Assembly: GCF_025515305.1 (NCBI RefSeq)
Contig: NZ_JAOPHT010000004.1
Coordinates: 287,226 to 351,225, forward strand
Direction of reading: 5' to 3'
DNA length: 64,000 bases
From: Roseicyclus sediminis
Lineage (GTDB): Bacteria > Pseudomonadota > Alphaproteobacteria > Rhodobacterales > Rhodobacteraceae
A model generated the notes under the pieces. That model was not told where the DNA came from, did no database searches, and saw only the letters and a list, made by a program, of their open reading frames with translations. The position numbers were made by a program, and so were the translations under genes. Each line of letters starts with the position of its first letter. Position 1 is the stretch's first letter. Below are positions 1 through 64,000 of the stretch, piece after piece.

Positions 1-1492
1 GGTCCTTCACGTCGGCGCGGGGTTCGGGGCGGCCCTCGGTCTCGGGATGCCCGTTCACCGTGATGTCGGCGATATAGGTCAGGATGCGCGTCGCCCGGTC
101 CCTGCGAGGCTTGAAATCGAACAGCTCGGGCGTGTCGTCGATGAACTTGGTCGTATACTGGTAATTCAGGAAGGTCGGGTGCTTCAGCAGGTTTTCGACG
201 AAGGCGATGTTCGTCGAGACGCCGCGGATGCGGAACTCGCGCAGCGCACGGTCCATCCGCGCGATCGCGGCCTCGGGCGTCGGCGCCCAGGCTGTCACCT
301 TCTCCAGCAGCGAGTCGTAGTAGCGCGTGATGACGGCGCCCGAATAGGCCGTGCCGCCGTCAAGGCGGATGCCCATGCCCGTGGCGCCCCGGTAGGCCGT
401 GATGCGCCCGTAGTCGGGGATGAAGTTGTTCGTCGGATCCTCGGTGGTGATCCGGCACTGGATCGCGTGGCCGTCGAGCTTCACGTCGTACTGGCTGGCG
501 ATCCCGGTGGCCTCCACCAGCGACTTGCCCTCGGTGATGAGGATCTGAGCGCGCACGATGTCGATGCCGGTGACCTCCTCGGTCACGGTGTGCTCGACCT
601 GCACGCGGGGGTTCACCTCGATGAAGTAGAAGTCGCCCGAATCCATGTCCATCAGGAACTCGACCGTGCCCGCGCACTGGTAGTTCACATGCTCGCAGAT
701 CTTCTTGCCCAGCAGGCACAGCTCCTCGCGCTGGGTCTCGGAGAGGTAGGGGGCGGGCGCGCGCTCCACGACCTTCTGGTTGCGCCGCTGCACCGAGCAG
801 TCGCGCTCGTAGAGGTGGTAGATGTTGCCATGGCTGTCGCCGAGGATCTGCACCTCCACGTGGCGGGCGCGAAGGATCATCTTCTCGAGGTAGCCCTCGC
901 CGTTGCCGAAGGCGGCCTCGGCCTCGCGCCGGCCCTCGCGCACCTTCTCCTCCAGCTCCTCGGGCTTCATGATCGGCCGCATGCCCCTGCCGCCACCGCC
1001 CCAGGAGGCCTTCAGCATCAGAGGATAGCCGATCTCCGCGGCCTCCTTCGCGATGGCCTTCATGTCCTCGCCGAGAACTTCGGTCGCCGGGATCACCGGC
1101 ACACCCGCCTCGATCGCGACGCGGCGCGCGCTGGCCTTGTCGCCGAGCGCGCGCATCGTCTCGGCCTTCGGCCCGATGAAGGCGATACCCGCGGCCTCGC
1201 AGGCATCCACGAAGGACGGGTTCTCGGACAGCAGGCCATAGCCCGGGTGGATCGCATCCGCCCCGCACATCTTGGCCACGCGGATGATCTCGGGGATGGA
1301 GAGATAGGCCGCGACGGGGCCCAGCCCCTCGCCGATCTTGTAGGCCTCGTCCGCCTTGAAGCGGTGGAGGCTCAGCTTGTCCTCCTCGGCGTAGACCGCG
1401 ACCGTCCGCTTGCCCAGTTCGTTGGCCGCCCGCATGACGCGGATCGCGATTTCACCACGGTTGGCGATCAGGATCTTCTTGAACTCGGGCAT
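1..1492 (-). CDS. pyc: Pyruvate carboxylase, N-terminal part (cut by window edge)
   Basis: This is the biotin-carboxylase half of pyruvate carboxylase, which carboxylates biotin with ATP and bicarbonate so that oxaloacetate can be made from pyruvate. The 497 visible codons start MPEFKKILIANRGEIAIRV, the classic biotin carboxylase N-terminus. An ATP-grasp glycine loop (GGGGRG, residues 165-170) and the EVNPRVQVEHTVTEE segment follow. The last visible part (KFIDDTPELF, then RDRATRILTYIADITVNGHP) is typical of pyruvate carboxylase and not of the acetyl- or propionyl-CoA carboxylase subunits. The ATG at 1492 is preceded by AAGGGAG. The carboxyltransferase and biotin-carrier domains lie beyond position 1. 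Confidence 0.92.
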   Translation of the reverse strand, partial: MPEFKKILIANRGEIAIRVMRAANELGKRTVAVYAEEDKLSLHRFKADEAYKIGEGLGPVAAYLSIPEIIRVAKMCGADAIHPGYGLLSENPSFVDACEAAGIAFIGPKAETMRALGDKASARRVAIEAGVPVIPATEVLGEDMKAIAKEAAEIGYPLMLKASWGGGGRGMRPIMKPEELEEKVREGRREAEAAFGNGEGYLEKMILRARHVEVQILGDSHGNIYHLYERDCSVQRRNQKVVERAPAPYLSETQREELCLLGKKICEHVNYQCAGTVEFLMDMDSGDFYFIEVNPRVQVEHTVTEEVTGIDIVRAQILITEGKSLVEATGIASQYDVKLDGHAIQCRITTEDPTNNFIPDYGRITAYRGATGMGIRLDGGTAYSGAVITRYYDSLLEKVTAWAPTPEAAIARMDRALREFRIRGVSTNIAFVENLLKHPTFLNYQYTTKFIDDTPELFDFKPRRDRATRILTYIADITVNGHPETEGRPEPRADVKD

Positions 1493-1573
1493 GACGTACG
1501 AGGCTCCCTTTCGCGGATGCAGAATCCTTAGGGCGACGGGGGGCGGCCTGCAACCGGAAGCTGTGCCGCAGGA

Positions 1574-2719
1574 TCAAGTACCGGGCATCAGCCGCCCTTG
1601 CAGATCACCCAGCCGCGCCGCCCCGATCTGCGCCATGTTCGACGCCATGTCCTTTTCCAGCATGTCATGGAGATGCGCGGGCCCCTCGCGCCCCAGCGCG
1701 CCGAGCGCATAATGCCAGGCCCGGCCCATCATCACGAAATCCGCCCCCGTCGCCAGAGCCCTGAGGATGTCGAGCCCGCCCTCTATCCCGCTGTCGAGGA
1801 TGAGGGGCAGGGCGGTCGCGGCCCGGATCTCGGGCAGGACGTCGAGCGCCGCCGGCGCCCCGTCGAACTGCCGCCCCGCATGGTTCGACACCCAGACGGC
1901 GTCCACCCCCTCGGCCTCGGCCCGCGCCGCAACGTCCGCCTCCAGCACGCCCTTCAGGATGAAGGGGCCGTCCCAGGCCTCGCGCAGCGCCCGCACGTAG
2001 TCCCAGTCGGGCGCCGCCCGCAGCAGGTAGCCCACATGAGCCGTCGAGGGCAGGCGGCCCAGCTTCTCCTGGTCGGCATAGCTGTCCATCAGCCGCATCC
2101 GCGGCATGCCCGTGGCCTGGATCCCCAGCGCCCAGGCCGGGCAGCGCGCCACCTGCAGCGCCAGCCGCGGCGTCAGGCGCGGCGGCTGCACGAGGCCCCC
2201 GCGGGTCTGCCGCTCGCGACGCGAGGCCGCGGGCACGTCCACGGTCAGGACCAGCGTGTGAAAGCCCGCCCCCCTGGCGCGCGCGAGCATGTCGTCGCGA
2301 ATGCCGGGATCGCGCGGCGGATACATCTGGAACCATCCCTGGTCGCCCTGCACGCCCTTCAGGTCCTCCGGCGTCCGCGTCGCCACGGTCGACAGGCCAT
2401 AGGGAATGCCCGCCTTGGCCGCATGGCGCGCAAGCAGCGTCTCCGCCTCGGGCCAGATCAGTCCCGACATGCCCAGCGGCGATATGCCGAAGGGCACGGG
2501 GTAGGCCCGCCCGAGAAACTCGGTCGCCAGTTCCGGCTTGATCTCGCCGCGCAGCGCGGCGGGCCGGAACAGCACCCGGTCGAAGGCCGCGCGGTTGCGC
2601 GCGGTCACGCTCTCCGAGCCGGTGGCGCTGTCGAGATACTCCCAGACGAAATGCGGAATCCGCGCTTTCGCGCGCGCCTTCAGGTCGGAAATCGCGGGAT
2701 ATTTTGCGTGCAGGTCCAT
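1574..2719 (-). CDS. lldD: FMN-dependent alpha-hydroxy-acid dehydrogenase (L-lactate dehydrogenase LldD type)
   Basis: A 381-residue flavoenzyme of the glycolate oxidase/L-lactate dehydrogenase family, which oxidises 2-hydroxy acids to 2-oxo acids with FMN. Visible family marks are the N-terminal HFVWEYLDSATGSE segment, WFQMYPPRD, the active-site signature SNHAGRQFDG with the base histidine, and the phosphate-binding LDSGIEGGLDILRAL plus GADFVMMGRAW stretch. The chosen ATG at 2719 gives the usual family start (MDLHAKYPAISDLK). The open frame continues upstream, and a GTG three codons earlier is also possible because the ribosome site is weak. The substrate cannot be read from the sequence, so lactate is an inference. 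It lies 81 bp downstream of pyc on the same strand. Confidence 0.85.
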   Translation of the reverse strand: MDLHAKYPAISDLKARAKARIPHFVWEYLDSATGSESVTARNRAAFDRVLFRPAALRGEIKPELATEFLGRAYPVPFGISPLGMSGLIWPEAETLLARHAAKAGIPYGLSTVATRTPEDLKGVQGDQGWFQMYPPRDPGIRDDMLARARGAGFHTLVLTVDVPAASRRERQTRGGLVQPPRLTPRLALQVARCPAWALGIQATGMPRMRLMDSYADQEKLGRLPSTAHVGYLLRAAPDWDYVRALREAWDGPFILKGVLEADVAARAEAEGVDAVWVSNHAGRQFDGAPAALDVLPEIRAATALPLILDSGIEGGLDILRALATGADFVMMGRAWHYALGALGREGPAHLHDMLEKDMASNMAQIGAARLGDLQGRLMPGT

Positions 2720-2882
2720 GAGGCGCACAAAAGCGCTGTCGCGCGCCCCTTGTCCAGCCTCTCCCGCCGCCCCGCCTTCATCTTTCTCCAAATACGCAAA
2801 AGCGGCATGTGCCCTCCCGCGCCAACGGAACAATCTGCGAACAAACCTTTAATCGCCCCGCATTCCGCCCTATGGTCACGCC

Positions 2883-5318
2883 ATGAGCAGTTACGACGAT
2901 TCCGAGGCGTTCGAGGCCGCCTCCGCCCTCTCGCTCTCCGCCCGCGCCATGGCGTCGCGGCCGCGGCCCTATCTCGACGGGCTCAACCCGGCCCAGGCGG
3001 AGGCGGTGCAGCGGCTCGACGGCCCCGTCCTGATGCTCGCGGGCGCGGGCACCGGCAAGACCCGGGCGCTGACCGCCCGGATCGCGCATCTTCTGTCCAC
3101 AGGCACCGCGCGCCCCAACGAGATCCTCGCGGTGACCTTCACCAACAAGGCCGCGCGCGAGATGAAGAACCGCGTGGGCGCGCTTCTCGGCCAGCCGGCC
3201 GAGGGGATGCCCTGGCTCGGAACCTTCCACGCGATCTGCGTGAAACTCCTGCGCCGCCACGCCGAACTCGTGGGGCTGAAGTCCAACTTCACCATCCTCG
3301 ACACCGACGACCAGGTGCGGCTGATGAAGCAGCTGATCGTCGCCGCCGACATCGACGAGAAACGCTGGCCCGCCCGCCAGCTCGCCTCGATCATCGACGG
3401 CTGGAAGAACCGCGCGCTGACGCCCGAGAAGCTTCCGGCCGCCGAGGCGGGCGCCTTCAACGGCCGGGGACCCGCGCTCTACGCTGAATACCAGCAGCGC
3501 CTGAAGGAACTGAACGCCGTCGATTTCGGCGACCTGCTGCTGCATGTCATCCGCATCTTCCAGGAAAACGGCGACCTGCTCGCGCAGTACCAGCGCTGGT
3601 TCCGCTACGTGCTCGTGGACGAGTACCAGGATACCAACGTCGCGCAGTATCTCTGGCTGCGCCTGCTTGCGCAGGGCCACAACAACATCTGCTGCGTCGG
3701 CGACGACGACCAGTCGATCTACGGCTGGCGCGGGGCCGAGGTCGGCAACATCCTGCGCTTCGAGAAGGATTTCCCGGGCGCGCACGTGGTGCGGCTGGAA
3801 CAGAACTACCGCTCCACCGGGCATATCCTGGCCGCTGCGTCCGGCGTGATCGCGGCAAACAGGGACCGGCTTGGCAAGACGCTCTGGACCGACGGCGAGG
3901 ACGGCGAGAAGGTCCGCCTGATCGGCCACTGGGACGGCGAGGAGGAGGCGCGCTGGGTCGGCGAGGAGATCGAGGCGATGGCCCGCGGCACCCGCGGCAT
4001 GGACCCGATCTCCCCCGACGGCATCGCCATCCTCGTCCGCGCCTCCCACCAGATGCGCGCCTTCGAGGACCGGTTCCTGACCATCGGCATGCCCTACCGC
4101 GTCATCGGCGGCCCCCGCTTCTACGAGCGGATGGAGATCCGGGACGCCATGGCCTACTTCCGGCTCGTCGTTTCCCCCGAGGACGACCTCGCCTTCGAGC
4201 GGATCGTCAACACGCCCAAGCGCGGCCTCGGCGACAAGGCGGTTCAGACGATCCAGCGCATGGCGCGGTCGAACGGGGTCAGTCTCGTCGAAGGCGCGCG
4301 CCTTGTGATCGAGACCGGCGCGCTGGGCGGCAAGGGAGCGAAGGAGCTTCGCATATTCCTCGAGGGTCTCGCCCGCTGGCGCGGCATGATGGCCGGCGCG
4401 GTCGCCGCCGCCTCCGACGACCTGATCGAGGACCTCGGCGCGGGCGACAAGCTGTCCCACGTGGAGCTTGCCGAGGTGATCCTCGACGAGTCCGGCTACA
4501 CCGCGATGTGGCAGAACGACAAGACGCCCGAGGCGCCGGGGCGGCTCGAGAACCTCAAGGAACTCGTCAAGGCGCTGGAGGAATTCGAGAACCTGCAGGG
4601 CTTCCTCGAACACGTCTCGCTCATCATGGACAACGAGCAGGACGACCAGGAGCCGAAGGTCACGCTGATGACCCTCCATGCCGCCAAGGGCCTGGAGTTT
4701 CCCGCCGTCTTCCTGCCGGGCTGGGAGGACGGGCTTTTCCCCTCTCAGCGCTCGATGGACGAGACCGGCATGAAGGGCCTCGAGGAGGAACGGCGACTGG
4801 CCTATGTCGGCATCACGCGTGCCGAGAAGGTCTGCACGATCTCCTTCGCCGGCAACCGCCGCGTCTATGGGCAATGGCAGAGCCAGATGCCCTCGCGTTT
4901 CATCGACGAGTTGCCCGGCGAGCATGTGGAGGTCCTGACGCCCCCGGGCCTTTACGGGCATACCGGCGGCATGGCGGCCACTGCGAGCCCGGTTTCGCAG
5001 GTGATGCGCGGCTCGGACCTGCACGAGAAGGCCGCGCGCGCGGATGTCTACAACTCGCCCGGATGGAAGCGGCTGCAGGAGAACCAGGGCCGCTTCGGCC
5101 TGCGCCAGCCCTCCGAATCGCGCGGCATCACCATCGACGCCGAGGCGGTGAGCGTGTTTTCGCCGGGCGACCGGGTGTTCCACCAGAAATTCGGCTACGG
5201 CACTGTAATGACAGTGGAAGGCGACAAATTGGGCGTGGCCTTCGACAAGGCGGGGGACAAGCATATCGTCGGCCGCTTCCTCGTTTCCGCCGATGCGGCG
5301 GGCGACGTTCCCTTCTGA
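2883..5318 (+). CDS. uvrD: ATP-dependent DNA helicase UvrD/PcrA
   Basis: An 811-residue superfamily 1A 3'-5' DNA helicase acting in nucleotide-excision and mismatch repair. Walker A is AGAGTGKT (residues 53-60), followed by VTFTNKAAREM (motif Ia), Walker B VDEYQDTN, motif III VGDDDQSIYGWRGA, LEQNYRST (motif IV), VTLMTLHAAKGLEF (motif V) and AYVGITRAE (motif VI). The C-terminus carries the Tudor-like segment VFHQKFGYGTV...GVAFDKAG known to contact RNA polymerase in this family. About 30 extra residues precede the helicase core. No strong Shine-Dalgarno is visible before 2883, so a slightly later start such as the in-frame ATG for MASRPRPY is possible. It is divergent from lldD. Confidence 0.95.
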   Translation: MSSYDDSEAFEAASALSLSARAMASRPRPYLDGLNPAQAEAVQRLDGPVLMLAGAGTGKTRALTARIAHLLSTGTARPNEILAVTFTNKAAREMKNRVGALLGQPAEGMPWLGTFHAICVKLLRRHAELVGLKSNFTILDTDDQVRLMKQLIVAADIDEKRWPARQLASIIDGWKNRALTPEKLPAAEAGAFNGRGPALYAEYQQRLKELNAVDFGDLLLHVIRIFQENGDLLAQYQRWFRYVLVDEYQDTNVAQYLWLRLLAQGHNNICCVGDDDQSIYGWRGAEVGNILRFEKDFPGAHVVRLEQNYRSTGHILAAASGVIAANRDRLGKTLWTDGEDGEKVRLIGHWDGEEEARWVGEEIEAMARGTRGMDPISPDGIAILVRASHQMRAFEDRFLTIGMPYRVIGGPRFYERMEIRDAMAYFRLVVSPEDDLAFERIVNTPKRGLGDKAVQTIQRMARSNGVSLVEGARLVIETGALGGKGAKELRIFLEGLARWRGMMAGAVAAASDDLIEDLGAGDKLSHVELAEVILDESGYTAMWQNDKTPEAPGRLENLKELVKALEEFENLQGFLEHVSLIMDNEQDDQEPKVTLMTLHAAKGLEFPAVFLPGWEDGLFPSQRSMDETGMKGLEEERRLAYVGITRAEKVCTISFAGNRRVYGQWQSQMPSRFIDELPGEHVEVLTPPGLYGHTGGMAATASPVSQVMRGSDLHEKAARADVYNSPGWKRLQENQGRFGLRQPSESRGITIDAEAVSVFSPGDRVFHQKFGYGTVMTVEGDKLGVAFDKAGDKHIVGRFLVSADAAGDVPF

Positions 5319-5339
5319 AGGTTTCAAGACTGTAATTTT

Positions 5340-5369
5340 CGCGTGATCCGGGGTATGAACCCTCACGCG
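5340..5369. repeat. Bulged inverted repeat after uvrD
   Basis: CGCGTGA at 5340-5346 pairs with TCACGCG at 5363-5369, and GGGT (5351-5354) pairs with ACCC (5359-5362) around an ATGA loop. This gives an 11-bp stem with a 4-nt bulge. It lies 21 bp after the uvrD stop and 59 bp before the next start. No U-run follows on either strand, so it is either a weak terminator or an operator/leader structure for the gene at 5429. Confidence 0.4.
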
Positions 5370-5428
5370 ACACCGCATCGGAAAAAGGGGAGGGGCCGGG
5401 ATACCGGTCCGTCCAAGGGAGGATCCCG

Positions 5429-5725
5429 ATGAAGACGCTGATCTACGAACCCGACGCCAGTCGGGCGCGGGGCCATGCTGCCCTGCTTGCCGAAGACGCC
5501 AGCGACATCGAGGTGGCACGCAGCCTCGCGCAGGCGCGGCTCATGCTGCTGAACGACAGGTACGACCGGCTCGCGCTCCGGCGCGGGGCAGGGGCGGCGC
5601 GCGCGCTGCTCGGGGCTGCGCGGGCGTCGAATCCCGATTGCGTCATGGTCGATCTCGGCTCTATGCGGGCGCGGCCGGTTTCGGGCCCCGCAGTGGCGGC
5701 AGTGCCCGCTACCGAAGCGCGCTGA
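5429..5725 (+). CDS. Small degenerate response-regulator receiver-like protein
   Basis: A 98-residue protein with a good ribosome site (AGGGAGG before the ATG). Its first half (MKTLIYEPDASRARGHAALL, then EVARSLAQARLMLLNDRYDRLAL) follows the beta1-alpha1-beta2-alpha2-beta3 pattern of CheY-like receivers, with the acidic EPD pair at the end of beta1. The usual phospho-acceptor aspartate at the end of beta3 is not apparent: the segment reads YDRLALRRGAG. The C-terminal half is Ala/Arg-rich with a second short hydrophobic strand (NPDCVMVDLGS). It may be a truncated or non-phosphorylated receiver, or the resemblance may be superficial. Its 3' end overlaps the convergent LysE gene by 17 bp. Confidence 0.5.
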   Translation: MKTLIYEPDASRARGHAALLAEDASDIEVARSLAQARLMLLNDRYDRLALRRGAGAARALLGAARASNPDCVMVDLGSMRARPVSGPAVAAVPATEAR

Positions 5726-6308
5726 ACATCGGCCAGAGCGAGGCCACCAGGAGCAGAGCCATCGTCACGTTGAAGGCCCTGAGCCGCCCAGGCGCCTCGA
5801 GCCAGCGGCGGATCTGCGTGCCGCCCCAGGCCCAGACCGTCACCGAGGGAAGGTTCACGGCGGCGAATGCCAGCGCGACGGCGACGGCGTCCCATGCCTC
5901 CTGCCCCGTGTTGTAGTTGGTCTGCGCGTAGATCGCCATGTACCAAGCCTTCGGGTTCACCCACTGGAAGCCTGCCGCCTGCAGGAAGGTGAAGGGCCGG
6001 CCCGCGGCCTGCCCCTCGCGCGGCGGGGCGGCGTTGGCGATGCGCCAGGCGAGCCACAGGAGATAGCCGGCGCAGGCCACCATCAGCGCGGTGCGCAGCC
6101 AGGGCAGCGCCGCGAAGACCCCGATCAGGCCAAGTCCCACGAGCGCCACCATAACGGCGTGGCCAACCGAGATGCCGAGCATGTGCGGCACCGTCCGCCT
6201 CAACCCGAAATTGGCGCCCGACGCGAGCAGCATGATGTTGTTCGGCCCCGGCGTCACGGAGGACGCGAAGGCGAAGAGGAGAAGGGCGGCGAGGATGTCG
6301 ATGGTCAT
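5709..6308 (-). CDS. LysE/RhtB family amino-acid exporter
   Basis: A 199-residue inner-membrane protein with about six hydrophobic segments and the family signature at the N-terminus (FASSVTPGPNNIMLLASGANFG), followed by MLGISVGHAVMV and the GFQWVNPKAWYMA motif. Members export basic or neutral amino acids or homoserine lactones; the substrate here is not readable. The ATG at 6308 gives the standard short N-terminus, although the open frame continues 47 codons further upstream. It is divergent from an Lrp/AsnC gene with 73 bp between the start codons, a common arrangement in which the regulator controls the exporter. Confidence 0.85.
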   Translation of the reverse strand: MTIDILAALLLFAFASSVTPGPNNIMLLASGANFGLRRTVPHMLGISVGHAVMVALVGLGLIGVFAALPWLRTALMVACAGYLLWLAWRIANAAPPREGQAAGRPFTFLQAAGFQWVNPKAWYMAIYAQTNYNTGQEAWDAVAVALAFAAVNLPSVTVWAWGGTQIRRWLEAPGRLRAFNVTMALLLVASLWPMFSALR

Positions 6309-6349
6309 GGCGCCAACGCTCCCGCTTTCGCCCCCGAATGGAATTGCGA

Positions 6350-6379
6350 ATTGCGCGGCTTTCGCGCTATTTGCGCAAT
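6350..6379. promoter_or_regulatory. Inverted repeat in the LysE/Lrp divergent promoter region
   Basis: ATTGCGC at 6350-6356 is mirrored by GCGCAAT at 6373-6379, with 16 bp between the arms. It ends just before the regulator start and sits in the only space shared by both promoters. It is a plausible binding site for the adjacent Lrp-type regulator; this is inferred from position and symmetry only. Confidence 0.4.
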
Positions 6380-6381
6380 CA

Positions 6382-6834
6382 ATGATGAAAATTGACCAGA
6401 AAGACCGCCAGATATTGCGAGTTCTGGCCCGTGAGGGGCGGATCAGCAACCTCGCGCTGGCCGAGCGTGTCGCGCTCAGCCCCTCGGCGACGCTGCGCCG
6501 AGTGCAGGCGCTGGAGGCGGCGGGGGTGATCGCGGGCTACCGCGCGATGCTGGACCCCGCGAAGATGGGGCAGGGCTTCGTCGCCTATCTCTCGGTGGGG
6601 CTGAAGACGCACACGAAGTCCGCGCAGGCCGCCTTCGAGCAGGCGATGGCGGCGGCGTCCGAGGTCCGGGAATGCCACAACGTTACGGGAAACGTGGAAT
6701 ACCTGTTGCGCGTCGAGGCGGCGGATCTTCCGGCCTATAAGCGCTTCCATACCGATATCCTCGGCGCTCTGCCGCAGGTCTCGACGATCACCACCTATGT
6801 CGTGATCGGCTCGCCCAAGGACGAGCGCAAGTAG
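6382..6834 (+). CDS. Lrp/AsnC family transcriptional regulator
   Basis: A 150-residue regulator with an N-terminal winged helix (IDQKDRQILRVLAREGRISN, then LAERVALSPSATLRRVQALEAAGVI) and a C-terminal RAM/AsnC effector domain (GFVAYLSVGL...EVRECHNVTGNVEYLLRVEA...LGALPQVSTITTYVVI). Two adjacent ATG codons (6382 and 6385) could start it, and neither has a clear ribosome site. Divergence from the LysE gene suggests that it senses an amino acid and controls export. The effector is unknown. Confidence 0.85.
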   Translation: MMKIDQKDRQILRVLAREGRISNLALAERVALSPSATLRRVQALEAAGVIAGYRAMLDPAKMGQGFVAYLSVGLKTHTKSAQAAFEQAMAAASEVRECHNVTGNVEYLLRVEAADLPAYKRFHTDILGALPQVSTITTYVVIGSPKDERK

Positions 6835-6888
6835 GGCGCGGGGCCCGAACCTGTCCTGAAAACCCCGGCCTGCGTCGGCGCCCACGAC

Positions 6889-7029
6889 ATGTGGAGGCGC
6901 GCAACCCTTTGGGAGTCGGTCACGCGGGGCTTCGGCCCGGCGCTGGCGGCGCAGAGGCCCGTGCCCGTGCCGAAGCACGCCGCCGATCCGATGATGTTCG
7001 AGATGGGCGCAGTCGCGATTCCCGACTGA
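6889..7029 (+). CDS. Possible 46-residue small protein, unknown
   Basis: An open frame from ATG 6889 to TGA 7029 encodes MWRRATLWESVTRGFGPALA and then a Pro/Met-rich tail ending GAVAIPD. Third positions are G/C-rich as in the neighbouring genes. No convincing Shine-Dalgarno precedes it and I do not recognise the family. It occupies most of the space between the Lrp gene and the RNA array on the opposite strand. It may be a real small protein or chance. Confidence 0.3.
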   Translation: MWRRATLWESVTRGFGPALAAQRPVPVPKHAADPMMFEMGAVAIPD

Positions 7030-7072
7030 CCGTGCCTCATGTCGCCGCACCGATGCTTTCGACAAAAAAAAT

Positions 7073-7109
7073 GGCGGTGATGCCGAGGGAGGAGGAGGGC
7101 ATCACCGCC
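7073..7109 (-). terminator. Array hairpin 6: cuckoo hairpin doubling as intrinsic terminator
   Basis: A perfect 12-bp stem (arms 7073-7084 and 7098-7109) closes a 13-nt loop carrying CUCCUCCUCCC. On the minus strand it is followed by a U-run (A8 at 7064-7071 on the plus strand). It ends the DUF1127-sRNA transcript. Confidence 0.85.
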
Positions 7110-7117
7110 AGATTTCA

Positions 7118-7140
7118 GCGCCAAAGGGAGGAGGAGGCGC
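7118..7140 (-). ncRNA. Array hairpin 5
   Basis: A 5-bp GC-only stem (7118-7122 with 7136-7140) and a loop with the CCUCCUCCCU motif. It is the shortest stem in the array and lies 8 nt from the terminating hairpin, so the two may form one two-hairpin RNA. Confidence 0.65.
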
Positions 7141-7150
7141 CGATTTGGGT

Positions 7151-7186
7151 GGCGGCGAACCCAAGGGAGGAGGAGGGTTCGCCGCC
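7151..7186 (-). ncRNA. Array hairpin 4
   Basis: A perfect 12-bp stem (GGCGGCGAACCC at 7151-7162 with its complement at 7175-7186) and a 12-nt loop with CCUCCUCCCUU. Confidence 0.75.
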
Positions 7187-7194
7187 GGTCGTCA

Positions 7195-7220
7195 CGGTCC
7201 CAAGGGAGGAGGAGGGACCG
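7195..7220 (-). ncRNA. Array hairpin 3
   Basis: A perfect 7-bp stem (CGGTCCC at 7195-7201 with GGGACCG at 7214-7220) and a 12-nt loop with the anti-Shine-Dalgarno motif. A 33-nt spacer separates it from hairpin 2, the longest gap in the array. Confidence 0.75.
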
Positions 7221-7253
7221 ATCCTTCCCCGGACCTGCGGGCCCGGGATCCTG

Positions 7254-7291
7254 GCGGATGCACCCCAAGGGAGGAGGAGAGATGCACCCGC
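7254..7291 (-). ncRNA. Array hairpin 2 (strand-specific G:U pair)
   Basis: Arms GCGGATGCA (7254-7262) and TGCACCCGC (7283-7291) pair at 8 of 9 positions as DNA. Transcribed from the minus strand, the odd pair becomes a G:U wobble and the 9-bp stem is complete. On the plus strand it would be an A-C mismatch. The loop holds the CCUCCUCCC motif. Confidence 0.7.
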
Positions 7292-7295
7292 AATT

Positions 7296-7328
7296 CCCGC
7301 GACCCCAAGGGAGGAGGGGGCCGTCGGG
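7296..7328 (-). ncRNA. Array hairpin 1 (next to the DUF1127 stop)
   Basis: It begins about 10 nt after the DUF1127 stop codon. On the minus strand it folds as CCCG/CGGG, one bulged A, CGG/UCG (with one G:U pair) and CCCC/GGGG around a loop with the CUCCUCCC motif. Only 4 nt separate it from hairpin 2. Confidence 0.65.
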
Positions 7329-7338
7329 AAATCTCGTT

Positions 7339-7560
7339 TCAGTCCGCCTTGCCGTATACGGCCTGGAAGGCGGCGCCCCGGAGCATCGACCGGTTCAGGC
7401 CGAGGTCATCCAGTTCCCGGCCCGAGAGCTCGTTCAGCTCGGCCAGGGTGCGATGGTAAAGCCGCCATGCGGCGTATGCTTCTGCGGCCTGCTTGCCGAT
7501 TTCGGCAAGGCGCGCGCCTACAGAAATGCTTGTGGTCCGGTTGCTCGATACGTAAGCCAT
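7339..7560 (-). CDS. ccaF1: DUF1127 protein, CcaF1-like, upstream of the sRNA array
   Basis: A 73-residue protein whose C-terminal half (LYHRTLAELNELSGRELDDL, then GLNRSMLRGAAFQAVYG) is the DUF1127 (YjiS-like) motif. GAGG precedes the ATG at 7560. It is the first full gene of a minus-strand transcript that continues into the hairpin array 10 nt after its stop. The R. sphaeroides homologue in the same position, CcaF1, is described as an RNA-binding protein affecting sRNA maturation and RNA turnover. The same role is inferred here from sequence family and context. Confidence 0.85.
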   Translation of the reverse strand: MAYVSSNRTTSISVGARLAEIGKQAAEAYAAWRLYHRTLAELNELSGRELDDLGLNRSMLRGAAFQAVYGKAD

Positions 7561-7567
7561 AGCGTCC

Positions 7568-7612
7568 TCAAATCTTGATGCGGCGAACCCGAATGGCCCG
7601 GCGCTGGAGCAT
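7568..7612 (-). CDS. Possible 14-codon arginine-rich leader peptide
   Basis: The frame MLQRRAIRVRRIKI ends 7 nt before the DUF1127 start codon. Six of its 14 residues are Arg or Lys. GGGGTGA stands six bases before its ATG and could serve as a ribosome site. It lies downstream of the predicted promoter, so it would be in the transcript. It may be a translated leader coupling to the DUF1127 gene, or chance; I know no family for it. Confidence 0.3.
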   Translation of the reverse strand: MLQRRAIRVRRIKI

Positions 7613-7635
7613 TTCGATCACCCCGTTACGATTGG

Positions 7636-7663
7636 AAGATAAGGAAATGCTGCAGGTGCACAA
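7636..7663 (-). promoter_or_regulatory. Candidate promoter of the DUF1127-sRNA transcript
   Basis: On the minus strand TTGTGC (7663-7658), a 16-bp spacer and TATCTT (7641-7636) form a -35/-10 pair, placing transcription start near 7629, about 70 nt before the DUF1127 gene. The pattern could suit the housekeeping or the RpoH-type sigma factors known to drive the R. sphaeroides locus; the sequence alone does not decide. Confidence 0.4.
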
Positions 7664-7744
7664 TAACCGAGGGTTCAATGCTGCTATGCAGAAACCGCAT
7701 AGGTCGTCGCGCCCTTGCGCGCTAGGGCCCGAAGCGCTTTGAGC

Positions 7745-8935
7745 ATGATCGTCGGCGGCGCCTTCCGGGACCCCCAGTTCGCCCGCTTTTTCGTCGGGGT
7801 CTTCTTCGCCGTGCAGGCGATCTGGGTGCAGCGGGTGACACTGTCCTGGCTTGCCTGGGAGCGGACGGGTTCGGCGGGATTCGTCGGGATGGTCGCCGCG
7901 TTCAGCCTCGCGCCGACGCTGCTGGCGGGCCCGGTCTTCGGTGTCATGGCCGATCGCGTGAACATCCGCCGGGCGGCGCTGGTCACGAACGCGCTGATGG
8001 CGGCGGTCCTCGCCGTCCTTGCGCTCGCCCTGCCGCTGGTGGGCCCCTGGGGCGTGGCGGCGGCGGCGCTCTGCATCGGCCTCGTGACCTCCGCCCATCA
8101 TCCGGTCCGGATGTCGCTGGGGCCGCGTCTGGTTCCGCGCGAGATGGTGCAACACGTGGTCTCGGCCACGGCGCTGAACTTCAACCTCGCGCGCCTCGTG
8201 GCGCCGGTCGCCGCGGGCTGGATCATCGCGGGCTTCGGCGCGGGCGCGGCGCTCTGGGTCGCGGTGCTGTGCTACATGCCGATGCTGGCGGTGCTGCCTG
8301 CGCTGCGCCCCCGCGACCTGCCGCCGCGGCCGCGCGCGCCCTACCTGTCCGAGCTGCGCGACGGGGTCCGCTTCGCCCGCGACACGCCCCTGATCCGCGA
8401 GGCGCTGTTGCTGACGCTGGTCTTCGCCACGCTGGTGCGCGGTGGGCTCGAGCTTTTGCCGGTGCTGGCCGACGGGGCCTTCGGGCAGGGGGCGGCGGGC
8501 CTCGGGATGCTGACCGCCGCGGCCGGTGCCGGTGCGCTGCTGTCGGCCTCGTTCAAGGCCTTCGGGATGGGCGATGTCTCCGCCGGCATTCCCCGCAGCG
8601 TCGTTGTGGCGATGACATTGGGCTTCGCGGCGATCATCGGCATGGGGCTCGCGCCGTACTGGCCGATGGCGCTCGGGGCGACAGCGCTCGCCGGGTTCTG
8701 TGCGACATGGTGCGGCGTCAGCCTGCAGGCCGCGATCCAGACCGACCTTCCGGACGCCTATCGTGGCCGGGTCATGAGCCTCTGGACGGTCGTCGGCTTC
8801 GGCACGGTGGCCATCGGCGCGGCCTTCATCGGCGCGGTCGCGGAGATCATGCAGATCGGCCGGGCGCTGGCCGTGGCGGGGGTCGTCGGCCTTCTCGTCA
8901 TCGCGGTGTGGCGTCTTGGGGGTGCGCGCGCCTGA
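7745..8935 (+). CDS. MFS transporter (MFS_3/enterobactin-exporter-like)
   Basis: A 396-residue major-facilitator protein with about ten to twelve hydrophobic segments. FRDPQFARFFVGVFF opens the first helix, VMADRVNIRRAAL is the cytoplasmic loop 2-3 motif (compare GxxaDRxgRR), and FATLVRGGLELLPVL begins the second half. It resembles exporters of the MFS_3 family, which move drugs or siderophores outward by proton antiport. The substrate is not readable. A TTG ten codons upstream (7715) is an alternative start; neither start has a strong ribosome site. It is divergent from the DUF1127 locus. Confidence 0.8.
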   Translation: MIVGGAFRDPQFARFFVGVFFAVQAIWVQRVTLSWLAWERTGSAGFVGMVAAFSLAPTLLAGPVFGVMADRVNIRRAALVTNALMAAVLAVLALALPLVGPWGVAAAALCIGLVTSAHHPVRMSLGPRLVPREMVQHVVSATALNFNLARLVAPVAAGWIIAGFGAGAALWVAVLCYMPMLAVLPALRPRDLPPRPRAPYLSELRDGVRFARDTPLIREALLLTLVFATLVRGGLELLPVLADGAFGQGAAGLGMLTAAAGAGALLSASFKAFGMGDVSAGIPRSVVVAMTLGFAAIIGMGLAPYWPMALGATALAGFCATWCGVSLQAAIQTDLPDAYRGRVMSLWTVVGFGTVAIGAAFIGAVAEIMQIGRALAVAGVVGLLVIAVWRLGGARA

Positions 8936-8987
8936 ATTCCGTCCTATCTCGGGGCGGAACGATTGCGCGCGACAAGGAACCCAGACG

Positions 8988-10085
8988 ATGACGCAGACCC
9001 GCGACAGCATCCTGCAGGCCCTCTCCGGCCTGACCCTGCCCGATGGCGGCGACGTTGTTTCCCGCGACATGGTCCGCGCGCTGAGCGTGCAGGAGGGGCG
9101 CGTGTCCTTCATCCTCGAGGCCGAGTCCCCTGATGCCGCCCGCAGGATGGAGCCTGTGCGGCTTGCCGCCGAGCACCTCGTGAAGAAGCTGCCGGGCGTG
9201 GAGCAGGTGATCGTCGCGCTGACCGCCCATGGTCCGGCCGCGAAGGCGCCGCCGAGGCCCGCGGAGCCCGCGGGCGCGCCCCCCAACCTGCAGATCGGCG
9301 GGCACATGAAGCCGCAAGCGGGATCGATGAAACCCTCGGGCGTGCGGCACATCATCGGCATCGGCTCGGGCAAGGGTGGCGTGGGCAAATCCACGGTCGC
9401 CTCCAACCTTGCCGTGGCGCTGGCGCGGGCCGGGCGGCGCGTGGGCCTGCTCGACGCCGATATCTACGGACCCTCCCAGCCCCGCATGATGGGCGTGAAC
9501 AAGCGCCCGTCCTCGCCCGACGGCAAGACGATCATCCCGCTCAAGGCCCACGGCGTCACCTGCATGTCCATCGGCTTCATGCTGCCCGAGGAGAAGGCCG
9601 TGGTCTGGCGTGGGCCGATGCTGATGGGGGCGCTCCAGCAGATGCTGACACAGGTGGAGTGGGGCGAGCTCGACATCCTCCTCGTCGACCTGCCGCCCGG
9701 CACCGGCGATGTGGCCATGACGCTCTGCCAGAAATCCGAGGTGACGGGCGCGATCGTCGTCTCGACGCCGCAGGACGTGGCCCTTCTCGACGCGAGGAAG
9801 GCGCTCAACATGTTCGAGCTCCTGAAGACGCCCGTTCTCGGGCTGATCGAGAACATGTCGACCTATGTCTGCCCCAAGTGCGGCCACGAGGAGCACATCT
9901 TCGGCGAGGGCGGCGTGCGGGCCGAGGCCGAGCGCATGGGCCATCCGTTCCTCGGTTCCCTGCCGATCAGCCTGGAAACCCGCATCGCGGGGGATGCCGG
10001 CAAGCCCATCGCGGCGGGCGAGGGACCCATGGCCGAGGCCTACGCGGCCCTCGCGCATCGCTTCATCGCGGGCGGGATGGCCTGA
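8988..10085 (+). CDS. apbC: Mrp/ApbC iron-sulfur cluster carrier ATPase
   Basis: A 365-residue P-loop ATPase of the Mrp/NBP35 family that carries and delivers Fe-S clusters in the cytosol. The N-terminal 85 residues form a MIP18-like domain. A Pro-rich linker leads to the deviant Walker A SGKGGVGKST (residues 127-136), the LLDADIYGPSQPRMMG switch and VDLPPGTGD. The metal-binding CPKC motif near residue 295 is present (TYVCPKCGHEEHIFGEGG). The ATG at 8988 follows AAGGAACCCAGACG and gives the usual family length. Confidence 0.92.
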   Translation: MTQTRDSILQALSGLTLPDGGDVVSRDMVRALSVQEGRVSFILEAESPDAARRMEPVRLAAEHLVKKLPGVEQVIVALTAHGPAAKAPPRPAEPAGAPPNLQIGGHMKPQAGSMKPSGVRHIIGIGSGKGGVGKSTVASNLAVALARAGRRVGLLDADIYGPSQPRMMGVNKRPSSPDGKTIIPLKAHGVTCMSIGFMLPEEKAVVWRGPMLMGALQQMLTQVEWGELDILLVDLPPGTGDVAMTLCQKSEVTGAIVVSTPQDVALLDARKALNMFELLKTPVLGLIENMSTYVCPKCGHEEHIFGEGGVRAEAERMGHPFLGSLPISLETRIAGDAGKPIAAGEGPMAEAYAALAHRFIAGGMA

Positions 10086-10142
10086 GCCAAGGCCGTCCCA
10101 CGGGCTGATTCGCGGCCCTGAAAACCTGAAAACACCCCGATC

Positions 10143-10163
10143 CCGGCCTCTCGCCGGATTTTT
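10143..10163 (+). terminator. Intrinsic terminator candidate after apbC
   Basis: CCGGC (10143-10147), a five-base loop and GCCGG (10153-10157) are followed by ATTTTT. The stem is short but GC-only and lies 58 bp after the apbC stop. Confidence 0.5.
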
Positions 10164-10316
10164 CGGGAATTTTCTGCCACCACCCGGAAAAACCTGCCAC
10201 GGCCCGACATCTCCCAAGATGTTGGGTCCATTGCGCGTGAAACTACCACAATTGCCGTTCGGGTCGCATCAATTCGGGTGGATGGCGGTGTTGCATTTCC
10301 GCACTGAGGCACGTGG

Positions 10317-10357
10317 TGGATGAAAGTTCCGAAAAAAGGAGTTGATTGGATGAAAGT
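10317..10357 (+). promoter_or_regulatory. Direct repeat TGGATGAAAGT, candidate MraZ operator
   Basis: The 11-mer TGGATGAAAGT occurs at 10317-10327 and 10347-10357, exactly 30 bp apart (about three helical turns). A partial copy TGGATGG lies at 10279. MraZ binds short direct repeats upstream of its own gene in other bacteria (TGGGN in E. coli, AAAGTG-type boxes in mollicutes). These copies lie about 310-350 bp before mraZ, just upstream of where the leader transcript probably begins. The assignment is inferred. Confidence 0.35.
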
Positions 10358-10384
10358 GGCGTGGCACACCTTGTTCATCGGCAA

Positions 10385-10592
10385 ACGAGATCGAACTTCG
10401 GACCCAAGGGTCTGATGGAAAAACAAAAAACGGCAGGTTCATACAGGCAATCTCGAACGCCAGAACAAAGAGATCCGGCGCGCAAGCGAGCAGACATCCC
10501 CCCAGGTGGCCTGCGTAGTCGGACACCCAGCAATGGGACGAGGGCGGCGGATTGAGCAGTGGCAGCTTGCTCAATCCGCCGTTTCCGTTCCC
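10385..10592 (+). ncRNA. upsM: UpsM-like structured mraZ leader RNA
   Basis: The dcw cluster is preceded by 580 bp without a convincing gene. In Rhodobacter sphaeroides the mraZ leader is unusually long and its 5' part accumulates as the abundant sRNA UpsM, of roughly 200 nt, ending at a terminator-like hairpin. Here a 13-bp hairpin at 10546-10580 sits 85 bp before mraZ, matching that arrangement. The 5' end given is an estimate from the known RNA length; I could not fix a promoter. Identification rests on position and architecture, not on a sequence alignment. Confidence 0.55.
10546..10580 (+). terminator. Strong hairpin in mraZ leader (attenuator or sRNA 3' end)
   Basis: GGCGGATTGAGCA (10546-10558) pairs perfectly with TGCTCAATCCGCC (10568-10580) around a nine-base loop. 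The following GTTTCCGTTCCC is only moderately U-rich, which suits partial termination that lets some transcripts continue into mraZ. Confidence 0.6.
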
Positions 10593-10665
10593 GGGGCCCG
10601 AATAAGGCCGCAATGCGGCGAAAAAATGGCGACGGGCCTACGATAAAAGAACAAGGCGCAAGCCC

Positions 10666-11196
10666 GTGGACAGCAGGTTTCAAGGCGAAAGCCTGAACAA
10701 GGTGGATGGAAAGGGCCGGATGTCGCTTCCGGCCAAGTTCCGTCGTGCCCTGCAGGCCAGCGACAGCCGCTGCGGACCGGGCGATCCCGCGCGCCTCTAC
10801 ATCGCCTACGGAAACCCCAGGAACGATTTCGTCGAGTGCCTCTCGGGCGATTACTACGACGACCTCGTGGCGCGCATCGAGGCGATGGACGACGGCGAGG
10901 ACGAGCGCGAAGTGCTCGAATACCTCTATTTCGCGAAGTGCGACGAGGTCGCCGTGGACGAGACGGGGCGTTTCGTGCTGCCGACCGCCGCCCGCGACAA
11001 GCTGGACCTCGATGGCGAGGCGCTGTTCCAGGGCAAGGGCCGCAAGTTTCACATCCTCAAGCCGGCCGACGGCACGGCAGCGGATGACAAGATCCTGAAA
11101 ATGTTGGAGAAGTTCGGTGAGGGCAAGGAATTCTTCAATCCCATCTCGCTGGCCAACCGCCGCAAGCCCGACGTGGTCGGAAGCGATGCGGAATGA
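10666..11196 (+). CDS. mraZ: Transcriptional regulator MraZ
   Basis: A 176-residue protein with two AbrB-like SpoVT/MraZ repeats: [20 protein letters not shown] near residues 5-24 and [20 protein letters not shown] near residues 91-110. MraZ forms ring-shaped oligomers that bind repeats before its own gene and repress the dcw operon. The start is GTG at 10666, with only a weak AAGGCG upstream. Its end overlaps rsmH by four bases (ATGA). It is slightly longer than the E. coli protein (about 152 residues) through the C-terminal tail. Confidence 0.93.
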
Positions 11197-12191
11197 CGGG
11201 CGCAGACAACGGCCAGCCGCACCTGCCGGTCCTTCTGGGGCCGTTGTTGCGGGCGGTCGCCCCGATATCTGGCGTGTGGTTAGATGGCACCTTCGGCGCT
11301 GGTGGCTACGCCCGTGGATTGCTTGAGGCAGGGGCGGAGATCGTGATCGGCATCGACCGGGATCCGCTCGCCTTCGAGATGGCCGCGCCCTGGGCGGGGG
11401 CGTGGGGGGATCGCCTGATCCTCGTTCCCGGCACGTTTTCCGAACTCGACGAACACGCGGCCGCCGCCGGGCATCCCTTGCTCGACGGCGTGACGCTCGA
11501 TCTCGGTGTGTCGTCGATGCAGCTCGACCGCGCCGAGCGCGGCTTTTCCTTCCTGCGCGACGGGCCCCTCGACATGCGCATGGGGCAGGCGGGGCTTTCG
11601 GCCGAGGACCTCGTCAACGATGCGCCCGAGGCGCTCTTGGCCGATATTCTCTTTCTCTACGGCGAGGAGCGCGCCGCGCGCCGGATCGCGCGCGCCATCG
11701 TGACCGAGCGCGCGACGGGCCGCATCACGTCCACCCTGCAACTCGCTGGAATCGTTGAATCCTGTCTGCCGCGCAAGAAGCCGGGCCAGAGCCATCCCGC
11801 CACCCGGAGCTTCCAGGCGATCCGCATCGCCGTGAACGACGAACTGGGCCAGCTGGTCGCGGCGCTGGCCGCCGCCGAGCGCGCGCTGAAGCCGGGCGGC
11901 AAGCTCGCCGTCGTGACATTCCATTCCATCGAAGACCGGATCGTGAAGAGGTACCTCGCGGAGCGCGCCTCGGAGGGTGGCGGCGGCTCGCGCCACGCCC
12001 CCGCCGAGGCGCACCGGGAGCCGGGCTTCGTCCTGACCCCGAAAAAGGCCGTCGTCGCCGACGAGGCCGAGATCGCCGCGAACCCGCGCGCGCGGTCGGC
12101 CAAGCTCCGTGTCGCGACCCGGACGGACGCACCCGCCGATACCGTGGACGCGGCGCGCCTCGGGCTTCCGCAGGTCGGAGGGCTTCACTGA
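11193..12191 (+). CDS. rsmH: 16S rRNA (cytosine1402-N4)-methyltransferase RsmH
   Basis: A 332-residue SAM-dependent methyltransferase (formerly MraW) that N4-methylates C1402 in the decoding centre of 16S rRNA. The SAM site [18 protein letters not shown] follows the start closely, with [28 protein letters not shown] and the late motif [18 protein letters not shown]. The C-terminal [10 protein letters not shown] pattern is standard. It begins inside the mraZ stop (ATGA) and ends at a TGATG junction with ftsL, so translation of the three genes is probably coupled. Confidence 0.96.
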
Positions 12192-12553
12192 TGCGCGGCC
12201 TTCCCACGATCCTTGCCGCACTTGCCGTCATCGGCCTGGGATACTGGGCCTATCACCAGACGATCCTGACCCAGTCGGCGATCCGCGAGGTGGAGCGTCT
12301 TCAGGTCTCGATCGGCGCCGAGCGCGAGCGTCTCGCGGTGCTTCGCGCCGAATGGGCCTATCTCAACCGCCCCGACCGCCTGCGCGAACTGGCCGAGTTC
12401 AACTTCGACCGCCTCGGCCTTCTGCCGATGGTGCCCGAGCAGTTCGGCCTCGTCGCCGAGTTGCCGCATCCGAGGCCAGAGCCGGACCCTGCCTCGCAGG
12501 TCGAGGAGCTTCTCCTGCAGAATTCCTCCACCGCCGAGGAGCAGGTGCCATGA
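12191..12553 (+). CDS. ftsL: Cell division protein FtsL
   Basis: A 120-residue bitopic inner-membrane protein: a short N-terminus, one membrane segment (residues about 4-20, ending YWAYHQTIL), then a heptad-like coiled coil (SAIREVERLQVSIGAERERL) and the alphaproteobacterial AEWAYLNRPDRLRELAEF segment. FtsL forms the FtsQLB complex that activates the FtsWI septal synthase. The Pro-rich tail is about 40 residues. It shares a base with the rsmH stop (TGATG) and its own stop overlaps ftsI (ATGA). Confidence 0.88.
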   Translation: MRGLPTILAALAVIGLGYWAYHQTILTQSAIREVERLQVSIGAERERLAVLRAEWAYLNRPDRLRELAEFNFDRLGLLPMVPEQFGLVAELPHPRPEPDPASQVEELLLQNSSTAEEQVP

Positions 12554-14328
12554 TCCGCACGCCGCTCCGCCCGCTCGCCCGCGTTCTCGATGCCCGCCAG
12601 AAAGGCGAGAACCCCGACGCGATCGAACGTGAGAACCTGCGGCTGCGCCACGAGGCGCAGCGCGACCGGATGCGCGTGCGCGCCGAAAGCCGCCTTTTGC
12701 TGGTCGCGATCTGCTTTCTCATGGGGTTCGGCGCTGTCGGCACGAGAATGGCGGCGCTCGCCACCTCCGAGGCCGAGGAGCCGCGCGTCGCGGTCTCGGG
12801 CACGTCGATCCTGAACACGCGGGCGGATATCGTCGACCGGCATGGCCGGGTGCTCGCGACGAATTTCGCCACCAACGCGCTTTATGCCCATCCGCACGAG
12901 ATCGTCGATCCCCGCGCCGCCGCCGACGGGCTGGCCGAGATCTTCCCCGACATGGATGCCGAGGCGCTTTATCGCCGCTTCACCTCCGACAGCCGCTTCA
13001 TCTGGCTGCGCCGCTACATCTCGCCCGAGCAGGAGCAGATGGTGCACGACCTCGGCGAGCCGGGCCTGCTGTTCGGGCCGCGCGAGATGCGGCTCTATCC
13101 CAACGGCGCCATCGCGGCCCATGTGCTCGGTGGCGCGGGCTTCGGCCAGGAGGCCGTGAACGCGGCGGAAGTCGTCGGCGTGGCGGGGGTCGAGGCGAAT
13201 TTCGACGAGACGCTGCGCGATCCCGCGCGCGAGGCGCCGCTGCGCCTGTCGCTCGACCTGACGGTTCAGGCCGCCGTCGAGGAGGTTCTGGCCGGCGGCA
13301 TGGCCCTGATGAACGCAAGCGGCGCCTCCGCCGTCCTCATGGACATCCGCACCGGCGAGATCATCGCCATGGCGAGCCTGCCCGACTTCGACCCCAACGC
13401 GCGCCCCCGCCCCCTGACCGAGGGCGACCAGGCCGACAGCCCGCTGTTCAACCGGGCGCTGCAGGGGGTGTATGAACTCGGCTCGGTGTTCAAGACCTTC
13501 ACCGTCGCCCAGGCGCTCGAGGAAGGGCTGGTCAGCCTCGACGACCTGATCGACACGCGCGGACCGCTTCGGATGGCGGGCTTCGCGATCACCGATTTCC
13601 GCTCCCGCGGGCCGGAGCAATCCGTGCATGACGTCTTCACCCATTCCTCGAACATCGGCACCGCGCGGATCGCGCAGTTGATCGGCGGCGAACGGCAGCG
13701 CGCCTTCATGGAGCGTCTCGGCTTTCTCGCGCCCACCACGATCGAGATGATCGAGGCGCCGAGCGGTCGTCCGTTGTGGCCTGCCCGCTGGGGAGAATTG
13801 TCCACGATGACGATTTCCTACGGGCATGGCCTATCGACGTCGCCGCTGCATCTCGCGGCTGCCTATGCCGCGATGGTGAACGGCGGCACGCTGGTCACGC
13901 CGACGCTGTTGCGGACCGATGCGCCCGCCACGGGCGAGCGCATCATCTCGGAGAGGGTCAGCGCCCAGATCCGCGAACTCCTGCGGGCCGTGGTGACCGA
14001 TGGAACGGCGAGTTTCGGCGAGGTCGAGGGCTACAGCGTCGGCGGCAAGACCGGCTCGGCCGAGATGCCGCGCGCCCGCGGCGGCTACTACGAGGACCGC
14101 AACATCAACACCTTCGCCGCGGTCTTCCCCTCGGATGATCCGCAATACGTGCTGGTGACCACGCTCTACGAGCCGGTCGAACTGTCCGGGCCCGAGCCGC
14201 GGCGCACCGCGGGCTGGACCACCGTTCCCGTCGCCGCCGAGGTGATCCGCCGCGCCGCGCCCCTTCTGGGGCTGCGTCCCGAGATTGAACCCACCCCCGC
14301 ACTTCCGCTATCCAGCAGCTCGAACTGA
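12550..14328 (+). CDS. ftsI: Peptidoglycan D,D-transpeptidase FtsI (PBP3)
   Basis: A 592-residue class B penicillin-binding protein that cross-links septal peptidoglycan in the periplasm. One membrane anchor (LLLVAICFLMGFGAVGTRMA, residues about 50-69) is followed by the PBP dimerisation domain (NTRADIVDRHGRVLATNF) and the transpeptidase domain. The three catalytic motifs are present: SVFK, with the nucleophile serine, in YELGSVFKTFTVAQ; SSN in FTHSSNIGTA; and KTG in VGGKTGSAEM. The ATG at 12550 overlaps the ftsL stop. It works with FtsW encoded at 22651. Confidence 0.96.
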   Translation: MIRTPLRPLARVLDARQKGENPDAIERENLRLRHEAQRDRMRVRAESRLLLVAICFLMGFGAVGTRMAALATSEAEEPRVAVSGTSILNTRADIVDRHGRVLATNFATNALYAHPHEIVDPRAAADGLAEIFPDMDAEALYRRFTSDSRFIWLRRYISPEQEQMVHDLGEPGLLFGPREMRLYPNGAIAAHVLGGAGFGQEAVNAAEVVGVAGVEANFDETLRDPAREAPLRLSLDLTVQAAVEEVLAGGMALMNASGASAVLMDIRTGEIIAMASLPDFDPNARPRPLTEGDQADSPLFNRALQGVYELGSVFKTFTVAQALEEGLVSLDDLIDTRGPLRMAGFAITDFRSRGPEQSVHDVFTHSSNIGTARIAQLIGGERQRAFMERLGFLAPTTIEMIEAPSGRPLWPARWGELSTMTISYGHGLSTSPLHLAAAYAAMVNGGTLVTPTLLRTDAPATGERIISERVSAQIRELLRAVVTDGTASFGEVEGYSVGGKTGSAEMPRARGGYYEDRNINTFAAVFPSDDPQYVLVTTLYEPVELSGPEPRRTAGWTTVPVAAEVIRRAAPLLGLRPEIEPTPALPLSSSSN

Positions 14329-14368
14329 CCGCGCAGGGTTCGCGGTCGGCGGGGCAAGGGGGCCGCCG

Positions 14369-15853
14369 ATGACGACAGAGGCAAGGACGCTCTCGGGGCT
14401 TGGCCTCGCCGCGAAGGGCGGCGCGGATGTCGTGGTCAGCGGCATCGCCATCGACAGCCGCAAGATCCGGCAAGGGACGCTGTTCGCCGCGCTGCCCGGC
14501 ACGACGGTGCACGGCGCACGGTTCGTGGCGCAGGCCATCGCCGATGGCGCGGCGGCGATCCTGACCGACCGCGAGGGCGCGGCGCTGGCCGCCGATGCGC
14601 TCGAAGGGTCCGGCGTCGCGTTGGTTGTGGCCGAGGATTCGCGCGCCACGCTGGCCAATGCCGCCGCGCTCTGGTTCGGGCCGGTTCCGGAAACCCTCGT
14701 CGCGGTCACCGGCACCAACGGCAAGACCAGCGTGGCGAGCTTCACCCGACAGATCTGGGAACACCTGGGCCATCCCGCGGTCAACATCGGGACGACCGGT
14801 GTCGAAGGCAGCTATTCCGCGCCCGGTATCCACACCACGCCCGACGCCCTCACGCTTCAGTCCCTGCTGGCGGCGATCAAGGCCGACGGGATCGAGCATG
14901 TGGCGATGGAGGCCTCGTCCCACGGGCTGGACCAGCGGCGGATGGAGGCGGTCAGCCCCTGCGCCGCCGCCTTTACCAACCTCACCCAGGACCATCTCGA
15001 CTACCACGGCACGATGGAGGCCTATTTCGCCGCCAAGCTGCGACTGTTCACCGAGCTTCTGGTGGATGACGGCGTGGCGGTGGTGAACGTCGACGACCCC
15101 TATGGCCGCGAGGTCGCCAACACCGTCGAGATGCGCGGCAACGAGGTGATCGGCGTCGCCCAATACGCCGAGAACGCGGAACTCCGCATCGCCGGCCGCA
15201 GGCTGGACGAACGGGGCCAGGACCTCCTGGTGCAGGCCTGGGGCAAGCCCATCCGCCTGCGCCTGCCGCTGATCGGTGCCTTCCAGGCGATGAACGTGCT
15301 GACCGCCGCGGGCCTCGCCATCGCCGCGGGCGAGGAGGTCGAGGCCGTGTTCGGCGTCCTGCCGCGGCTCACTGGCGTGCGCGGCCGGATGCAGCTTGCC
15401 GGTGTCCGGACGAGCGGCGCGCCGGTCTATGTCGACTATGCGCATACACCCGACGCGCTCGAGAACGCGCTGAAGGCGTTGCGCCCGCATGTGCTGGGGC
15501 GGCTCCACGTCGTGTTCGGCGCGGGCGGCGACCGGGACCGGGGCAAGCGTCCGCTGATGGGGCAGGCGGCGGCCGCCTATGCCGACGTGGTGATCGTCAC
15601 CGACGACAACCCCCGCAGCGAGGACCCCGCCGCGATCCGGGCGGCCGTGCTGGGCGGATGCCCGGATGCGACCGAGATCGGCGACCGGGCCGAGGCGATC
15701 CTGCGCGCCGTCGATGCGCTGGAGGCGGGCGACGCGCTCCTCATCGCGGGCAAGGGGCACGAGACGGGGCAGCAGGTGGGTGACGTGGTCTATCCGTTCG
15801 ACGACGTGGAACAGGCGAGCGTTGCGGTCGCCGCGCTGGAGGGCCGTGCATGA
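14369..15853 (+). CDS. murE: UDP-MurNAc-L-Ala-D-Glu--2,6-diaminopimelate ligase MurE
   Basis: A 494-residue cytoplasmic Mur ligase that adds the third stem-peptide residue. The ATP site is VTGTNGKTSVASF, and the UDP-MurNAc region includes IDSRKIRQGTLFAALPG and GTTGVEGSY. The substrate-specificity motif DNPR (TDDNPRSEDPAAIR) marks it as the meso-diaminopimelate type. The start ATG at 14369 has AAGGGGG upstream; the frame is open another 28 codons but lacks a better start. Its stop overlaps murF (ATGA). Confidence 0.96.
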   Translation: MTTEARTLSGLGLAAKGGADVVVSGIAIDSRKIRQGTLFAALPGTTVHGARFVAQAIADGAAAILTDREGAALAADALEGSGVALVVAEDSRATLANAAALWFGPVPETLVAVTGTNGKTSVASFTRQIWEHLGHPAVNIGTTGVEGSYSAPGIHTTPDALTLQSLLAAIKADGIEHVAMEASSHGLDQRRMEAVSPCAAAFTNLTQDHLDYHGTMEAYFAAKLRLFTELLVDDGVAVVNVDDPYGREVANTVEMRGNEVIGVAQYAENAELRIAGRRLDERGQDLLVQAWGKPIRLRLPLIGAFQAMNVLTAAGLAIAAGEEVEAVFGVLPRLTGVRGRMQLAGVRTSGAPVYVDYAHTPDALENALKALRPHVLGRLHVVFGAGGDRDRGKRPLMGQAAAAYADVVIVTDDNPRSEDPAAIRAAVLGGCPDATEIGDRAEAILRAVDALEAGDALLIAGKGHETGQQVGDVVYPFDDVEQASVAVAALEGRA

Positions 15854-17277
15854 GGGCTTCGCTCTGGACCGCGGCCGAGGCCGCCGCCGCCACGGGGGGC
15901 GAGGCCACGGGCGACTGGCAGGCCAACGGCATTTCCATCGACAGCCGCTCGGTGCAGCCGGGCGACCTGTTCGTCGCGCTCTCCGCCGCGCGGGACGGCC
16001 ATGATTTCGTCGCCGACGCGCTGGACAAGGGCGCGGTCGCGGCCCTCGTCTCGCGGGTGCCGGCCGGCGTGGACCCCGCGCGCCTGCTGATCGTGCCGGA
16101 TGTGCTGGAGGGTCTGGCCGCGCTCGGCCGCGCCGCGCGGGCCAGAACGAAGGCCAGGGTCATCGCCGTCACCGGCTCGGTCGGCAAGACGACGGTCAAG
16201 GAGATGCTGCGCGCCGCCCTGTCGCCGCAGGGCGCGACGCACGCCGCCGAGGCGAGCTTCAACAACCACTGGGGCGTGCCGGTGACGCTGGCGCGGATGC
16301 CGGCCGACACGGATTTCGCGATCATCGAGATCGGGATGAACGCCCCGGGCGAGATCGCCCCGCTCGCGCGCATGGCCGCGCCGGATGTCGCCATCGTGAC
16401 CACCGTCGCCCCGGCGCATCTGGAGGCCTTCGGCGTGATCGAGGGGATCGCGCACGAAAAAGCGTCGATCTACGAGGGGTTGCCCGCGGGCGGCATCGCG
16501 CTCGCCCATGCCGACGTCGAGACGGCGCCCATCCTCTTCGACAAGGCCCGCTCGGTCGGTGCGGAGCTCATCCGCTTCGGCGAGGCGGAGGAGGCCGAGA
16601 TGCGCCTGACCGAAGTGCGGCTGTCGGACACGAGCACGGTGGTGCGCGCCCGCATGCGGGGCGACGAGCGGCTGTTCAAGCTGGCGGTTCCCGGTCGGCA
16701 TCATGCGATGAATGCGCTGATCGCCCTGTCGGCCTGCGACGTGGTCGGTGCCGACGTGGCCGAGGCGGCGCTCGCGCTGTCCCGCTGGGAGCCGGTTTCG
16801 GGCCGGGGCACGCGCGAGGCGCTCGACCTGTCGGGCACCGGCGACCTGACGATCGAACTCATCGACGACGCCTTCAACGCCAACCCCGCCTCTCTCGCCG
16901 CCGGGCTCGACGTGCTTGCGGCGGCCGAGCCCCAGGGCCGGGGCCGCCGCATCGCGGTGCTGGGCGACATGCTGGAACTGGGAACCTCGGCGCCCGAGAT
17001 CCACGCCGAGGTGGCCGACCTGCCGGCCATGGCGCGCGTCGACATGGTGCATACCGCCGGCCCTCTGATGGAGCATCTTCACGCCGCGCTTCCAGCCTCC
17101 CGCCGCGGCCTCCATGCCGAGACCGCCGCCGAGCTTGCGCGTCTCCTCCCGCGGGAACTGCGGGCCGGCGACGTCGTGCTCGTCAAGGGCTCCAAGGGCA
17201 GCCGCGTGTCCGGCGTGGTTGACGCGCTGCGTAAACTCGGGCAAGCGACGCCGACCAAACCGCGAGGATCCTCCTGA
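15850..17277 (+). CDS. murF: UDP-MurNAc-tripeptide--D-Ala-D-Ala ligase MurF
   Basis: A 475-residue Mur ligase that completes the UDP-MurNAc-pentapeptide. Motifs in order: IDSRSVQPGDLFVALSAARDG, the ATP loop VTGSVGKTTVKEM, FNNHWGVPVTLARM, EIGMNAPGEIAPL, VPGRHHAMNALIAL, DAFNANPASLAAGL and VLGDMLELG. It overlaps murE by four bases and is followed directly, without spacing, by the mraY start codon. Confidence 0.96.
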   Translation: MRASLWTAAEAAAATGGEATGDWQANGISIDSRSVQPGDLFVALSAARDGHDFVADALDKGAVAALVSRVPAGVDPARLLIVPDVLEGLAALGRAARARTKARVIAVTGSVGKTTVKEMLRAALSPQGATHAAEASFNNHWGVPVTLARMPADTDFAIIEIGMNAPGEIAPLARMAAPDVAIVTTVAPAHLEAFGVIEGIAHEKASIYEGLPAGGIALAHADVETAPILFDKARSVGAELIRFGEAEEAEMRLTEVRLSDTSTVVRARMRGDERLFKLAVPGRHHAMNALIALSACDVVGADVAEAALALSRWEPVSGRGTREALDLSGTGDLTIELIDDAFNANPASLAAGLDVLAAAEPQGRGRRIAVLGDMLELGTSAPEIHAEVADLPAMARVDMVHTAGPLMEHLHAALPASRRGLHAETAAELARLLPRELRAGDVVLVKGSKGSRVSGVVDALRKLGQATPTKPRGSS

Positions 17278-18363
17278 ATGCTGTTCTGGCTGAACGAGTT
17301 GTCGGATGGCGGAGATTTCTTCAATCTTTTCCGCTATATAACCTTTCGTGCCGGCGGCGCGTTCTTCACCGCTCTGATCTTCGGGTTCCTGTTCGGGCGG
17401 CCGCTCATCAACGCGCTCAGGCGGAAATACTCGCGCGGGCAGCCGATCCGCGAGGACGGTCCGGCCCACCACATCGCCACCAAGGCGGGCACCCCGACGA
17501 TGGGGGGGCTCTTGATCCTTGCCGCGCTGACGCTGTCGACGCTGATGTGGGCGCGGCTCGACAATCCCTATGTCTGGCTCGTGCTGGGCGTGACCGTGGC
17601 CTTCGGGCTTCTGGGTTTCGCCGATGACTGGGCCAAGGTCAGCCGCAACAACTCCAAGGGTGTATCGGGCCGCGTGCGTCTGGGTATCGGCTTCGCCATC
17701 GCGGCGGTCGCGGCGGTCATCGCCGTGGGTGTCCACCCCGACGAGCTGTCGGCACGGCTTGCCGTGCCGGTCTTCAAGGACGTCCTGTTCAACATGGGCT
17801 GGTTCTTCGTGCCTTTCGCCATGTTCGTGATCGTGGGGTCCGCCAATGCCGTGAACCTGACGGACGGTCTCGACGGTCTCGCCATCATGCCGGTGATGAT
17901 CGCCGCCGGAACGCTGGGCGTGATCGCCTATGCCGTCGGCCGCGTCGACTTCACCGAGTATCTCGATGTCCACTACGTGCCGGGAACGGGGGAGCTTCTG
18001 ATCTTCACCGCCGGGCTGATCGGCGGGGGGCTCGGGTTCCTGTGGTATAACGCGCCGCCCGCGGCGGTGTTCATGGGCGACACCGGCTCGCTCGCGCTCG
18101 GCGGCGCGCTCGGGGCGATCGCGGTCTCGACGAAGCACGAGATCGTGCTGGCGATCGTCGGCGGCCTCTTCGTGGCCGAGGCCGTCAGCGTCATCGTGCA
18201 GGTCGCCTACTTCAAGGCCACCGGCAAGCGCGTCTTCCTGATGGCGCCGATCCACCACCACTTCGAGAAGAAGGGCTGGGCCGAGCCGCAGGTTGTCATC
18301 CGGTTCTGGATCATATCGCTGATCCTCGCGCTGATCGGTCTGGCTACGCTGAAGCTGCGCTGA
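17278..18363 (+). CDS. mraY: Phospho-MurNAc-pentapeptide translocase MraY
   Basis: A 361-residue polytopic inner-membrane enzyme (about ten hydrophobic segments) that makes lipid I from UDP-MurNAc-pentapeptide and undecaprenyl phosphate. Active-site signatures are [34 protein letters not shown] and the histidine motif [14 protein letters not shown]. It starts immediately after the murF stop, and its own stop forms TGATG with the next gene. Confidence 0.96.
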
Positions 18364-18755
18364 TGCCCGGACCGGTCCGCGACCGGTCCGCGATGATCCG
18401 GGGCATGGCCCCGGTTCGGCGCGAGGGCGCCTACGTCTTTGCGACCCTGACCTCGGTGCCGGAGGGGGCCATCGCCACCTTTGCCGAGGAGGAAGGGCTG
18501 TCGGCGATCCTGCCGATCGAGGAGGCGACTGCTCAAGGCCTCGACGTCTCGCTGCCGATGGCCTGCATCACGCTCACGGTTCATTCCGCGCTCGACGGTG
18601 TTGGCCTCACCGCCGCCGTCGCCAGCGCTCTGGCCGATGCCGGCATCCCCTGCAACATGGTCGCGGCCTTCCACCACGACCACGCCTTCGTCCCCGAGAA
18701 CCGCGCGGAGGAGGCGCTGGCCATCCTGCGCGCGCTCGCTCAGGCCGGACCGTAG
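18363..18755 (+). CDS. ACT-domain protein of unknown function, coupled to mraY
   Basis: A 130-residue protein with two short ACT-like halves: YVFATLTSVPEGAIATFAEE near the start, and a longer one (ACITLTVHSALDGVGLTAAV, ALADAGIPCNMVAAFHHDHAF, then AEEALAILRAL) at the end. ACT domains often bind amino acids. It resembles an uncharacterised family of stand-alone ACT proteins. The TGATG overlap with mraY suggests translational coupling. No link to peptidoglycan synthesis is known to me. A later in-frame start (MIRGMAPV) is possible. The 3' end overlaps the convergent DUF418 gene by 16 bp. Confidence 0.7.
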   Translation: MPGPVRDRSAMIRGMAPVRREGAYVFATLTSVPEGAIATFAEEEGLSAILPIEEATAQGLDVSLPMACITLTVHSALDGVGLTAAVASALADAGIPCNMVAAFHHDHAFVPENRAEEALAILRALAQAGP

Positions 18756-19849
18756 GTGATCCGCCGCAGGACCGCCTCGAAGGGGCCCGTGCGGAAGAAC
18801 CGGAGCCATACGCGCAGCGCGACGTCCACGATGACGGCGACCAGAACCGCCATGGCGACGAGCGCGGCGAGCCCGAACTGTCCGTGGAGGCCGAGGCCCA
18901 GCCCATTGAAGATCAGCCCTGCGACGATGCCCTGCAGGATGTAGCCGCTGAGCGAGACGCGGCCCATGCCGGGATCGCCCGCGGATCCCGTCCGGGCAAG
19001 TCGCACCGTCGCCCAGAGGTAGACCGAGGCGAGTGCCGGGCTACCGACCGCGAGGCAGGCCCAGCCCGCAGCGCCGGTCAGCGCCTGCAACCCGGTAGAG
19101 GTGACCGTCGCGGCATAGGCGGCATTGGCCGGGATGGCGACCAGGAGCAGCCAGGGGATCGCGCGTTCGAGCCGTGCGAAGGCGGCGCTGCCGGGCTCGA
19201 GGAACCCGTGCCGATGGGCGAGAAGGCCGAGCGCGAAGGCGCCGAAGGCGAGCGGCCCGTTGAAGAGGAGCACGAAGGGAAAGGCCAGCACCCAGTCGCC
19301 CGCCCGCTGCGCCAGAGCGTCGTTGAAGCCGCCGAGATAGCCCGATGGTTCGGGCGAGAGGATCGTGTCGAGCGGGATGGTCAGCGCGGCGCCCACGATC
19401 GCGTAGGCCAGCGCGGCGACCACGACGGAGCCCATCGCGATTCTCCGCAACGTCTGGTCGGAGGCGTTGCGCAAGGTCCACAGCACGAGGCCGAGGATTG
19501 CATAAAGGATCAGGATGTCGCCCGCGAAGACGAGGAATGCATGGGCGATCCCGATGACCAGCAGGCCCGCAAGACGCCTCAGGTAGGTCTCGCGCGCGGG
19601 CCGTCCGCGGCGCTCGGCGGCCGCAAGCTGCACGCCGAAGCCCCAGCCGAACAGGAAGGAGAAAAGGACGAAGAACTTGCCATGAACCAGGAGGGCCGAG
19701 CCGATGGCCGCGAGACGGTCGATGCCTTCGGACGGCGGAACCGCCAGCGCGTCGAAGGGCAGCGCGAGGTAGGGGATATTCGCGATGCAGATGCCGTAAA
19801 GCGCGACGGCGCGCAGCAGGTCGACTTCGGGGGCGCGGGAAGGGGACAT
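18740..19849 (-). CDS. DUF418 family multi-pass membrane protein
   Basis: A 369-residue membrane protein with about ten hydrophobic segments. The N-terminus (PEVDLLRAVALYGICIANIP), the FFVLFSFLFGWGFGVQ helix and the C-terminal GRVSLSGYILQGIVAGLIF plus ALRVWLRFFRTGPFEAVLRR segments are typical of the YeiB/DUF418 family. Its function is unknown; members are often called putative transporters. GGAGG sits exactly before the ATG at 19849. It runs against the dcw operon, is divergent from a TetR gene, and has two palindromic operators in its promoter region. Confidence 0.85.
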   Translation of the reverse strand: MSPSRAPEVDLLRAVALYGICIANIPYLALPFDALAVPPSEGIDRLAAIGSALLVHGKFFVLFSFLFGWGFGVQLAAAERRGRPARETYLRRLAGLLVIGIAHAFLVFAGDILILYAILGLVLWTLRNASDQTLRRIAMGSVVVAALAYAIVGAALTIPLDTILSPEPSGYLGGFNDALAQRAGDWVLAFPFVLLFNGPLAFGAFALGLLAHRHGFLEPGSAAFARLERAIPWLLLVAIPANAAYAATVTSTGLQALTGAAGWACLAVGSPALASVYLWATVRLARTGSAGDPGMGRVSLSGYILQGIVAGLIFNGLGLGLHGQFGLAALVAMAVLVAVIVDVALRVWLRFFRTGPFEAVLRRITYGPA

Positions 19850-19861
19850 GGAAACCTCCAA

Positions 19862-19877
19862 TTGAGCAATTGCTCAA
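19862..19877. promoter_or_regulatory. Palindromic operator 1 (TetR type)
   Basis: TTGAGCAATTGCTCAA is a perfect 16-bp palindrome 13 bp upstream of the DUF418 start. It has the form TTGAGC-N4-GCTCAA, shared with the site 33 bp away. It probably binds the divergently encoded TetR protein. Confidence 0.7.
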
Positions 19878-19894
19878 CTCGTGACCGTGCCTAA

Positions 19895-19910
19895 TTGAGC
19901 GCCCGCTCAA
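19895..19910. promoter_or_regulatory. Palindromic operator 2 (TetR type)
   Basis: TTGAGCGCCCGCTCAA has the same TTGAGC-N4-GCTCAA arms as operator 1 with a different centre. The centres are 33 bp (three helical turns) apart, and the site lies 34 bp before the TetR start. Conservation of the arms against a changed centre argues for protein binding. Confidence 0.7.
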
Positions 19911-19944
19911 CATCTGTCAAGATGCCTCGTGAAGGAGACGGGGA

Positions 19945-20526
19945 ATGGCTGTGACGAAACAGGACCGGCGCGAGGAGCTTGTCGCCTCGGCCGCGGCGCT
20001 GATCGCCGAGCGCGGGCTTGCGGCCGTGCGGACGCGCGACGTGACCGCGCGAGCGGGCGTGGGTGTCGGGCTGCTCAACCACTACTTCAAGTGGTCCGAC
20101 CTGCGCGCGGCCGCGCTCGACCGCGTGCTCGGGGCGGGGCGCGACCGGCTGCTCGGCCTTGGCCCCGAGACGCCGGCCGCCCGGCGCGACGGGCTCATCA
20201 GGGCGGCCTTCGACGCCGGCAACGACCCTCTGTGGCAGGTCTGGGTCGAGGCGGGCGACGCGGCGCGCGCCGACCCCGCGCTGGCCGAGGTCCTCGACCG
20301 GGCGATGGTCGGTTTCGTGGCGGATGTCGCGGCGCTGATCGCCGAAGGCGTGGCGGCGGGCGACTGGACCTGCCCCGATCCCGGTGGCGCCGCGATGCGC
20401 CTTCTCGCGCTCCATGACGGGCTTCTCGGCTTCCTGTTCAGCGGCGTGCCACCCATGACCCGCGAGGCGGCGGAGGCGCACCTCGCGCGGGCCTTCGCGC
20501 TCGAATGCCCGCCGGCCGCGCCATAG
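19945..20526 (+). CDS. TetR family repressor (BetI-like), divergent from DUF418
   Basis: A 193-residue regulator. The N-terminal helix-turn-helix domain spans residues about 5-50 ([20 protein letters not shown], then [20 protein letters not shown]). The all-helical C-terminal ligand domain is of the BetI-like/TetR_C_6 kind ([36 protein letters not shown]). A strong GAAGGAGACGGGG ribosome site precedes the ATG. With two matched palindromes in the 95-bp shared promoter, autoregulation and repression of the DUF418 gene are likely. The inducer is unknown. Confidence 0.85.
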
Positions 20527-20590
20527 CCGGGCTGGCGGGGCGCGTCCGCTCCATGTATTCACGCCGAAAGCAGGACGAGAGGCGCGCGGC

Positions 20591-21988
20591 ATGATCCCGG
20601 TTCAGGGTTTCGAGGGGCAGAAGGTCATGGTTCTGGGGCTCGGGCGTTCCGGCCTCTCCGCGGCGCGCGCGCTGCGGGCCGGCGGGGCGGACGTCCTGTG
20701 CTGGGACGACGGGGCCGCGGCACGCGAGGCCGCGGAGGCCGAAGGGTTCGCCGTCACCGACCCGCTGACGCGCGGGGCTTTCGAGAACGTCGCCTGCCTC
20801 GTCACCTCGCCTGGTATACCGCATCTCTACCCGGCCCCGCACAAGGCCATTGCCGAGGCGATGGCGGCGGGCGTGCCGGTCGACAACGACATCGGGCTTT
20901 TCTTCCGCTCGCTGGGGCAGGGCGAATGGGTCGACCTCGACACGCCGCCCCGCGTCGTCGCGGTGACCGGCACGAACGGCAAGTCCACGACATCGGCGCT
21001 GATCGCGCATGTGCTGGAAGCCGCGGGCACGCCGGTCGCGCTGGCCGGGAATATCGGGCGCGGGGTGCTCGACCTCGACCCGCCGGGCGACGGCGCGGTG
21101 ATCGTGCTGGAGCTCAGCTCGTACCAGACGGAGCTTGCCCGCGCCCTCACCCCCGATATCGCGGTCTTCACCAATCTCAGCCCCGACCATCTCGACCGGC
21201 ACGGCGGCATGGGCGGGTATTTCGCGGCCAAGCGGCGGCTTTTCTCCGAAGGCGGGCCGGATCGCGCGGTGATCGGCGTGGACGAGCCCGAGGGGCGTTT
21301 CCTCGCCAACCAGCTGGCCGAAGCGCCCGGCGACGACCGGTTGATCCGGGTCTCCGCGGGCAAGCTTTCCGGGCCCGGCTGGGACATCTCGACCCGCAAG
21401 GGATGGCTCTCGGAATGGCGCAAGGGACGGCAGGTGGCCTCGATCGACCTGCGCGGCATGACGGGCCTGCCGGGCGCCCACAACCACCAGAACGCGGCCT
21501 GCGCCTATGCCGCGGCGCGCGCGCTGGGCCTTGCGCCCAAGATCATCGAGGACGCGCTGGCCAGCTTCGCGGGCCTGCCCCACCGCAGCCAGCGCGTGGC
21601 CGAGATCGACGGCGTCGCCTTCGTCAACGACAGCAAGGCAACCAACGTCGATGCCGCCATCAAGGCTCTGTCGGCCTTCCCGCGCATCCGTTGGATCTGC
21701 GGCGGCCTGGCCAAGGAAGGCGGGATGGAGGCACTGGCGCCCGCGGCGGGCAACGTGGTGAAGGCCTATGTCATCGGCCGCGAGGCCGCGTCCTTCGCGC
21801 TGGCGCTGGGCGGGGTGCCGCACGAGGTCTGCGGCGACATGGCCACCGCGGTGGCCCGCGCGGCCGCCGAGGCGGAGCCGGGCGACACGGTGCTTCTGGC
21901 CCCCGCTGCGGCGAGCTTCGACCAGTACGACAACTTCGAGAAACGCGGCGAGGATTTCGCGGCCAAGGTCGCAGCACTCGGGCGCTGA
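20591..21988 (+). CDS. murD: UDP-MurNAc-L-alanine--D-glutamate ligase MurD
   Basis: A 465-residue Mur ligase that adds D-glutamate to UDP-MurNAc-L-Ala. The N-terminal Rossmann-like part ([18 protein letters not shown]) is followed by the ATP loop [36 protein letters not shown] and the late [17 protein letters not shown] segment. GAGAGG lies before the ATG. It is separated from mraY by the ACT gene and the DUF418/TetR pair, so it may need its own promoter in the 64 bp after tetR or depend on tetR read-through. Confidence 0.96.
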
Positions 21989-22044
21989 AAAACGCGGCCG
22001 TTCGTGATAGGCTCGCCGTGCAACCCTGACGGGAGGTCACGGTC

Positions 22045-22437
22045 ATGGCAAAGGTGGTCGGACTGGGCGGTGTCTTTCTCGCCTGCAAGGACGCCGAGGC
22101 GACGAAGGCTTGGTATGCGCGGGTTCTCGGGTTGCAGGTCAACGACTTCGGCGGCTTCCATTTCATGCATTCGGAAAGTGCGGACACCTTCGGGGACGGC
22201 GCGCGGACGATCTTCGCGCCCTTCGGCTCGGCCGAGTATTTCGCGCCCTCGACGCTGCCTTTCATGCTGAACCTGATGGTCGACGATCTGGACGCCATCC
22301 TCGCCCGCGCCGCGAAGGAGGGTGTGGAGGAGGTGCAGACCCGCCAGGATTACGACTACGGCCGGTTCGGCTGGATCATGGATCCCGATGGCCGCAAGCT
22401 GGAACTCTGGGAGCCGCCGCGCGCCGCGGCGACGTGA
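22045..22437 (+). CDS. VOC (glyoxalase/bleomycin-resistance) family protein
   Basis: A 130-residue protein with the beta-alpha-beta-beta-beta pattern of vicinal oxygen chelate proteins: VVGLGGVFLACKDAEATKAW, YARVLGLQV, then MLNLMVDDLDAILARAAKEG and RFGWIMDPDGRKLELWEPP. Substrate and activity cannot be told from the sequence. GGGAGG stands before the ATG. It sits between murD and ftsW with 56 bp before it and about 210 bp after it, and has no evident role in the dcw pathway. Confidence 0.8.
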   Translation: MAKVVGLGGVFLACKDAEATKAWYARVLGLQVNDFGGFHFMHSESADTFGDGARTIFAPFGSAEYFAPSTLPFMLNLMVDDLDAILARAAKEGVEEVQTRQDYDYGRFGWIMDPDGRKLELWEPPRAAAT

Positions 22438-22442
22438 GGGAG

Positions 22443-22462
22443 CGGAAAACACCGGTTTTCCG
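22443..22462 (+). terminator. Hairpin after the VOC gene
   Basis: CGGAAAAC (22443-22450) pairs with GTTTTCCG (22455-22462) around ACCG, six bases after the VOC stop. No U-run follows, so it is a weak terminator, an RNA-stabilising end, or a pause site within the operon. Confidence 0.4.
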
Positions 22463-22650
22463 GGCCGGGCCCGGCGGCGAATCCGGCGCTGCGCGTCACT
22501 CGCGGCGGCATCGCATCAACACTGGCCCCAAGCCACGTTTCGGGTTAGGATGAAACATCCGACGCGGGATCAACCCGCGCGGAGCGAGCAGACAAGCCGG
22601 CGAAAACAGCCGCGCAATCCATAACAAGGGCTTCGGCCCGGGCAGGCGAC

Positions 22651-23817
22651 ATGACGGAAATCGCGCATGGCACAATTGTCGTGCAATCCGGCGAGGCAGT
22701 GCTGCCACGCTGGTGGCGCACGGTGGATCGGGTGACGATCGGGTGCATCCTCGCACTCTTCGCCATCGGCATCCTGCTGGGCTTTGCGGCGTCCCCGCCG
22801 CTGGCCGAACGCAACAACCACGATCCGTTCCACTACGTCATCCGCCAGTTCGCCTTCGGGGGCATGGCGCTGACCGTCATGGTCCTCGTCTCGATGATGT
22901 CGCCCACCTCCGTGCGCCGTCTCGGCGTGCTGGGCTTCTTCGCGGCGCTCGCGGCGCTGATGCTGCTGCCTATCTTCGGCACCGACTACGGGCAGGGGGC
23001 GGTGCGCTGGTACTCGCTCGGTTTCGCCTCGGTGCAGCCCTCGGAATTCCTGAAGCCCGTCTTCGTCGTCTTCACCGCCTGGATGATCGCGGCCAGCACC
23101 GAGATCGGCGGGCCGCCGGGCAAGACGGTGTCGCTCGCCGTCACCATGACCATCGTCGTCTTCCTCGCCATGCAGCCGGACTTCGGACAGGCGGCGCTGA
23201 TCGTCTTCGCCTGGTCGGTGATCTATTTCGTGGCGGGCGCGCCGATGACGATCCTGATCGGGTTCATGGGGCTCGTGGGCTTCGGCGGCTATCTCGCCTA
23301 CCACAATTCCGAACACTTCGCGCGCCGCATCGACGGCTTTCTCTCGGCCGAGGTCGATCCCAACACGCAGCTGGCCTATGCCACCGACGCGATCCGCGAA
23401 GGCGGGCTGTTCGGTGCCGGGTTGGGCGAGGGGTCGGTCAAGTGGACGCTGCCCGACGCGCATACCGACTTCATCATCGCAGTCGCCGCCGAGGAATACG
23501 GTCTGATCCTCGTTCTCCTGATCATCGCGCTCTATGCCACGATCGCGCTGCGCTCCTTCTTCCGCCTGATGCGCGAGCGCGACCCCTTCATCCGCCTGGC
23601 AGGCACGGGACTGGTCAGCCTCCTTGCCCTCCAGGCATTCATCAATATGGGCGTTGCGGTCCGATTGTTGCCCGCCAAGGGAATGACCCTTCCCTTTGTC
23701 AGCTACGGCGGCTCCTCACTGATCGCTACAGGCATTGCGGTGGGGATGCTGCTGTGTTTCACCCGCACCCGACCGCAGGGCGAAATCGGCGACATCCTTC
23801 TGTCGCGGCACCGCTAG
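22651..23817 (+). CDS. ftsW: Septal peptidoglycan glycosyltransferase FtsW
   Basis: A 388-residue SEDS-family inner-membrane polymerase with about ten transmembrane segments that builds septal glycan strands together with FtsI. Family motifs: [33 protein letters not shown], the [20 protein letters not shown] loop with the catalytic-type aspartate, EEYGLILVL, and the terminal [20 protein letters not shown]. About 210 bp without a gene precede it, and an internal promoter there is possible. The start ATG has GGGCAGG upstream. Confidence 0.95.
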
Positions 23818-23839
23818 GGACCATCCGGCCGGCATACCC

Positions 23840-24952
23840 ATGACCACGGACGCACCATATCTCATCATCGCCGCGGGCGGCACCGGGGGGCACATGTTCC
23901 CCGCCCAGGCGCTCGCCGAGGCGATGGTGCGCAGGGGCTGGCGCGTGGTGCTGTCGACGGATGCGCGGGGCGCGCGCTATGCGGGCGGCTTCCCCCACAC
24001 CGTCGAGATCCGGCAGGTCGCGTCGGCCACCTTCGCGCGCGGGGGCATCCTGGCGAAGCTTCTCGTGCCGCTCCGGATCGCTGGCGGTGTGCTGCAGGCG
24101 ACGCTCGGAATGCTGCGCGACCGGCCGTCGGCCGTCATCGGCTTCGGCGGATACCCGGCGATCCCCGCGATGGCGGCGGCCTGGCTGACGCGGCGGCCGC
24201 GCGCGCTGCACGAGCAGAACGGCGTGCTGGGCCGCGTCAACCGCGTCTTCGCCAAGCGGGTCGATTTCGTCGCCTGCGGCACCTGGCCCACGGCGTTGCC
24301 CGCGGGCGTGGCGGGCGTGCATACCGGCAACCCCGTCCGCGCCGCCATCCTGGAGCGTGCCGGCGCGCCCTACATGCCGCCCGGCGACTGGCCGATGAGC
24401 CTTCTGGTCTTCGGCGGCAGCCAGGGCGCGCGGATCCTGTCCGACACGGTGCCCGCCGCCATCGGCCTTCTTCCCGATGCCCTGCGCGAGCGGATCCGCG
24501 TCGCGCAGCAGGCGCGGCCCGAGGATATCGAGCGCGTCGCAGGGGCCTATGCCACGATGGGGGTCCGGGCCGAGGTCGAACCCTTCTTCGCCGACATGCC
24601 CCGGCGCCTGACGGAGGCGCAACTCGTCATCGCCCGGTCCGGCGCCTCCTCGGTCGCGGATATCTGCGTCGTGGGCCGCCCCGCGATCTACATCCCGCTC
24701 GCCATCGCCATCCGGGACGAGCAGACGGCCAACGCGCGCGGCCCCGTGGACGCCGAGGCCGCCGTCCTCATCCCCGAGCGTCGTCTGACGCCCGAGGTTC
24801 TGGCCGAAACGATCGAAGCCATTCTCACCCAGCCCGACGCCGCATCGCACATGGCCGAGGCCGCGCTGTCGGTATCGGTGCCGGACGCGACCGCGCGCCT
24901 TGTCGCGCTCGTCGAGGATCTCGCCCATCCGGGCAGGAAGGACGCAGCATGA
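23840..24952 (+). CDS. murG: UDP-GlcNAc--lipid I GlcNAc transferase MurG
   Basis: A 370-residue peripheral membrane GT28 enzyme that converts lipid I to lipid II. The N-terminal glycine loop is [20 protein letters not shown] second glycine motif, [15 protein letters not shown], follows, then [12 protein letters not shown], the UDP-GlcNAc-binding [12 protein letters not shown] and [19 protein letters not shown]. The start ATG at 23840 lies 22 bp after ftsW. Its last codons overlap murC (ATGA). Confidence 0.96.
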
Positions 24953-26385
24953 ACGCCGCCGCCACGAAACTCCCCACTCAGCTCGGCCCGATCCATTTCG
25001 TGGGCATCGGCGGGATCGGGATGTCGGGGATCGCAGAGGTTCTGCTGAACCACGGCTACCAGGTGCAGGGTTCGGACCTGAAGCCCTCGAAGATCACGGC
25101 GCGGCTGGAGGAACTGGGCGCGCGCGTCTTCATCGGCCAGCGGGCCGAGAACCTCGAGGATGCCGAGGTCGTCGTGATCTCCTCGGCGATCAAGCCCGGC
25201 AACCCCGAGCTTGACGCCGCGCGCGCGCGGGGCCTGCCCGTCGTGCGCCGGGCCGAGATGCTGGCCGAACTGATGCGCATGCGCTCGAACATCGCGGTCG
25301 CCGGAACCCACGGCAAGACCACGACGACGACGCTCGTCGCGACGCTCCTCGATGCGGGCGGCATGGACCCGACCGTCGTCAACGGCGGCATCATCCACGC
25401 CTATGGCTCCAACGCGCGTGTGGGGCAGGGCGAGTGGATGGTGGTCGAGGCCGACGAGAGCGACGGCACCTTCAACCGCCTTCCCGCGACGATCGCCATC
25501 GTCACCAACATCGACCCCGAGCACATGGAGCACTGGGGCTCCATCGAGCGGCTGAGACAGGGCTTTCTCGACTTCGTCTCCAACATTCCCTTCTACGGGA
25601 TCGCCGTGTGCTGCACCGACCATCCGGAAGTCCAGGCACTGGTGGGCCGCATCACCGACCGCCGCGTCGTGACCTTCGGCTTCAACGCCCAGGCCGACGT
25701 CCGCGCGGTCAACCTGCGTTACAAGGGCGGGGTCGCGCATTTCGACATCGCGCTGCAGGCCGAGGACAAGATGATCGAGGGCTGCACGCTGCCGATGCCG
25801 GGCGACCACAACGTGTCGAACGCGCTGGCCGCCGTCGCTGTGGCACGCCACCTCGGGCTCAAGACCTCCGAGATCCGCGAGGCGCTGGCCTCGTTCGGCG
25901 GCGTTAACCGGCGTTTCACCAAGGTGGGCGAAGTTGGCGGCGTGAGCATCATCGACGATTACGGCCACCACCCGGTGGAGATCGCCGCCGTCCTCAAGGC
26001 CGCCCGCCAGGCCGTGGCCGACAGGCCCGGCGCGCGGGTCATCGCCGTGCATCAGCCGCACCGCTACACGCGCCTCGCCACGCTGTTCGACGACTTCTGC
26101 GCCTGTTTCAACGACGCCGACGTGGTGGGCATCTCCGAAGTCTACGCCGCGGGCGAGGACCCGATCCCGGGCGCCAGCCGCGACGATCTCGTGGTGGGCC
26201 TGATCCGTCATGGCCACCGGCACGCCCGCGCGGTCACCTCCGAGGACGACCTCGAACGGCTCGTCCGGGAACAGGCGCGGCCGGGCGACATCGTGGTCTG
26301 CCTCGGCGCGGGCACGATCTCGGCCTGGGCGCAGGGGCTGCCCGCCCGGCTGTCGGACCTCGAAAAGCGGGTGGTCTCGGGATGA
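24949..26385 (+). CDS. murC: UDP-MurNAc--L-alanine ligase MurC
   Basis: A 478-residue Mur ligase that attaches the first stem-peptide residue. Motifs: [18 protein letters not shown] for UDP binding, the ATP loop [59 protein letters not shown] and [14 protein letters not shown]. It overlaps murG by four bases and is followed by three small membrane-protein genes before murB. Confidence 0.96.
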
Positions 26386-26416
26386 GGGCGCAGGGGACAG
26401 ACAGGGGAGGCGCGCC

Positions 26417-26668
26417 ATGCCGCTCTCGCTGATCCTGGCCTGCCTGTGGGTGTTGGCGGCTGCCGCCGTCGCGATGCTGCCGATGCGCATGCAATACGCG
26501 CCGGGCCTCACGCTGCTGGTGCTGGCCTTTCCGCTCGCCGTCTTCGTCGGCCGCGAGGTCGGCTGGGCCTGGGTTGCGGCCGTGCTGTTCGCCGTTGTCT
26601 CGATGTATCGTCGTCCCCTTTTCGCTCTGGCGCGGCACCTTCGCCGCCGCATCACGGGAGAGACATGA
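26417..26668 (+). CDS. DUF2484-like small membrane protein, copy 1
   Basis: An 83-residue protein with an N-terminal hydrophobic helix (MPLSLILACLWVLAAAAVAM), a second hydrophobic region (LTLLVLAFPLAVFVG, AVLFAVVSMY) and a basic tail ending RRRITGET. GGGGAGG precedes the ATG. It shares the opening pattern M-P-x-S-L-x-L-A-x-L-W with the two genes that follow, so the three are paralogues. It is the most divergent, lacking the PAAW and GIPLLG motifs of the others. Its stop overlaps the next start. Function unknown. Confidence 0.65.
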   Translation: MPLSLILACLWVLAAAAVAMLPMRMQYAPGLTLLVLAFPLAVFVGREVGWAWVAAVLFAVVSMYRRPLFALARHLRRRITGET

Positions 26669-26892
26669 TGCCCGTCTCGCTGATCCTCGCCTTCCTCTGG
26701 GCCCTCATGGCCGGATTGACGGTCGCCGCACCCCGAAGGCTTCTCTACCCGGCCGCATGGGTGCTGATCGCCTCCGGCATTCCGCTTCTCGGTCTCATCA
26801 CGATCCAGGCGGGGCCGGTCTGGGGCCTCATCGGTCTGGGGATCGGGGCGGTCCTCATCGGACGGCCAGGTTTCGGACAGGGAGAGACCTGA
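26668..26892 (+). CDS. DUF2484-like small membrane protein, copy 2
   Basis: A 74-residue protein: MPVSLILAFLWALMAGLTVA, then LLYPAAWVLIASGIPLLGLI and QAGPVWGLIGLGIGAVLIG, forming two to three membrane segments. It aligns closely with copy 3 in PAAW.LIA.GIPLLG and GPVWGLI. ATG at 26668 (or 26665, since two ATGs are adjacent) overlaps the previous stop, and its own stop forms TGATG with copy 3. I recall small DUF2484 proteins in this murC-murB position in Rhodobacteraceae. Confidence 0.65.
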   Translation: MPVSLILAFLWALMAGLTVAAPRRLLYPAAWVLIASGIPLLGLITIQAGPVWGLIGLGIGAVLIGRPGFGQGET

Positions 26893-27152
26893 TGCCGACC
26901 TCGCTGGTCCTCGCCTGCCTCTGGGGCCTCGTGGCAGGTGTTGCCGGCATGGCGCCGCAGAAGTTCCACTGGCCCGCCGCCTGGCTCCTGATCGCCACCG
27001 GCATTCCGCTTCTGGGTTTCGTGACGTGGCAGACGGGACCGGTCTGGGGACTGATCTGCCTCGCCGCCGGGGCCTCGGTCCTGCGCTGGCCGCTCCTGCG
27101 CGCGGCCCAGAGGATGCGGCGCATCGTGGTGCGCGTGGACCGCGAGGATTGA
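26892..27152 (+). CDS. DUF2484-like small membrane protein, copy 3
   Basis: An 86-residue protein: MPTSLVLACLWGLVAGVAGM, then FHWPAAWLLIATGIPLLGFV, TWQTGPVWGLICLAAGASVL and a basic C-terminal amphipathic stretch (RWPLLRAAQRMRRIVVRV). It looks the closest to the canonical DUF2484 family. It is translationally coupled to copy 2 (TGATG) and is followed by 31 bp before murB. A role near the cell-wall machinery is suggested only by position. Confidence 0.7.
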   Translation: MPTSLVLACLWGLVAGVAGMAPQKFHWPAAWLLIATGIPLLGFVTWQTGPVWGLICLAAGASVLRWPLLRAAQRMRRIVVRVDRED

Positions 27153-27183
27153 GCCGCCGGCCAAGTCGGGCTAGGGACACGCC

Positions 27184-28137
27184 ATGATGTCCAGCGACGC
27201 TTCGAGCCTTCATGACCTGCCGCCGGTGCGCGGGCGCCTGACGCCGAACCGCGATCTCTCGGACCTCACCTGGCTGCGTGTCGGCGGACCGGCCGACTGG
27301 CTGTTCCAGCCCGCCGATGACGACGACCTCGCCGCGTTCCTCGCCGCCCTCGACCCCGGGATACCGGTCTTTCCGATGGGTGTCGGCTCCAACCTCATCG
27401 TGAGGGACGGGGGTATTCCGGGGGTGGTGATCCGCCTCGGGCGTGGCTTCAACGGCGTGGACATCGCGGCCGGCACCGTCACCGCCGGGGCCGCGGCGCT
27501 CGATGCGCAGGTGGCGCGGCGCGCGGCGGAGGCAGGGCTGGACCTGACCTTTCTGCGGACGATCCCCGGTTCCATCGGCGGAGCGCTCCGGATGAACGCG
27601 GGCTGTTACGGGACCTATGTCGCCGATCATTTCGTGCAGGCCGTGGCCGTGATGCGTGATGGCCGCCGCGTGACCCTCGGCCCCTCCGACATCGCCTTTG
27701 CCTACCGCCACACCGACCTGCCGCCCGACACGGTCGTCACCTCCGTCACCCTCCGCGCCGATCCGGGCGACCCGGAGGAGCTGGCCGCGAAGATGGAAGA
27801 GCAGCTGGCCCGCCGCGACGCGACCCAGCCCACCAAGGACCGGAGCGCCGGCTCGACCTTCCGCAATCCCGCCGGGTTTTCCTCGACCGGCCGCGCCGAC
27901 GACAGCCACGAGCTGAAGGCCTGGAAGGTGATCGACGAGGCGGGCCTGCGCGGCGCGACGCGGGGCGGGGCGCAGATGTCGCCCAAACACCCGAACTTCC
28001 TCGTCAATACCGGGGGCGCCACCGCGGCCGAACTGGAAGCTCTCGGCGAGGAGGTGCGAAAAAGGGTTTTCGAGCACAGCGGAATAACGCTAGAATGGGA
28101 AATCATGCGCGTCGGCCGCCCCGCTTCGGACGACTGA
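27184..28137 (+). CDS. murB: UDP-N-acetylenolpyruvoylglucosamine reductase MurB
   Basis: A 317-residue FAD enzyme that makes UDP-MurNAc, the first dedicated peptidoglycan precursor. FAD-binding motifs [20 protein letters not shown] and [18 protein letters not shown] are present, as are FAYRHTDLP and the catalytic serine region [15 protein letters not shown], typical of type I/II MurB. The late [19 protein letters not shown] segment is standard. Two adjacent ATGs (27184 and 27187) can start it. Confidence 0.95.
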
Positions 28138-28226
28138 ACGCGCAACACCCCCGCGCAAGACGGGGGGCAACAACGAAAAGCGCCGACCGGGCAAAAGAAT
28201 TCCGGCGGCAGATAGAGGCTCAGGTG

Positions 28227-29162
28227 GTGACAGGTTCGAGCAGACCTGCGTCCCGTGTCGTGGTCCTGATGGGCGGCCCCTCGGCCGAGCGAGAGGTGTC
28301 GCTGTCCACCGGTAAGGGCTGTGCGGAGGCGCTTCGCGGCGAAGGATACGATGTGATCGAGGTCGATGCCGGCCCCGACCTCGCCGCGCGTCTCGCCGAC
28401 CTCAAGCCCGACGTCGTCTTCAACGCGCTGCACGGCCGCTGGGGCGAGGATGGCTGCGTCCAGGGGATGCTGGAATGGCTCCGCATTCCCTATACCCATT
28501 CGGGTGTGCTGGCCTCGGCGCTGGCGATGGACAAGACGCGCACGAAGGACGTCTACCGCGCCCATGGCCTGCCGGTGGTGGACAGCGTGATCCGCTGCAA
28601 GGCCGAGGTCATGGCCCATCACGTCATGGCGCCGCCCTACGTGGTGAAGCCCAACAACGAAGGTTCATCGGTCGGCGTCTACCTCGTGGCCGAGGGCGCG
28701 AACGATCCGCCGAAACTGGGCGCCGAGATGCCGGAACACGTCATGGTCGAGGCCTTCGTGACCGGGCGGGAGCTGACCTGTTCGGTCATGGGCGCGGGCG
28801 AGGGCGACCCCGGTGCGCTGACCGTAACCGATATCCTCACCGAAGGCTGGTACGATTACGACGCCAAGTATCGCCCCGGCGGCTCGCGCCATGTCGTGCC
28901 CGCCGAGATCCCGGCCGCGATCTTCGACGCCTGCATGGACTACGCGACGCGGGCCCATGCAGCGCTCGGGTGCCGGGGCGTCAGCCGCACCGATTTCCGT
29001 TGGGACGAGGGCAGGGGGGCGGACGGCCTGATCCTGCTCGAGACCAACACCCAGCCGGGCATGACGCCCACCTCACTCACCCCCGAACAGGCCGAGGCGA
29101 AGGGGATCACCTTCGGCGCGCTCTGCCGCTGGCTCGTGGAGGACGCTTCATGCGACCGCTGA
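28227..29162 (+). CDS. ddl: D-alanine--D-alanine ligase
   Basis: A 311-residue ATP-grasp enzyme that makes D-Ala-D-Ala for MurF. The N-terminus VVVLMGGPSAEREVSLSTGK, HGRWGEDGCVQGMLEW, KPNNEGSSVGV and the C-terminal LLETNTQPGMTPTSL are diagnostic. No ATG fits; GTG at 28227 (or 28224) follows GAGGCTCAG and gives the normal length, while the frame is open another 43 codons upstream. Its 3' end overlaps ftsQ by 13 bp. Confidence 0.93.
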   Translation: MTGSSRPASRVVVLMGGPSAEREVSLSTGKGCAEALRGEGYDVIEVDAGPDLAARLADLKPDVVFNALHGRWGEDGCVQGMLEWLRIPYTHSGVLASALAMDKTRTKDVYRAHGLPVVDSVIRCKAEVMAHHVMAPPYVVKPNNEGSSVGVYLVAEGANDPPKLGAEMPEHVMVEAFVTGRELTCSVMGAGEGDPGALTVTDILTEGWYDYDAKYRPGGSRHVVPAEIPAAIFDACMDYATRAHAALGCRGVSRTDFRWDEGRGADGLILLETNTQPGMTPTSLTPEQAEAKGITFGALCRWLVEDASCDR

Positions 29163-30067
29163 TCGCCCGCCGCGAAACGGGTCCCGTGCCCCTGCCGCGC
29201 CCGCGCCCCGATCCCGCGCCCTCGCGCCTGACCTACCGGGCGCAGCGGCTTTGGCTCACGCCCTTCTTCCGCATGATCCTGCGCGTGGGCCTGCCCGTCT
29301 TCGCCATGCTCTTCGCCGCGCTCTGGTTCGCGACCGACGAGGAAAAGGTGAACGCGCTCCGGGACCAGGTGGCCGAGGTGCGCCGCGAGATCGAGGATCG
29401 CCCCGAGTTCCGCGTCAACCTGCTGTCGATCGAGGGCGCGAGCCCCGCGGTGACCGAGGAGGTGCGCGGCGCGCTGGCGCTCGACCTGCCGGTCTCGTCG
29501 TTCGACATCGACCTCGAGGCGCTGCGCGCGCGGGTCGAGGCGCTGCCGGCCGTCGCCTCCGCCTCCGTCAGGATCGCGGGCGGCGGATACCTGTCCGTCG
29601 ACGTGGCCGAAAGGGTGCCCGCGCTGATCTGGCAGACCCGGACCGGCACCGTCCTGATCGATGCCGAGGGGCATTTCGTCGCCGCGCTGGCCGACCGCGT
29701 GCCTGAAGCGCCGCTGCCCATGGTGGCGGGCGCGGGCGCCGATCTTGCCGTCGACGAAGCCTTGCGCCTCCTGGCCGCGGCGGCGCCGCTCGGCGACCGG
29801 GTGCGCGGCCTCGTGCGGGTCGGACAGCGGCGCTGGGACGTGGTGCTGCGCGACGGCCCGCGCATCTTGCTGCCGGCGGCCGCACCGCGCGCCGCCCTCG
29901 ACGAAGTCCTCCTGCTGCAGGACGTGCAGCAGATCCTGGACCGCGACCTGGTGCGCATCGACATGCGCAACCCTTCGCGGATGACCGTGCAACTGACGCC
30001 CGACGCACTGGAGACGCTCTCGCTGCAGCGCTCGGGCCAGATCCCTGTCGGAGATGAACGCGGATGA
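29150..30067 (+). CDS. ftsQ: Cell division protein FtsQ
   Basis: A 305-residue bitopic inner-membrane protein. A basic Pro-rich cytoplasmic tail precedes one membrane segment (residues about 45-62, LRVGLPVFAMLFAALWF). The periplasmic POTRA domain follows (FRVNLLSIEGASPAVTEEVR...DLPVSSFDIDLEALRARVEA), then the beta domain starting VASASVRIAGGGYLSVDVAE and ERVPALIWQT. FtsQ binds FtsL and FtsB and links them to the divisome. It overlaps ddl by 13 bp and ftsA by 4 bp. Confidence 0.93.
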   Translation: MRPLIARRETGPVPLPRPRPDPAPSRLTYRAQRLWLTPFFRMILRVGLPVFAMLFAALWFATDEEKVNALRDQVAEVRREIEDRPEFRVNLLSIEGASPAVTEEVRGALALDLPVSSFDIDLEALRARVEALPAVASASVRIAGGGYLSVDVAERVPALIWQTRTGTVLIDAEGHFVAALADRVPEAPLPMVAGAGADLAVDEALRLLAAAAPLGDRVRGLVRVGQRRWDVVLRDGPRILLPAAAPRAALDEVLLLQDVQQILDRDLVRIDMRNPSRMTVQLTPDALETLSLQRSGQIPVGDERG

Positions 30068-31395
30068 ACCTGCTCTATCAGTCCCAGCGGGCCATGCGGG
30101 CCAAGCGCGAGGAGGCGATGCGCCGCGGCGTCGTCGCCGTGCTCGACATCGGAAGCTTCAAGATCGCCTGCCTCGTCCTGCGCTTCGACGAAATGGACGT
30201 GACGCCCGGCGACGGGATCGGCGCGATGGCGGGGCAGGCCGGGTTCCGCGTCATCGGCGCGGCCACCACGCGCTCGCGCGGGGTCCGCTTCGGCGAGATC
30301 GACACGGTGCAGGAGACCGAGCGCGCGATCCGCACCGCCGTGCAGGCGGCCCAGAAGATGGCGCAGACCCGCGTCGACCACGTGATCGTCGCGCTGGCGG
30401 GCGCGCGGCCGCGCAGCTACGGGCTGGACGGCGAAGCGGTGCTGCAGACCGGTACCGTCGAGGACAGCGACATCGCCCGCGTGCTCGCGGCCTGCGACGT
30501 GCCGGACCTCGGCCACGGGCGCGAGGTGCTGCACGCCCAGCCGGTGAACTTCTCGCTCGATCATCGCACGGGGCTCGCCGATCCGCGCGGTCACGTGGGC
30601 AGTCGCCTGTCGGTCGACATGCACCTTCTCACGATCGAGGCCGGCGCGATCGAGACGCTTCTGCACTGCGTGAAGCGCTGCGACCTGGAACTCGCGGGCC
30701 TGGCAAGTGCGCCCTACGTCGCCGGCATCTCCAGCCTCGTCGAGGACGAGCAGGAACTGGGTGCGGCCTGCATCGACATGGGCGGCGGGGCGACCTCGCT
30801 CTCGATCTTCATCAAGAAGCACATGATCTTCGCCGACACCGTGCGGATGGGCGGGGACCACGTGACGTCGGACATCAGCCAGGGCCTGCAGATCCCCATG
30901 CCCCATGCCGAGCGGATCAAGACCCGTTTCGGCGGCGTGATGGCGACGGGCATGGACGACCGCGAGATCATCGAGCTGGAAAGCGAGACCGGCGACTGGC
31001 ACCACGACCGGCGCACCGTGTCCCGGTCCGAACTGATCGGCGTCATGCGCCCGAGGGTTGAGGAGATCCTCGAGGAAACCCGCGCCCGCCTCGACGCGGC
31101 GGGCTTCGAGCACCTGCCCTCTCAGCGCATCGTGCTGACGGGGGGCGCGAGCCTTCTGCCCGGCCTCGACGGGCTGGCAAGCCGCATTCTCGGAAACCAG
31201 GTCCGGCTCGGGCGGCCGCTCCGCGTGCAGGGCCTGCCGCAATCGGCCTGCGGCCCCGCCTTCTCGGCCTGCGTGGGCCTCGCGCTCTTCGCCGCCCATC
31301 CCCAGGACGAATGGTGGGACTTCGAGACGCCCGCCGACCGCTATCCGGCGCGCAGCCTGAAGCGCGCCGTCAAATGGTTCCGGGACAACTGGTGA
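30064..31395 (+). CDS. ftsA: Cell division protein FtsA
   Basis: A 443-residue actin-like ATPase that anchors FtsZ to the membrane. Phosphate-1 motif VAVLDIGSFKIACLVL, the SHS2-containing 1C domain, GAACIDMGGGATSLSIF (phosphate 2) and IVLTGGASLLPGLDGLASRI (adenosine motif) are visible. The C-terminal amphipathic helix SLKRAVKWFRDNW is the membrane-targeting sequence. The ATG overlaps the ftsQ stop. About 210 bp separate it from ftsZ, the largest gap between the late dcw genes. Confidence 0.95.
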   Translation: MNLLYQSQRAMRAKREEAMRRGVVAVLDIGSFKIACLVLRFDEMDVTPGDGIGAMAGQAGFRVIGAATTRSRGVRFGEIDTVQETERAIRTAVQAAQKMAQTRVDHVIVALAGARPRSYGLDGEAVLQTGTVEDSDIARVLAACDVPDLGHGREVLHAQPVNFSLDHRTGLADPRGHVGSRLSVDMHLLTIEAGAIETLLHCVKRCDLELAGLASAPYVAGISSLVEDEQELGAACIDMGGGATSLSIFIKKHMIFADTVRMGGDHVTSDISQGLQIPMPHAERIKTRFGGVMATGMDDREIIELESETGDWHHDRRTVSRSELIGVMRPRVEEILEETRARLDAAGFEHLPSQRIVLTGGASLLPGLDGLASRILGNQVRLGRPLRVQGLPQSACGPAFSACVGLALFAAHPQDEWWDFETPADRYPARSLKRAVKWFRDNW

Positions 31396-31606
31396 GCCCC
31401 GTATCTGGTAGCTCACCGCAACGGGCTGACACGTCGGCGGAAATCCGCCCCACATTTCGCACGATTTTCCCATTTTCCGCGTGACGGGCGGAGCCGAAAT
31501 CGTTAAGTTGTGCGGAAACACCGAGGCAGAAGGTGCCAAGCCGGCGAAAGACCGGGTTCACATCTCGAAAGAACCGGACAAACCGGGGCAACAGGCGGAC
31601 AGAGCG

Positions 31607-33226
31607 ATGACACTCAATCTCACCATGCCCGACTCGCGGCAGGACCTGAAACCGCGCATCACCGTTTTCGGCGTCGGCGGGGCAGGCGGCAACGCCGTCA
31701 ACAACATGATCGACCAGGCCCTCGAGGGGTGCGAATTCGTGGTGGCGAATACCGACGCGCAGGCGCTCTCGCAATCCAAGGCGCCCGCGCGGATCCAGAT
31801 GGGCGCACGGGTGACCGAAGGGCTCGGCGCTGGGGCAAGGCCCGCCGTCGGCGCAAGCGCGGCCGAGGAATCGATCGAGGAGATCGTCGATCACCTCGCG
31901 GGCGCACACATGGCCTTCATCACCGCCGGCATGGGCGGCGGCACCGGAACCGGTGCGGCGCCGATCATCGCGCAGGCCGCGCGCGAGCTTGGCGTCCTGA
32001 CCGTCGGTGTCGTGACCAAGCCGTTCCAGTTCGAGGGCGCCAAGCGCATGCGCCAGGCCGACGAGGGGATCGACGCCCTCCAGAAGGTCGTCGACACCCT
32101 CATCATCATCCCCAACCAGAACCTGTTCCGGCTGGCCAACGAGAAGACGACCTTCACCGAGGCGTTCTCGATGGCCGACGACGTGCTCTACCAGGGTGTG
32201 AAGGGCGTCACGGACCTGATGGTGCGTCCCGGCCTCATCAACCTCGACTTCGCCGATGTCCGCGCGGTGATGAACGAGATGGGCAAGGCCATGATGGGCA
32301 CGGGCGAAGCCGATGGCGAGACGCGCGCGCTTCAGGCCGCCGAGAAGGCCATCGCCAACCCGCTTCTGGACGAGATCAGCCTCAAGGGTGCGCGCGGCGT
32401 GCTCATCAATGTCACGGGCGGCTACGACCTGACGTTGTTCGAGCTCGACGAGGCCGCGAACCGCATCCGCGAAGAGGTCGACCCGGATGCGAACATCATC
32501 GTCGGCTCCACGCTCGACGAAAAGATGGAAGGCCGGATGCGCGTGTCGGTCGTGGCGACCGGCATCGACGTCTCCGCCGAGGCGGTTGAGCCGCACCGCG
32601 ACGTCTATGGCGCCGCCGCCATCCAGAACCGCGGTCGCCCCTCGGTCGAGGCCGCACCGAAGCACGCCGTGGCCGCCGAAGCCGCGCCGGAGGAAGAGGT
32701 CGGCGCACACGAGCCCTCGCTGTTCGAGAGCTTCGCCGACGACGACCTGCCGGCCGACCTGTTCGAGCCGGAAGACGAGGCCGCAGTTCCGCCGCCCGCC
32801 TATCGCCCCGCCGCAGCGCCCGCGCGCCCGACAGCCGCGGCAACCGTCGCTGTCCGGCATGCCCCGTCACAGGAGGAACGCGGGTTCCTCGCTCCGAAGG
32901 CCCCGCCCGCAGGCGCTCCGACCCCGGAAGCGCTGGCGCGTCTGCGCGACGCGATCCAGCGCGAGGCGCCGAGGCCCGACGCCCCGGCCCAGGCCCGCGC
33001 CGCCGAGGCTCAGCCGCAACCGTCCCGCACGCGTTTCGGCATCAACAACCTCATCAACCGGATGACCGGCCATGGCGAAGAAGCCGCGGCCCCGGTGGCA
33101 CGGCGCACGCCGTCCTTCACGGGTGCTCCGCCGCAGACGCACATCCCGGCTCGTCAGGAAGAGGCGGTCGATCCCGAGCAGGAACGCATCGAAATTCCGG
33201 CCTTCCTGCGTCGCCAGGCCAATTGA
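31607..33226 (+). CDS. ftsZ: Cell division protein FtsZ
   Basis: A 539-residue tubulin-like GTPase that forms the Z-ring. [17 protein letters not shown] starts the GTPase fold, the tubulin signature [12 protein letters not shown] is at residues about 108-119, and [11 protein letters not shown] plus the T7-loop region follow. A long, acidic and Pro/Ala-rich linker (about 190 residues) typical of alphaproteobacteria leads to the conserved C-terminal peptide [12 protein letters not shown] that binds FtsA. An in-frame ATG six codons later is an alternative start, and the ribosome site is weak. The 211-bp upstream gap probably holds a dedicated promoter. Confidence 0.97.
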
Positions 33227-33247
33227 CGGTGGTCACAATCGAATCGG

Positions 33248-33279
33248 AAGGGTCGGCATCTTGCCGACCCTTTTTCCTT
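33248..33279 (+). terminator. Intrinsic terminator at the end of the dcw cluster
   Basis: AAGGGTCGGCA (33248-33258) and TGCCGACCCTT (33262-33272) form an 11-bp stem with a three-base loop, running into TTTTTCCTT. It lies 22 bp after the ftsZ stop and is the strongest plus-strand terminator in the window. Confidence 0.9.
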
Positions 33280-33526
33280 GAAAAACAGTTTGTTATGCGG
33301 TGCGTGTGGGTGAGTCGGCGGGTTTCTGCCGAACTGAGTCGGCAATGTTGCAACCCGTCATAATCGTTGAATTGTCAGTTTTCACGGGCGGGGTTAGCCC
33401 GTAACTGCGGGCAAAGGGCCGGATGAACCGGACCGATGCCACCCCCGAAAGACCGCGGGCTGCGGTGACGGCAGGACCGGACGCAGCGATCAGGCGGCAA
33501 GGGGTAAAGGGACAGCGGGTGAGCGC
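33280..33526 (+). promoter_or_regulatory. Long structured leader/promoter region of lpxC
   Basis: About 250 bp without a gene follow the ftsZ terminator. The region holds a TGAGTCGGC direct repeat (33311-33319 and 33335-33343), a small GCCGA/TCGGC hairpin (33328-33343), a CATAAT -10-like element at 33359-33364 and an ACGGGC/GCCCGT inverted repeat (33384-33402). It must contain the lpxC promoter; which element matters is not decidable from sequence. Confidence 0.35.
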
Positions 33527-34444
33527 ATGCAGGCGACGATCAGGACCGACGTGACTTTCAGCGGGGTAGGCCTTCACACGGGCCGGCTCGTGCGCATGAC
33601 GATCCGCCCACGTGCGGCCAACATGGGTCTGTGGTTCCGCCGCATCGACCTGCCCGACCAGCCCTTCATTCCCGCCCGCTACGATCGCGTTCCCGAAAGC
33701 CGGCTCTGCACGCGGATCGACGGCGACACGGGCGCCTCCGTCTCGACGGTCGAGCACGTGATGGCCGCGCTGGCCGGCTGCGGCATCCACAACGCGCTCG
33801 TCGAGGTGGACGGTCCCGAGGTCCCGATCCTCGACGGCTCCGCGGCGCCCTTCGTGCGCGGCATCCTCGACGCCGGCATCCAGAAGCAGGACGCCCCGAT
33901 CCACGCGATCGCCGTGACCCGCGAGATCATCGTGACGGAAGGTGCCGCCTCGGCCAGCCTGTTGCCGGCCGAAGGGCTCGAGATGGACTTCTCCATCGAC
34001 TTCACCGATGCCGCGATCGGCCGTCAGCGTCGGGTCGCGCAACTCGCCAACGGGCGTTTCGTCCGCGAGTACTGCGACAGCCGCACCTTCTGCCGCCAGG
34101 CCGACGTGGACGCGATGCATGCCGCGGGCCTGGCACTGGGCGGAACCTACGACAATGCCGTCGTCGTCGACGGCGATGACGTGCTCAGCCCCGGCGGCTT
34201 CCGCCACGCGGACGAGGCCGTGCGCCACAAGATGCTCGACGCGCTCGGCGATCTGGCCCTTGCCGGCGCGCCGCTGCTGGCACGGTATACCGGCGTCCGC
34301 GCGGGCCACATGCTGACGAACCGCCTTCTGCGCAAGCTCTTCGCCACGCCCGGCGCGGTCCGCTTTGTCGAATGCAGCCCCGAACAGGCCGCGCGCCTGC
34401 CGGGAATGGGCGTGAACGCAGCCGACCTCGCCCACGTCGCCTGA
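33527..34444 (+). CDS. lpxC: UDP-3-O-acyl-N-acetylglucosamine deacetylase LpxC
   Basis: A 305-residue zinc deacetylase, the committed step of lipid A synthesis. It opens QATIRTDVTFSGVGLHTGRL. The zinc-ligand histidine motif STVEHVMAALAGCGIHNALV, EVPILDGSAAPFV, the SRTFC motif and the second ligand motif RHKMLDALGDLAL are all present. The length is the family standard. It follows the dcw terminator and so is an independent transcription unit, perhaps with bamD. Confidence 0.95.
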   Translation: MQATIRTDVTFSGVGLHTGRLVRMTIRPRAANMGLWFRRIDLPDQPFIPARYDRVPESRLCTRIDGDTGASVSTVEHVMAALAGCGIHNALVEVDGPEVPILDGSAAPFVRGILDAGIQKQDAPIHAIAVTREIIVTEGAASASLLPAEGLEMDFSIDFTDAAIGRQRRVAQLANGRFVREYCDSRTFCRQADVDAMHAAGLALGGTYDNAVVVDGDDVLSPGGFRHADEAVRHKMLDALGDLALAGAPLLARYTGVRAGHMLTNRLLRKLFATPGAVRFVECSPEQAARLPGMGVNAADLAHVA

Positions 34445-34581
34445 GGCGCCGTGCCGGGCGGCGTCCAGCCGCCTCACGGGAATTTCAGGCGTTTTGCCCG
34501 AAAAAACTTTGTGCTAGGACCGCTGCGACCGGGTGCGGCGGCCCCAGACCTTTCGGGAGCCGCGGCGCGAGACGAGCGGGG

Positions 34582-35496
34582 ATGGATCACATGCAGCGGG
34601 CATCATCGGACGGCGTGAACTGGACGCGTGGGGCGGGCGTTGCCGCGCTCTGCCTGCTTCTGGCGGCCTGCGGCGGCGGCGAGGGAGATCGCGGCGGCCT
34701 GTTCGGCGGTGGCGGCGGTGGCCTGTTCGCGGCGCGCGACCGGGCGGCGCCGCTCGAGGAGCTTGACGCGCAGACGATCTACCAGCAGGGCGAACTGGAA
34801 TTGGAGCGCGGTCGCGCGGACCGCGCCGCCGAGTTGTTCATCGAGGTCGAGCGCCTGCACCCCTATTCGGAATGGGCCAAGCGCGGACTGATCATGGCGG
34901 CCTTCTCCTACCACCAGGATCGCGATTACGACAACTCGCGCCTCGCCGCGCAGCGTTTCCTCGACTTCTACCCGGCCGACGAGGACGCCGCCTACGCGCA
35001 GTACCTTCTGGCGCTCAGCTACTACGACCAGATGGACCAGATCGGCAACGACACCGCCATCACCTACGAGGCGTTGCAGGCGCTCCGCCTCGTGATCGAG
35101 CGCTATCCGGACAGCGACTACACCCAGGACGCGATCCTCCGCTTCGACGTGGCGCTCGACCAGCTTGCGGCAAGCGAGATGGAGGTCGGGCGCTACTATC
35201 TCCGGCGCGCGCACTACACGGCGGCGATCAACCGCTTCCGCCTCGTGGTCGAGGAATTCCAGACCACGAGCCATACGCCCGAGGCGCTGATGCGGCTTGT
35301 GGAGGCCTATCTCGCGCTCGGCCTGACCGACGAGGCGCAGACCGCGGGCGCGATCCTCGGCTACAACTTCCAGGGCTCGCCCTTCTACGACGATGCCTTC
35401 CGGCAATTGACCGGGCAGGGGCTCTCGGCAGAAGCGGCGGGTCAGAACTGGCTGCGCGAGGTCTGGGATCAGACCGTGCGGGGCGACTGGCTCTGA
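34582..35496 (+). CDS. bamD: Outer membrane assembly lipoprotein BamD
   Basis: A 304-residue lipoprotein of the BAM complex, which inserts beta-barrel proteins in the outer membrane. A lipoprotein signal ends in the lipobox LLLAAC, then a Gly-rich spacer (GGGEGDRGGLFGGGGGG). TPR repeats follow: TIYQQGELELERGRADRAAE, VERLHPYSEWAKRGLIMAAF, NSRLAAQRFLDFYP, IERYPDSDYTQDA and YYLRRAHYTAAINRFRLVVE. The latter two are hallmark BamD/ComL segments. ATG 34582 or 34591 may start it. Confidence 0.92.
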   Translation: MDHMQRASSDGVNWTRGAGVAALCLLLAACGGGEGDRGGLFGGGGGGLFAARDRAAPLEELDAQTIYQQGELELERGRADRAAELFIEVERLHPYSEWAKRGLIMAAFSYHQDRDYDNSRLAAQRFLDFYPADEDAAYAQYLLALSYYDQMDQIGNDTAITYEALQALRLVIERYPDSDYTQDAILRFDVALDQLAASEMEVGRYYLRRAHYTAAINRFRLVVEEFQTTSHTPEALMRLVEAYLALGLTDEAQTAGAILGYNFQGSPFYDDAFRQLTGQGLSAEAAGQNWLREVWDQTVRGDWL

Positions 35497-35556
35497 GGAC
35501 CGGGCAGGGGCGGGACGGCGCTTGCATCGCCGCCCGCCGCGCCTGATGGTGCGTCC

Positions 35557-37212
35557 ATGCTGCGGCATCTCGACATCCGCGACCTTCTCATCATCGACCG
35601 GCTGGAACTCGGGTTTCACCCGGGTCTCAACGTGCTGACCGGCGAGACCGGGGCCGGCAAGTCCATCCTGCTCGATGCGCTCGGCTTCGTCCTGGGCTGG
35701 CGGGGTCGCGCCGATCTCGTCCGGAGCGGTGCGGCGCAGGGCGAGGTGCAGGCGGTCTTCGAGATCGGCCCCGACCACCCGGTTCAGGCCGTGCTGGCGG
35801 AGGCGGGCCTGCCGGGCGGTCCCGAATTGATCCTGCGGCGCGTGAACACCGCGGACGGGCGGAAGACAGCCTGGGTCAACGACCGGCGCGCCAGCGGGGA
35901 GGTGCTGCGCGCGTTGTCCGACGTGCTGGTCGAACTGCACGGCCAACAGGATGACCGGGGGCTGCTCGATCCCAGGAACCACCGTGCGATGCTGGACGAT
36001 TTCGGCGGCCTCGCACCGCTCCGCGACGCGGTCGCCGCGGCCTGGCGGACACGCGCCGCGACGCGCCGGGCGCTGGAAGAGGCGGAGGCCCGGCTGGAGG
36101 AGATGCGGCGGGAGGAGGATTTCCTGCGCCATTCCGTGGCCGAGATCACGGCCCTTGCGCCCGAGCCGGGCGAGGAGGCGGAACTCGATGCCCGCCGGCG
36201 CCTGATGCAGGCGGCCGAGAAGATGCGCGCCGACGTGGCCCGCGCCGCGGGCGCGCTGTCGACCGAGGGGGCCGAGGGGCTCATCGGCGACGCGCGCCGC
36301 TGGCTCGAGGGGGTGACGGACCGCGCCGAGGGCGGGCTCGACGCCGCGCTCGCGGCACTCGACCGGGCGCTGGTGGAACTGGGCGAGGCGCAGGGCGAAG
36401 TCGAACGCTTCGCCGACGCGCTGCTGTTCAACCCGTCGGAGCTCGAGGATGCCGAAGAACGGCTCTTCGCGCTGCGGGGGCTCGCGCGCAAGCACGGGAT
36501 CGTCGCCGATGACCTCGCGGTCTTCGGTGCGGACCTGGAGGCGCGGCTCGCGGCCCTGGACGGCGGGGCGGGGGAGATCGCGGGGCTCAGGAAGGCGCAT
36601 GACGCCGCCGCGGCCGCCTGGCGCGACGCGGCCGACCGGCTGAGTGCCGCGCGGGCGGAGGCGGCGGTTCGGCTCGACGCGGCCATGGCGGCCGAGCTTG
36701 CACCGCTGAAGCTCGAACGCGCCGTCTTCACGACCGAGCTGACGCCGGGCGAGCCGGGGCCGAGCGGCGCCGACACCGTGACCTTCACCGTCGCGACCAA
36801 CCCCGGCGCGCCCGCGGGGCCGCTGAACCGCATCGCGTCGGGGGGCGAGCTTTCGCGGTTTCTCCTCGCGCTCAAGGTCTGCCTGACGCGGGACGACAGC
36901 GGGCTCACGATGATCTTCGACGAGATCGACCGCGGCGTGGGCGGCGCGACGGCGGATGCGGTGGGCCGCCGGCTCGCGGCGCTGGCCGATGGCGGTCAGG
37001 TGCTCGTGGTGACGCACTCGCCGCAGGTGGCCGCGCTCGGCGCCCATCACTGGCGCGTGGCCAAGGCGGTGCGCGAGGGCATGACGCTCAGCCGGGTCGA
37101 GCCGCTCGATCCGGCGGCGCGGATCGATGAAGTGGCACGGATGCTCGCGGGCGACACGGTGACCGAAGAGGCCCGCGCCGCGGCGCGCGCGCTGCTCGAC
37201 GGGGCCGCCTGA
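35557..37212 (+). CDS. recN: DNA repair protein RecN
   Basis: A 551-residue SMC-like ATPase acting early in double-strand break repair. The N-terminal half carries LRHLDIRDLLIIDRLELGFH and Walker A GETGAGKSILLDALGFVLG. Central Ala/Glu/Arg-rich coiled-coil regions (residues about 155-370) follow. The C-terminal half has the ABC signature IASGGELSRFLLALK and Walker B MIFDEIDRGVGG. It is 60 bp downstream of bamD on the same strand. Confidence 0.94.
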   Translation: MLRHLDIRDLLIIDRLELGFHPGLNVLTGETGAGKSILLDALGFVLGWRGRADLVRSGAAQGEVQAVFEIGPDHPVQAVLAEAGLPGGPELILRRVNTADGRKTAWVNDRRASGEVLRALSDVLVELHGQQDDRGLLDPRNHRAMLDDFGGLAPLRDAVAAAWRTRAATRRALEEAEARLEEMRREEDFLRHSVAEITALAPEPGEEAELDARRRLMQAAEKMRADVARAAGALSTEGAEGLIGDARRWLEGVTDRAEGGLDAALAALDRALVELGEAQGEVERFADALLFNPSELEDAEERLFALRGLARKHGIVADDLAVFGADLEARLAALDGGAGEIAGLRKAHDAAAAAWRDAADRLSAARAEAAVRLDAAMAAELAPLKLERAVFTTELTPGEPGPSGADTVTFTVATNPGAPAGPLNRIASGGELSRFLLALKVCLTRDDSGLTMIFDEIDRGVGGATADAVGRRLAALADGGQVLVVTHSPQVAALGAHHWRVAKAVREGMTLSRVEPLDPAARIDEVARMLAGDTVTEEARAAARALLDGAA

Positions 37213-37241
37213 CCGGATCGTCGCCTTCGGCGCCGATCCGG
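37213..37241 (+). repeat. Hairpin immediately after recN
   Basis: CCGGATCG (37213-37220) pairs with CGATCCGG (37234-37241). After one mismatch, CGCC pairs with GGCG inside, leaving a TTC loop. It starts at the first base after the recN stop. Lacking a U-run, it is either a mRNA 3'-end stabiliser or part of a Rho-dependent end. Confidence 0.5.
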
Positions 37242-37292
37242 GGAGCCGCGTCCTCGGGCCCCCGGTTCCCGGGAGCCGCTCGGCCGCGGCTG

Positions 37293-37325
37293 GCCTCCGG
37301 CGGGAGTTTACCTGCCAGGATGAAG
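37293..37325 (-). repeat. Interspersed extragenic repeat, copy A (minus orientation)
   Basis: On the minus strand the 33-bp element runs CTTCATCCTGGCA, seven variable bases, then TCCCGCCGGAGGC. It matches copy B at 42543-42575 at 30 of 33 positions. It lies in the non-coding gap between recN and the ClC gene. I recall similar elements ending in CCCGCCGGAGGC being common between genes in Rhodobacteraceae. Confidence 0.6.
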
Positions 37326-37452
37326 ACGGGCCCCTGTGGCGGGGCGCCCCTTGCCACAGCGCAACCCGTGGACTACGCGGGATAAACGCGGTCCGTCGAC
37401 GGGATGCGCGATCGACGGCGGCGTTCATCGCCGGAAGGGAAGGCACGAGGCA

Positions 37453-39141
37453 TTGGCCGGCAAAGTGCAAGGCGTCTTTCGGAAGCAGGTGGACGGGGCC
37501 GTGGCCTCCGCCGTCCGGTTCTGGCAGGTGCTGCGCGAGAAGGGGCCGAGCCAGGTCACCTTCTGGTTCATCGCCCTGATGATCGGGATCGCCGCGGGTT
37601 TTGCCGCGCTGTTCTTCCGCAAGGGGATCAGCGCGCTGCAGCACACGCTCTACGGGGTGGAGGATGTGCGGCTGATGCATTCCTTCGCCGAGAGCCTGCC
37701 CTGGTATTTGATTCTCCTGATCCCGGTCGGCGGCGGTCTTGTCGTCGGCCTGATCCTGCACTGGTTCACGCCCGATGGGCGCGTGCGCTCGGTCGCGGAC
37801 GTGATCGAGGGCGCCGCGCTCGACAACGGCCGGGTCGAGGAGCGGGCGGGCATCGCCTCGGCCTTGGCCTCTCTCATCACGCTCGGCTCCGGCGGGTCCT
37901 CGGGGCGGGAAGGGCCGGTTGTGCACCTGGCCGCCGTCATCTCGACACGGGTGTCGAAGTGGATCCGCGCCGACGGGATCACGGGGCGCGACCTGCTCGG
38001 TTGCGCCGTGGCGGCCGCCGTCTCGGCGAGCTTCAACGCGCCCATCGCCGGCGCGCTCTTCGCGCTCGAGGTCGTGCTCAGGCATTTCGCCGTCCACGCC
38101 TTCGCGCCCATCGTCATCGCCAGTGCTGCGGGCACGGTCATCAACCGGCTCGAATTCGGCGACGTGACCGAGTTCAGCCTGCTCGACGGCGGCACGCTGC
38201 AATTCTACGTGGAGTTGCCGGCCTTCCTGATCCTGGGCCTCGTCTCGGGCCTGATCGCCGTGGTCTTCATGAAGGCGACGTTCTGGGCCGAGGACATGGG
38301 CAATGCCCTGCAACGCGTCACCGGGATCCCGCGCTGGCTCAGGCCGGCGATCGCGGGCCTCATGCTTGGGGCGATCGCGATCTGGTATCCTCACATCATC
38401 GGCGTCGGCTACGAGACTACGAGTGCCGCGCTGACCGGGCAGCTTCTGCTGCACGAGGCCATCATCTTCACCGTCGTCAAGGCCGCCGCGGCGGCGATCA
38501 CCATCGCGGGACGGATGGGGGGCGGCGTCTTCTCGCCCTCGCTCATGGTGGGGGCGATGGCGGGGCTGGCCTTCGGGATCATCGCCACCTCGATCCTGCC
38601 CGAGATGTCTGGGTCCGGCACGCTTTATGCGCTTGCGGGGATGGGGGCTGTGGCGGCGGCCGTCCTCGGTGCCCCGATCTCCACGACGCTGATCGTCTTC
38701 GAGCTGACCGGGGACTGGCAGACGGGCCTTGCCGTGATGGTCGCGGTCTCGCTTTCGACCGCGCTCGCCTCGCGGCTGGTGGACCGTTCGTTCTTCCTGA
38801 CGCAGCTGGAGCGGCGGAACATCCACCTCGCCGCCGGGCCGCAGGCCTATCTCCTCGCCATGTTCCGGGTCGGCCGGGTGATGCGGCCGATGGATCACGA
38901 GAACGCCGCGCCCGAGGAAAAGCTTCTGACGCTGATCGAGCAGGGGATCTACACCGACACCAACGCCACGCTGGAGCGTGCGCTGCCGATCTTCGAGCGC
39001 ACGGGCCTCGACTTCGTGCCCGTGGTGCAACTCGCCCCGGGCGACGGGCCGCCCGCGCTCGAAGGCGCGCTGTTCCATGTCGATGCGCTCAAGGCCTACA
39101 ACAAGGCCCTGGCGGCGACGGCGGCCGAGGAACATTCCTGA
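37453..39141 (+). CDS. ClC family chloride channel/antiporter with CBS-like tail
   Basis: A 562-residue membrane protein with the three ClC filter motifs: GSGGSSGREGP (with the gating glutamate of GREGP), and GGGVFSPSLMVGA (the GxFxP region). FNAPIAGALFALEVVLR and LAGMGAVAAAVLGAPISTTL are further family segments. The C-terminal 85 residues (RPMDHENAAPEEKLLTLIEQ onward) resemble a divergent CBS domain. The start is probably TTG 37453 after GGGAAGGCACGAGGCA; no suitable ATG is near. The gating glutamate suggests Cl-/H+ exchange is possible. Confidence 0.85.
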   Translation: MAGKVQGVFRKQVDGAVASAVRFWQVLREKGPSQVTFWFIALMIGIAAGFAALFFRKGISALQHTLYGVEDVRLMHSFAESLPWYLILLIPVGGGLVVGLILHWFTPDGRVRSVADVIEGAALDNGRVEERAGIASALASLITLGSGGSSGREGPVVHLAAVISTRVSKWIRADGITGRDLLGCAVAAAVSASFNAPIAGALFALEVVLRHFAVHAFAPIVIASAAGTVINRLEFGDVTEFSLLDGGTLQFYVELPAFLILGLVSGLIAVVFMKATFWAEDMGNALQRVTGIPRWLRPAIAGLMLGAIAIWYPHIIGVGYETTSAALTGQLLLHEAIIFTVVKAAAAAITIAGRMGGGVFSPSLMVGAMAGLAFGIIATSILPEMSGSGTLYALAGMGAVAAAVLGAPISTTLIVFELTGDWQTGLAVMVAVSLSTALASRLVDRSFFLTQLERRNIHLAAGPQAYLLAMFRVGRVMRPMDHENAAPEEKLLTLIEQGIYTDTNATLERALPIFERTGLDFVPVVQLAPGDGPPALEGALFHVDALKAYNKALAATAAEEHS

Positions 39142-39190
39142 GACAATGCCCCGCTTGCCAGCAAGGCGCTGGCGCGATTAGGGTTTCGAC

Positions 39191-40246
39191 ATGCGAACCC
39201 TGGGGATGCTGACCGCCGTTTGCCTTGCCCTGCCGCTCTCGGTCGCGGCGGATACGGGGCGGCTGTCCGACATGCTGCAGATGATCCCCGATGCGGCGAT
39301 CCCCGCCGGCGCCCCACGGCTCGACATCGCCTATGGCGACGGTGACGCGGTGCGCGGCGTGGCGCGGAACGGCAACATGGCCTGGCCCGCCGACGACTGG
39401 GCGCATGAATACGCGGCCTTGCGCTCGGCCAGCCCCGGGCAGGCGGCCGCGCTTCGTGCCGGCGAGGGCGAGGCGCTGAGCCTTTCGTGGCGCGACTGGG
39501 TGCACACGCTGGAGGTCTCCGCGCCCCCGGCGCGGATGGGGGTTCATTTCCTCTTTCCCGACAGCGAGATGCGGCTGCGCGGCGCGCTTTTCGGGCACGG
39601 GATGGAGATGACGCCTCGGAACGGCCAGATGGTTCTATGGCAGGGAGAGGCTGACCACGCGGCGCGGCCCGACGCGGTCGACCCGACCAATCCCTTCGGT
39701 GGCGCGGAGGGGCTTTCGACCCGCTTCGTGGTCGAGGGCGAATGGGCGCGCTGGGCCACGGGCTGGCCGCAGATCGACCTGATGCAGGCGGGCGGTTTTC
39801 CGACGCTGGCCGATCGGCCGGAGGTGGCGCAGGCGGTCGCCGGCCTCTCGGAGGCGGTGCGGCGCCATGGGCGTCTCGTCTCGGTCGCGCTGTCGCTGGA
39901 CCTCTCGGGGCAGGGGCTTGCCGACTGGCCCGAGGCGGCACTTGCGGGGGTTTTCCTCGCCGATGTCGTGAACCGCCGCGAGGAGGCGGCGCTTGTCGGG
40001 GTGCTCTACCCGCCGGGGACGGATGTCGATGCCATCGTGGCCCGGCTTCGCGAGAACTGGCCAGGAACGATGCTGGCGCGCTGGGCGGCGGACCCTGACA
40101 TCACCCCCATTCCCGGTCCGCGCCCGGGCTTCGTGCTGACCATCGGTGGCGACTGGGGTGAGGACGAGGCGGCGTCGAACGATGCGCTCGCCGCCCTTCT
40201 GCGCGCTCGGGAGAACGGGACCCTCGGCGCGCTCATCGCGCCCTGA
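39191..40246 (+). CDS. Exported protein of unknown function
   Basis: A 351-residue protein with a signal peptide (MRTLGMLTAVCLALPLSVAA, cleavage likely after AxA near residue 20). The mature part is acidic and rich in Trp (WPADDWAHEY, SLSWRDWVHTL, EGEWARWATGWPQIDL). A C-terminal section (AALVGVLYPPGTDVDAIVAR, then RLRENWPGTMLARW) could be a mixed alpha/beta fold. I recognise no family. It lies 49 bp after the ClC gene on the same strand and is convergent with the DUF427 gene. Confidence 0.65.
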   Translation: MRTLGMLTAVCLALPLSVAADTGRLSDMLQMIPDAAIPAGAPRLDIAYGDGDAVRGVARNGNMAWPADDWAHEYAALRSASPGQAAALRAGEGEALSLSWRDWVHTLEVSAPPARMGVHFLFPDSEMRLRGALFGHGMEMTPRNGQMVLWQGEADHAARPDAVDPTNPFGGAEGLSTRFVVEGEWARWATGWPQIDLMQAGGFPTLADRPEVAQAVAGLSEAVRRHGRLVSVALSLDLSGQGLADWPEAALAGVFLADVVNRREEAALVGVLYPPGTDVDAIVARLRENWPGTMLARWAADPDITPIPGPRPGFVLTIGGDWGEDEAASNDALAALLRARENGTLGALIAP

Positions 40247-40252
40247 GCCGGT

Positions 40253-40594
40253 TCAGAGCTGCTCGACCGTGACGCGGTCGGGATAGAAAGCGATGTAGCC
40301 CGCGATCCTCGCAACCCCTTCCAGAGGCGCCTCGTAGGACCAGGCCGCGTCGGGGATGTCTCCGGCGGCAGTCGAGACGGAGAAATAGGTTGCCGTCCCC
40401 TTGTAGGGGCAGCGCGTGCTCGACGTGGTCTTCTCCAACAGCGCCATCCCGATGTCCTCGCGGGGGAAATAGATGACCGGCGCCGCGCCGCCCTCGATCA
40501 GTTCCAGTGCGTTCGAGCTTTCGCCGACGATTGCGCCGCCCGCGCGTACCACCCATTTGCCGGGCGCGTTCCTGATCGTGATGTGGTCTGCCAT
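40253..40594 (-). CDS. DUF427 domain protein
   Basis: A 113-residue protein with the DUF427 pattern: GKWVVRAGGAIVGESSNALE, VIYFPREDIGMALLEKT, TSSTRCPYKGTATYFSV and the closing AWSYEAPLEGVARIAGYIAF plus YPDRVTVEQL. The fold is a small cytosolic beta-rich domain; its function is unknown. It lies 84 bp downstream of the aminopeptidase gene on the same strand. Confidence 0.88.
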   Translation of the reverse strand: MADHITIRNAPGKWVVRAGGAIVGESSNALELIEGGAAPVIYFPREDIGMALLEKTTSSTRCPYKGTATYFSVSTAAGDIPDAAWSYEAPLEGVARIAGYIAFYPDRVTVEQL

Positions 40595-40678
40595 GTCCGT
40601 TCTTCCCTTCCGGTCCGTGTCCCCGGACCCCGTTCTTCCAGGTACGCCTCTCTGCCGTCCTCGCGTGACGAGAGCATG

Positions 40679-42475
40679 TCAGAGCGGCGCGGTTGCCTTT
40701 TTCAGCCAGGCGGCGGTCTCCGCGTCGAGCCTCGGGCCGATCCGTTCCGCCACCTCGGCGTGGTAGCCATCGAGCCAGGCACGTTCCTCGGCGTGGAGCA
40801 TGTCCGCGCGGATCAGCCGCCGGTCGATCGGCGCCCAGGTGAGCGTGCCGAAGTCCAACATCTCGCGGTCGTCGCCCCCCTGCAAGGGGGCCGCCTGACG
40901 CACGACGATCAGGTTCTCGATGCGGATGCCGAAGGCGCCCTCGCGATAATACCCCGGCTCGTTCGACAGGATCATGCCCGGCTCGAGCGGCACGGTCGAG
41001 ACCCGGCTGAGCCGCTGCGGCCCCTCGTGCACGCCCAGATAGACGCCGACGCCATGCCCCGTCCCGTGGTCGAAATCGCGCCCCGCCGCCCAGAGCGGCG
41101 CGCGGGCGAGCGCATCGAGATGCGCGCCCGTGACGCCCTTTGGAAACCGCGCGCGGTGGATCGCGATCATGCCGCGCAGCACCAGCGTGAAGGCGGTTCT
41201 CTCCTCTTCGCCGATCTCGCCCACCGGCAGCGTCCGGGTGATGTCGGTCGTGCCGTCCACGTATTGCGCGCCGGAATCGACCAGGAAAAGCTGGCCGGGA
41301 AGGACCGGCGCGTTCGTTTCCTCGGTGACGCGGTAATGCACGATGGCCCCGTGCGGACCCGCGCCCGCGATCGTATCGAAACTGATGTCCTTCAGCGCGC
41401 CGGTGTCCGCGCGAAACCCCTCCAGCGCGCGCACCACGTCGATCTCCGTCAGCCCGCCGCCCGGCGTTGTCTCGTCGAACCAGCGCAGGAACCGCGCGAA
41501 GGCCGCCCCGTCGCGCAGATGCGCCTCGGTCGTCGCGGCGATCTCGGCGGGGTGCTTTCTGGCCTTGCGCAGAAGGCAGGGGTCGCTGCCCTCGACCACC
41601 TCCGCAGGCCAGGCCGACAGCGCATCGAGCGCGGCCTGCGGCGCGGAGGTCCTGTCGACGCGCACCCGGCCGGTCGCTTGTGCAAGGCGCGCGGGAAGGT
41701 CGGTCTCGGGCAGGATGCGCACGGACGAGGGCAGCGCCACATCGGCGAGCTTTCCGGCCTCCGCGAACAGGTCGACCTGGCCCGTCTGGTGAAGGACGGC
41801 CATCGCGTGCAGAAGCGGCGTGTGCCCGACATCGCCGCCACGCAGGTTCAGAAGCCAGCACAGGCTGTCGGGCTGGGTGATCAGCGCGGCATCCTCGCCC
41901 GCGTCGGCCAGGTCGCCCGCCACGGCGGCGATCTTCTCGCCCGCGCTCGCGCCCGCCAACTCGACCGGCCAATCGATCGCGGGCGCCATGGGCGGGGCCG
42001 GGCGGTCGTCCCAGATCCGGTCGACGAGGTTCTCGACCGCCCGGAGCGAGATCTGCCGCGGCCCGAGCGCCTTGGTCAGCCGCGCGATCTCGGCCGCCGT
42101 GTGCAGCCAGGGGTCGTAGGCCACGACGCCGCCCTTGGGAAGCGCGTCCGCCAGCCAGTCCTCGAGTTTCGTCTCGGGCCAGGCGACCGGCGTGAAGGTG
42201 TCCATGTCGGCCTGCGCCCGCACCTGCACGCGGTAGCGCCCGTCGACGAAGATCGCGGCCCGCTCCGCGAGGATCACTGCAAAACCGGCCGAACCCGTGA
42301 ACCCTGTGAGCCAGGCCAGCCGTTCGTCGGCCGGGGCGACGTATTCGCCCTGGAACCGGTCGGCGCGCGGCACGAGGAAGGCATCCACCCCGGCCTCCGC
42401 CATCTCCGCGCGCAGCGCCGCCACCCGTGGCGGGCCCTGCTCGGGCCGGGTCCGCACCTCGAAACTCTGGAACAT
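40679..42475 (-). CDS. pepP: Xaa-Pro aminopeptidase (aminopeptidase P, M24B)
   Basis: A 598-residue metallopeptidase that removes N-terminal residues before proline. It is the long three-domain form: two creatinase-like N-terminal domains (residues about 1-300) and the C-terminal pita-bread domain. Metal ligands can be seen in LVDSGAQYVDGTTDITRTLP (both Asp), GTGHGVGVYLGVHEGPQ (His) and PGMILSNEPGYY (Glu). The substrate-specific late segment DFGTLTWAPIDRRLI is also present. The start ATG at 42475 gives MFQSFEVRTRPEQG. Confidence 0.92.
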   Translation of the reverse strand: MFQSFEVRTRPEQGPPRVAALRAEMAEAGVDAFLVPRADRFQGEYVAPADERLAWLTGFTGSAGFAVILAERAAIFVDGRYRVQVRAQADMDTFTPVAWPETKLEDWLADALPKGGVVAYDPWLHTAAEIARLTKALGPRQISLRAVENLVDRIWDDRPAPPMAPAIDWPVELAGASAGEKIAAVAGDLADAGEDAALITQPDSLCWLLNLRGGDVGHTPLLHAMAVLHQTGQVDLFAEAGKLADVALPSSVRILPETDLPARLAQATGRVRVDRTSAPQAALDALSAWPAEVVEGSDPCLLRKARKHPAEIAATTEAHLRDGAAFARFLRWFDETTPGGGLTEIDVVRALEGFRADTGALKDISFDTIAGAGPHGAIVHYRVTEETNAPVLPGQLFLVDSGAQYVDGTTDITRTLPVGEIGEEERTAFTLVLRGMIAIHRARFPKGVTGAHLDALARAPLWAAGRDFDHGTGHGVGVYLGVHEGPQRLSRVSTVPLEPGMILSNEPGYYREGAFGIRIENLIVVRQAAPLQGGDDREMLDFGTLTWAPIDRRLIRADMLHAEERAWLDGYHAEVAERIGPRLDAETAAWLKKATAPL

Positions 42476-42542
42476 CTTTCCTCTTCCCCTGTCCGTCCGG
42501 CCCGCGCGCGGTTCATCGCCCGCGCCTTCCTCGGGACCGCCC

Positions 42543-42575
42543 CTTCATCCTGGCAAGAAAATTCCCGCCGGAGGC
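42543..42575 (+). repeat. Interspersed extragenic repeat, copy B
   Basis: The 33-bp element CTTCATCCTGGCA...TCCCGCCGGAGGC lies in the 212-bp gap between pepP and cobT. It matches copy A (37293-37325, opposite strand) at 30 of 33 positions. CTCC/GGAG in the conserved end can form a small hairpin in copy A; copy B has one changed base there. Nothing else recognisable is in this gap. Confidence 0.6.
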
Positions 42576-42687
42576 ATCCGCCCGTCACGCATCCCCGGAG
42601 GCACGCCGCAATGCGCGGGGTCTGCCGCAAGCACCCGCGCGGGCGCAAGCCCGCGCTCCCGGGCGACGGCGAAGCCGGCGCAATCCC

Positions 42688-44562
42688 TCAGGACGCTTTC
42701 CTCATCCCCATGACGCGGGCCCGCGCCCTGGGGTCGCTGTCGAACAGGCTTGCAAGCTGTTCGGTGATCGCCCCGGCCAGCTGCTCGGCATCGGTGATCG
42801 TCACCGCGCGCTGGTAGTAGCGCGTCACGTCGTGCCCGATCCCGATGGCGAGAAGTTCCACGGCCTTGCGCTTCTCGACCATCGCGATCACGTCGCGCAG
42901 GTGTTTCTCGAGGTAATTCGCGGGGTTCACGCTAAGGGTCGAATCGTCCACCGGCGCCCCGTCCGAGATCACCATCAGGATCTTGCGTGCCTCGGGGCGC
43001 ACCAGCATCCGGCGATGCGCCCATTCCAGCGCCTCGCCGTCGATGTTCTCCTTCAGCAGGCCTTCCTTCATCATCAGCCCGAGATTGTCGCGCACCCGGC
43101 GCCATGGCGCGTCCGCGGGCTTGTAGATGATGTGGCGCAGGTCGTTCAGGCGGCCGGGCTGCTGCGGGCGGCCCTGAGCCAGCCAGTCCTCGCGCGCCTT
43201 GCCGCCCTTCCATGCACGCGTGGTGAAGCCGAGGATCTCGACCTTCACGCCGCAGCGCTCCAGAGTGCGGGCCAGGACGTCGGCGCAGATCGCCGCGATC
43301 GAGATCGGCCGCCCCCGCATGGAGCCCGAATTGTCGAGCAGGAGCGTCACCATCGTGTCGCGGAATTCCATGTCCTTCTCGACCTTGAAGCTGAGCGGCG
43401 TCGTGGGGTTCGCCACCACGCGCGCCAGCCGGCCGGCATCCAGGATGCCTTCCTCGCGGTCGAACTCCCAGCTGCGGTTCTGCTGCGCCTGAAGGCGGCG
43501 CTGCAGCTTGTTTGCAAGCCGGCTGACGGCGCCCTTCAGGGGCTCGAGCTGCTGGTCGAGATAGGCGCGCAGACGTTCCAGCTCCTGCGGCTCGGCGAGA
43601 TCCTGGGCCTCGATCTCCTCGTCATACTCGGTCGTGAAGACCGCATAGCCGGGATCGGCCTCGGAATGGGGGGCGGGGGGTGGCGGCTCCTGCGGCGCCT
43701 CGCCGTCGGGCAGCTCCTGTTCCTCGGCCTCCTCCATGTCGGCGCTGTCGTCCATCTCGACCTGCGCCTGCGAGGCGTCCTGCTGCTGCTCCTGGCTGCG
43801 CTCGGGGCTCGCCTCGGCGTCGTCTTCCTCGCTGTCGTCCTCGCCGGTCGAATCGGGGGCGTCCTGCTCCTCTTCCGAGCCTTCCTCATCGCCCTCGTCA
43901 TCAAGCTCGTCCGGGTCGTCGCCCAGCTGGTCGCCATAGCCGAGATCGTCGATCATCTGCCGCGCGAAGCGGGCGAAGGCGGCCTGGTCCTTCAGGACGT
44001 CGCCGAGATCCTCGAGCGTCCCGCCGCAGCGGTCCTCGATGAAGCCGCGCCAAAGTTCCATGACATTGGCGGCCTCGGGCGGAAGCGGGCGTCCGGTGGC
44101 CAGATGTCGGATCAGGTAACCGGCGGCCACGGCAAGCGGCGCGTCGGAGGCCTGCCGGATCTCGCCATAGCCCTTGCGCCGGGCCTCGTGGCCGATCTTG
44201 GCGTCGATATTGCCCGCGGTGCCGGGCATGGCACGGGCGCCCACGGCCTCGCAGCGGGCGGTCTCCATCGCGTCCATCAGCTCGCGTGCCATGGCCCCGG
44301 GGGGCGCGTAGCGTGCCGCCGTGCCCGTGTCGTGGTAGCGGTGCCGCAGCGCCAGCGCGTCCGCCGTCCCGCGCGCCAGGAGGACCTCGTCGCGGGTCAT
44401 CCGGCGGCTGACCTGCGGCAGGCGCACGCTGTCGGCGGCGAGACCCGGCGGATCGACCGAGTAGGTGACCGCAAGGTCAGGGTCGTCGGCCAGAACACGC
44501 GTGGCCTCGGCCAGCGCCTTCTTGAACGGGTCTGCGGGGTTGTCGTTGGGCGATTTGCTCAT
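42688..44562 (-). CDS. cobT: Cobaltochelatase subunit CobT
   Basis: A 624-residue subunit of the aerobic CobNST cobaltochelatase, which inserts cobalt into hydrogenobyrinic a,c-diamide during vitamin B12 synthesis. The N-terminal domain opens [21 protein letters not shown] long, very acidic low-complexity linker (residues about 215-320) follows. The C-terminal von Willebrand A domain carries the MIDAS motif [12 protein letters not shown] and [13 protein letters not shown]. No Shine-Dalgarno is seen: the ATG is preceded by a C-run. Its partner cobS lies 2.7 kb upstream on the same strand. Confidence 0.93.
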
Positions 44563-44622
44563 GGGGGGAATGTGGCGCGCGGCGCGGGCGAGGGCAAGGC
44601 GGATCGGTGCACCGGGGCCGGG

Positions 44623-45276
44623 TCACTCCCGCGCGGCATAACGCGCATGTCCCTCCTCGCAGGGGGCGGGCAGGGGGCCGAAGGCGGGCCAGTCCGACAC
44701 CGGCACGACCCCGGCCGGGACGGACCCCGTTTCCGCGAAGAGCACGCGCTCCTCGCCCGTTTCGGGATTGGCGGCCGACGCCTCCAGCCCATAGACGCCG
44801 GTCGCAAGATCCAGATCGCAGGAAAAGGCGCCGCCGATGGCCCGGTCATAGGTGGACCAGTGGAAGGCGCGTACCGCGAAGCCGTCCGGTCCGTACCCGA
44901 TGGTCAGCGCCTGCATCCAGGCGTTGCGCCCGATCCCGATCTGTTCGGACAGGAGCGTGAGGGTCCGCGCTTCGCCGGCCTCGAGCGACGGCGCCATGCC
45001 CCACATCGCGCCGTTGAAGACGATGGCGCGGGCGACGGCCAGAGGCTGCGCTCCCGCCGCGCTTCGCCGGTCGCCGAGGATGACAAGATCGGCGGTATCG
45101 GGTTCCTCCGAGCTTTGCAGAAGGATCGCCGTCTCGCAGCCCGTCTCGGGGTGCAGGTCGACGCAGAGGCTGTCGATGATGCGGGGCAACGTCGCGGCCT
45201 CGTGCTGGTCGAGGTGCTGCGCCTGCGCCCCGCCTGCCAGCAGGGCAAGCAGCAGGGCGGCGGCGCTACTCCGCAT
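44623..45276 (-). CDS. Exported protein of unknown function
   Basis: A 217-residue protein with a signal peptide (MRSSAAALLLALLAGGAQAQ, cleavage at AQA/Q). Conserved cysteines (CVDLHPETGC, FSCDLDLATG, APCEEGH) could form disulphides in the periplasm. I do not recognise the family. Its first codons overlap the end of the upstream gene by 11 bp, suggesting joint translation with that second exported protein. Confidence 0.6.
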   Translation of the reverse strand: MRSSAAALLLALLAGGAQAQHLDQHEAATLPRIIDSLCVDLHPETGCETAILLQSSEEPDTADLVILGDRRSAAGAQPLAVARAIVFNGAMWGMAPSLEAGEARTLTLLSEQIGIGRNAWMQALTIGYGPDGFAVRAFHWSTYDRAIGGAFSCDLDLATGVYGLEASAANPETGEERVLFAETGSVPAGVVPVSDWPAFGPLPAPCEEGHARYAARE

Positions 45277-45736
45277 CGCGGTCCATGATCCGTTCGTGAA
45301 GCGCCGAGCAATAGGACAGCTCCGCCTCCAAGTCTGGGTCGAACACGCTGTCGCCGGCTTCGGCGTTCGCCACCATGCGGTCGAGGTACAGCTCGGTGGC
45401 CGCCGTCACCATCGGCACAACCGTCTCGAAGGCGGCGTCCAGATCGTCGGTTCCGGTCTCGTCCTGCCAGACCACGACCCCGCTGACGGCCATGTCGGTC
45501 TCGCGCTCGGCCGCGGTGGCGCCGACCTGCGTGTCGGTCCCGGCATAGAGGTGAAAGGCCCGGAACACGGCCGTGCATCGCAGGAGCGAGGCGGCATTTC
45601 CCGTCCCTCCCAGCGTCTCGGCCATGGCGGCGGCGAAGGCCTCGGTCTCGCCCGGGGGCCGGTCGGTCTGCGCCGCGGCCGGGAACGTGGCGGCAATGGT
45701 CAGAGCGAGCGCGCCGGGAAGAAACCGGCTGGTCAC
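45266..45736 (-). CDS. Small exported protein of unknown function
   Basis: A 156-residue protein starting at GTG 45736, which overlaps the stop of the threonine dehydratase gene (GTGA). The signal peptide is SRFLPGALALTIAATFPAAA followed by Q. The mature part is acidic and mostly helical, with two cysteines (ASLLRCTAVF, LSYCSALHERI) that could pair. The arrangement dehydratase, this gene, next exported gene, all overlapping, suggests one operon. No family recognised. Confidence 0.6.
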   Translation of the reverse strand: MTSRFLPGALALTIAATFPAAAQTDRPPGETEAFAAAMAETLGGTGNAASLLRCTAVFRAFHLYAGTDTQVGATAAERETDMAVSGVVVWQDETGTDDLDAAFETVVPMVTAATELYLDRMVANAEAGDSVFDPDLEAELSYCSALHERIMDRDAE

Positions 45737-46671
45737 GTCGCGAACCAGTCCACGTCCGCGTTGCCCCCGCACAGCAGAACGCCGATGCGTTCGTCCTTCG
45801 CCGGCACGTAGGCCCCGGAGGTCAGCGCGGCCAATGCCACGGCGGCACCCGGTTCGCCCACGAGGCGCGTGGTTTCCCAGAGCTTGCGCGCTGCCTCGAA
45901 CACCGCTTCGTCGGGCAGGACGAGCGCGGTCTTCACCCGGTCGCGGATCACCTCCCATGACGTGACGCCAAGCCTCGGCCCGCCGAGCGAGCCCGCGGCG
46001 ATACCGGTGGCCGAGATGTCGATATCGGGGCCCTCGCGCAGCGATCGGGCGAGCGTGTCGGTCCCCTCGGTCTCTACCGAGACGACGTTGACCCGGTCGC
46101 CGAACCACGCCGCGATGCCGCCGATCAGGCCGCCGCCGCCCGTCGCGACGAGGATCGTGTCGAGCCCGCCCGCCTGTTCCTCGAATTCGCGCGCGACGGT
46201 GCCCTGGCCCGCCAGTGTCCAGTCCGTATCGTAAGGGTGGACCGACAGCGCCCCGGTCTCTTCCGCCGACGCCGCGTATTCGGCCATGCAGTCCGCGACG
46301 GTGCCGTCGGTCAGGATCACCTCGCCGCCGAAGTCCCGCATCCGGCGCAGCTTCTCCTCGCGGGCGATGGCACGCGGCACGAAGATGCGCGAGGCATGGC
46401 CGAGCGAGGTCGCGGCATAAGCCACCGCCGCGCCGTGGTTCCCGCCCGAGGCCGCGACCACGCCCGCGGGCGGCACGTCGCGCGAAAGCATGTTGTTGAA
46501 GGCGCCGCGCACCTTGAACGAGCCGGTCACCTGCGTGTGTTCGAGCTTGAACGTCAGGGGGCAGGGCAGGCCGAAGGCCTCGGCCTCCACCTGCAGGACC
46601 GGGGTGACGCGCACGCGGCCCGCGATCCGGGCGGCGGCGGCGGCGATGTCTTCTGGCGTGGGGTATGTCAT
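45733..46671 (-). CDS. PLP-dependent threonine/serine dehydratase-like enzyme
   Basis: A 312-residue fold-type II PLP enzyme. The cofactor lysine is in TGSFKVRGAFNNML; the substrate loop is ASGGNHGAAVAYAA, the phosphate-binding glycine loop ATGGGGLIGGIAAW, and LLCGGNADVDW ends the chain. It lacks the C-terminal ACT regulatory domain of biosynthetic IlvA, so it resembles catabolic threonine dehydratase or serine/hydroxyaspartate ammonia-lyases. ATG 46671 gives the common MTYPTPEDIAAAAARI start. Confidence 0.85.
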   Translation of the reverse strand: MTYPTPEDIAAAAARIAGRVRVTPVLQVEAEAFGLPCPLTFKLEHTQVTGSFKVRGAFNNMLSRDVPPAGVVAASGGNHGAAVAYAATSLGHASRIFVPRAIAREEKLRRMRDFGGEVILTDGTVADCMAEYAASAEETGALSVHPYDTDWTLAGQGTVAREFEEQAGGLDTILVATGGGGLIGGIAAWFGDRVNVVSVETEGTDTLARSLREGPDIDISATGIAAGSLGGPRLGVTSWEVIRDRVKTALVLPDEAVFEAARKLWETTRLVGEPGAAVALAALTSGAYVPAKDERIGVLLCGGNADVDWFAT

Positions 46672-46717
46672 GGCCGGACGATGGACCGGAGCCGCGGCCC
46701 CGTCAATCGCGCACGCC

Positions 46718-47176
46718 TCAGCCCAGGCGCGTGCACCAGTCGATGCGGCGGCCGCCCGAATAGGGAACCGCGAGACCCTCTGCCACAAGGATGGCGCCCA
46801 CGTCGCGCCCGTCCAATCCGAGCCGCACGAGGCGGCGGTCGTAGCGGTCCGTTCCGCCGAAGCGCGGCTCGATCGAATTGGCCTGCCGGACCAGCGCCCT
46901 CAGCCGCGCCGTGGCCTGCCTCGCAAGCTGCGCTTCGGCCGGGCAGCCGGGGTCAACCGTTTCGGGCGTGTCAAATCCCGTCAGGCGCGCCCGGAAGGTT
47001 CCCGTGCCCGGACAGGACATGTCCACGGTATCGCCATCGACGACGGACAGGATCCGGCAGGCCGATCCACCGGAAGCCGAGGCTGCGTCGGAAGGGTCGG
47101 GGGTCGCCGCCTGGCACGAGGCGAACGCCAGGACCGCAAGAAGAACGAGGACCGGAAGGAATCGCAAGATAACCAT
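46718..47176 (-). CDS. Thermonuclease-like (SNase fold) exported protein
   Basis: A 152-residue protein with an N-terminal hydrophobic signal (MVILRFLPVLVLLAVLAFAS) ending at a cysteine, possibly an atypical lipoprotein signal. The SNase-like core reads ILSVVDGDTVDM, RLTGFDTPETVDPGCPAEAQ, LARQATARLRALV, TDRYDRRLVRL and VGAILVAEGLAVPY. The DGDT, DTPE and RYDR motifs match the calcium and catalytic region of thermonuclease homologues. It is probably a periplasmic or envelope nuclease-fold protein; activity is unproven. Confidence 0.75.
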   Translation of the reverse strand: MVILRFLPVLVLLAVLAFASCQAATPDPSDAASASGGSACRILSVVDGDTVDMSCPGTGTFRARLTGFDTPETVDPGCPAEAQLARQATARLRALVRQANSIEPRFGGTDRYDRRLVRLGLDGRDVGAILVAEGLAVPYSGGRRIDWCTRLG

Positions 47177-47248
47177 TCCCGGTACATCACCCGGGCCAAC
47201 GCCTTGCGTCGAGGGGGAAAATTTACCGTTGGTTAACCTTACGCAACG

Positions 47249-48235
47249 TCAGCCAAGGCTCATCGATGCGGCGCTTTCCGGCAATTCCTCGTCGAAGCAG
47301 CGCTGGTAGAACTCGGCCACGGTCTGCCGCTCGAGCTCGTCGCACTTGTTGAGGAACGAGACGCGGAACGCATAGCCGACGTCACGGAAGATCTCGGCGT
47401 TCTGCGCCCAGTTGATGACCGTCCGGGGGCTCATGACAGTGGACAGCTCGCCGTTCATGAAGGCCGTCCGCGTCAGATCCGCCACCGTCACCATCTGGGA
47501 GATCGTGCGACGTCCCTTCTCGGTGTTGTAGTGCGGGTTCTTCGCGAGAACGATGGCGGTCTCGGCGTCGTGGCTGAGGTAGTTCAGCGTCGCGACGAGC
47601 GACCAGCGGTCCATCTGCGCCTGGTTGATCTGCTGCACCCCGTGATAGAGGCCCGTCGTATCGCCGAGGCCCACGGTGTTCGCCGTGGCGAAGAGCCGGA
47701 AATACTTGTTCGGCGTGATGATCTCGTTCTGGTCGAGCAGCGTCAGCTTGCCGTCATGCTCCAGCACGCGCTGGATCACGAACATCACGTCGGCCCGGCC
47801 CGCGTCGTATTCGTCGAAGACGATGGCAACGGGATTGCGCAGCGCCCAGGGCAGGATGCCCTCGTGGAACTCGGTCACCTGCTTGCCGTCGCGCAGCTTG
47901 ATCGCGTCCTTGCCGATCAGGTCGATCCGGGAGATGTGGCTGTCGAGGTTGACGCGCACGCAGGGCCAGTTCAGCCGCGCGGCGATCTGTTCGATATGCG
48001 TGGATTTGCCCGTGCCGTGGTAGCCCTGGATCATCACCCGGCGGTTGTGGGCGAAGCCCGCGAGAATGGCGAGCGAGGTGTCGGGGTCGAACTTGTAGGT
48101 CGTGTCGATCTCCGGCACGCGGTCGGTGCGTTCGGAAAACCCCTTCACCTTCATGTCGGAGTCGATCCCGAAGACCTCGCGCACCGAGATTTCCTCGGTC
48201 GGTTTCGCGTCCATGCTCAAGCTGCCGTCTGCCAT
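47249..48235 (-). CDS. cobS: Cobaltochelatase subunit CobS
   Basis: A 328-residue AAA+ ATPase that powers CobN-CobT in cobalt insertion. Walker A is [17 protein letters not shown], Walker [15 protein letters not shown], with sensor [20 protein letters not shown]. The N-terminal [16 protein letters not shown] and the C-terminal [11 protein letters not shown] are characteristic. GAGGACGAC precedes ATG 48235. It is unusual only in being separated from cobT by four small genes. Confidence 0.95.
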
Positions 48236-48384
48236 GTCGTCCTCGGAAATGTCAGGAAAGGGTGGGACGTTCACGGGGATGCACCATATCGCGGGGGGCC
48301 GCAAGGGGAAGGGCGGGCTGGCCAGTGGCGGCCGGGCATGTTCTTTTCGCCGCCGGGAAACACGGCCCCGGGGAGGGGCAGGAC

Positions 48385-48927
48385 TTGCACGAGCGAACCG
48401 ACATCGAGGCCCTGATCGCACGGGTGGCGTTGCGCGACCGCGCGGCCTTCGGCGCGCTCTATGACGCGACTTCGGCGAAACTATTCGGCGTGTGCCTGCG
48501 TGTCTTGAAGGACCGCGAGGTGGCCGAAGAGGTTTTGCAGGAGACCTATGTGAAGATCTGGAACCGCGCCAACCGCTACCGCGTGACGGGCCACAGCCCT
48601 ATGACCTGGCTCATCACGCTTGCGCGCAATACCGCGATCGACCGGTTGCGCGCGGCCCTGCCCGAGACCGATGCGATCGACGACATTCCCGCCATCGCCG
48701 CCCCGGACCCCGACGGCGAGGCGCGCGCCATCGCGGCGGACGAGGCGCGGCGCATCCGTGACTGCCTGGCCGAACTGGAGGTCGACCGGGCGGCGGCGGT
48801 GCGCGCCGTCTATCTCGAGGGGCGAAGCTATGCCGAGATGGCCGAAAGGTATTCCGTGCCGCTCAATACGATGAAAACATGGCTGCGGCGCAGCCTGATC
48901 AGCCTGAGGGAGTGCCTGTCGCGATGA
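48385..48927 (+). CDS. ECF RNA polymerase sigma factor, SigK-like
   Basis: A 180-residue sigma-70 family factor with only regions 2 and 4: [54 protein letters not shown] (region 2), and [20 protein letters not shown] plus [16 protein letters not shown] (region 4). The best start is TTG 48385, which has GGGAGGGGCAGGAC upstream; the longer open frame would add a Gly/Arg-rich stretch with no homology. Its stop overlaps the anti-sigma gene (ATGA), so the pair is probably made in fixed ratio. Confidence 0.88.
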
Positions 48928-49664
48928 CCGACAGAACCGAAATCACTCCGGAACGGCCGGAGGAGGACGCCCTCGCGGCGGAATACGCGCTGGGCCTTCT
49001 GGAGGGCGCGGCGCGGCGGAGCTTCGAGGCGCGGCTGGCGGCGGAACCCGGGCTTGTCGCGGCGGTCCGCGCCTGGGAGGCGCGCTTCGCCGCGCTGGCC
49101 GAGGCCGAGGTGGAGGAACTTGCGCCCCCCCCGCGCCTCAAGGCCGCGCTCGAGGCGGACCTGTTCGGGCCGGAGCAGGCCTTGCCTTCGCTCTGGGACC
49201 GCGTCGCCTTCTGGCGCGGCCTCGCCTTTGCGGCGACGGCGGTCGCCGGGGTGGCGGTGTTCTTCGCCATCGCAACGCCGGCCCCGCCGCCGGGGCCAGC
49301 CCCGGCAGAGGGCATCCCGCCGGGGACCATCCTGATGAGCCACCTCGTCCCCGTCGAGGGCTCGGGCCTCGGCCTTGCCGTCACGCGCGAGCCCGACGGA
49401 ACGCTGCAGGTCCGCCGCGTGGCGGGCGGGCCCAACGCGGGCAGGACGCAGGAGGTCTGGCTGGTGCGCGAGGGCGATCCCGCGCCGATCTCGCTCGGCC
49501 TTCTCTCGGACGCGCCGCTGACGACCCTGCGCCCCGGGCCCGAGATTGCCGCGCTCTTCGAGGCGGGCGCATCGGTGGCGATCTCCGACGAGCCGCCGGG
49601 CGGGTCGCCCACGGGCGCGCCGACCGGCGCGATCCTCGCGGCCGGCGCGCTCGTTCCGCTCTGA
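48924..49664 (+). CDS. RskA-like membrane anti-sigma factor
   Basis: A 246-residue protein. The cytoplasmic N-terminus has the RskA-type segment ALAAEYALGLLEGAARRSFE. A single membrane helix lies at residues about 98-117 (FAATAVAGVAVFFAIA). The periplasmic Pro/Gly-rich part (VWLVREGDPAPISLGLL, FEAGASVAISDEPPGGSPTG, GAILAAGALVPL) is typical of this family. No zinc HxxxCxxC motif is present. It would hold the preceding sigma factor inactive until released, classically by regulated proteolysis. Confidence 0.88.
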   Translation: MTDRTEITPERPEEDALAAEYALGLLEGAARRSFEARLAAEPGLVAAVRAWEARFAALAEAEVEELAPPPRLKAALEADLFGPEQALPSLWDRVAFWRGLAFAATAVAGVAVFFAIATPAPPPGPAPAEGIPPGTILMSHLVPVEGSGLGLAVTREPDGTLQVRRVAGGPNAGRTQEVWLVREGDPAPISLGLLSDAPLTTLRPGPEIAALFEAGASVAISDEPPGGSPTGAPTGAILAAGALVPL

Positions 49665-49689
49665 CCGGTTCCGCCGTTCACGCAAGCGT

Positions 49690-49721
49690 GACCGGAATTC
49701 CCGGGAAATTCCCGTCCGGTC
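49690..49721. promoter_or_regulatory. Nested inverted repeat between anti-sigma and fasciclin genes
   Basis: GACCGG (49690-49695) is mirrored by CCGGTC (49716-49721), and inside it GAATTCCCGGGAAATTC is palindromic apart from one base. It begins 26 bp after the anti-sigma stop and 90 bp before the fasciclin gene. It may be a terminator-like structure or an operator for the fasciclin promoter. Confidence 0.4.
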
Positions 49722-49810
49722 TGAAACCCCGGCCTCCCGTCCCCCGTGTCTTCCAGCGTCGCCCCCGAACTGAGGGGTGCACAGGACCATGCAACAGCTG
49801 GAGGAAACCC

Positions 49811-50362
49811 ATGTTTCGCACGACACTCGCAACCGCCGCCGCCGCCCTGATCGCGGGCACGGCCTTCGCGCAAACCGTCCCGATGGTCGGGGGGGCGCCG
49901 ATGTATCCCACCATGAACATCGTCGAGAACGCCGTGAACTCGGCCGATCACACCACGCTGGTCGCGGCCGTACAGACCGCCGGCCTTGTCGAGACGCTGG
50001 CGGGCGAGGGGCCGTTCACCGTCTTCGCGCCCACCAACGACGCCTTCGCCGAGCTTCCCGCGGGGTCGGTCGACGCGCTTCTTCAGCCGGCCAACCGCGA
50101 CCGGCTGACCGAGATACTGACCTGCCACGTCGTCGCCGCCCGGGCCTTCTCGGACGCGATCGCGGGCATGATCGCCGATGACGGCGGCGCGCACCCGATC
50201 GAGACCGTGGGGGGCTGCGTCTTCACCGCTCGGATGATGGGCGGGCGCATCACGATCGAGGACGAACAGGGCCGCGTCGCCACCGTGACGCAGGCGGACG
50301 TGGGCCAGTCGAACGGCGTGATCCACGTGATCGATACCGTGCTCCTGCCCGACGCCATGTGA
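49811..50362 (+). CDS. Secreted fasciclin (FAS1) domain protein
   Basis: A 183-residue protein with a clear signal peptide (MFRTTLATAAAALIAGTAFA, then Q). One FAS1 domain follows: MNIVENAVNSADHTTLVAAV, GEGPFTVFAPTNDAFAELP, LTEILTCHVVAARAF and SNGVIHVIDTVLLP, the H2 and H1 motifs of the family. FAS1 proteins act in adhesion or at the cell surface. TGGAGGAAACCC precedes the ATG. It directly follows a SigK/RskA pair, matching the mycobacterial SigK regulon in which the MPT70/MPT83 antigens are FAS1 proteins. Confidence 0.9.
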   Translation: MFRTTLATAAAALIAGTAFAQTVPMVGGAPMYPTMNIVENAVNSADHTTLVAAVQTAGLVETLAGEGPFTVFAPTNDAFAELPAGSVDALLQPANRDRLTEILTCHVVAARAFSDAIAGMIADDGGAHPIETVGGCVFTARMMGGRITIEDEQGRVATVTQADVGQSNGVIHVIDTVLLPDAM

Positions 50363-50530
50363 GGCAGGGGATCCGGCCGCCCGGCCCTCGCTACCCCGGG
50401 GCAGGGCGGTCGGACGGCCGGGCGGGGGCCGGACCCCCGGCCGAAGGCGCGGCGCAGGCCCGAGGTTTGACGGGCACCCCCGACTGCGCCGCCGACATAG
50501 GCACCGATCCCTGCCCGGTTTCACCTGGGC

Positions 50531-50564
50531 AAAAAAGAAAGGCCGGGCGTTCTGCCCGGCCTTT
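50531..50564 (-). terminator. Intrinsic terminator of the SPOR/peptidase-like gene
   Basis: AAAGGCCGGGC (50538-50548) pairs with GCCCGGCCTTT (50554-50564) around GTTCT. On the minus strand the stem is followed by a U-rich run (complement of 50531-50540). It lies 22 bp after the stop of the minus-strand gene. It may also stop plus-strand transcripts from the fasciclin side, less efficiently. Confidence 0.85.
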
Positions 50565-50586
50565 CGCATGTCATTGGTGCTTGGGC

Positions 50587-52488
50587 TCAGTTCCAGCAGC
50601 TGACCCGCACGGCGATGTCGGCGCCGAGCCGCGCAAGCTGATCGCGGTTGAGCGTGCCGCCGGTTCCGATGGTGGCCTGCGTCGGCACGCCGGCGGCCGC
50701 CAGCGCCGCCGAAAGCCGCTCGGCATTGAGCGCCAGCGTCACCTCGTCGGGCAGCGCGCGGCCGCCCGTCGTGCCGGGGAGCACCATGCCGATCACAGCA
50801 CCCGTAGCGTCGAGAACGGGGCTGCCCGCCTCGCTGTCGGCGGTGGACACGTCGAGGCGCTGGACCCAGTCCTCGCCGTTGACGCCCTCGAGCGCCGCCA
50901 GTGTTCCGAAGGTCGTCGAGGCATAGGACAGCGCCCCGTTGAACGGGAAGCCCGCCACGGCGATGTCGGCGCGGACCCGGCCGGCATCCGGCGCGATCCG
51001 TGCGAAGGCCAGCGGCGCCAGCGCCTGCTCTGGGCGCAGGACGGCAAGACCGACCGCGTCGTCGCGGTAGGCGACCGTCGCGGGATAGGCGTTGTCGATC
51101 AGCACCCGGTCACACTGGCCCGAGGTTCCGGTCACGGCCTCGGTCGTGGTCAGGACGGTCCCCGAGGCATCGACGAAGAAGCCCGACCGAAGGAGCTCGG
51201 GGCGCCGCACCTCGAAGCCGGAGACGAGGTCGATATCCTCGCCTGCGTCCTCGGGCACGAAGGCCGGGTCGAGCGCGCCGCCGAAATAGCTGATCGTCTC
51301 GCGGATCCGGGGCAGGATCTGCTCCATGTCGGCGTCCCGCTCTGGGCCCCAAAGGACGGTGAAGCCCTTGACCGCGCCGCCCACGACACGCGCCTCCGTA
51401 TGGCTGCGGAGCGTGTCGTTCCGGCCGGTCAGCAGGAAGCTGTCGCTGCGCCGCTCGCGCGGGCCTTCCAGCGGCACGATCTCCAGCGTCTGCATGATCT
51501 CGTAAAGACCGAACAGCGTGGCGCGGTCGCCCGGCTGGCTTATGAGGTAGATGCTGATCCCGCTGTCGTTGATCTCGGTGTAGCGGGCGAAGGGGAAGTT
51601 GTAGTCCTCGAAGGCGACCATGCCGAGGGGCAGCGTCACCTCGATGCCGGCGGCGGCATCGGTCACGACCGCGTAGCCCAGACGCGCGATCTCGGTCCGG
51701 TACTCGTCCAGCAGCTGCGCGCGCTGGCGCGTGGTCAGGATGCCCGTGGGCTCCAGCCCGCGCGCGATCTGCCAGTCGGTCATGGCGCCGCGCGTGCCCG
51801 GGCCGAACGCGCCGTCGATCCCGCCGGTGTAGAAGCCGAAATACTGCATCGCGATCTGGAGCGCGTCACGCTCCTCCCGGGTCAGGAGCGCCTCGCTCGC
51901 GCGGGCCTCGTCCGGGGTCTCCTCCTGGATCACGACCGGCTCGGGGGCTGCCTCGACGACGATTTCCGGGGCGGCCTCCTCGACGACTTGCTCGACGACC
52001 TGCTCGACGACTTCCTCCTCGACGACGACTTCCTCGACGGGGGCCGCCTCGACCGGCGCCTCGGCGACGGGCTCCTCGACAACGGGGGCCGCCTCAACCG
52101 GGGCCGGGGCGGGCAGGCCGCCGTCCAGGCGGTCTTCGCCGATCGGGAAGAACTGCGAGGAATAGGCCGTGCGCGGCTGGATGAAACTGTCGGCCGGGAT
52201 GCTGCCAGCGGCCAGCAGGCGCGCAAGCTCGCGCTCGGCTTCGGCGCGGGTGAAAGGCCCGAGCGTGATCGCGTAGAAGCCGCCCGCGTTGAACCCGTTC
52301 ACGTTTTCGAATTCCGGCGTGTAGGCCCGCAGCCGCGCCTCGGTGTTGCCGAGGCTCGCGTAGCTCTCGATCTGGATCCAGACCCGCTCGGTCGGGTCCT
52401 GCGCCCGCGCGGGGCCCGCGGCCAAGGCCAGCATGAGGCCAAGTGTCAGCGTCAGGGCCGAAAGACCCCGGAAGAAGCTCGTCAGCAT
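50587..52488 (-). CDS. Exported SPOR/PG-binding protein with inactive trypsin-like domain
   Basis: A 633-residue protein. A signal peptide ends AGPARA near residue 29. A SPOR-like region ([20 protein letters not shown]...[20 protein letters not shown], residues 36-103) follows. After an acidic Val/Glu/Pro/Ala linker (127-190) comes a PG_binding_1 domain (203-262; [20 protein letters not shown]). The C-terminal trypsin-like domain (about 425-605) looks inactive: Glu450 stands in the histidine position (VLTTTEAV for the usual LTNAHVV), Gly480 in the aspartate position and Ala554 in the serine position (SEAGSP for GNSGGP). It is probably a periplasmic peptidoglycan-associated scaffold or sensor. 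Confidence 0.8.
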
Positions 52489-52736
52489 CGCGTCGATTAT
52501 CCCGTCGTTTTCAAATTGCTGCTCCGCGCGCACCGTGGATTGGCCAGGGCCGCTGCGCCGTCCGGGCGGACGTTAGCAGAGGCCACGGGCGATGCACCAG
52601 TATGCTTGCCGCAGTTGAACGATGGTTGTGGCCCGCAGGCGACCATCGCCCGCACGGCCCGGCGCGATTGACCCCCGCAAGACCCCGTCCTAAGGAGGCC
52701 GCGACCTGCCGCACCGAAAGACCCGGGACAGACGCC

Positions 52737-53687
52737 ATGACCGACACCGCCGCGACCGACACGCCGAGGAGCTTCCAGGAGATCATCCTGCGGCTGCAGT
52801 CCTACTGGGCGTCGAAGGGCTGCGCGATCATGCAGCCCTACGACATGGAGGTGGGCGCGGGCACCTTCCACCCCGCGACGACGCTGCGGTCGCTCGGCTC
52901 GCGGCCCTGGGCCGCGGCCTACGTGCAACCCTCGCGCCGCCCGACCGACGGGCGCTACGGCGAGAACCCCAACCGTCTGCAGCATTACTACCAGTACCAG
53001 GTCCTCATCAAACCCTCGCCGCCGGACCTGCAGAACCTCTATCTCGGCTCGCTCCAGGCCATCGGGATCGACCTTGCGATGCACGATATCCGCTTTGTCG
53101 AGGACGACTGGGAAAGCCCGACGCTCGGCGCCTGGGGCCTCGGATGGGAGGTCTGGTGCGACGGCATGGAGGTGAGCCAGTTCACCTATTTCCAGCAGGT
53201 CGGCGGCCACGATTGCCACCCGGTCTCGGGCGAGCTGACTTACGGGCTCGAGCGGCTGGCGATGTATGTCCTCGGCATCGACCACGTCATGGACATGCCG
53301 TTCAACGATCCCTCGGCGCCGATCCCGCTCAGCTATGGCGACGTCTTCCGCCAGACGGAGGAGGAGTATTCGCGCCACAACTTCGACGCCGCCGAGACCG
53401 AGATGCTGCTGCGCCACTTCGAGGATGCCGAGGCCGAGTGCCAGCGCCTTCTGGCCGAGCCGCATGACGACCCGCGCACGGGCAAGCGCATCGTGCTGGC
53501 CCATCCCGCCTACGACCAGTGCATCAAGGCCAGCCACCTGTTCAACCTGCTCGACGCGCGCGGCGTGATCTCGGTGACCGAGCGGCAGGCCTATATCGGC
53601 CGCGTGCGCGCGCTGGCCAAGCTCTGCGCCGACGCCTTCGTGGCGACCGAGGCGGGGGGCTGGGTGCCGGAGGCGACCCCCGCATGA
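52737..53687 (+). CDS. glyQ: Glycyl-tRNA synthetase alpha subunit
   Basis: A 316-residue class II aminoacyl-tRNA synthetase subunit of the bacterial alpha2-beta2 type. [75 protein letters not shown] and the active-site [20 protein letters not shown] are diagnostic. The ATG at 52737 starts [14 protein letters not shown]. An AAGGAGG lies further upstream (52692-52698), too far to serve this start. It is divergent from the SPOR gene. Confidence 0.96.
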
Positions 53688-54145
53688 CGTCCGGACGCTG
53701 GCTTGTCGTCGCCATCCTGGGGCTGACCGCGATCTTCGCGGCGGCGCAGTGGTGGTTCCAGACGCGGGCCTATTACGCGCCGGTCGAAGAGGTCGAACTG
53801 GTCGTCACGGGCGAGACGGGCGATATTCACGTCCTCGACATCCGGGACTTCGAAGGGATCGACGCCGAGACCTCGCCGCTCCGCTTCCGGGCCTGCTTTG
53901 TCCTGACCGGGGACGGGCTGGCCGCGGCGGCACTCGGCGCGCCCTACGAGGACCCCACGCCCCTGACGGCGCCCGGATGGTTCGACTGCTTCGACGCCGA
54001 GGCCATCGGCGAGGCCCTCGCCTCGGGCGAGGCGATGGCCGTCCTGTCGCGCCGCGAGGTCCATCGCGGCGTCGACCGGGTGATCGCGGTCTTGCCCGAT
54101 GGCCGCGCCTTTGCCTGGCACCAGCTGAACGGAACGCTGGAATAA
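53684..54145 (+). CDS. Membrane-anchored DUF6446-like protein between glyQ and glyS
   Basis: A 153-residue protein with one N-terminal membrane helix ([19 protein letters not shown]) and a periplasmic domain with two cysteines ([29 protein letters not shown]). The end reads [21 protein letters not shown] recall DUF6446-type proteins in this position in Rhodobacteraceae; the role is unknown. It overlaps glyQ by four bases (ATGA), so it is translated from the glycyl-tRNA synthetase operon. Confidence 0.65.
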
Positions 54146-54221
54146 CGACACGCCCGGTTGCCCCCGCGGCGCCGACGCGCGATAGACACGACCGACACCC
54201 GACCGGAGCCGAACGACCGCG

Positions 54222-56474
54222 ATGCCCGATCTTCTCCTGGAACTGTTCTCCGAGGAAATTCCCGCCCGCATGCAGGCGAAGGCCGCCGAGGACCTCCGGC
54301 GCCTTCTGACCGACGCGCTGGTCGAGGCCGGTCTGACCTATGCCTCGGCTGGCGCCTACGCCACGCCGCGCCGCCTGACGCTCGCCATCGAGGGGCTGAC
54401 GGCCGAAAGCCCGACGGTGACCGAGGAACGGCGCGGCCCGCGCACCGATGCGCCCGAACAGGCGCTGGAGGGCTTCCTGCGCGCGACGGGCCTGACGAAG
54501 GACCAGCTCGAGGCGCGCGACGACAAGAAGGGCCAGGTCTGGTTCGCCAGCATCACCAAGCCCGGGCGCCCCGCCGCAGACATCATCGCCGAGGCGGTGC
54601 CGCGGCTGATCCGCGACTTCCCCTGGCCGAAGTCGATGCGCTGGGGCACGGGCAGCCTGCGCTGGGTGCGCCCGCTCCACTCGATCCTCTGCATCCTGAC
54701 GACCGAGGCGGGGGCCGAGGTCGTCCCCTTCGAGGTCGACGGCATCGTCGCGGGCGACACGACCGAGGGGCACCGGTTCATGGCGCCGGGCCGTTTCGCC
54801 GTCTCGTCCTTCGAGGATTACGAGAAGAAGCTGAAGGCCGCGAAGGTCGTCCTGTCGTCCGAGGCGCGGGCCGACGCGATCTGGCACGATGCCACGACGC
54901 TCGCCTTCGCCGCGGGGCTGGAGGTCGTGGAGGACAAGGCCCTTCTGGCCGAGGTCGCGGGCCTCGTGGAATGGCCCGTCGTGCTGATGGGCGAGATCGG
55001 CGAGGACTTCCTGCATCTGCCGGCCGAGGTCCTGCAGACCTCCATGCGCGAACACCAGAAGTTCTTCTCGGTGAAGAATTCCGCGACCGGCCGGATCGAG
55101 CGCTTCGTGACTGTTGCCAATCGGGAAACAGCCGATCATGGCGTGACGATTCTCGCGGGAAATCAGAAGGTTCTGTCGGCCCGCCTGTCCGATGCACGCT
55201 TCTTCTGGGAGAATGACCTCAGGGTCGCGAAGGCCGGCATGGGCGCGTGGCTCGACGCGCTGAAGTCGGTGACATTCGAGCGGCGCCTCGGCACCCTGGC
55301 CGAGCGGGTGGAGCGCATCGCGCGGCTCTCGCGCGAGATCGCGCCGCTGGTGGGCGCCGACGGCGAGGCCGCCGAGACCGCCGCGCGCATCGCCAAGGCC
55401 GATCTCAGCTCGGAGATGGTGTTCGAGTTTCCCGAGCTTCAGGGCGTCATGGGCCGCTACTACGCCGAGGCGGCCGGGCATCCCCTCGAGATCGCCGCCG
55501 TCGCCGAGGAGCATTACCGTCCCCTCGGCCCGTCCGATGCCGTTCCGACCGCGCCGCTTTCCGTCGCCGTGGCGCTGGCCGAGAAGATCGACACGCTCAC
55601 GGGGTTCTGGGCCATCGACGAGAAGCCGACCGGCTCCAAGGATCCTTTCGCGCTGCGCCGCGCCGCCCTGGGGATCATCCGCATTCTTCTGGAGAACGGC
55701 CTGACCCTTCGCCTCGACCGCTTCATCGACAGCGCGCTCCTGCTGCACAAGATCGCGCTCAGCCGGCCCAAGGTCGGCGACGACGTGATCGACACGCTCG
55801 AGGAGATCGTCGAAGAGATCGCGGACCGCGGCGTCTTCGGTGCCGCCTTCCGTGCGGTAATCGACCGGCTGGAGAAGCGGGGCGACACGCCCGACCTCAG
55901 CGATGGCTCGGTCCTGCGGACGGTCGGCGACCTCGTGCCGGACCTCTCGACCGATCTTCTCGCCTTCTTCCACGACCGGCTGAAAGTGTATCTGCGCGGC
56001 GAGGGCATCGGCCATGACGTGATCGACGCCGCGCTGTCGAAGCCGCCGGTGGACGACCTCGCGCTGGTCGCGGCCCGCGCTCGGGCCTTGTCGGAGTTTC
56101 TCAAGACACCCGATGGCGAGAATCTCGTGCAGGGTTACCGCCGCGCGGCGAATATCCTGAGCCAGGCCGAGGAGAAGGACGGCGTCGAATACCGGTTCGG
56201 GGCCGATCCGAAATTCGCCGAGTCCGATGAGGAACGCGCGCTTTTCGCCGCGCTCGACACCGCGACGACAGGGATCGGGCCCGCGCTCGACCAGGGCGAC
56301 TTCGCGGGCGCGATGGCCCGTATGGCGGCCCTGCGGGCGCCCATCGATGCCTTCTTCGAGGCGGTTCAGGTGAACGCGGAGAACCAGGTGGTGCGCCGCA
56401 ACCGACTGAACCTTCTGCACCAGATCGTCGAGACCTGTGGCCGGGTGGCCGATCTGGGGCGCCTGGAGGGCTGA
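54222..56474 (+). CDS. glyS: Glycyl-tRNA synthetase beta subunit
   Basis: A 750-residue beta subunit of the tetrameric glycyl-tRNA synthetase, carrying the tRNA-binding parts. Characteristic segments: LLLELFSEEIPARMQAKAAE at the start, FPWPKSMRWGTGSLRWVRPL, STREHQKFFSV-like SMREHQKFFSVKN, RLSDARFFWENDLRV, ADLSSEMVFEFPELQGVMGR, EKIDTLTGFWAIDEKPTGSK, DPFALRRAALGIIRI, and a C-terminal anticodon-binding domain. It is separated from glyQ by the small membrane-protein gene. Confidence 0.96.
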   Translation: MPDLLLELFSEEIPARMQAKAAEDLRRLLTDALVEAGLTYASAGAYATPRRLTLAIEGLTAESPTVTEERRGPRTDAPEQALEGFLRATGLTKDQLEARDDKKGQVWFASITKPGRPAADIIAEAVPRLIRDFPWPKSMRWGTGSLRWVRPLHSILCILTTEAGAEVVPFEVDGIVAGDTTEGHRFMAPGRFAVSSFEDYEKKLKAAKVVLSSEARADAIWHDATTLAFAAGLEVVEDKALLAEVAGLVEWPVVLMGEIGEDFLHLPAEVLQTSMREHQKFFSVKNSATGRIERFVTVANRETADHGVTILAGNQKVLSARLSDARFFWENDLRVAKAGMGAWLDALKSVTFERRLGTLAERVERIARLSREIAPLVGADGEAAETAARIAKADLSSEMVFEFPELQGVMGRYYAEAAGHPLEIAAVAEEHYRPLGPSDAVPTAPLSVAVALAEKIDTLTGFWAIDEKPTGSKDPFALRRAALGIIRILLENGLTLRLDRFIDSALLLHKIALSRPKVGDDVIDTLEEIVEEIADRGVFGAAFRAVIDRLEKRGDTPDLSDGSVLRTVGDLVPDLSTDLLAFFHDRLKVYLRGEGIGHDVIDAALSKPPVDDLALVAARARALSEFLKTPDGENLVQGYRRAANILSQAEEKDGVEYRFGADPKFAESDEERALFAALDTATTGIGPALDQGDFAGAMARMAALRAPIDAFFEAVQVNAENQVVRRNRLNLLHQIVETCGRVADLGRLEG

Positions 56475-56485
56475 CGCCGCCCGCG

Positions 56486-56520
56486 TGACGCTACGTCATA
56501 GTGTCGCGATCGTAACGATC
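56486..56520. promoter_or_regulatory. Twin 5-3-5 palindromes upstream of the PPDK-like gene
   Basis: TGACG-CTA-CGTCA (56486-56498) and GATCG-TAA-CGATC (56508-56520) are two perfect palindromes with 3-bp centres, 22 bp apart centre to centre (two helical turns). They lie in the 108-bp gap between glyS and the PPDK-like gene. Their sequences differ, so they may bind two proteins, or be coincidental. Confidence 0.35.
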
Positions 56521-56582
56521 CAATGCCCGTTGCCCCTTCGCGGCACTACTGAACTGGACAGGTCGCGCAAGGGTTGTATCTT

Positions 56583-59180
56583 ATGCTGCAACCGCACAAT
56601 GCGCGGGCGTTTTCGGACGGCAGGATGCTCACCACACCGGATTTCACCGAGATCACGCCTTCGGCGGAGATCAGGACGGCCCGTCATGGCAACCGCGCGA
56701 AGTGCCTTCAGCGGCTGATCCGGCTCGACCTGCCGGTGCCGATGACCGTGGCGCTGCCCTTCGACACGGTGCGCGCCATCGCGCAGGACCGGCTGCCGGA
56801 CATGGGCGCGCTTTTCGGGCTGTTCGGGAACGGCGCTCTGGTCTCCGTTCGCTCCTCCAGCCTCGCCGCGGACTGGGGCGGGCCGGGGACGATCCTCAAC
56901 ATCGGCATGAACGATGCGGTCCACGAGCGCCTCGCCGACACCTTCGGGCAGGACGCGGCCGATGCCTTCTATGTCCGTTTCATCCGGGCCTACGCGGTAA
57001 ATGTCGTGCGCCTCGACGCAGACGCCTTCGACGGGCCGCTGACGCCGCGGCTCGCCAAGGCGCAGTACGAGGACGAGATGGACGAGGCCTTCCCGCAGGA
57101 CCCCGCCCAGCAGCTCGCCGAAGTGCTCAAGAGCATGGCGCGCGCCTGGGAGGGAACTTCGGCGCGGCTTCTGCGCCAGGCACAGGGCGCGCCGGCGGAC
57201 GCGGGCCTCGGCCTGGTCGTGCAGCGCATGGCGCGCGGGCCGGGCAAGGGCCTGTCGGGTGCGGGCGTCGTGCAGTTCGTCAACGCCGATACCGGCGAGC
57301 GCCAGATGACCGGCCGCTATCTGCCGCAGGGGCAGGGCAGGGCGGCGCTGTCGCGGTCCGAGGCCATGTTCATCCAGACCGACCCCCGCGGGCCGGCCCT
57401 TGAAGATGACGCGCCCGAGCAGGTCGCGGCACTGCGCCGTTTCGGCGATCTCGTCCGCACGCGCCTGCGCGAAGAGATGCAGATCGAGTTCACGCTGATG
57501 GACGGCCAGTTGCAGGTGCTCGACGCCGTTCGCGCCCCGCGCTCGGCGCGCGGCGACGTGGCTATCGCGGTCGCGCTGGCCGAGGAAGGTGTCATCCCCC
57601 GCGACGAGGCGCTCACGCGGATTCCGCCGAACGCGCTGAACCAGCTTCTGCACCGGCAGGTCAAGCCTGCGACCGACCGCGACGTGCTGACACGCGGCAT
57701 CGCCGCCGCGCCGGGGGCGGCCAAGGGCAAGATCGTCTTTTCCGCCGCCGCCGCCCAAGCCGCCGCGGCGCAGGGCGAGCCCTGTATCCTGGTCCGACGC
57801 GAAACGAGCCCCGACGATATCCGGGGGATGCATGCAGCCGAAGGCATCCTGACCGAACGCGGCGGCACGACATCCCACGCCGCGGTGATCGCCCGCGGCC
57901 TTGGCGTGCCCTGCGTGACGGGGGCCACGCGCCTCCAGCTCGACATGCGCAAGAAGACGCTGACCGTGCCGGGGCGCAAGATCTTCCACGAGGGCGACGT
58001 GATCACCGTCGACGGCTCTTCCGGCGAAGTGCTGGTGGGTGCCGTCGAGATGGTGGAACCCGCGCTGGGCGGGGCCTTCGCCACCCTGATGGACTGGGCC
58101 GATGCGGCGCGGGACATCGGCATCCGCGCCAACGCCGACACGCCCGAGGACGCCGCGATGGCGCAGCGTTTCGGCGTGGACGGGATCGGCCTTTGCCGGA
58201 CCGAACACATGTTCTTCGACGCCAATCGCCTGACGGTGATGCGCGAGATGATCTTCGCCGAGAACCCCGCCGACCGGGCCGCCGCGCTGGAGCTTCTGCT
58301 GCCGATGCAGCGCGACGACTTCGCCGAGCTGTTCAAGATCATGCGGGGGCAGCCGGTCTGCATCCGGCTGCTGGACCCGCCGCTGCACGAGTTCCTTCCG
58401 GGCGACCGCGACGGCATCCGCGCGCTGGCCGAGGCGCTGGACCTGCCGCTCTCGCGCGTCGCGTCGCGGATCGAGAGCCTGCAGGAGTTCAACCCGATGC
58501 TCGGGATGCGCGGCGTGCGTCTCGGCATCACGGTTCCGGAAATCTACGAGATGCAGGCCCGCGCGATCTTCGAGGCGACGATCCGGGCGTCGAAGAAGGG
58601 CGCGGCCGTGGTGCCCGAGATCATGATCCCGCTTGTTTCGGCCCGCCGCGAGGTCGAGCTGGTCAAGGCCCGGATCGACGCCGTCGCCTCCGCCGTCCGG
58701 AGCGAGACGGGGAAAAGCTTCACCTATCGGCTTGGCGTCATGGTCGAGACCCCGCGCGCCGCGCTCAGGGCCGGCGAGATCGCCGAGCACTCCGCATTCC
58801 TCTCCTTCGGCACCAACGACCTCACGCAGATGACCTACGGTCTCAGCCGGGATGACGCGGGCCGTTTCATGTCGGCCTATGTCCAGCAGGGCGTCTTCGC
58901 CGAGGACCCGTTCACCCAACTCGACCTCGACGGCGTGGGCGAGCTTCTGCTTCTCGGCGCCGCGCGGGGGCGGGCGACGCGGAACGACGTGATGCTCTCG
59001 ATGTGCGGCGAACATGCCGGCCATCCCGATTCGATCGGCTTCTGCCGCAGGGCGGGATTCGACTATGTGAGTTGTTCGCCGTTCAGGGTGCCGGTGGCAA
59101 AGCTTGCGGCTGCGCAATTGTCCATTTCAGACAAGGCTTTGGACAAGGAAGTTGAAGCTTCCTTGAACGACGACGCCTGA
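56583..59180 (+). CDS. ppdK: Divergent pyruvate,phosphate dikinase (PEP-utilising enzyme)
   Basis: An 865-residue PPDK family protein. The PEP/pyruvate half is intact: swivelling-domain histidine in LTERGGTTSHAAVIARGLGV, LCRTEHMFF, CIRLLDPPLHEFLPGDRDGI, MVETPRAAL, FGTNDLTQMTYGLSRDD and the acid-base cysteine in MCGEHAG. The N-terminal ATP-grasp half is shortened and altered: the GGKGANL loop is replaced by ARHGNRAKC, though VSVRSSS and a weak NADTGERQMTGRYLPQGQG survive. Nucleotide use may therefore differ from standard PPDK. ATG 56583 is preferred; a TTG lies three codons upstream. Confidence 0.8.
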   Translation: MLQPHNARAFSDGRMLTTPDFTEITPSAEIRTARHGNRAKCLQRLIRLDLPVPMTVALPFDTVRAIAQDRLPDMGALFGLFGNGALVSVRSSSLAADWGGPGTILNIGMNDAVHERLADTFGQDAADAFYVRFIRAYAVNVVRLDADAFDGPLTPRLAKAQYEDEMDEAFPQDPAQQLAEVLKSMARAWEGTSARLLRQAQGAPADAGLGLVVQRMARGPGKGLSGAGVVQFVNADTGERQMTGRYLPQGQGRAALSRSEAMFIQTDPRGPALEDDAPEQVAALRRFGDLVRTRLREEMQIEFTLMDGQLQVLDAVRAPRSARGDVAIAVALAEEGVIPRDEALTRIPPNALNQLLHRQVKPATDRDVLTRGIAAAPGAAKGKIVFSAAAAQAAAAQGEPCILVRRETSPDDIRGMHAAEGILTERGGTTSHAAVIARGLGVPCVTGATRLQLDMRKKTLTVPGRKIFHEGDVITVDGSSGEVLVGAVEMVEPALGGAFATLMDWADAARDIGIRANADTPEDAAMAQRFGVDGIGLCRTEHMFFDANRLTVMREMIFAENPADRAAALELLLPMQRDDFAELFKIMRGQPVCIRLLDPPLHEFLPGDRDGIRALAEALDLPLSRVASRIESLQEFNPMLGMRGVRLGITVPEIYEMQARAIFEATIRASKKGAAVVPEIMIPLVSARREVELVKARIDAVASAVRSETGKSFTYRLGVMVETPRAALRAGEIAEHSAFLSFGTNDLTQMTYGLSRDDAGRFMSAYVQQGVFAEDPFTQLDLDGVGELLLLGAARGRATRNDVMLSMCGEHAGHPDSIGFCRRAGFDYVSCSPFRVPVAKLAAAQLSISDKALDKEVEASLNDDA

Positions 59181-59242
59181 TTGTTTACGAAATGCTAACA
59201 ACTCTTTGCGTGCCCCATCCCGGGAAACGCTAGATTCGGTGC

Positions 59243-59317
59243 TCGTTTTGGCTTGACGGCGATTCGGGCTAAGAACGTTCGAATCGCTCAACGTCGAGAG
59301 CGGGCAGCTAAGCCCGC
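59243..59317 (+). promoter_or_regulatory. sleB-like gene promoter candidate and leader hairpin
   Basis: Upstream of the hydrolase gene, TTGGCT, a 16-bp spacer and TAAGAA form a possible -35/-10 pair near 59248-59275. A 6-bp hairpin GCGGGC/GCCCGC (59300-59317) then lies immediately before the ribosome site, where it could affect translation. Both are inferred from pattern only. Confidence 0.3.
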
Positions 59318-59331
59318 CCGGAAGGGGTAAC

Positions 59332-59997
59332 ATGTCGAGACGTCTTGCGCTGGCCGCCTGGGCCGCCAGCCTTGCATTGCTCGTGTCGCCGGCTCAGGCC
59401 GACGTGACGCTGTCGACCTCGACGGCACCGGACGGCGGTATCTCCGTGCGTCTCGGCGGACTGATGGGGGTCGAAACCGCATCTCTCGCCACGCTGTCCG
59501 AAACGCGCCTGCGCCGCCTCGGCACGCCCTACACGGGCCGCTCCGGCGATGATCCGCGCATCATGTCCAACGAGGAACTCGACCGCCTGCGCCGTCCCCG
59601 TGGCGATGCCGAATGGCAGTGCCTGACCGAAGCGCTCTATTTCGAGGCGCGCGGCGAGCCGATCGAGGGCCAGTATGCCGTCGCCGAGGTGATCCTGAAC
59701 CGCGTCGACAGCGCCAACTATCCCGACACGGTCTGTGGCGTCGTCCACGAGGGAACCGGGCGCCGCTTCGCCTGCCAGTTCACCTATACCTGCGACGGCC
59801 GCCCCGAGGAGATGACGGACGAGCGCGCGCTGCACCGTCTGGGCCACATCGCGCGCATCATGCTCGACGGCGCGCCGCGCGATCTCACGGGCAACGCAAC
59901 GCATTACCATGCCGACTGGGTGAACCCGCGCTGGGCGCGCGTCTACCCGCGCACGGCCGAATACGGCGTCCACATCTTCTACCGCCAGCAATACTGA
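59332..59997 (+). CDS. SleB/CwlJ-type cell wall hydrolase
   Basis: A 221-residue exported protein with a signal peptide ([20 protein letters not shown], cleavage after AQA). The C-terminal Hydrolase_2 domain begins [20 protein letters not shown] with the catalytic-type glutamate, then [32 protein letters not shown] and [20 protein letters not shown]. In spore formers this domain cuts cortex peptidoglycan; here it is probably a periplasmic lytic enzyme acting on the wall. GGAAGGGG precedes the ATG. Confidence 0.9.
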
Positions 59998-60070
59998 CCG
60001 GTCGCTTTCGGACGCGCCGGGGCCGCTTGCGTGCGTCGCAGGCGCGTGCCGCCCGTGGTAGGGCGGGATC

Positions 60071-61036
60071 ATGACCGACGAATTGTCCACCGCCTTCAGC
60101 CACCCGTCCGAGCGCGCCAAGTCCCTGGCCGAGGGCGCGCCGCGAGACCGCATCGCGATGACCGAGCATCTGCGCGAGGTCGAGATCGGGGCCTTCCAGG
60201 CCGAGCGCGGGGTGACCCAGACCATCCGTTTCGACGTGGTGGTCGAGGTCGAAACCCGCGCCGAGACCGCCGCAGACGACGTGGACCGCATCCTGTCCTA
60301 CGACACGATCGTGGAAGCCATCGACGCGGCTCTGGCCGAGGCCCGGGTCAATCTGCTCGAAACGCTGGCCGCGCGCATCGCCGACCTGATCCTCGCCCAT
60401 CCGCTGGCGGCGCGGGTCTTCGTGCGGATCGGCAAGCTCGACCGCGGGCCCTATACGCTTGGCGTCGAGATCGTGCGCGATGCGCCGCCGGGTCGGCGAC
60501 AGCTGAGGCTTCTGGCCGACCAGGCGCCGCATCCCGTGGTCGTGTTCCTGTCGAACGCCGCCGTGGCGCGCGAGGATCTCTCGGCGCTGCTCGATCGTCT
60601 GGAGGCCGGGAACGCGCCCCTCATCCTCTGCGTCGACCGGCCCGCCACCGAGATCCCGCAAGCGGCCCACCGGATGCCGCAGCGGCGGATCGACCTTCTG
60701 GCCATCGAACAGGAGGCCTGGGTGCTGGCCGCGCGCGACGCGCGCTGCGTGGTGACGGGCAGCCGGACCGAGCTCGACTGGGCCATGCGCAACGGCCGCA
60801 TCAGTGTCTGGGCCCCCTCCAAGCTGGTGCTGGACGCGGTGGAGGGGCCCGGACCCGGCATGACGGCGCCCCGCGCCCTGGCGCATTGGCTGGCGCAGGC
60901 CTTCGATGCGCGCGCGGTGGTGGAGTTCGGCGGCGACGCCGGCGACGCGGAGGCGTCACAGCCGGGCGCGCGCCCGGTCCTGCGCCTCGACGCCGATGCT
61001 ATGCCCGGGACGGAGTGGCTGCGGTCCACCGCATGA
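60071..61036 (+). CDS. folB: Dihydroneopterin aldolase FolB with long C-terminal extension
   Basis: A 321-residue protein. Residues about 25-140 are FolB-like: MTEHLREVEIGAFQAERGVT, QTIRFDVVVEVET, DDVDRILSYDTIVEAIDAAL, NLLETLAARIADLILAHP and VFVRIGKLDRGPYTLGVEIV. This enzyme cleaves dihydroneopterin in folate synthesis. The remaining ~180 residues (HPVVVFLSNAAVAREDLSAL onward, including CVVTGSRTELDWAMRNGRIS) are an additional alpha/beta region absent from ordinary FolB (about 120 residues). It is followed by folP, with a gene on the opposite strand between them. Confidence 0.85.
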   Translation: MTDELSTAFSHPSERAKSLAEGAPRDRIAMTEHLREVEIGAFQAERGVTQTIRFDVVVEVETRAETAADDVDRILSYDTIVEAIDAALAEARVNLLETLAARIADLILAHPLAARVFVRIGKLDRGPYTLGVEIVRDAPPGRRQLRLLADQAPHPVVVFLSNAAVAREDLSALLDRLEAGNAPLILCVDRPATEIPQAAHRMPQRRIDLLAIEQEAWVLAARDARCVVTGSRTELDWAMRNGRISVWAPSKLVLDAVEGPGPGMTAPRALAHWLAQAFDARAVVEFGGDAGDAEASQPGARPVLRLDADAMPGTEWLRSTA

Positions 61037-61478
61037 GGCGCAGGTCCGGCCGGCCGGGACCCGGCGCCGCGCGGGCATCGGAAAATCCGGCCTGAAGCAG
61101 CATCCGCGGCGACAGGGCCGCATCGCCGTCCGACAGGCAGAACACCCGATCCGCCCTGAGCCCCGACACCGCGAAGACGAGCGCGGCCGAGAGGAATTCG
61201 GCCGAAATGCCGACCGGCAGCGGCTCGGGCAGCACGGCGAACGTCAGTTCCATGCCGTCGTCCTGTCCGAAGCCGAGGCGGAAGCCGCCCACGCCCATGT
61301 CCGTCCCGCCGAAGGACAGGGTCCAGGGCGCGATCCTGTGCCGCTCGTAGTCGTGCATGTTGCGCTGCAGCTCCTTCAGGCCGCACTTTCCGAACAGGCG
61401 GCCATAGAGGCCCGCGTCCTGCGCATCCGGGGCGCGCCCGGCGATATTGTCGGTACTGAAGACGATTCTCGTATCCAT
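60999..61478 (-). CDS. GNAT-like acetyltransferase, antisense to the folB end
   Basis: A 159-residue protein that resembles the RimJ/RimL type of N-acetyltransferase: YGRLFGKCGLKELQRNMHDY, IAPWTLSFGGTDMGVGGFRL, GMELTFAVLP and MLLQAGFSDARAA correspond roughly to the GNAT strands, but the acetyl-CoA loop is poorly conserved. Its 3' end overlaps folB by 38 bp on the opposite strand. It separates folB from folP. Confidence 0.6.
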   Translation of the reverse strand: MDTRIVFSTDNIAGRAPDAQDAGLYGRLFGKCGLKELQRNMHDYERHRIAPWTLSFGGTDMGVGGFRLGFGQDDGMELTFAVLPEPLPVGISAEFLSAALVFAVSGLRADRVFCLSDGDAALSPRMLLQAGFSDARAAPGPGRPDLRLMRWTAATPSRA

Positions 61479-61584
61479 CCATATGAGATCGTCGGGAAAT
61501 TCTCGGCGGCAACTGCCGTTTTAGGCAGGTATCGCGCGAAATAGCGGCTGGCGGAGGTCCGGGGCGATGCGCTAGCCCGGTGCC

Positions 61585-62604
61585 ATGCGAGACTACGTCC
61601 GTCCCATCCCGATCTCCGATCCGGCGGATCTGCCGGGTGCGCTGCCGCTTGCGGGTGGCTGGGCGCGCTTCACCCATGCCGAGGTTCTTCGAAGGGGGCG
61701 GCCCCCCGAGATCGTGGCCGTCGATGCCCTGTCGCCCGGGCTGCTCGACACGCTGACTGCGCCAAGGGCGGCCATCGGCGGGATCGACTTCGACAGGCCG
61801 CGCCTCATGGGCATCCTGAACCTGACGCCCGACAGTTTCTCCGATGGCGGGCAACACGCGGTAGGCACCGAAGCCCTCGATCGGGCACGGGCCCTCGTGT
61901 CCGAAGGGGCCGACATCCTCGATATCGGCGGCGAGTCGACGCGTCCGGGCGCGCAGGAGGTGCCCGAGGCCGAGGAGATCGCACGCGTCCGCCCGGTGAT
62001 CGAGGCGCTGGCCGCCGATGGGCCGAGCGTCCCCCTCAGCCTCGACACGCGAAAATCCGGCGTCGCGCGCGCGGGTCTGGCGGCCGGGGCGGACTGGATC
62101 AACGACGTCTCGGGTCTGCGGTTCGACCCCGCGCTTGCCCGCGTGGCGGCCGAGAGCGGCGCGCCCCTTGTCCTGATGCATTCGATCGGGACCCCGGGCA
62201 CGATGCAGGCCGCGGCCGCGACCGCCTACGAGGACGTGCTGCTGGACGTCTACGACGCGCTCGAGGCGGCCGTCGCGGTGGCGGTCGCGGCGGGCGTTCC
62301 CCGCCGGTCCATCATCGTCGATCCGGGCATCGGCTTCGGCAAGACCGACCCGCAGAACCGCGCGCTCCTGGCCCGGATCGGCCTGTTTCACGGGCTGGGC
62401 CTGCCGATCCTGCTCGGCGCGTCGCGCAAGGGCATGATCGGGCGGATCGCGGGTGTGGCCGATGCCTCACGCCGCGGGCCCGGATCGGCGGGAATCGGCC
62501 TCTGGGCGGTATCGCAGGGCGTACAGATCCTGCGGGTTCATGATATGGAGATGCACCGCCAGGCAATTTCGCTCTGGCAGGCATGCGCGGCACCGGCCCC
62601 CTGA
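61585..62604 (+). CDS. folP: Dihydropteroate synthase
   Basis: A 339-residue TIM-barrel enzyme that joins p-aminobenzoate to dihydropterin pyrophosphate in folate synthesis, the sulfonamide target. Core motifs: LMGILNLTPDSFSDGG, ADILDIGGESTRPGAQEVPE, VPLSLDTRKSGVARAGLAAG, DWINDVSGLRFDP, IIVDPGIGFGKTDPQN, LLGASRKGMIG and the closing VQILRVHDM. About 65 residues precede the barrel, longer than in E. coli (282 residues), as is common in this lineage. It lies 106 bp from the divergent GNAT-like gene. Confidence 0.95.
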   Translation: MRDYVRPIPISDPADLPGALPLAGGWARFTHAEVLRRGRPPEIVAVDALSPGLLDTLTAPRAAIGGIDFDRPRLMGILNLTPDSFSDGGQHAVGTEALDRARALVSEGADILDIGGESTRPGAQEVPEAEEIARVRPVIEALAADGPSVPLSLDTRKSGVARAGLAAGADWINDVSGLRFDPALARVAAESGAPLVLMHSIGTPGTMQAAAATAYEDVLLDVYDALEAAVAVAVAAGVPRRSIIVDPGIGFGKTDPQNRALLARIGLFHGLGLPILLGASRKGMIGRIAGVADASRRGPGSAGIGLWAVSQGVQILRVHDMEMHRQAISLWQACAAPAP

Positions 62605-62645
62605 GCCGGCCACCGTGAAGACAGTAGACCAGGTAGGACAAGGCA

Positions 62646-63989
62646 TTGACGAGAAAGCTTTTCGGAACCGACGGCGTGCGCGGCCGCGCCAACGAATACC
62701 CGATGACCGCCGACATGGCGCTTCGGCTCGGGGCGGCGGCGGGGCGGTTCTTTCGCCGTGACCAGAGCCGCGAACACCGGGTCGTCATCGGCAAGGACAC
62801 CCGCCTTTCGGGCTACATGCTGGAAAACGCGCTCACGGCGGGTTTCACCTCGACGGGCATGAACGTGCTGCTGCTGGGGCCTGTGCCGACGCCCGCGGTC
62901 GGGCTTCTGACGCCATCGATGCGCGCCGATGTCGGCGTGATGATCTCGGCCAGCCACAACCCGGCCGCCGACAACGGGATCAAGTTCTTCGGGCCCGACG
63001 GCTTCAAGCTGTCGGACGAGGCCGAGGCGGAGATCGAGGCCCTGCTGGAGGGACCGCTGGAACCCGCGCGCGCCGAGAACATCGGCCGGGCCCGGCGGAT
63101 CGACGATGGCCGTTTCCGCTATGTCGAGCGGGTGAAGGGGACGTTTCCCGCGGGCCTCACGCTCGAGGGGATCCGCGTGGTGATCGACTGCGCCAACGGC
63201 GCCGCCTACCGCGCTGCGCCCGAGGTCCTGTGGGAGCTTGGCGCCGAGGTCGTTCCGATCGGCGTCTCGCCCGACGGTTTCAACATCAACGATGGCGTGG
63301 GCTCCACCGCGACGGCGGCGGCGGCCGCGAAGATCCGCGAGATCCGGGCCGACCTCGGCATCTGCCTCGATGGCGACGCCGATCGCGTGATCCTGCTCGA
63401 CGAGACGGGCGCCGTGGCCGATGGCGACCAGATCATGGCGCTGCTGGCCGAGCGCTGGGCCGCAGAGGACCGCCTGGCCGGTGGGACGCTGGTGGCCACG
63501 GTCATGTCCAACCTCGGCCTCGAACGGTTCCTGGATGCCAAGGGCCTTCGCCTTCACCGAACGGCGGTCGGCGATCGCTACGTGGTCGAGGCGATGCGCG
63601 AGAAGGGCCTGAACCTCGGCGGCGAGCAATCGGGCCATATCGTGATGACCGACTATGCCACGACGGGCGACGGCCTGATGGCGGCGCTGCAGTTCCTGGC
63701 CGAGATGGTGCGCACGGGCCAGCGGGCGAGCACGCTCGCGCGGCGCTTCGAGCCGGTGCCGCAGCTGCTGAAGAACGTGCGCTACGCGGCCGGGACCGCG
63801 CCGCTCGAGCGCGATCCGGTCAAGGCGGCGATCGCGGCGGCCGAGGCGCGGCTGAACGGGCAGGGGCGGCTCCTGATCCGGAAGTCGGGGACCGAGCCCC
63901 TGATCCGCGTCATGGCCGAGGCCGAGGACGAGGCCCTGATGAGCTCGGTCGTCGACGAGATCGTGGGTGCGGTGAAGGCCGCGGTCTGA
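62646..63989 (+). CDS. glmM: Phosphoglucosamine mutase GlmM
   Basis: A 447-residue alpha-D-phosphohexomutase that turns glucosamine-6-phosphate into glucosamine-1-phosphate for UDP-GlcNAc. [18 protein letters not shown] opens the chain. The phosphoserine loop is [20 protein letters not shown], the metal loop [15 protein letters not shown], the sugar loop [10 protein letters not shown] and the phosphate-binding loop [14 protein letters not shown]. The start is TTG 62646 after GGACAAGG; no ATG precedes the conserved N-terminus. It feeds the Mur and Lpx pathways encoded elsewhere in the window. Confidence 0.95.
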
Positions 63990-64000
63990 ACATGGCGGCG

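Follow-up and report, generated by a model that had tools for sequence, protein, structure and literature searches.

The hairpin array behind a DUF1127 gene in Roseicyclus sediminis raises the questions of what kind of locus it is, whether six hairpins make it an unusual one, and which signals might control it. We assign it, with a probability of roughly 0.8, to the CIN1/CcsR type of operon, predicted to yield a single RNA from an RpoH-like promoter that is cut into small RNAs lowering the translation of uptake and carbon genes, as in the CcaF1/CcsR1-4 precedent of R. sphaeroides (PMC10253847, PMC8307010, PMC8625941). The DUF1127 gene and the six hairpins would be transcribed together from this promoter, and the precursor would be cut in its single-stranded linkers, by RNase E with help from the DUF1127 protein if the homology to CcaF1-CcsR1-4 extends to processing. 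The CCUCCUCCC loops would then bind strong Shine-Dalgarno sequences (GGGAGGAG) and block ribosome binding, by homology to NfeR1 of S. meliloti, whose loops silence ntrB and ABC-transporter mRNAs (PMC10746234), and translation of uptake and carbon-metabolism genes would be lowered.

Within the window (the whole 64-kb stretch of DNA analysed), the exact motif CCTCCTCCC occurs six times on the minus strand between 7087 and 7317, each copy inside a hairpin loop, and these hairpins lie in register, 39-65 nt apart (Table 1). The motif is present seven times in the window as a whole, compared with a mean of 1.29 and a maximum of 4 in 100 shuffles, and 59 times in the genome (6 in the array and 53 elsewhere), with 5 of 30 examined copies outside the array having stems at least as good as that of H1. 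The non-random part is six hairpins in register after a DUF1127 gene, not any single hairpin. This short gene lies directly upstream on the same strand, 10 nt from the first stem base at 7328, and its product is 71-78% identical to the proteins of three genus relatives and had no NCBIfam match. The original prediction had described an anti-Shine-Dalgarno (CcsR/cuckoo-type) array transcribed from the minus strand behind a DUF1127 gene; its six minus-strand hairpins with a common CCUCCUCCC loop are confirmed (7072-7328), and the array is supported by loops, stems and gene order. The stems were also rightly called unrelated to each other, since each left arm scored best with its own right arm in all six rows of a cross-pairing matrix, and the proposed stem strength of 5 to 12 bp was roughly right, the computed stems being 7 (11), 13, 7, 12, 8 and 13 bp. 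G:U pairs, cited as backing minus-strand transcription, agree with that sense of transcription, and are found in three stems (H1, H2 and H5), not two. The view that the last hairpin doubles as a terminator was borne out, with a U8 tract (7064-7071) directly abutting H6; together they form a likely intrinsic (Rho-independent) terminator, which our terminator scan did not list because its loop limit was 8.

Table 1. Features of the DUF1127 locus, in the order of predicted minus-strand transcription (positions are those of the window).
Feature	Position	Strand	Description	Basis
Inverted repeat	7687..7699	-	TGCGGTTTCTGCA (TGCR-N5-YGCA), overlaps site A; rival LysR-type box	
Site A	7681..7691	-	Palindrome CTGCATAGCAG (flanked TTTCTGCATAGCAGCATTG); candidate PhaR-type operator	Fits CTGCNNNGCAG
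Site B	7648..7663	-	TTGTGCACCTGCAGCA, conserved sequence covering the -35 region	Pattern in 73/80 loci
Candidate promoter	7636..7663	-	RpoHI/RpoHII type, TTG 7661-7663, TAT 7639-7641, TTGTGC-N16-TATCTT	Sequence, spacing
DUF1127 gene	7339..7560	-	Small protein, 73 aa, CcaF1-like	PF06568, E 1.8e-13
H1	7296..7328	-	Weak hairpin, 7 (+4) bp; with H2, pair 1	11 bp counting the outer part beyond a bulge
H2	7254..7291	-	Strong hairpin, 13 bp	Pair 1: CcsR1 38.0 bits, E 1.3e-7
Spacer hairpin	7228..7247	-	8 bp, without the motif, between pairs 1 and 2	
H3	7195..7220	-	Weak hairpin, 7 bp; with H4, pair 2	
H4	7151..7186	-	Strong hairpin, 12 bp	Pair 2: CcsR1 32.0 bits
H5	7115..7143	-	Weak hairpin, 8 bp; with H6, pair 3	
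H6	7064..7110	-	Strong hairpin, 13 bp, plus U8	Pair 3: CcsR1 28.9 bits

Stem quality differs along the array: compared with arm-shuffled versions, H1 lies about 1.5 standard deviations above the mean, H3 and H5 about 2 to 2.5, and H2, H4 and H6 at least 5. Compensatory change in relatives, a point on which the original prediction had declared itself open to failure, was found in two genus relatives with six hairpins each. Comparison of the window with G002 gave 4 compensatory pairs, 7 one-sided changes and 8 broken pairs, the last mostly in pair 2, and comparison with G004 gave 4, 5 and 2, respectively.

The covariance-model search proposed along with that prediction brought no Rfam family to its gathering score in the window. 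The best matches were ar14 (RF02344), which reached 50.1 and 30.6 bits (E 4.6e-8; gathering score 58.8), and CcsR1 (RF02791), which matched all three pairs with the scores given in Table 1 (gathering score 65.3). CcsR1 exceeded its cut-off in none of the five genus genomes searched, and a match below the cut-off was seen in 1 of 14 control genomes, that of Thermus composti. The 6C RNA (RF01066) was rejected on a weak match (E 0.036; 31.7 versus 47 bits); two hairpins with C-rich loops are common to both, and the likeness is likely one of shape only. Among known systems, the R. sphaeroides operon (CcaF1-CcsR1-4, CIN1, cuckoo RNAs) has the same DUF1127 gene, paired CCUCCUCCC-loop hairpins, end terminator and TTG/TAT promoter pattern, although the window falls below the Rfam CcsR1 threshold. 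The alpha-r14/NfeR1 RNAs of Sinorhizobium (SmelA075, SmelA099) likewise present this loop on three or four hairpins whose stems are unrelated (PMC3927594, PMC10746234), whereas NfeR1 stands alone as a small RNA under its own promoter, controlled by LsrB/NtrC, and no DUF1127 gene is mentioned in its description (PMC10746234). AbcR1/2 resemble the array in their anti-Shine-Dalgarno-type loops acting on transport mRNAs and in their LysR-type regulator (PMC10746234, PMC7486931), but have a different gene neighbourhood and no repeated CCUCCUCCC array.

The two-hairpin unit of CIN1/CcsR-type loci is present in the window, where stem lengths alternate between weak and strong (7/13, 7/12 and 8/13 bp). 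The same order prevails elsewhere: across 81 loci including the window, the second hairpin was the stronger in 118 of 128 isolated pairs, i.e. pairs set apart by longer gaps (mean stem score 21.2 versus 31.2). Of 77 arrays with at least three hairpins, 54 end in their strongest one (13.1 expected), and the final hairpin has a T tract behind it in 45 of 79 arrays, compared with 13 of 449 internal hairpins. Where pairs are separated by 55-80 nt, the gap contains a small hairpin of its own: 95 of 96 fold below -4 kcal/mol and 85 of 96 have z below -1 (mononucleotide shuffles), with a trace of the motif in 16. The example at 7228-7247 (fold -16.5 kcal/mol, z -2.6) is absent from the original account, and no spacer hairpin lies between H4 and H5 in the window (39 nt from motif to motif) or at the same position in G002 and G004 (35 and 44 nt). 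Compared with the R. sphaeroides operon, one of two spacers is missing. These spacers could be the sites where cleavage separates the RNAs, and we predict one two-hairpin RNA together with either two more pairs or one four-hairpin RNA (H3-H6), which may stay together because the spacer between H4 and H5 is absent. The earlier proposal of three two-hairpin RNAs is accordingly upheld as regards pairs as units, and may fail as regards their number.

The proposal that this array is expanded, a larger version of the R. sphaeroides locus, fails because it set six hairpins against four RNAs, each of which apparently has two. CcsR1-4 are four RNAs (PMC10253847, PMC8307010), and about eight hairpins would be implied for them, since two motif hairpins make up the Rfam CcsR1 model alignment and RS0680a of R. 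sphaeroides is described as having two stem loops with the motif in each (PMC3927594). The window has six, not these implied eight. Hairpins were counted at related loci, as the original prediction had suggested, and six was the commonest array size among the relatives examined. In the 80 named DUF1127 loci (the top 80 of 456 confirmed ones when ranked by similarity to the window's DUF1127 protein), counts ranged from 0 to 24 with a median of 6, obtained with a finder whose minimum was 5 bp and a score of 12 and which undercounts weak hairpins; 18 loci had six and 31 had more, and 78 had at least two anti-Shine-Dalgarno hairpins downstream. Undercounting is exemplified by G010, with 15 exact motifs and 13 called hairpins, and by G001, in which a further CCTTCCTCCC hairpin was missed. 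Within the genus, counts were 9, 6, 8 and 6, with 6 in the window; the genus/family genome set and the named-locus set overlap (e.g. G003 is L065 and G004 is L068). Rhodobacter sp. SW2 (L079) has eight hairpins in four pairs, and Alexandriicola marinus (L143:3234-4399) has 24 called hairpins in near-identical blocks of three behind its DUF1127 gene, the first being a doubtful 5-bp call. The locus is an ordinary-sized CIN1/CcsR-type array, which corrects the impression that six hairpins is unusual, and the pair unit, the spacers between pairs and the varied hairpin number make both dosage and processing testable.

Turning to predicted targets, the array loop pairs with GGGAGGAG at -16.3 kcal/mol, more strongly than what we take to be the 3' end of 16S rRNA (-10.6 kcal/mol). 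The arrangement GGGAGGAG-N4-12-ATG occurs 33 times in the genome, compared with 3 for the reversed pattern, strong Shine-Dalgarno sequences being expected in front of genes anyway. Transport functions were assigned to 8 of 23 scanned proteins behind GGGAGGAG (30 loci fetched) and to none of 17 behind AAGGAGA (30 loci fetched of 96 matches), in sets that are small, picked by Shine-Dalgarno match and unevenly filtered (7/30 and 13/30 loci, respectively, left out as short, internal, duplicate or antisense-looking frames). The eight comprise three ABC permeases, an NMT1-type binding protein, two TctC proteins, an ABC ATPase and MnhB, while an E1 dehydrogenase (PF00676), the start of an acetyl-CoA synthetase and an FGGY kinase are among the other proteins led by GGGAGGAG. 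CcsR affects pyruvate dehydrogenase in R. sphaeroides. The comparison is no more than consistent with an action of such RNAs on uptake genes (PMC10746234).

The candidate promoter has its TTG and TAT 22 nt apart and resembles the RpoHI/RpoHII pattern of TTG at -35 and TAT at -12 (PMC10673084), the ccaF1 promoter of R. sphaeroides being reportedly RpoHI/RpoHII-dependent (PMC10253847); a sigma-70 consensus scan of 7000-7760 gave no match. A TTG[TC]GC anchor aligns a conserved upstream block in 75 of 81 loci, with the consensus ATGCA-n5-TGCATRGCNGCATTG...ATTGTGCAnnYGCAGCATTnnCCTATnTT and with palindromes of the TGCTGC-N3-GCAGCA type upstream of the -35 element. In comparison with control stretches from the same loci, which are mostly coding, TTGTGCAnnYGCAGCA, which overlaps the TTG/TAT core, occurs in 73 of 80 named loci (controls 2/414), the inverted repeat TGCR-N5-YGCA in 65 of 80 upstream regions (14/414), and CTGCNNNGCAG in the 450 nt preceding the gene at 42 of 81 loci (6/345; shuffles mean 1.5, maximum 7). 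About 50 nt from the -35 region of the operon, a gene frame (7715-8935 (+), 406 aa, by eye MFS-like) begins on the opposite strand and runs the other way, so the block could serve this frame as well as the operon. As far as a partial literature search goes, two things are new, the arrangement of spacers and pairs over many loci and the PhaR-like block in the promoter, and such a block was not met in the descriptions of the R. sphaeroides operon in PMC10253847, PMC8307010 and PMC8625941. The block offers a cheap and concrete test of PhaR or LysR-type control besides RpoH.

A tentative candidate for reading it is PhaR, the polyhydroxybutyrate-sensing repressor: granules would take up PhaR, the operon would be released and its RNAs would throttle carbon uptake and acetyl-CoA supply. 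Such control would be an added input to the CIN1/CcsR explanation, whose RNA mechanism stays, and if true it would tie carbon storage to anti-Shine-Dalgarno RNAs. CTGCNNNGCAG is described as the R. sphaeroides PhaR site, and S. meliloti provides the precedent of a PhaR-controlled small RNA, MmgR (PMC12542648). Two marks of a PhaR-regulon member are present here, namely CTGCNNNGCAG in the promoter (site A) and a PhaR homologue encoded in the genome (TIGR01848, E 6.4e-45), and both site A and the -35 element recur upstream of related loci at the frequencies given above. Both elements resemble sites at phaP: the genome's own phaP promoter has two CTGC-N3-GCAG palindromes (CTGC-ACT/AGT-GCAG) together with GACGCAATCGCAGCA, and that of G003 has TTTGTGCAGATGCAGCA. 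The phaR gene itself, which in this genome sits behind a phasin-like gene, was found in 24 of the 25 family genomes and in 47 of the 50 named ones; 44 of these 47 have the -35 element and none of the three without phaR (L072, L075 and L090) does, and G007, a complete single-contig genome without phaR, lacks it as well.

Several observations count against PhaR. The phaR-less loci seem to form one clade, so a single event may account for the joint absence of phaR and the -35 element; three of the four phaR-less genomes may be incomplete, and the element is absent from G011, L083, L107 and L133, which do have phaR. Most loci carry ATA or ATG at the centre of site A, whereas phaP and phaR sites are mostly R-N-Y, and CTGCNNNGCAG lies up to 1.4 kb upstream in only 10 of 19 phaR loci examined, the GC-N4-GCAGCA element in only 4 of 15. 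Position alone identifies the phasin gene, which matched nothing in Pfam or NCBIfam, and the genome has 20 copies of CTGCNNNGCAGCA compared with 11 of the reversed pattern. The notion that PhaR alone reads the upstream block is weakened by phaR-less genomes (G007, L072 and L075), which keep the TGCR-N5-YGCA repeat. Elsewhere in the genome, CTGCNNNGCAGCA occurs close to the genes for BhcR/BhcA, a UDP-glucose dehydrogenase, a GalU-like protein, a CitE-like lyase and the ATP synthase delta subunit, and, among the 20, the ATA centre of site A is common only to that of the GalU-like gene, whose frame is preceded, at a distance of 34 nt, by the CTGCATAGCAGCA also found in the operon promoter (L258, G000:C22:15778-15790). 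A CTGCACTGCAGCA palindrome between bhcR and bhcA, of the beta-hydroxyaspartate cycle (L268, G000:C37:87129-87141), is possibly a further PhaR-type site. No link between PhaR and CcsR or DUF1127 was found among the literature matches listed, and PMC9230146 mentions both DUF1127 and PhaR, but apart. That PhaR control holds throughout the Rhodobacteraceae, with granules pulling PhaR off an operator over the RpoH promoter and the array then shutting strongly translated uptake, pyruvate and acetyl-CoA genes, is possible but doubtful; were PhaR control true, stress and carbon surplus would feed one small-RNA array, with hairpin number (2 to 24) setting the dose.

The phaR-less genomes that keep the repeat also favour an alternative we consider unlikely, in which not PhaR but a LysR-type activator of the LsrB/VtlR kind occupies this repeat, some 30 nt before the -35 element, and activates the operon in the way that LsrB activates NfeR1. 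The repeat is predicted to lie near -65, which matches the LsrB site of the nfeR1 promoter (TGCA-N6-GCAT at -72 to -57; PMC10746234), a sequence that it resembles, and its enrichment over control stretches is that given above; the VtlR box is quoted for Agrobacterium/Brucella as GCAT-N3-TG-N3-T. However, LsrB has been called unique to Rhizobiales (PMC11975290), and no LysR-like frame, and with it no LsrB/VtlR ortholog by trxB neighbourhood, was recognised by eye in the ORF list for the 6.5 kb around trxB in this genome.

It is improbable that the hairpins only stabilise the 3' end of the DUF1127 mRNA and end transcription, as the strongest hairpin being the last, followed by U8, and the wide variation in hairpin number might suggest, given that the loop is constant while the stems change, that such loops silence mRNAs in S. 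meliloti (PMC10746234) and that in R. sphaeroides the flhR mRNA is acted on by CcsR RNAs (PMC8307010). That the array is a mobile or DNA-level repeat lacking any RNA role, as its tandem layout and the repeated three-hairpin blocks of L143 might suggest, is scarcely credible given a single array per genome here (one place with 4 motif pairs), compensatory changes and a fixed place behind DUF1127.

Read from the plus strand, the array gives GGGAGGAG, and behind one of the copies an ATG opens a frame of 98-106 aa over the DUF1127 gene (7258-7578 (+)), which is probably due to chance.
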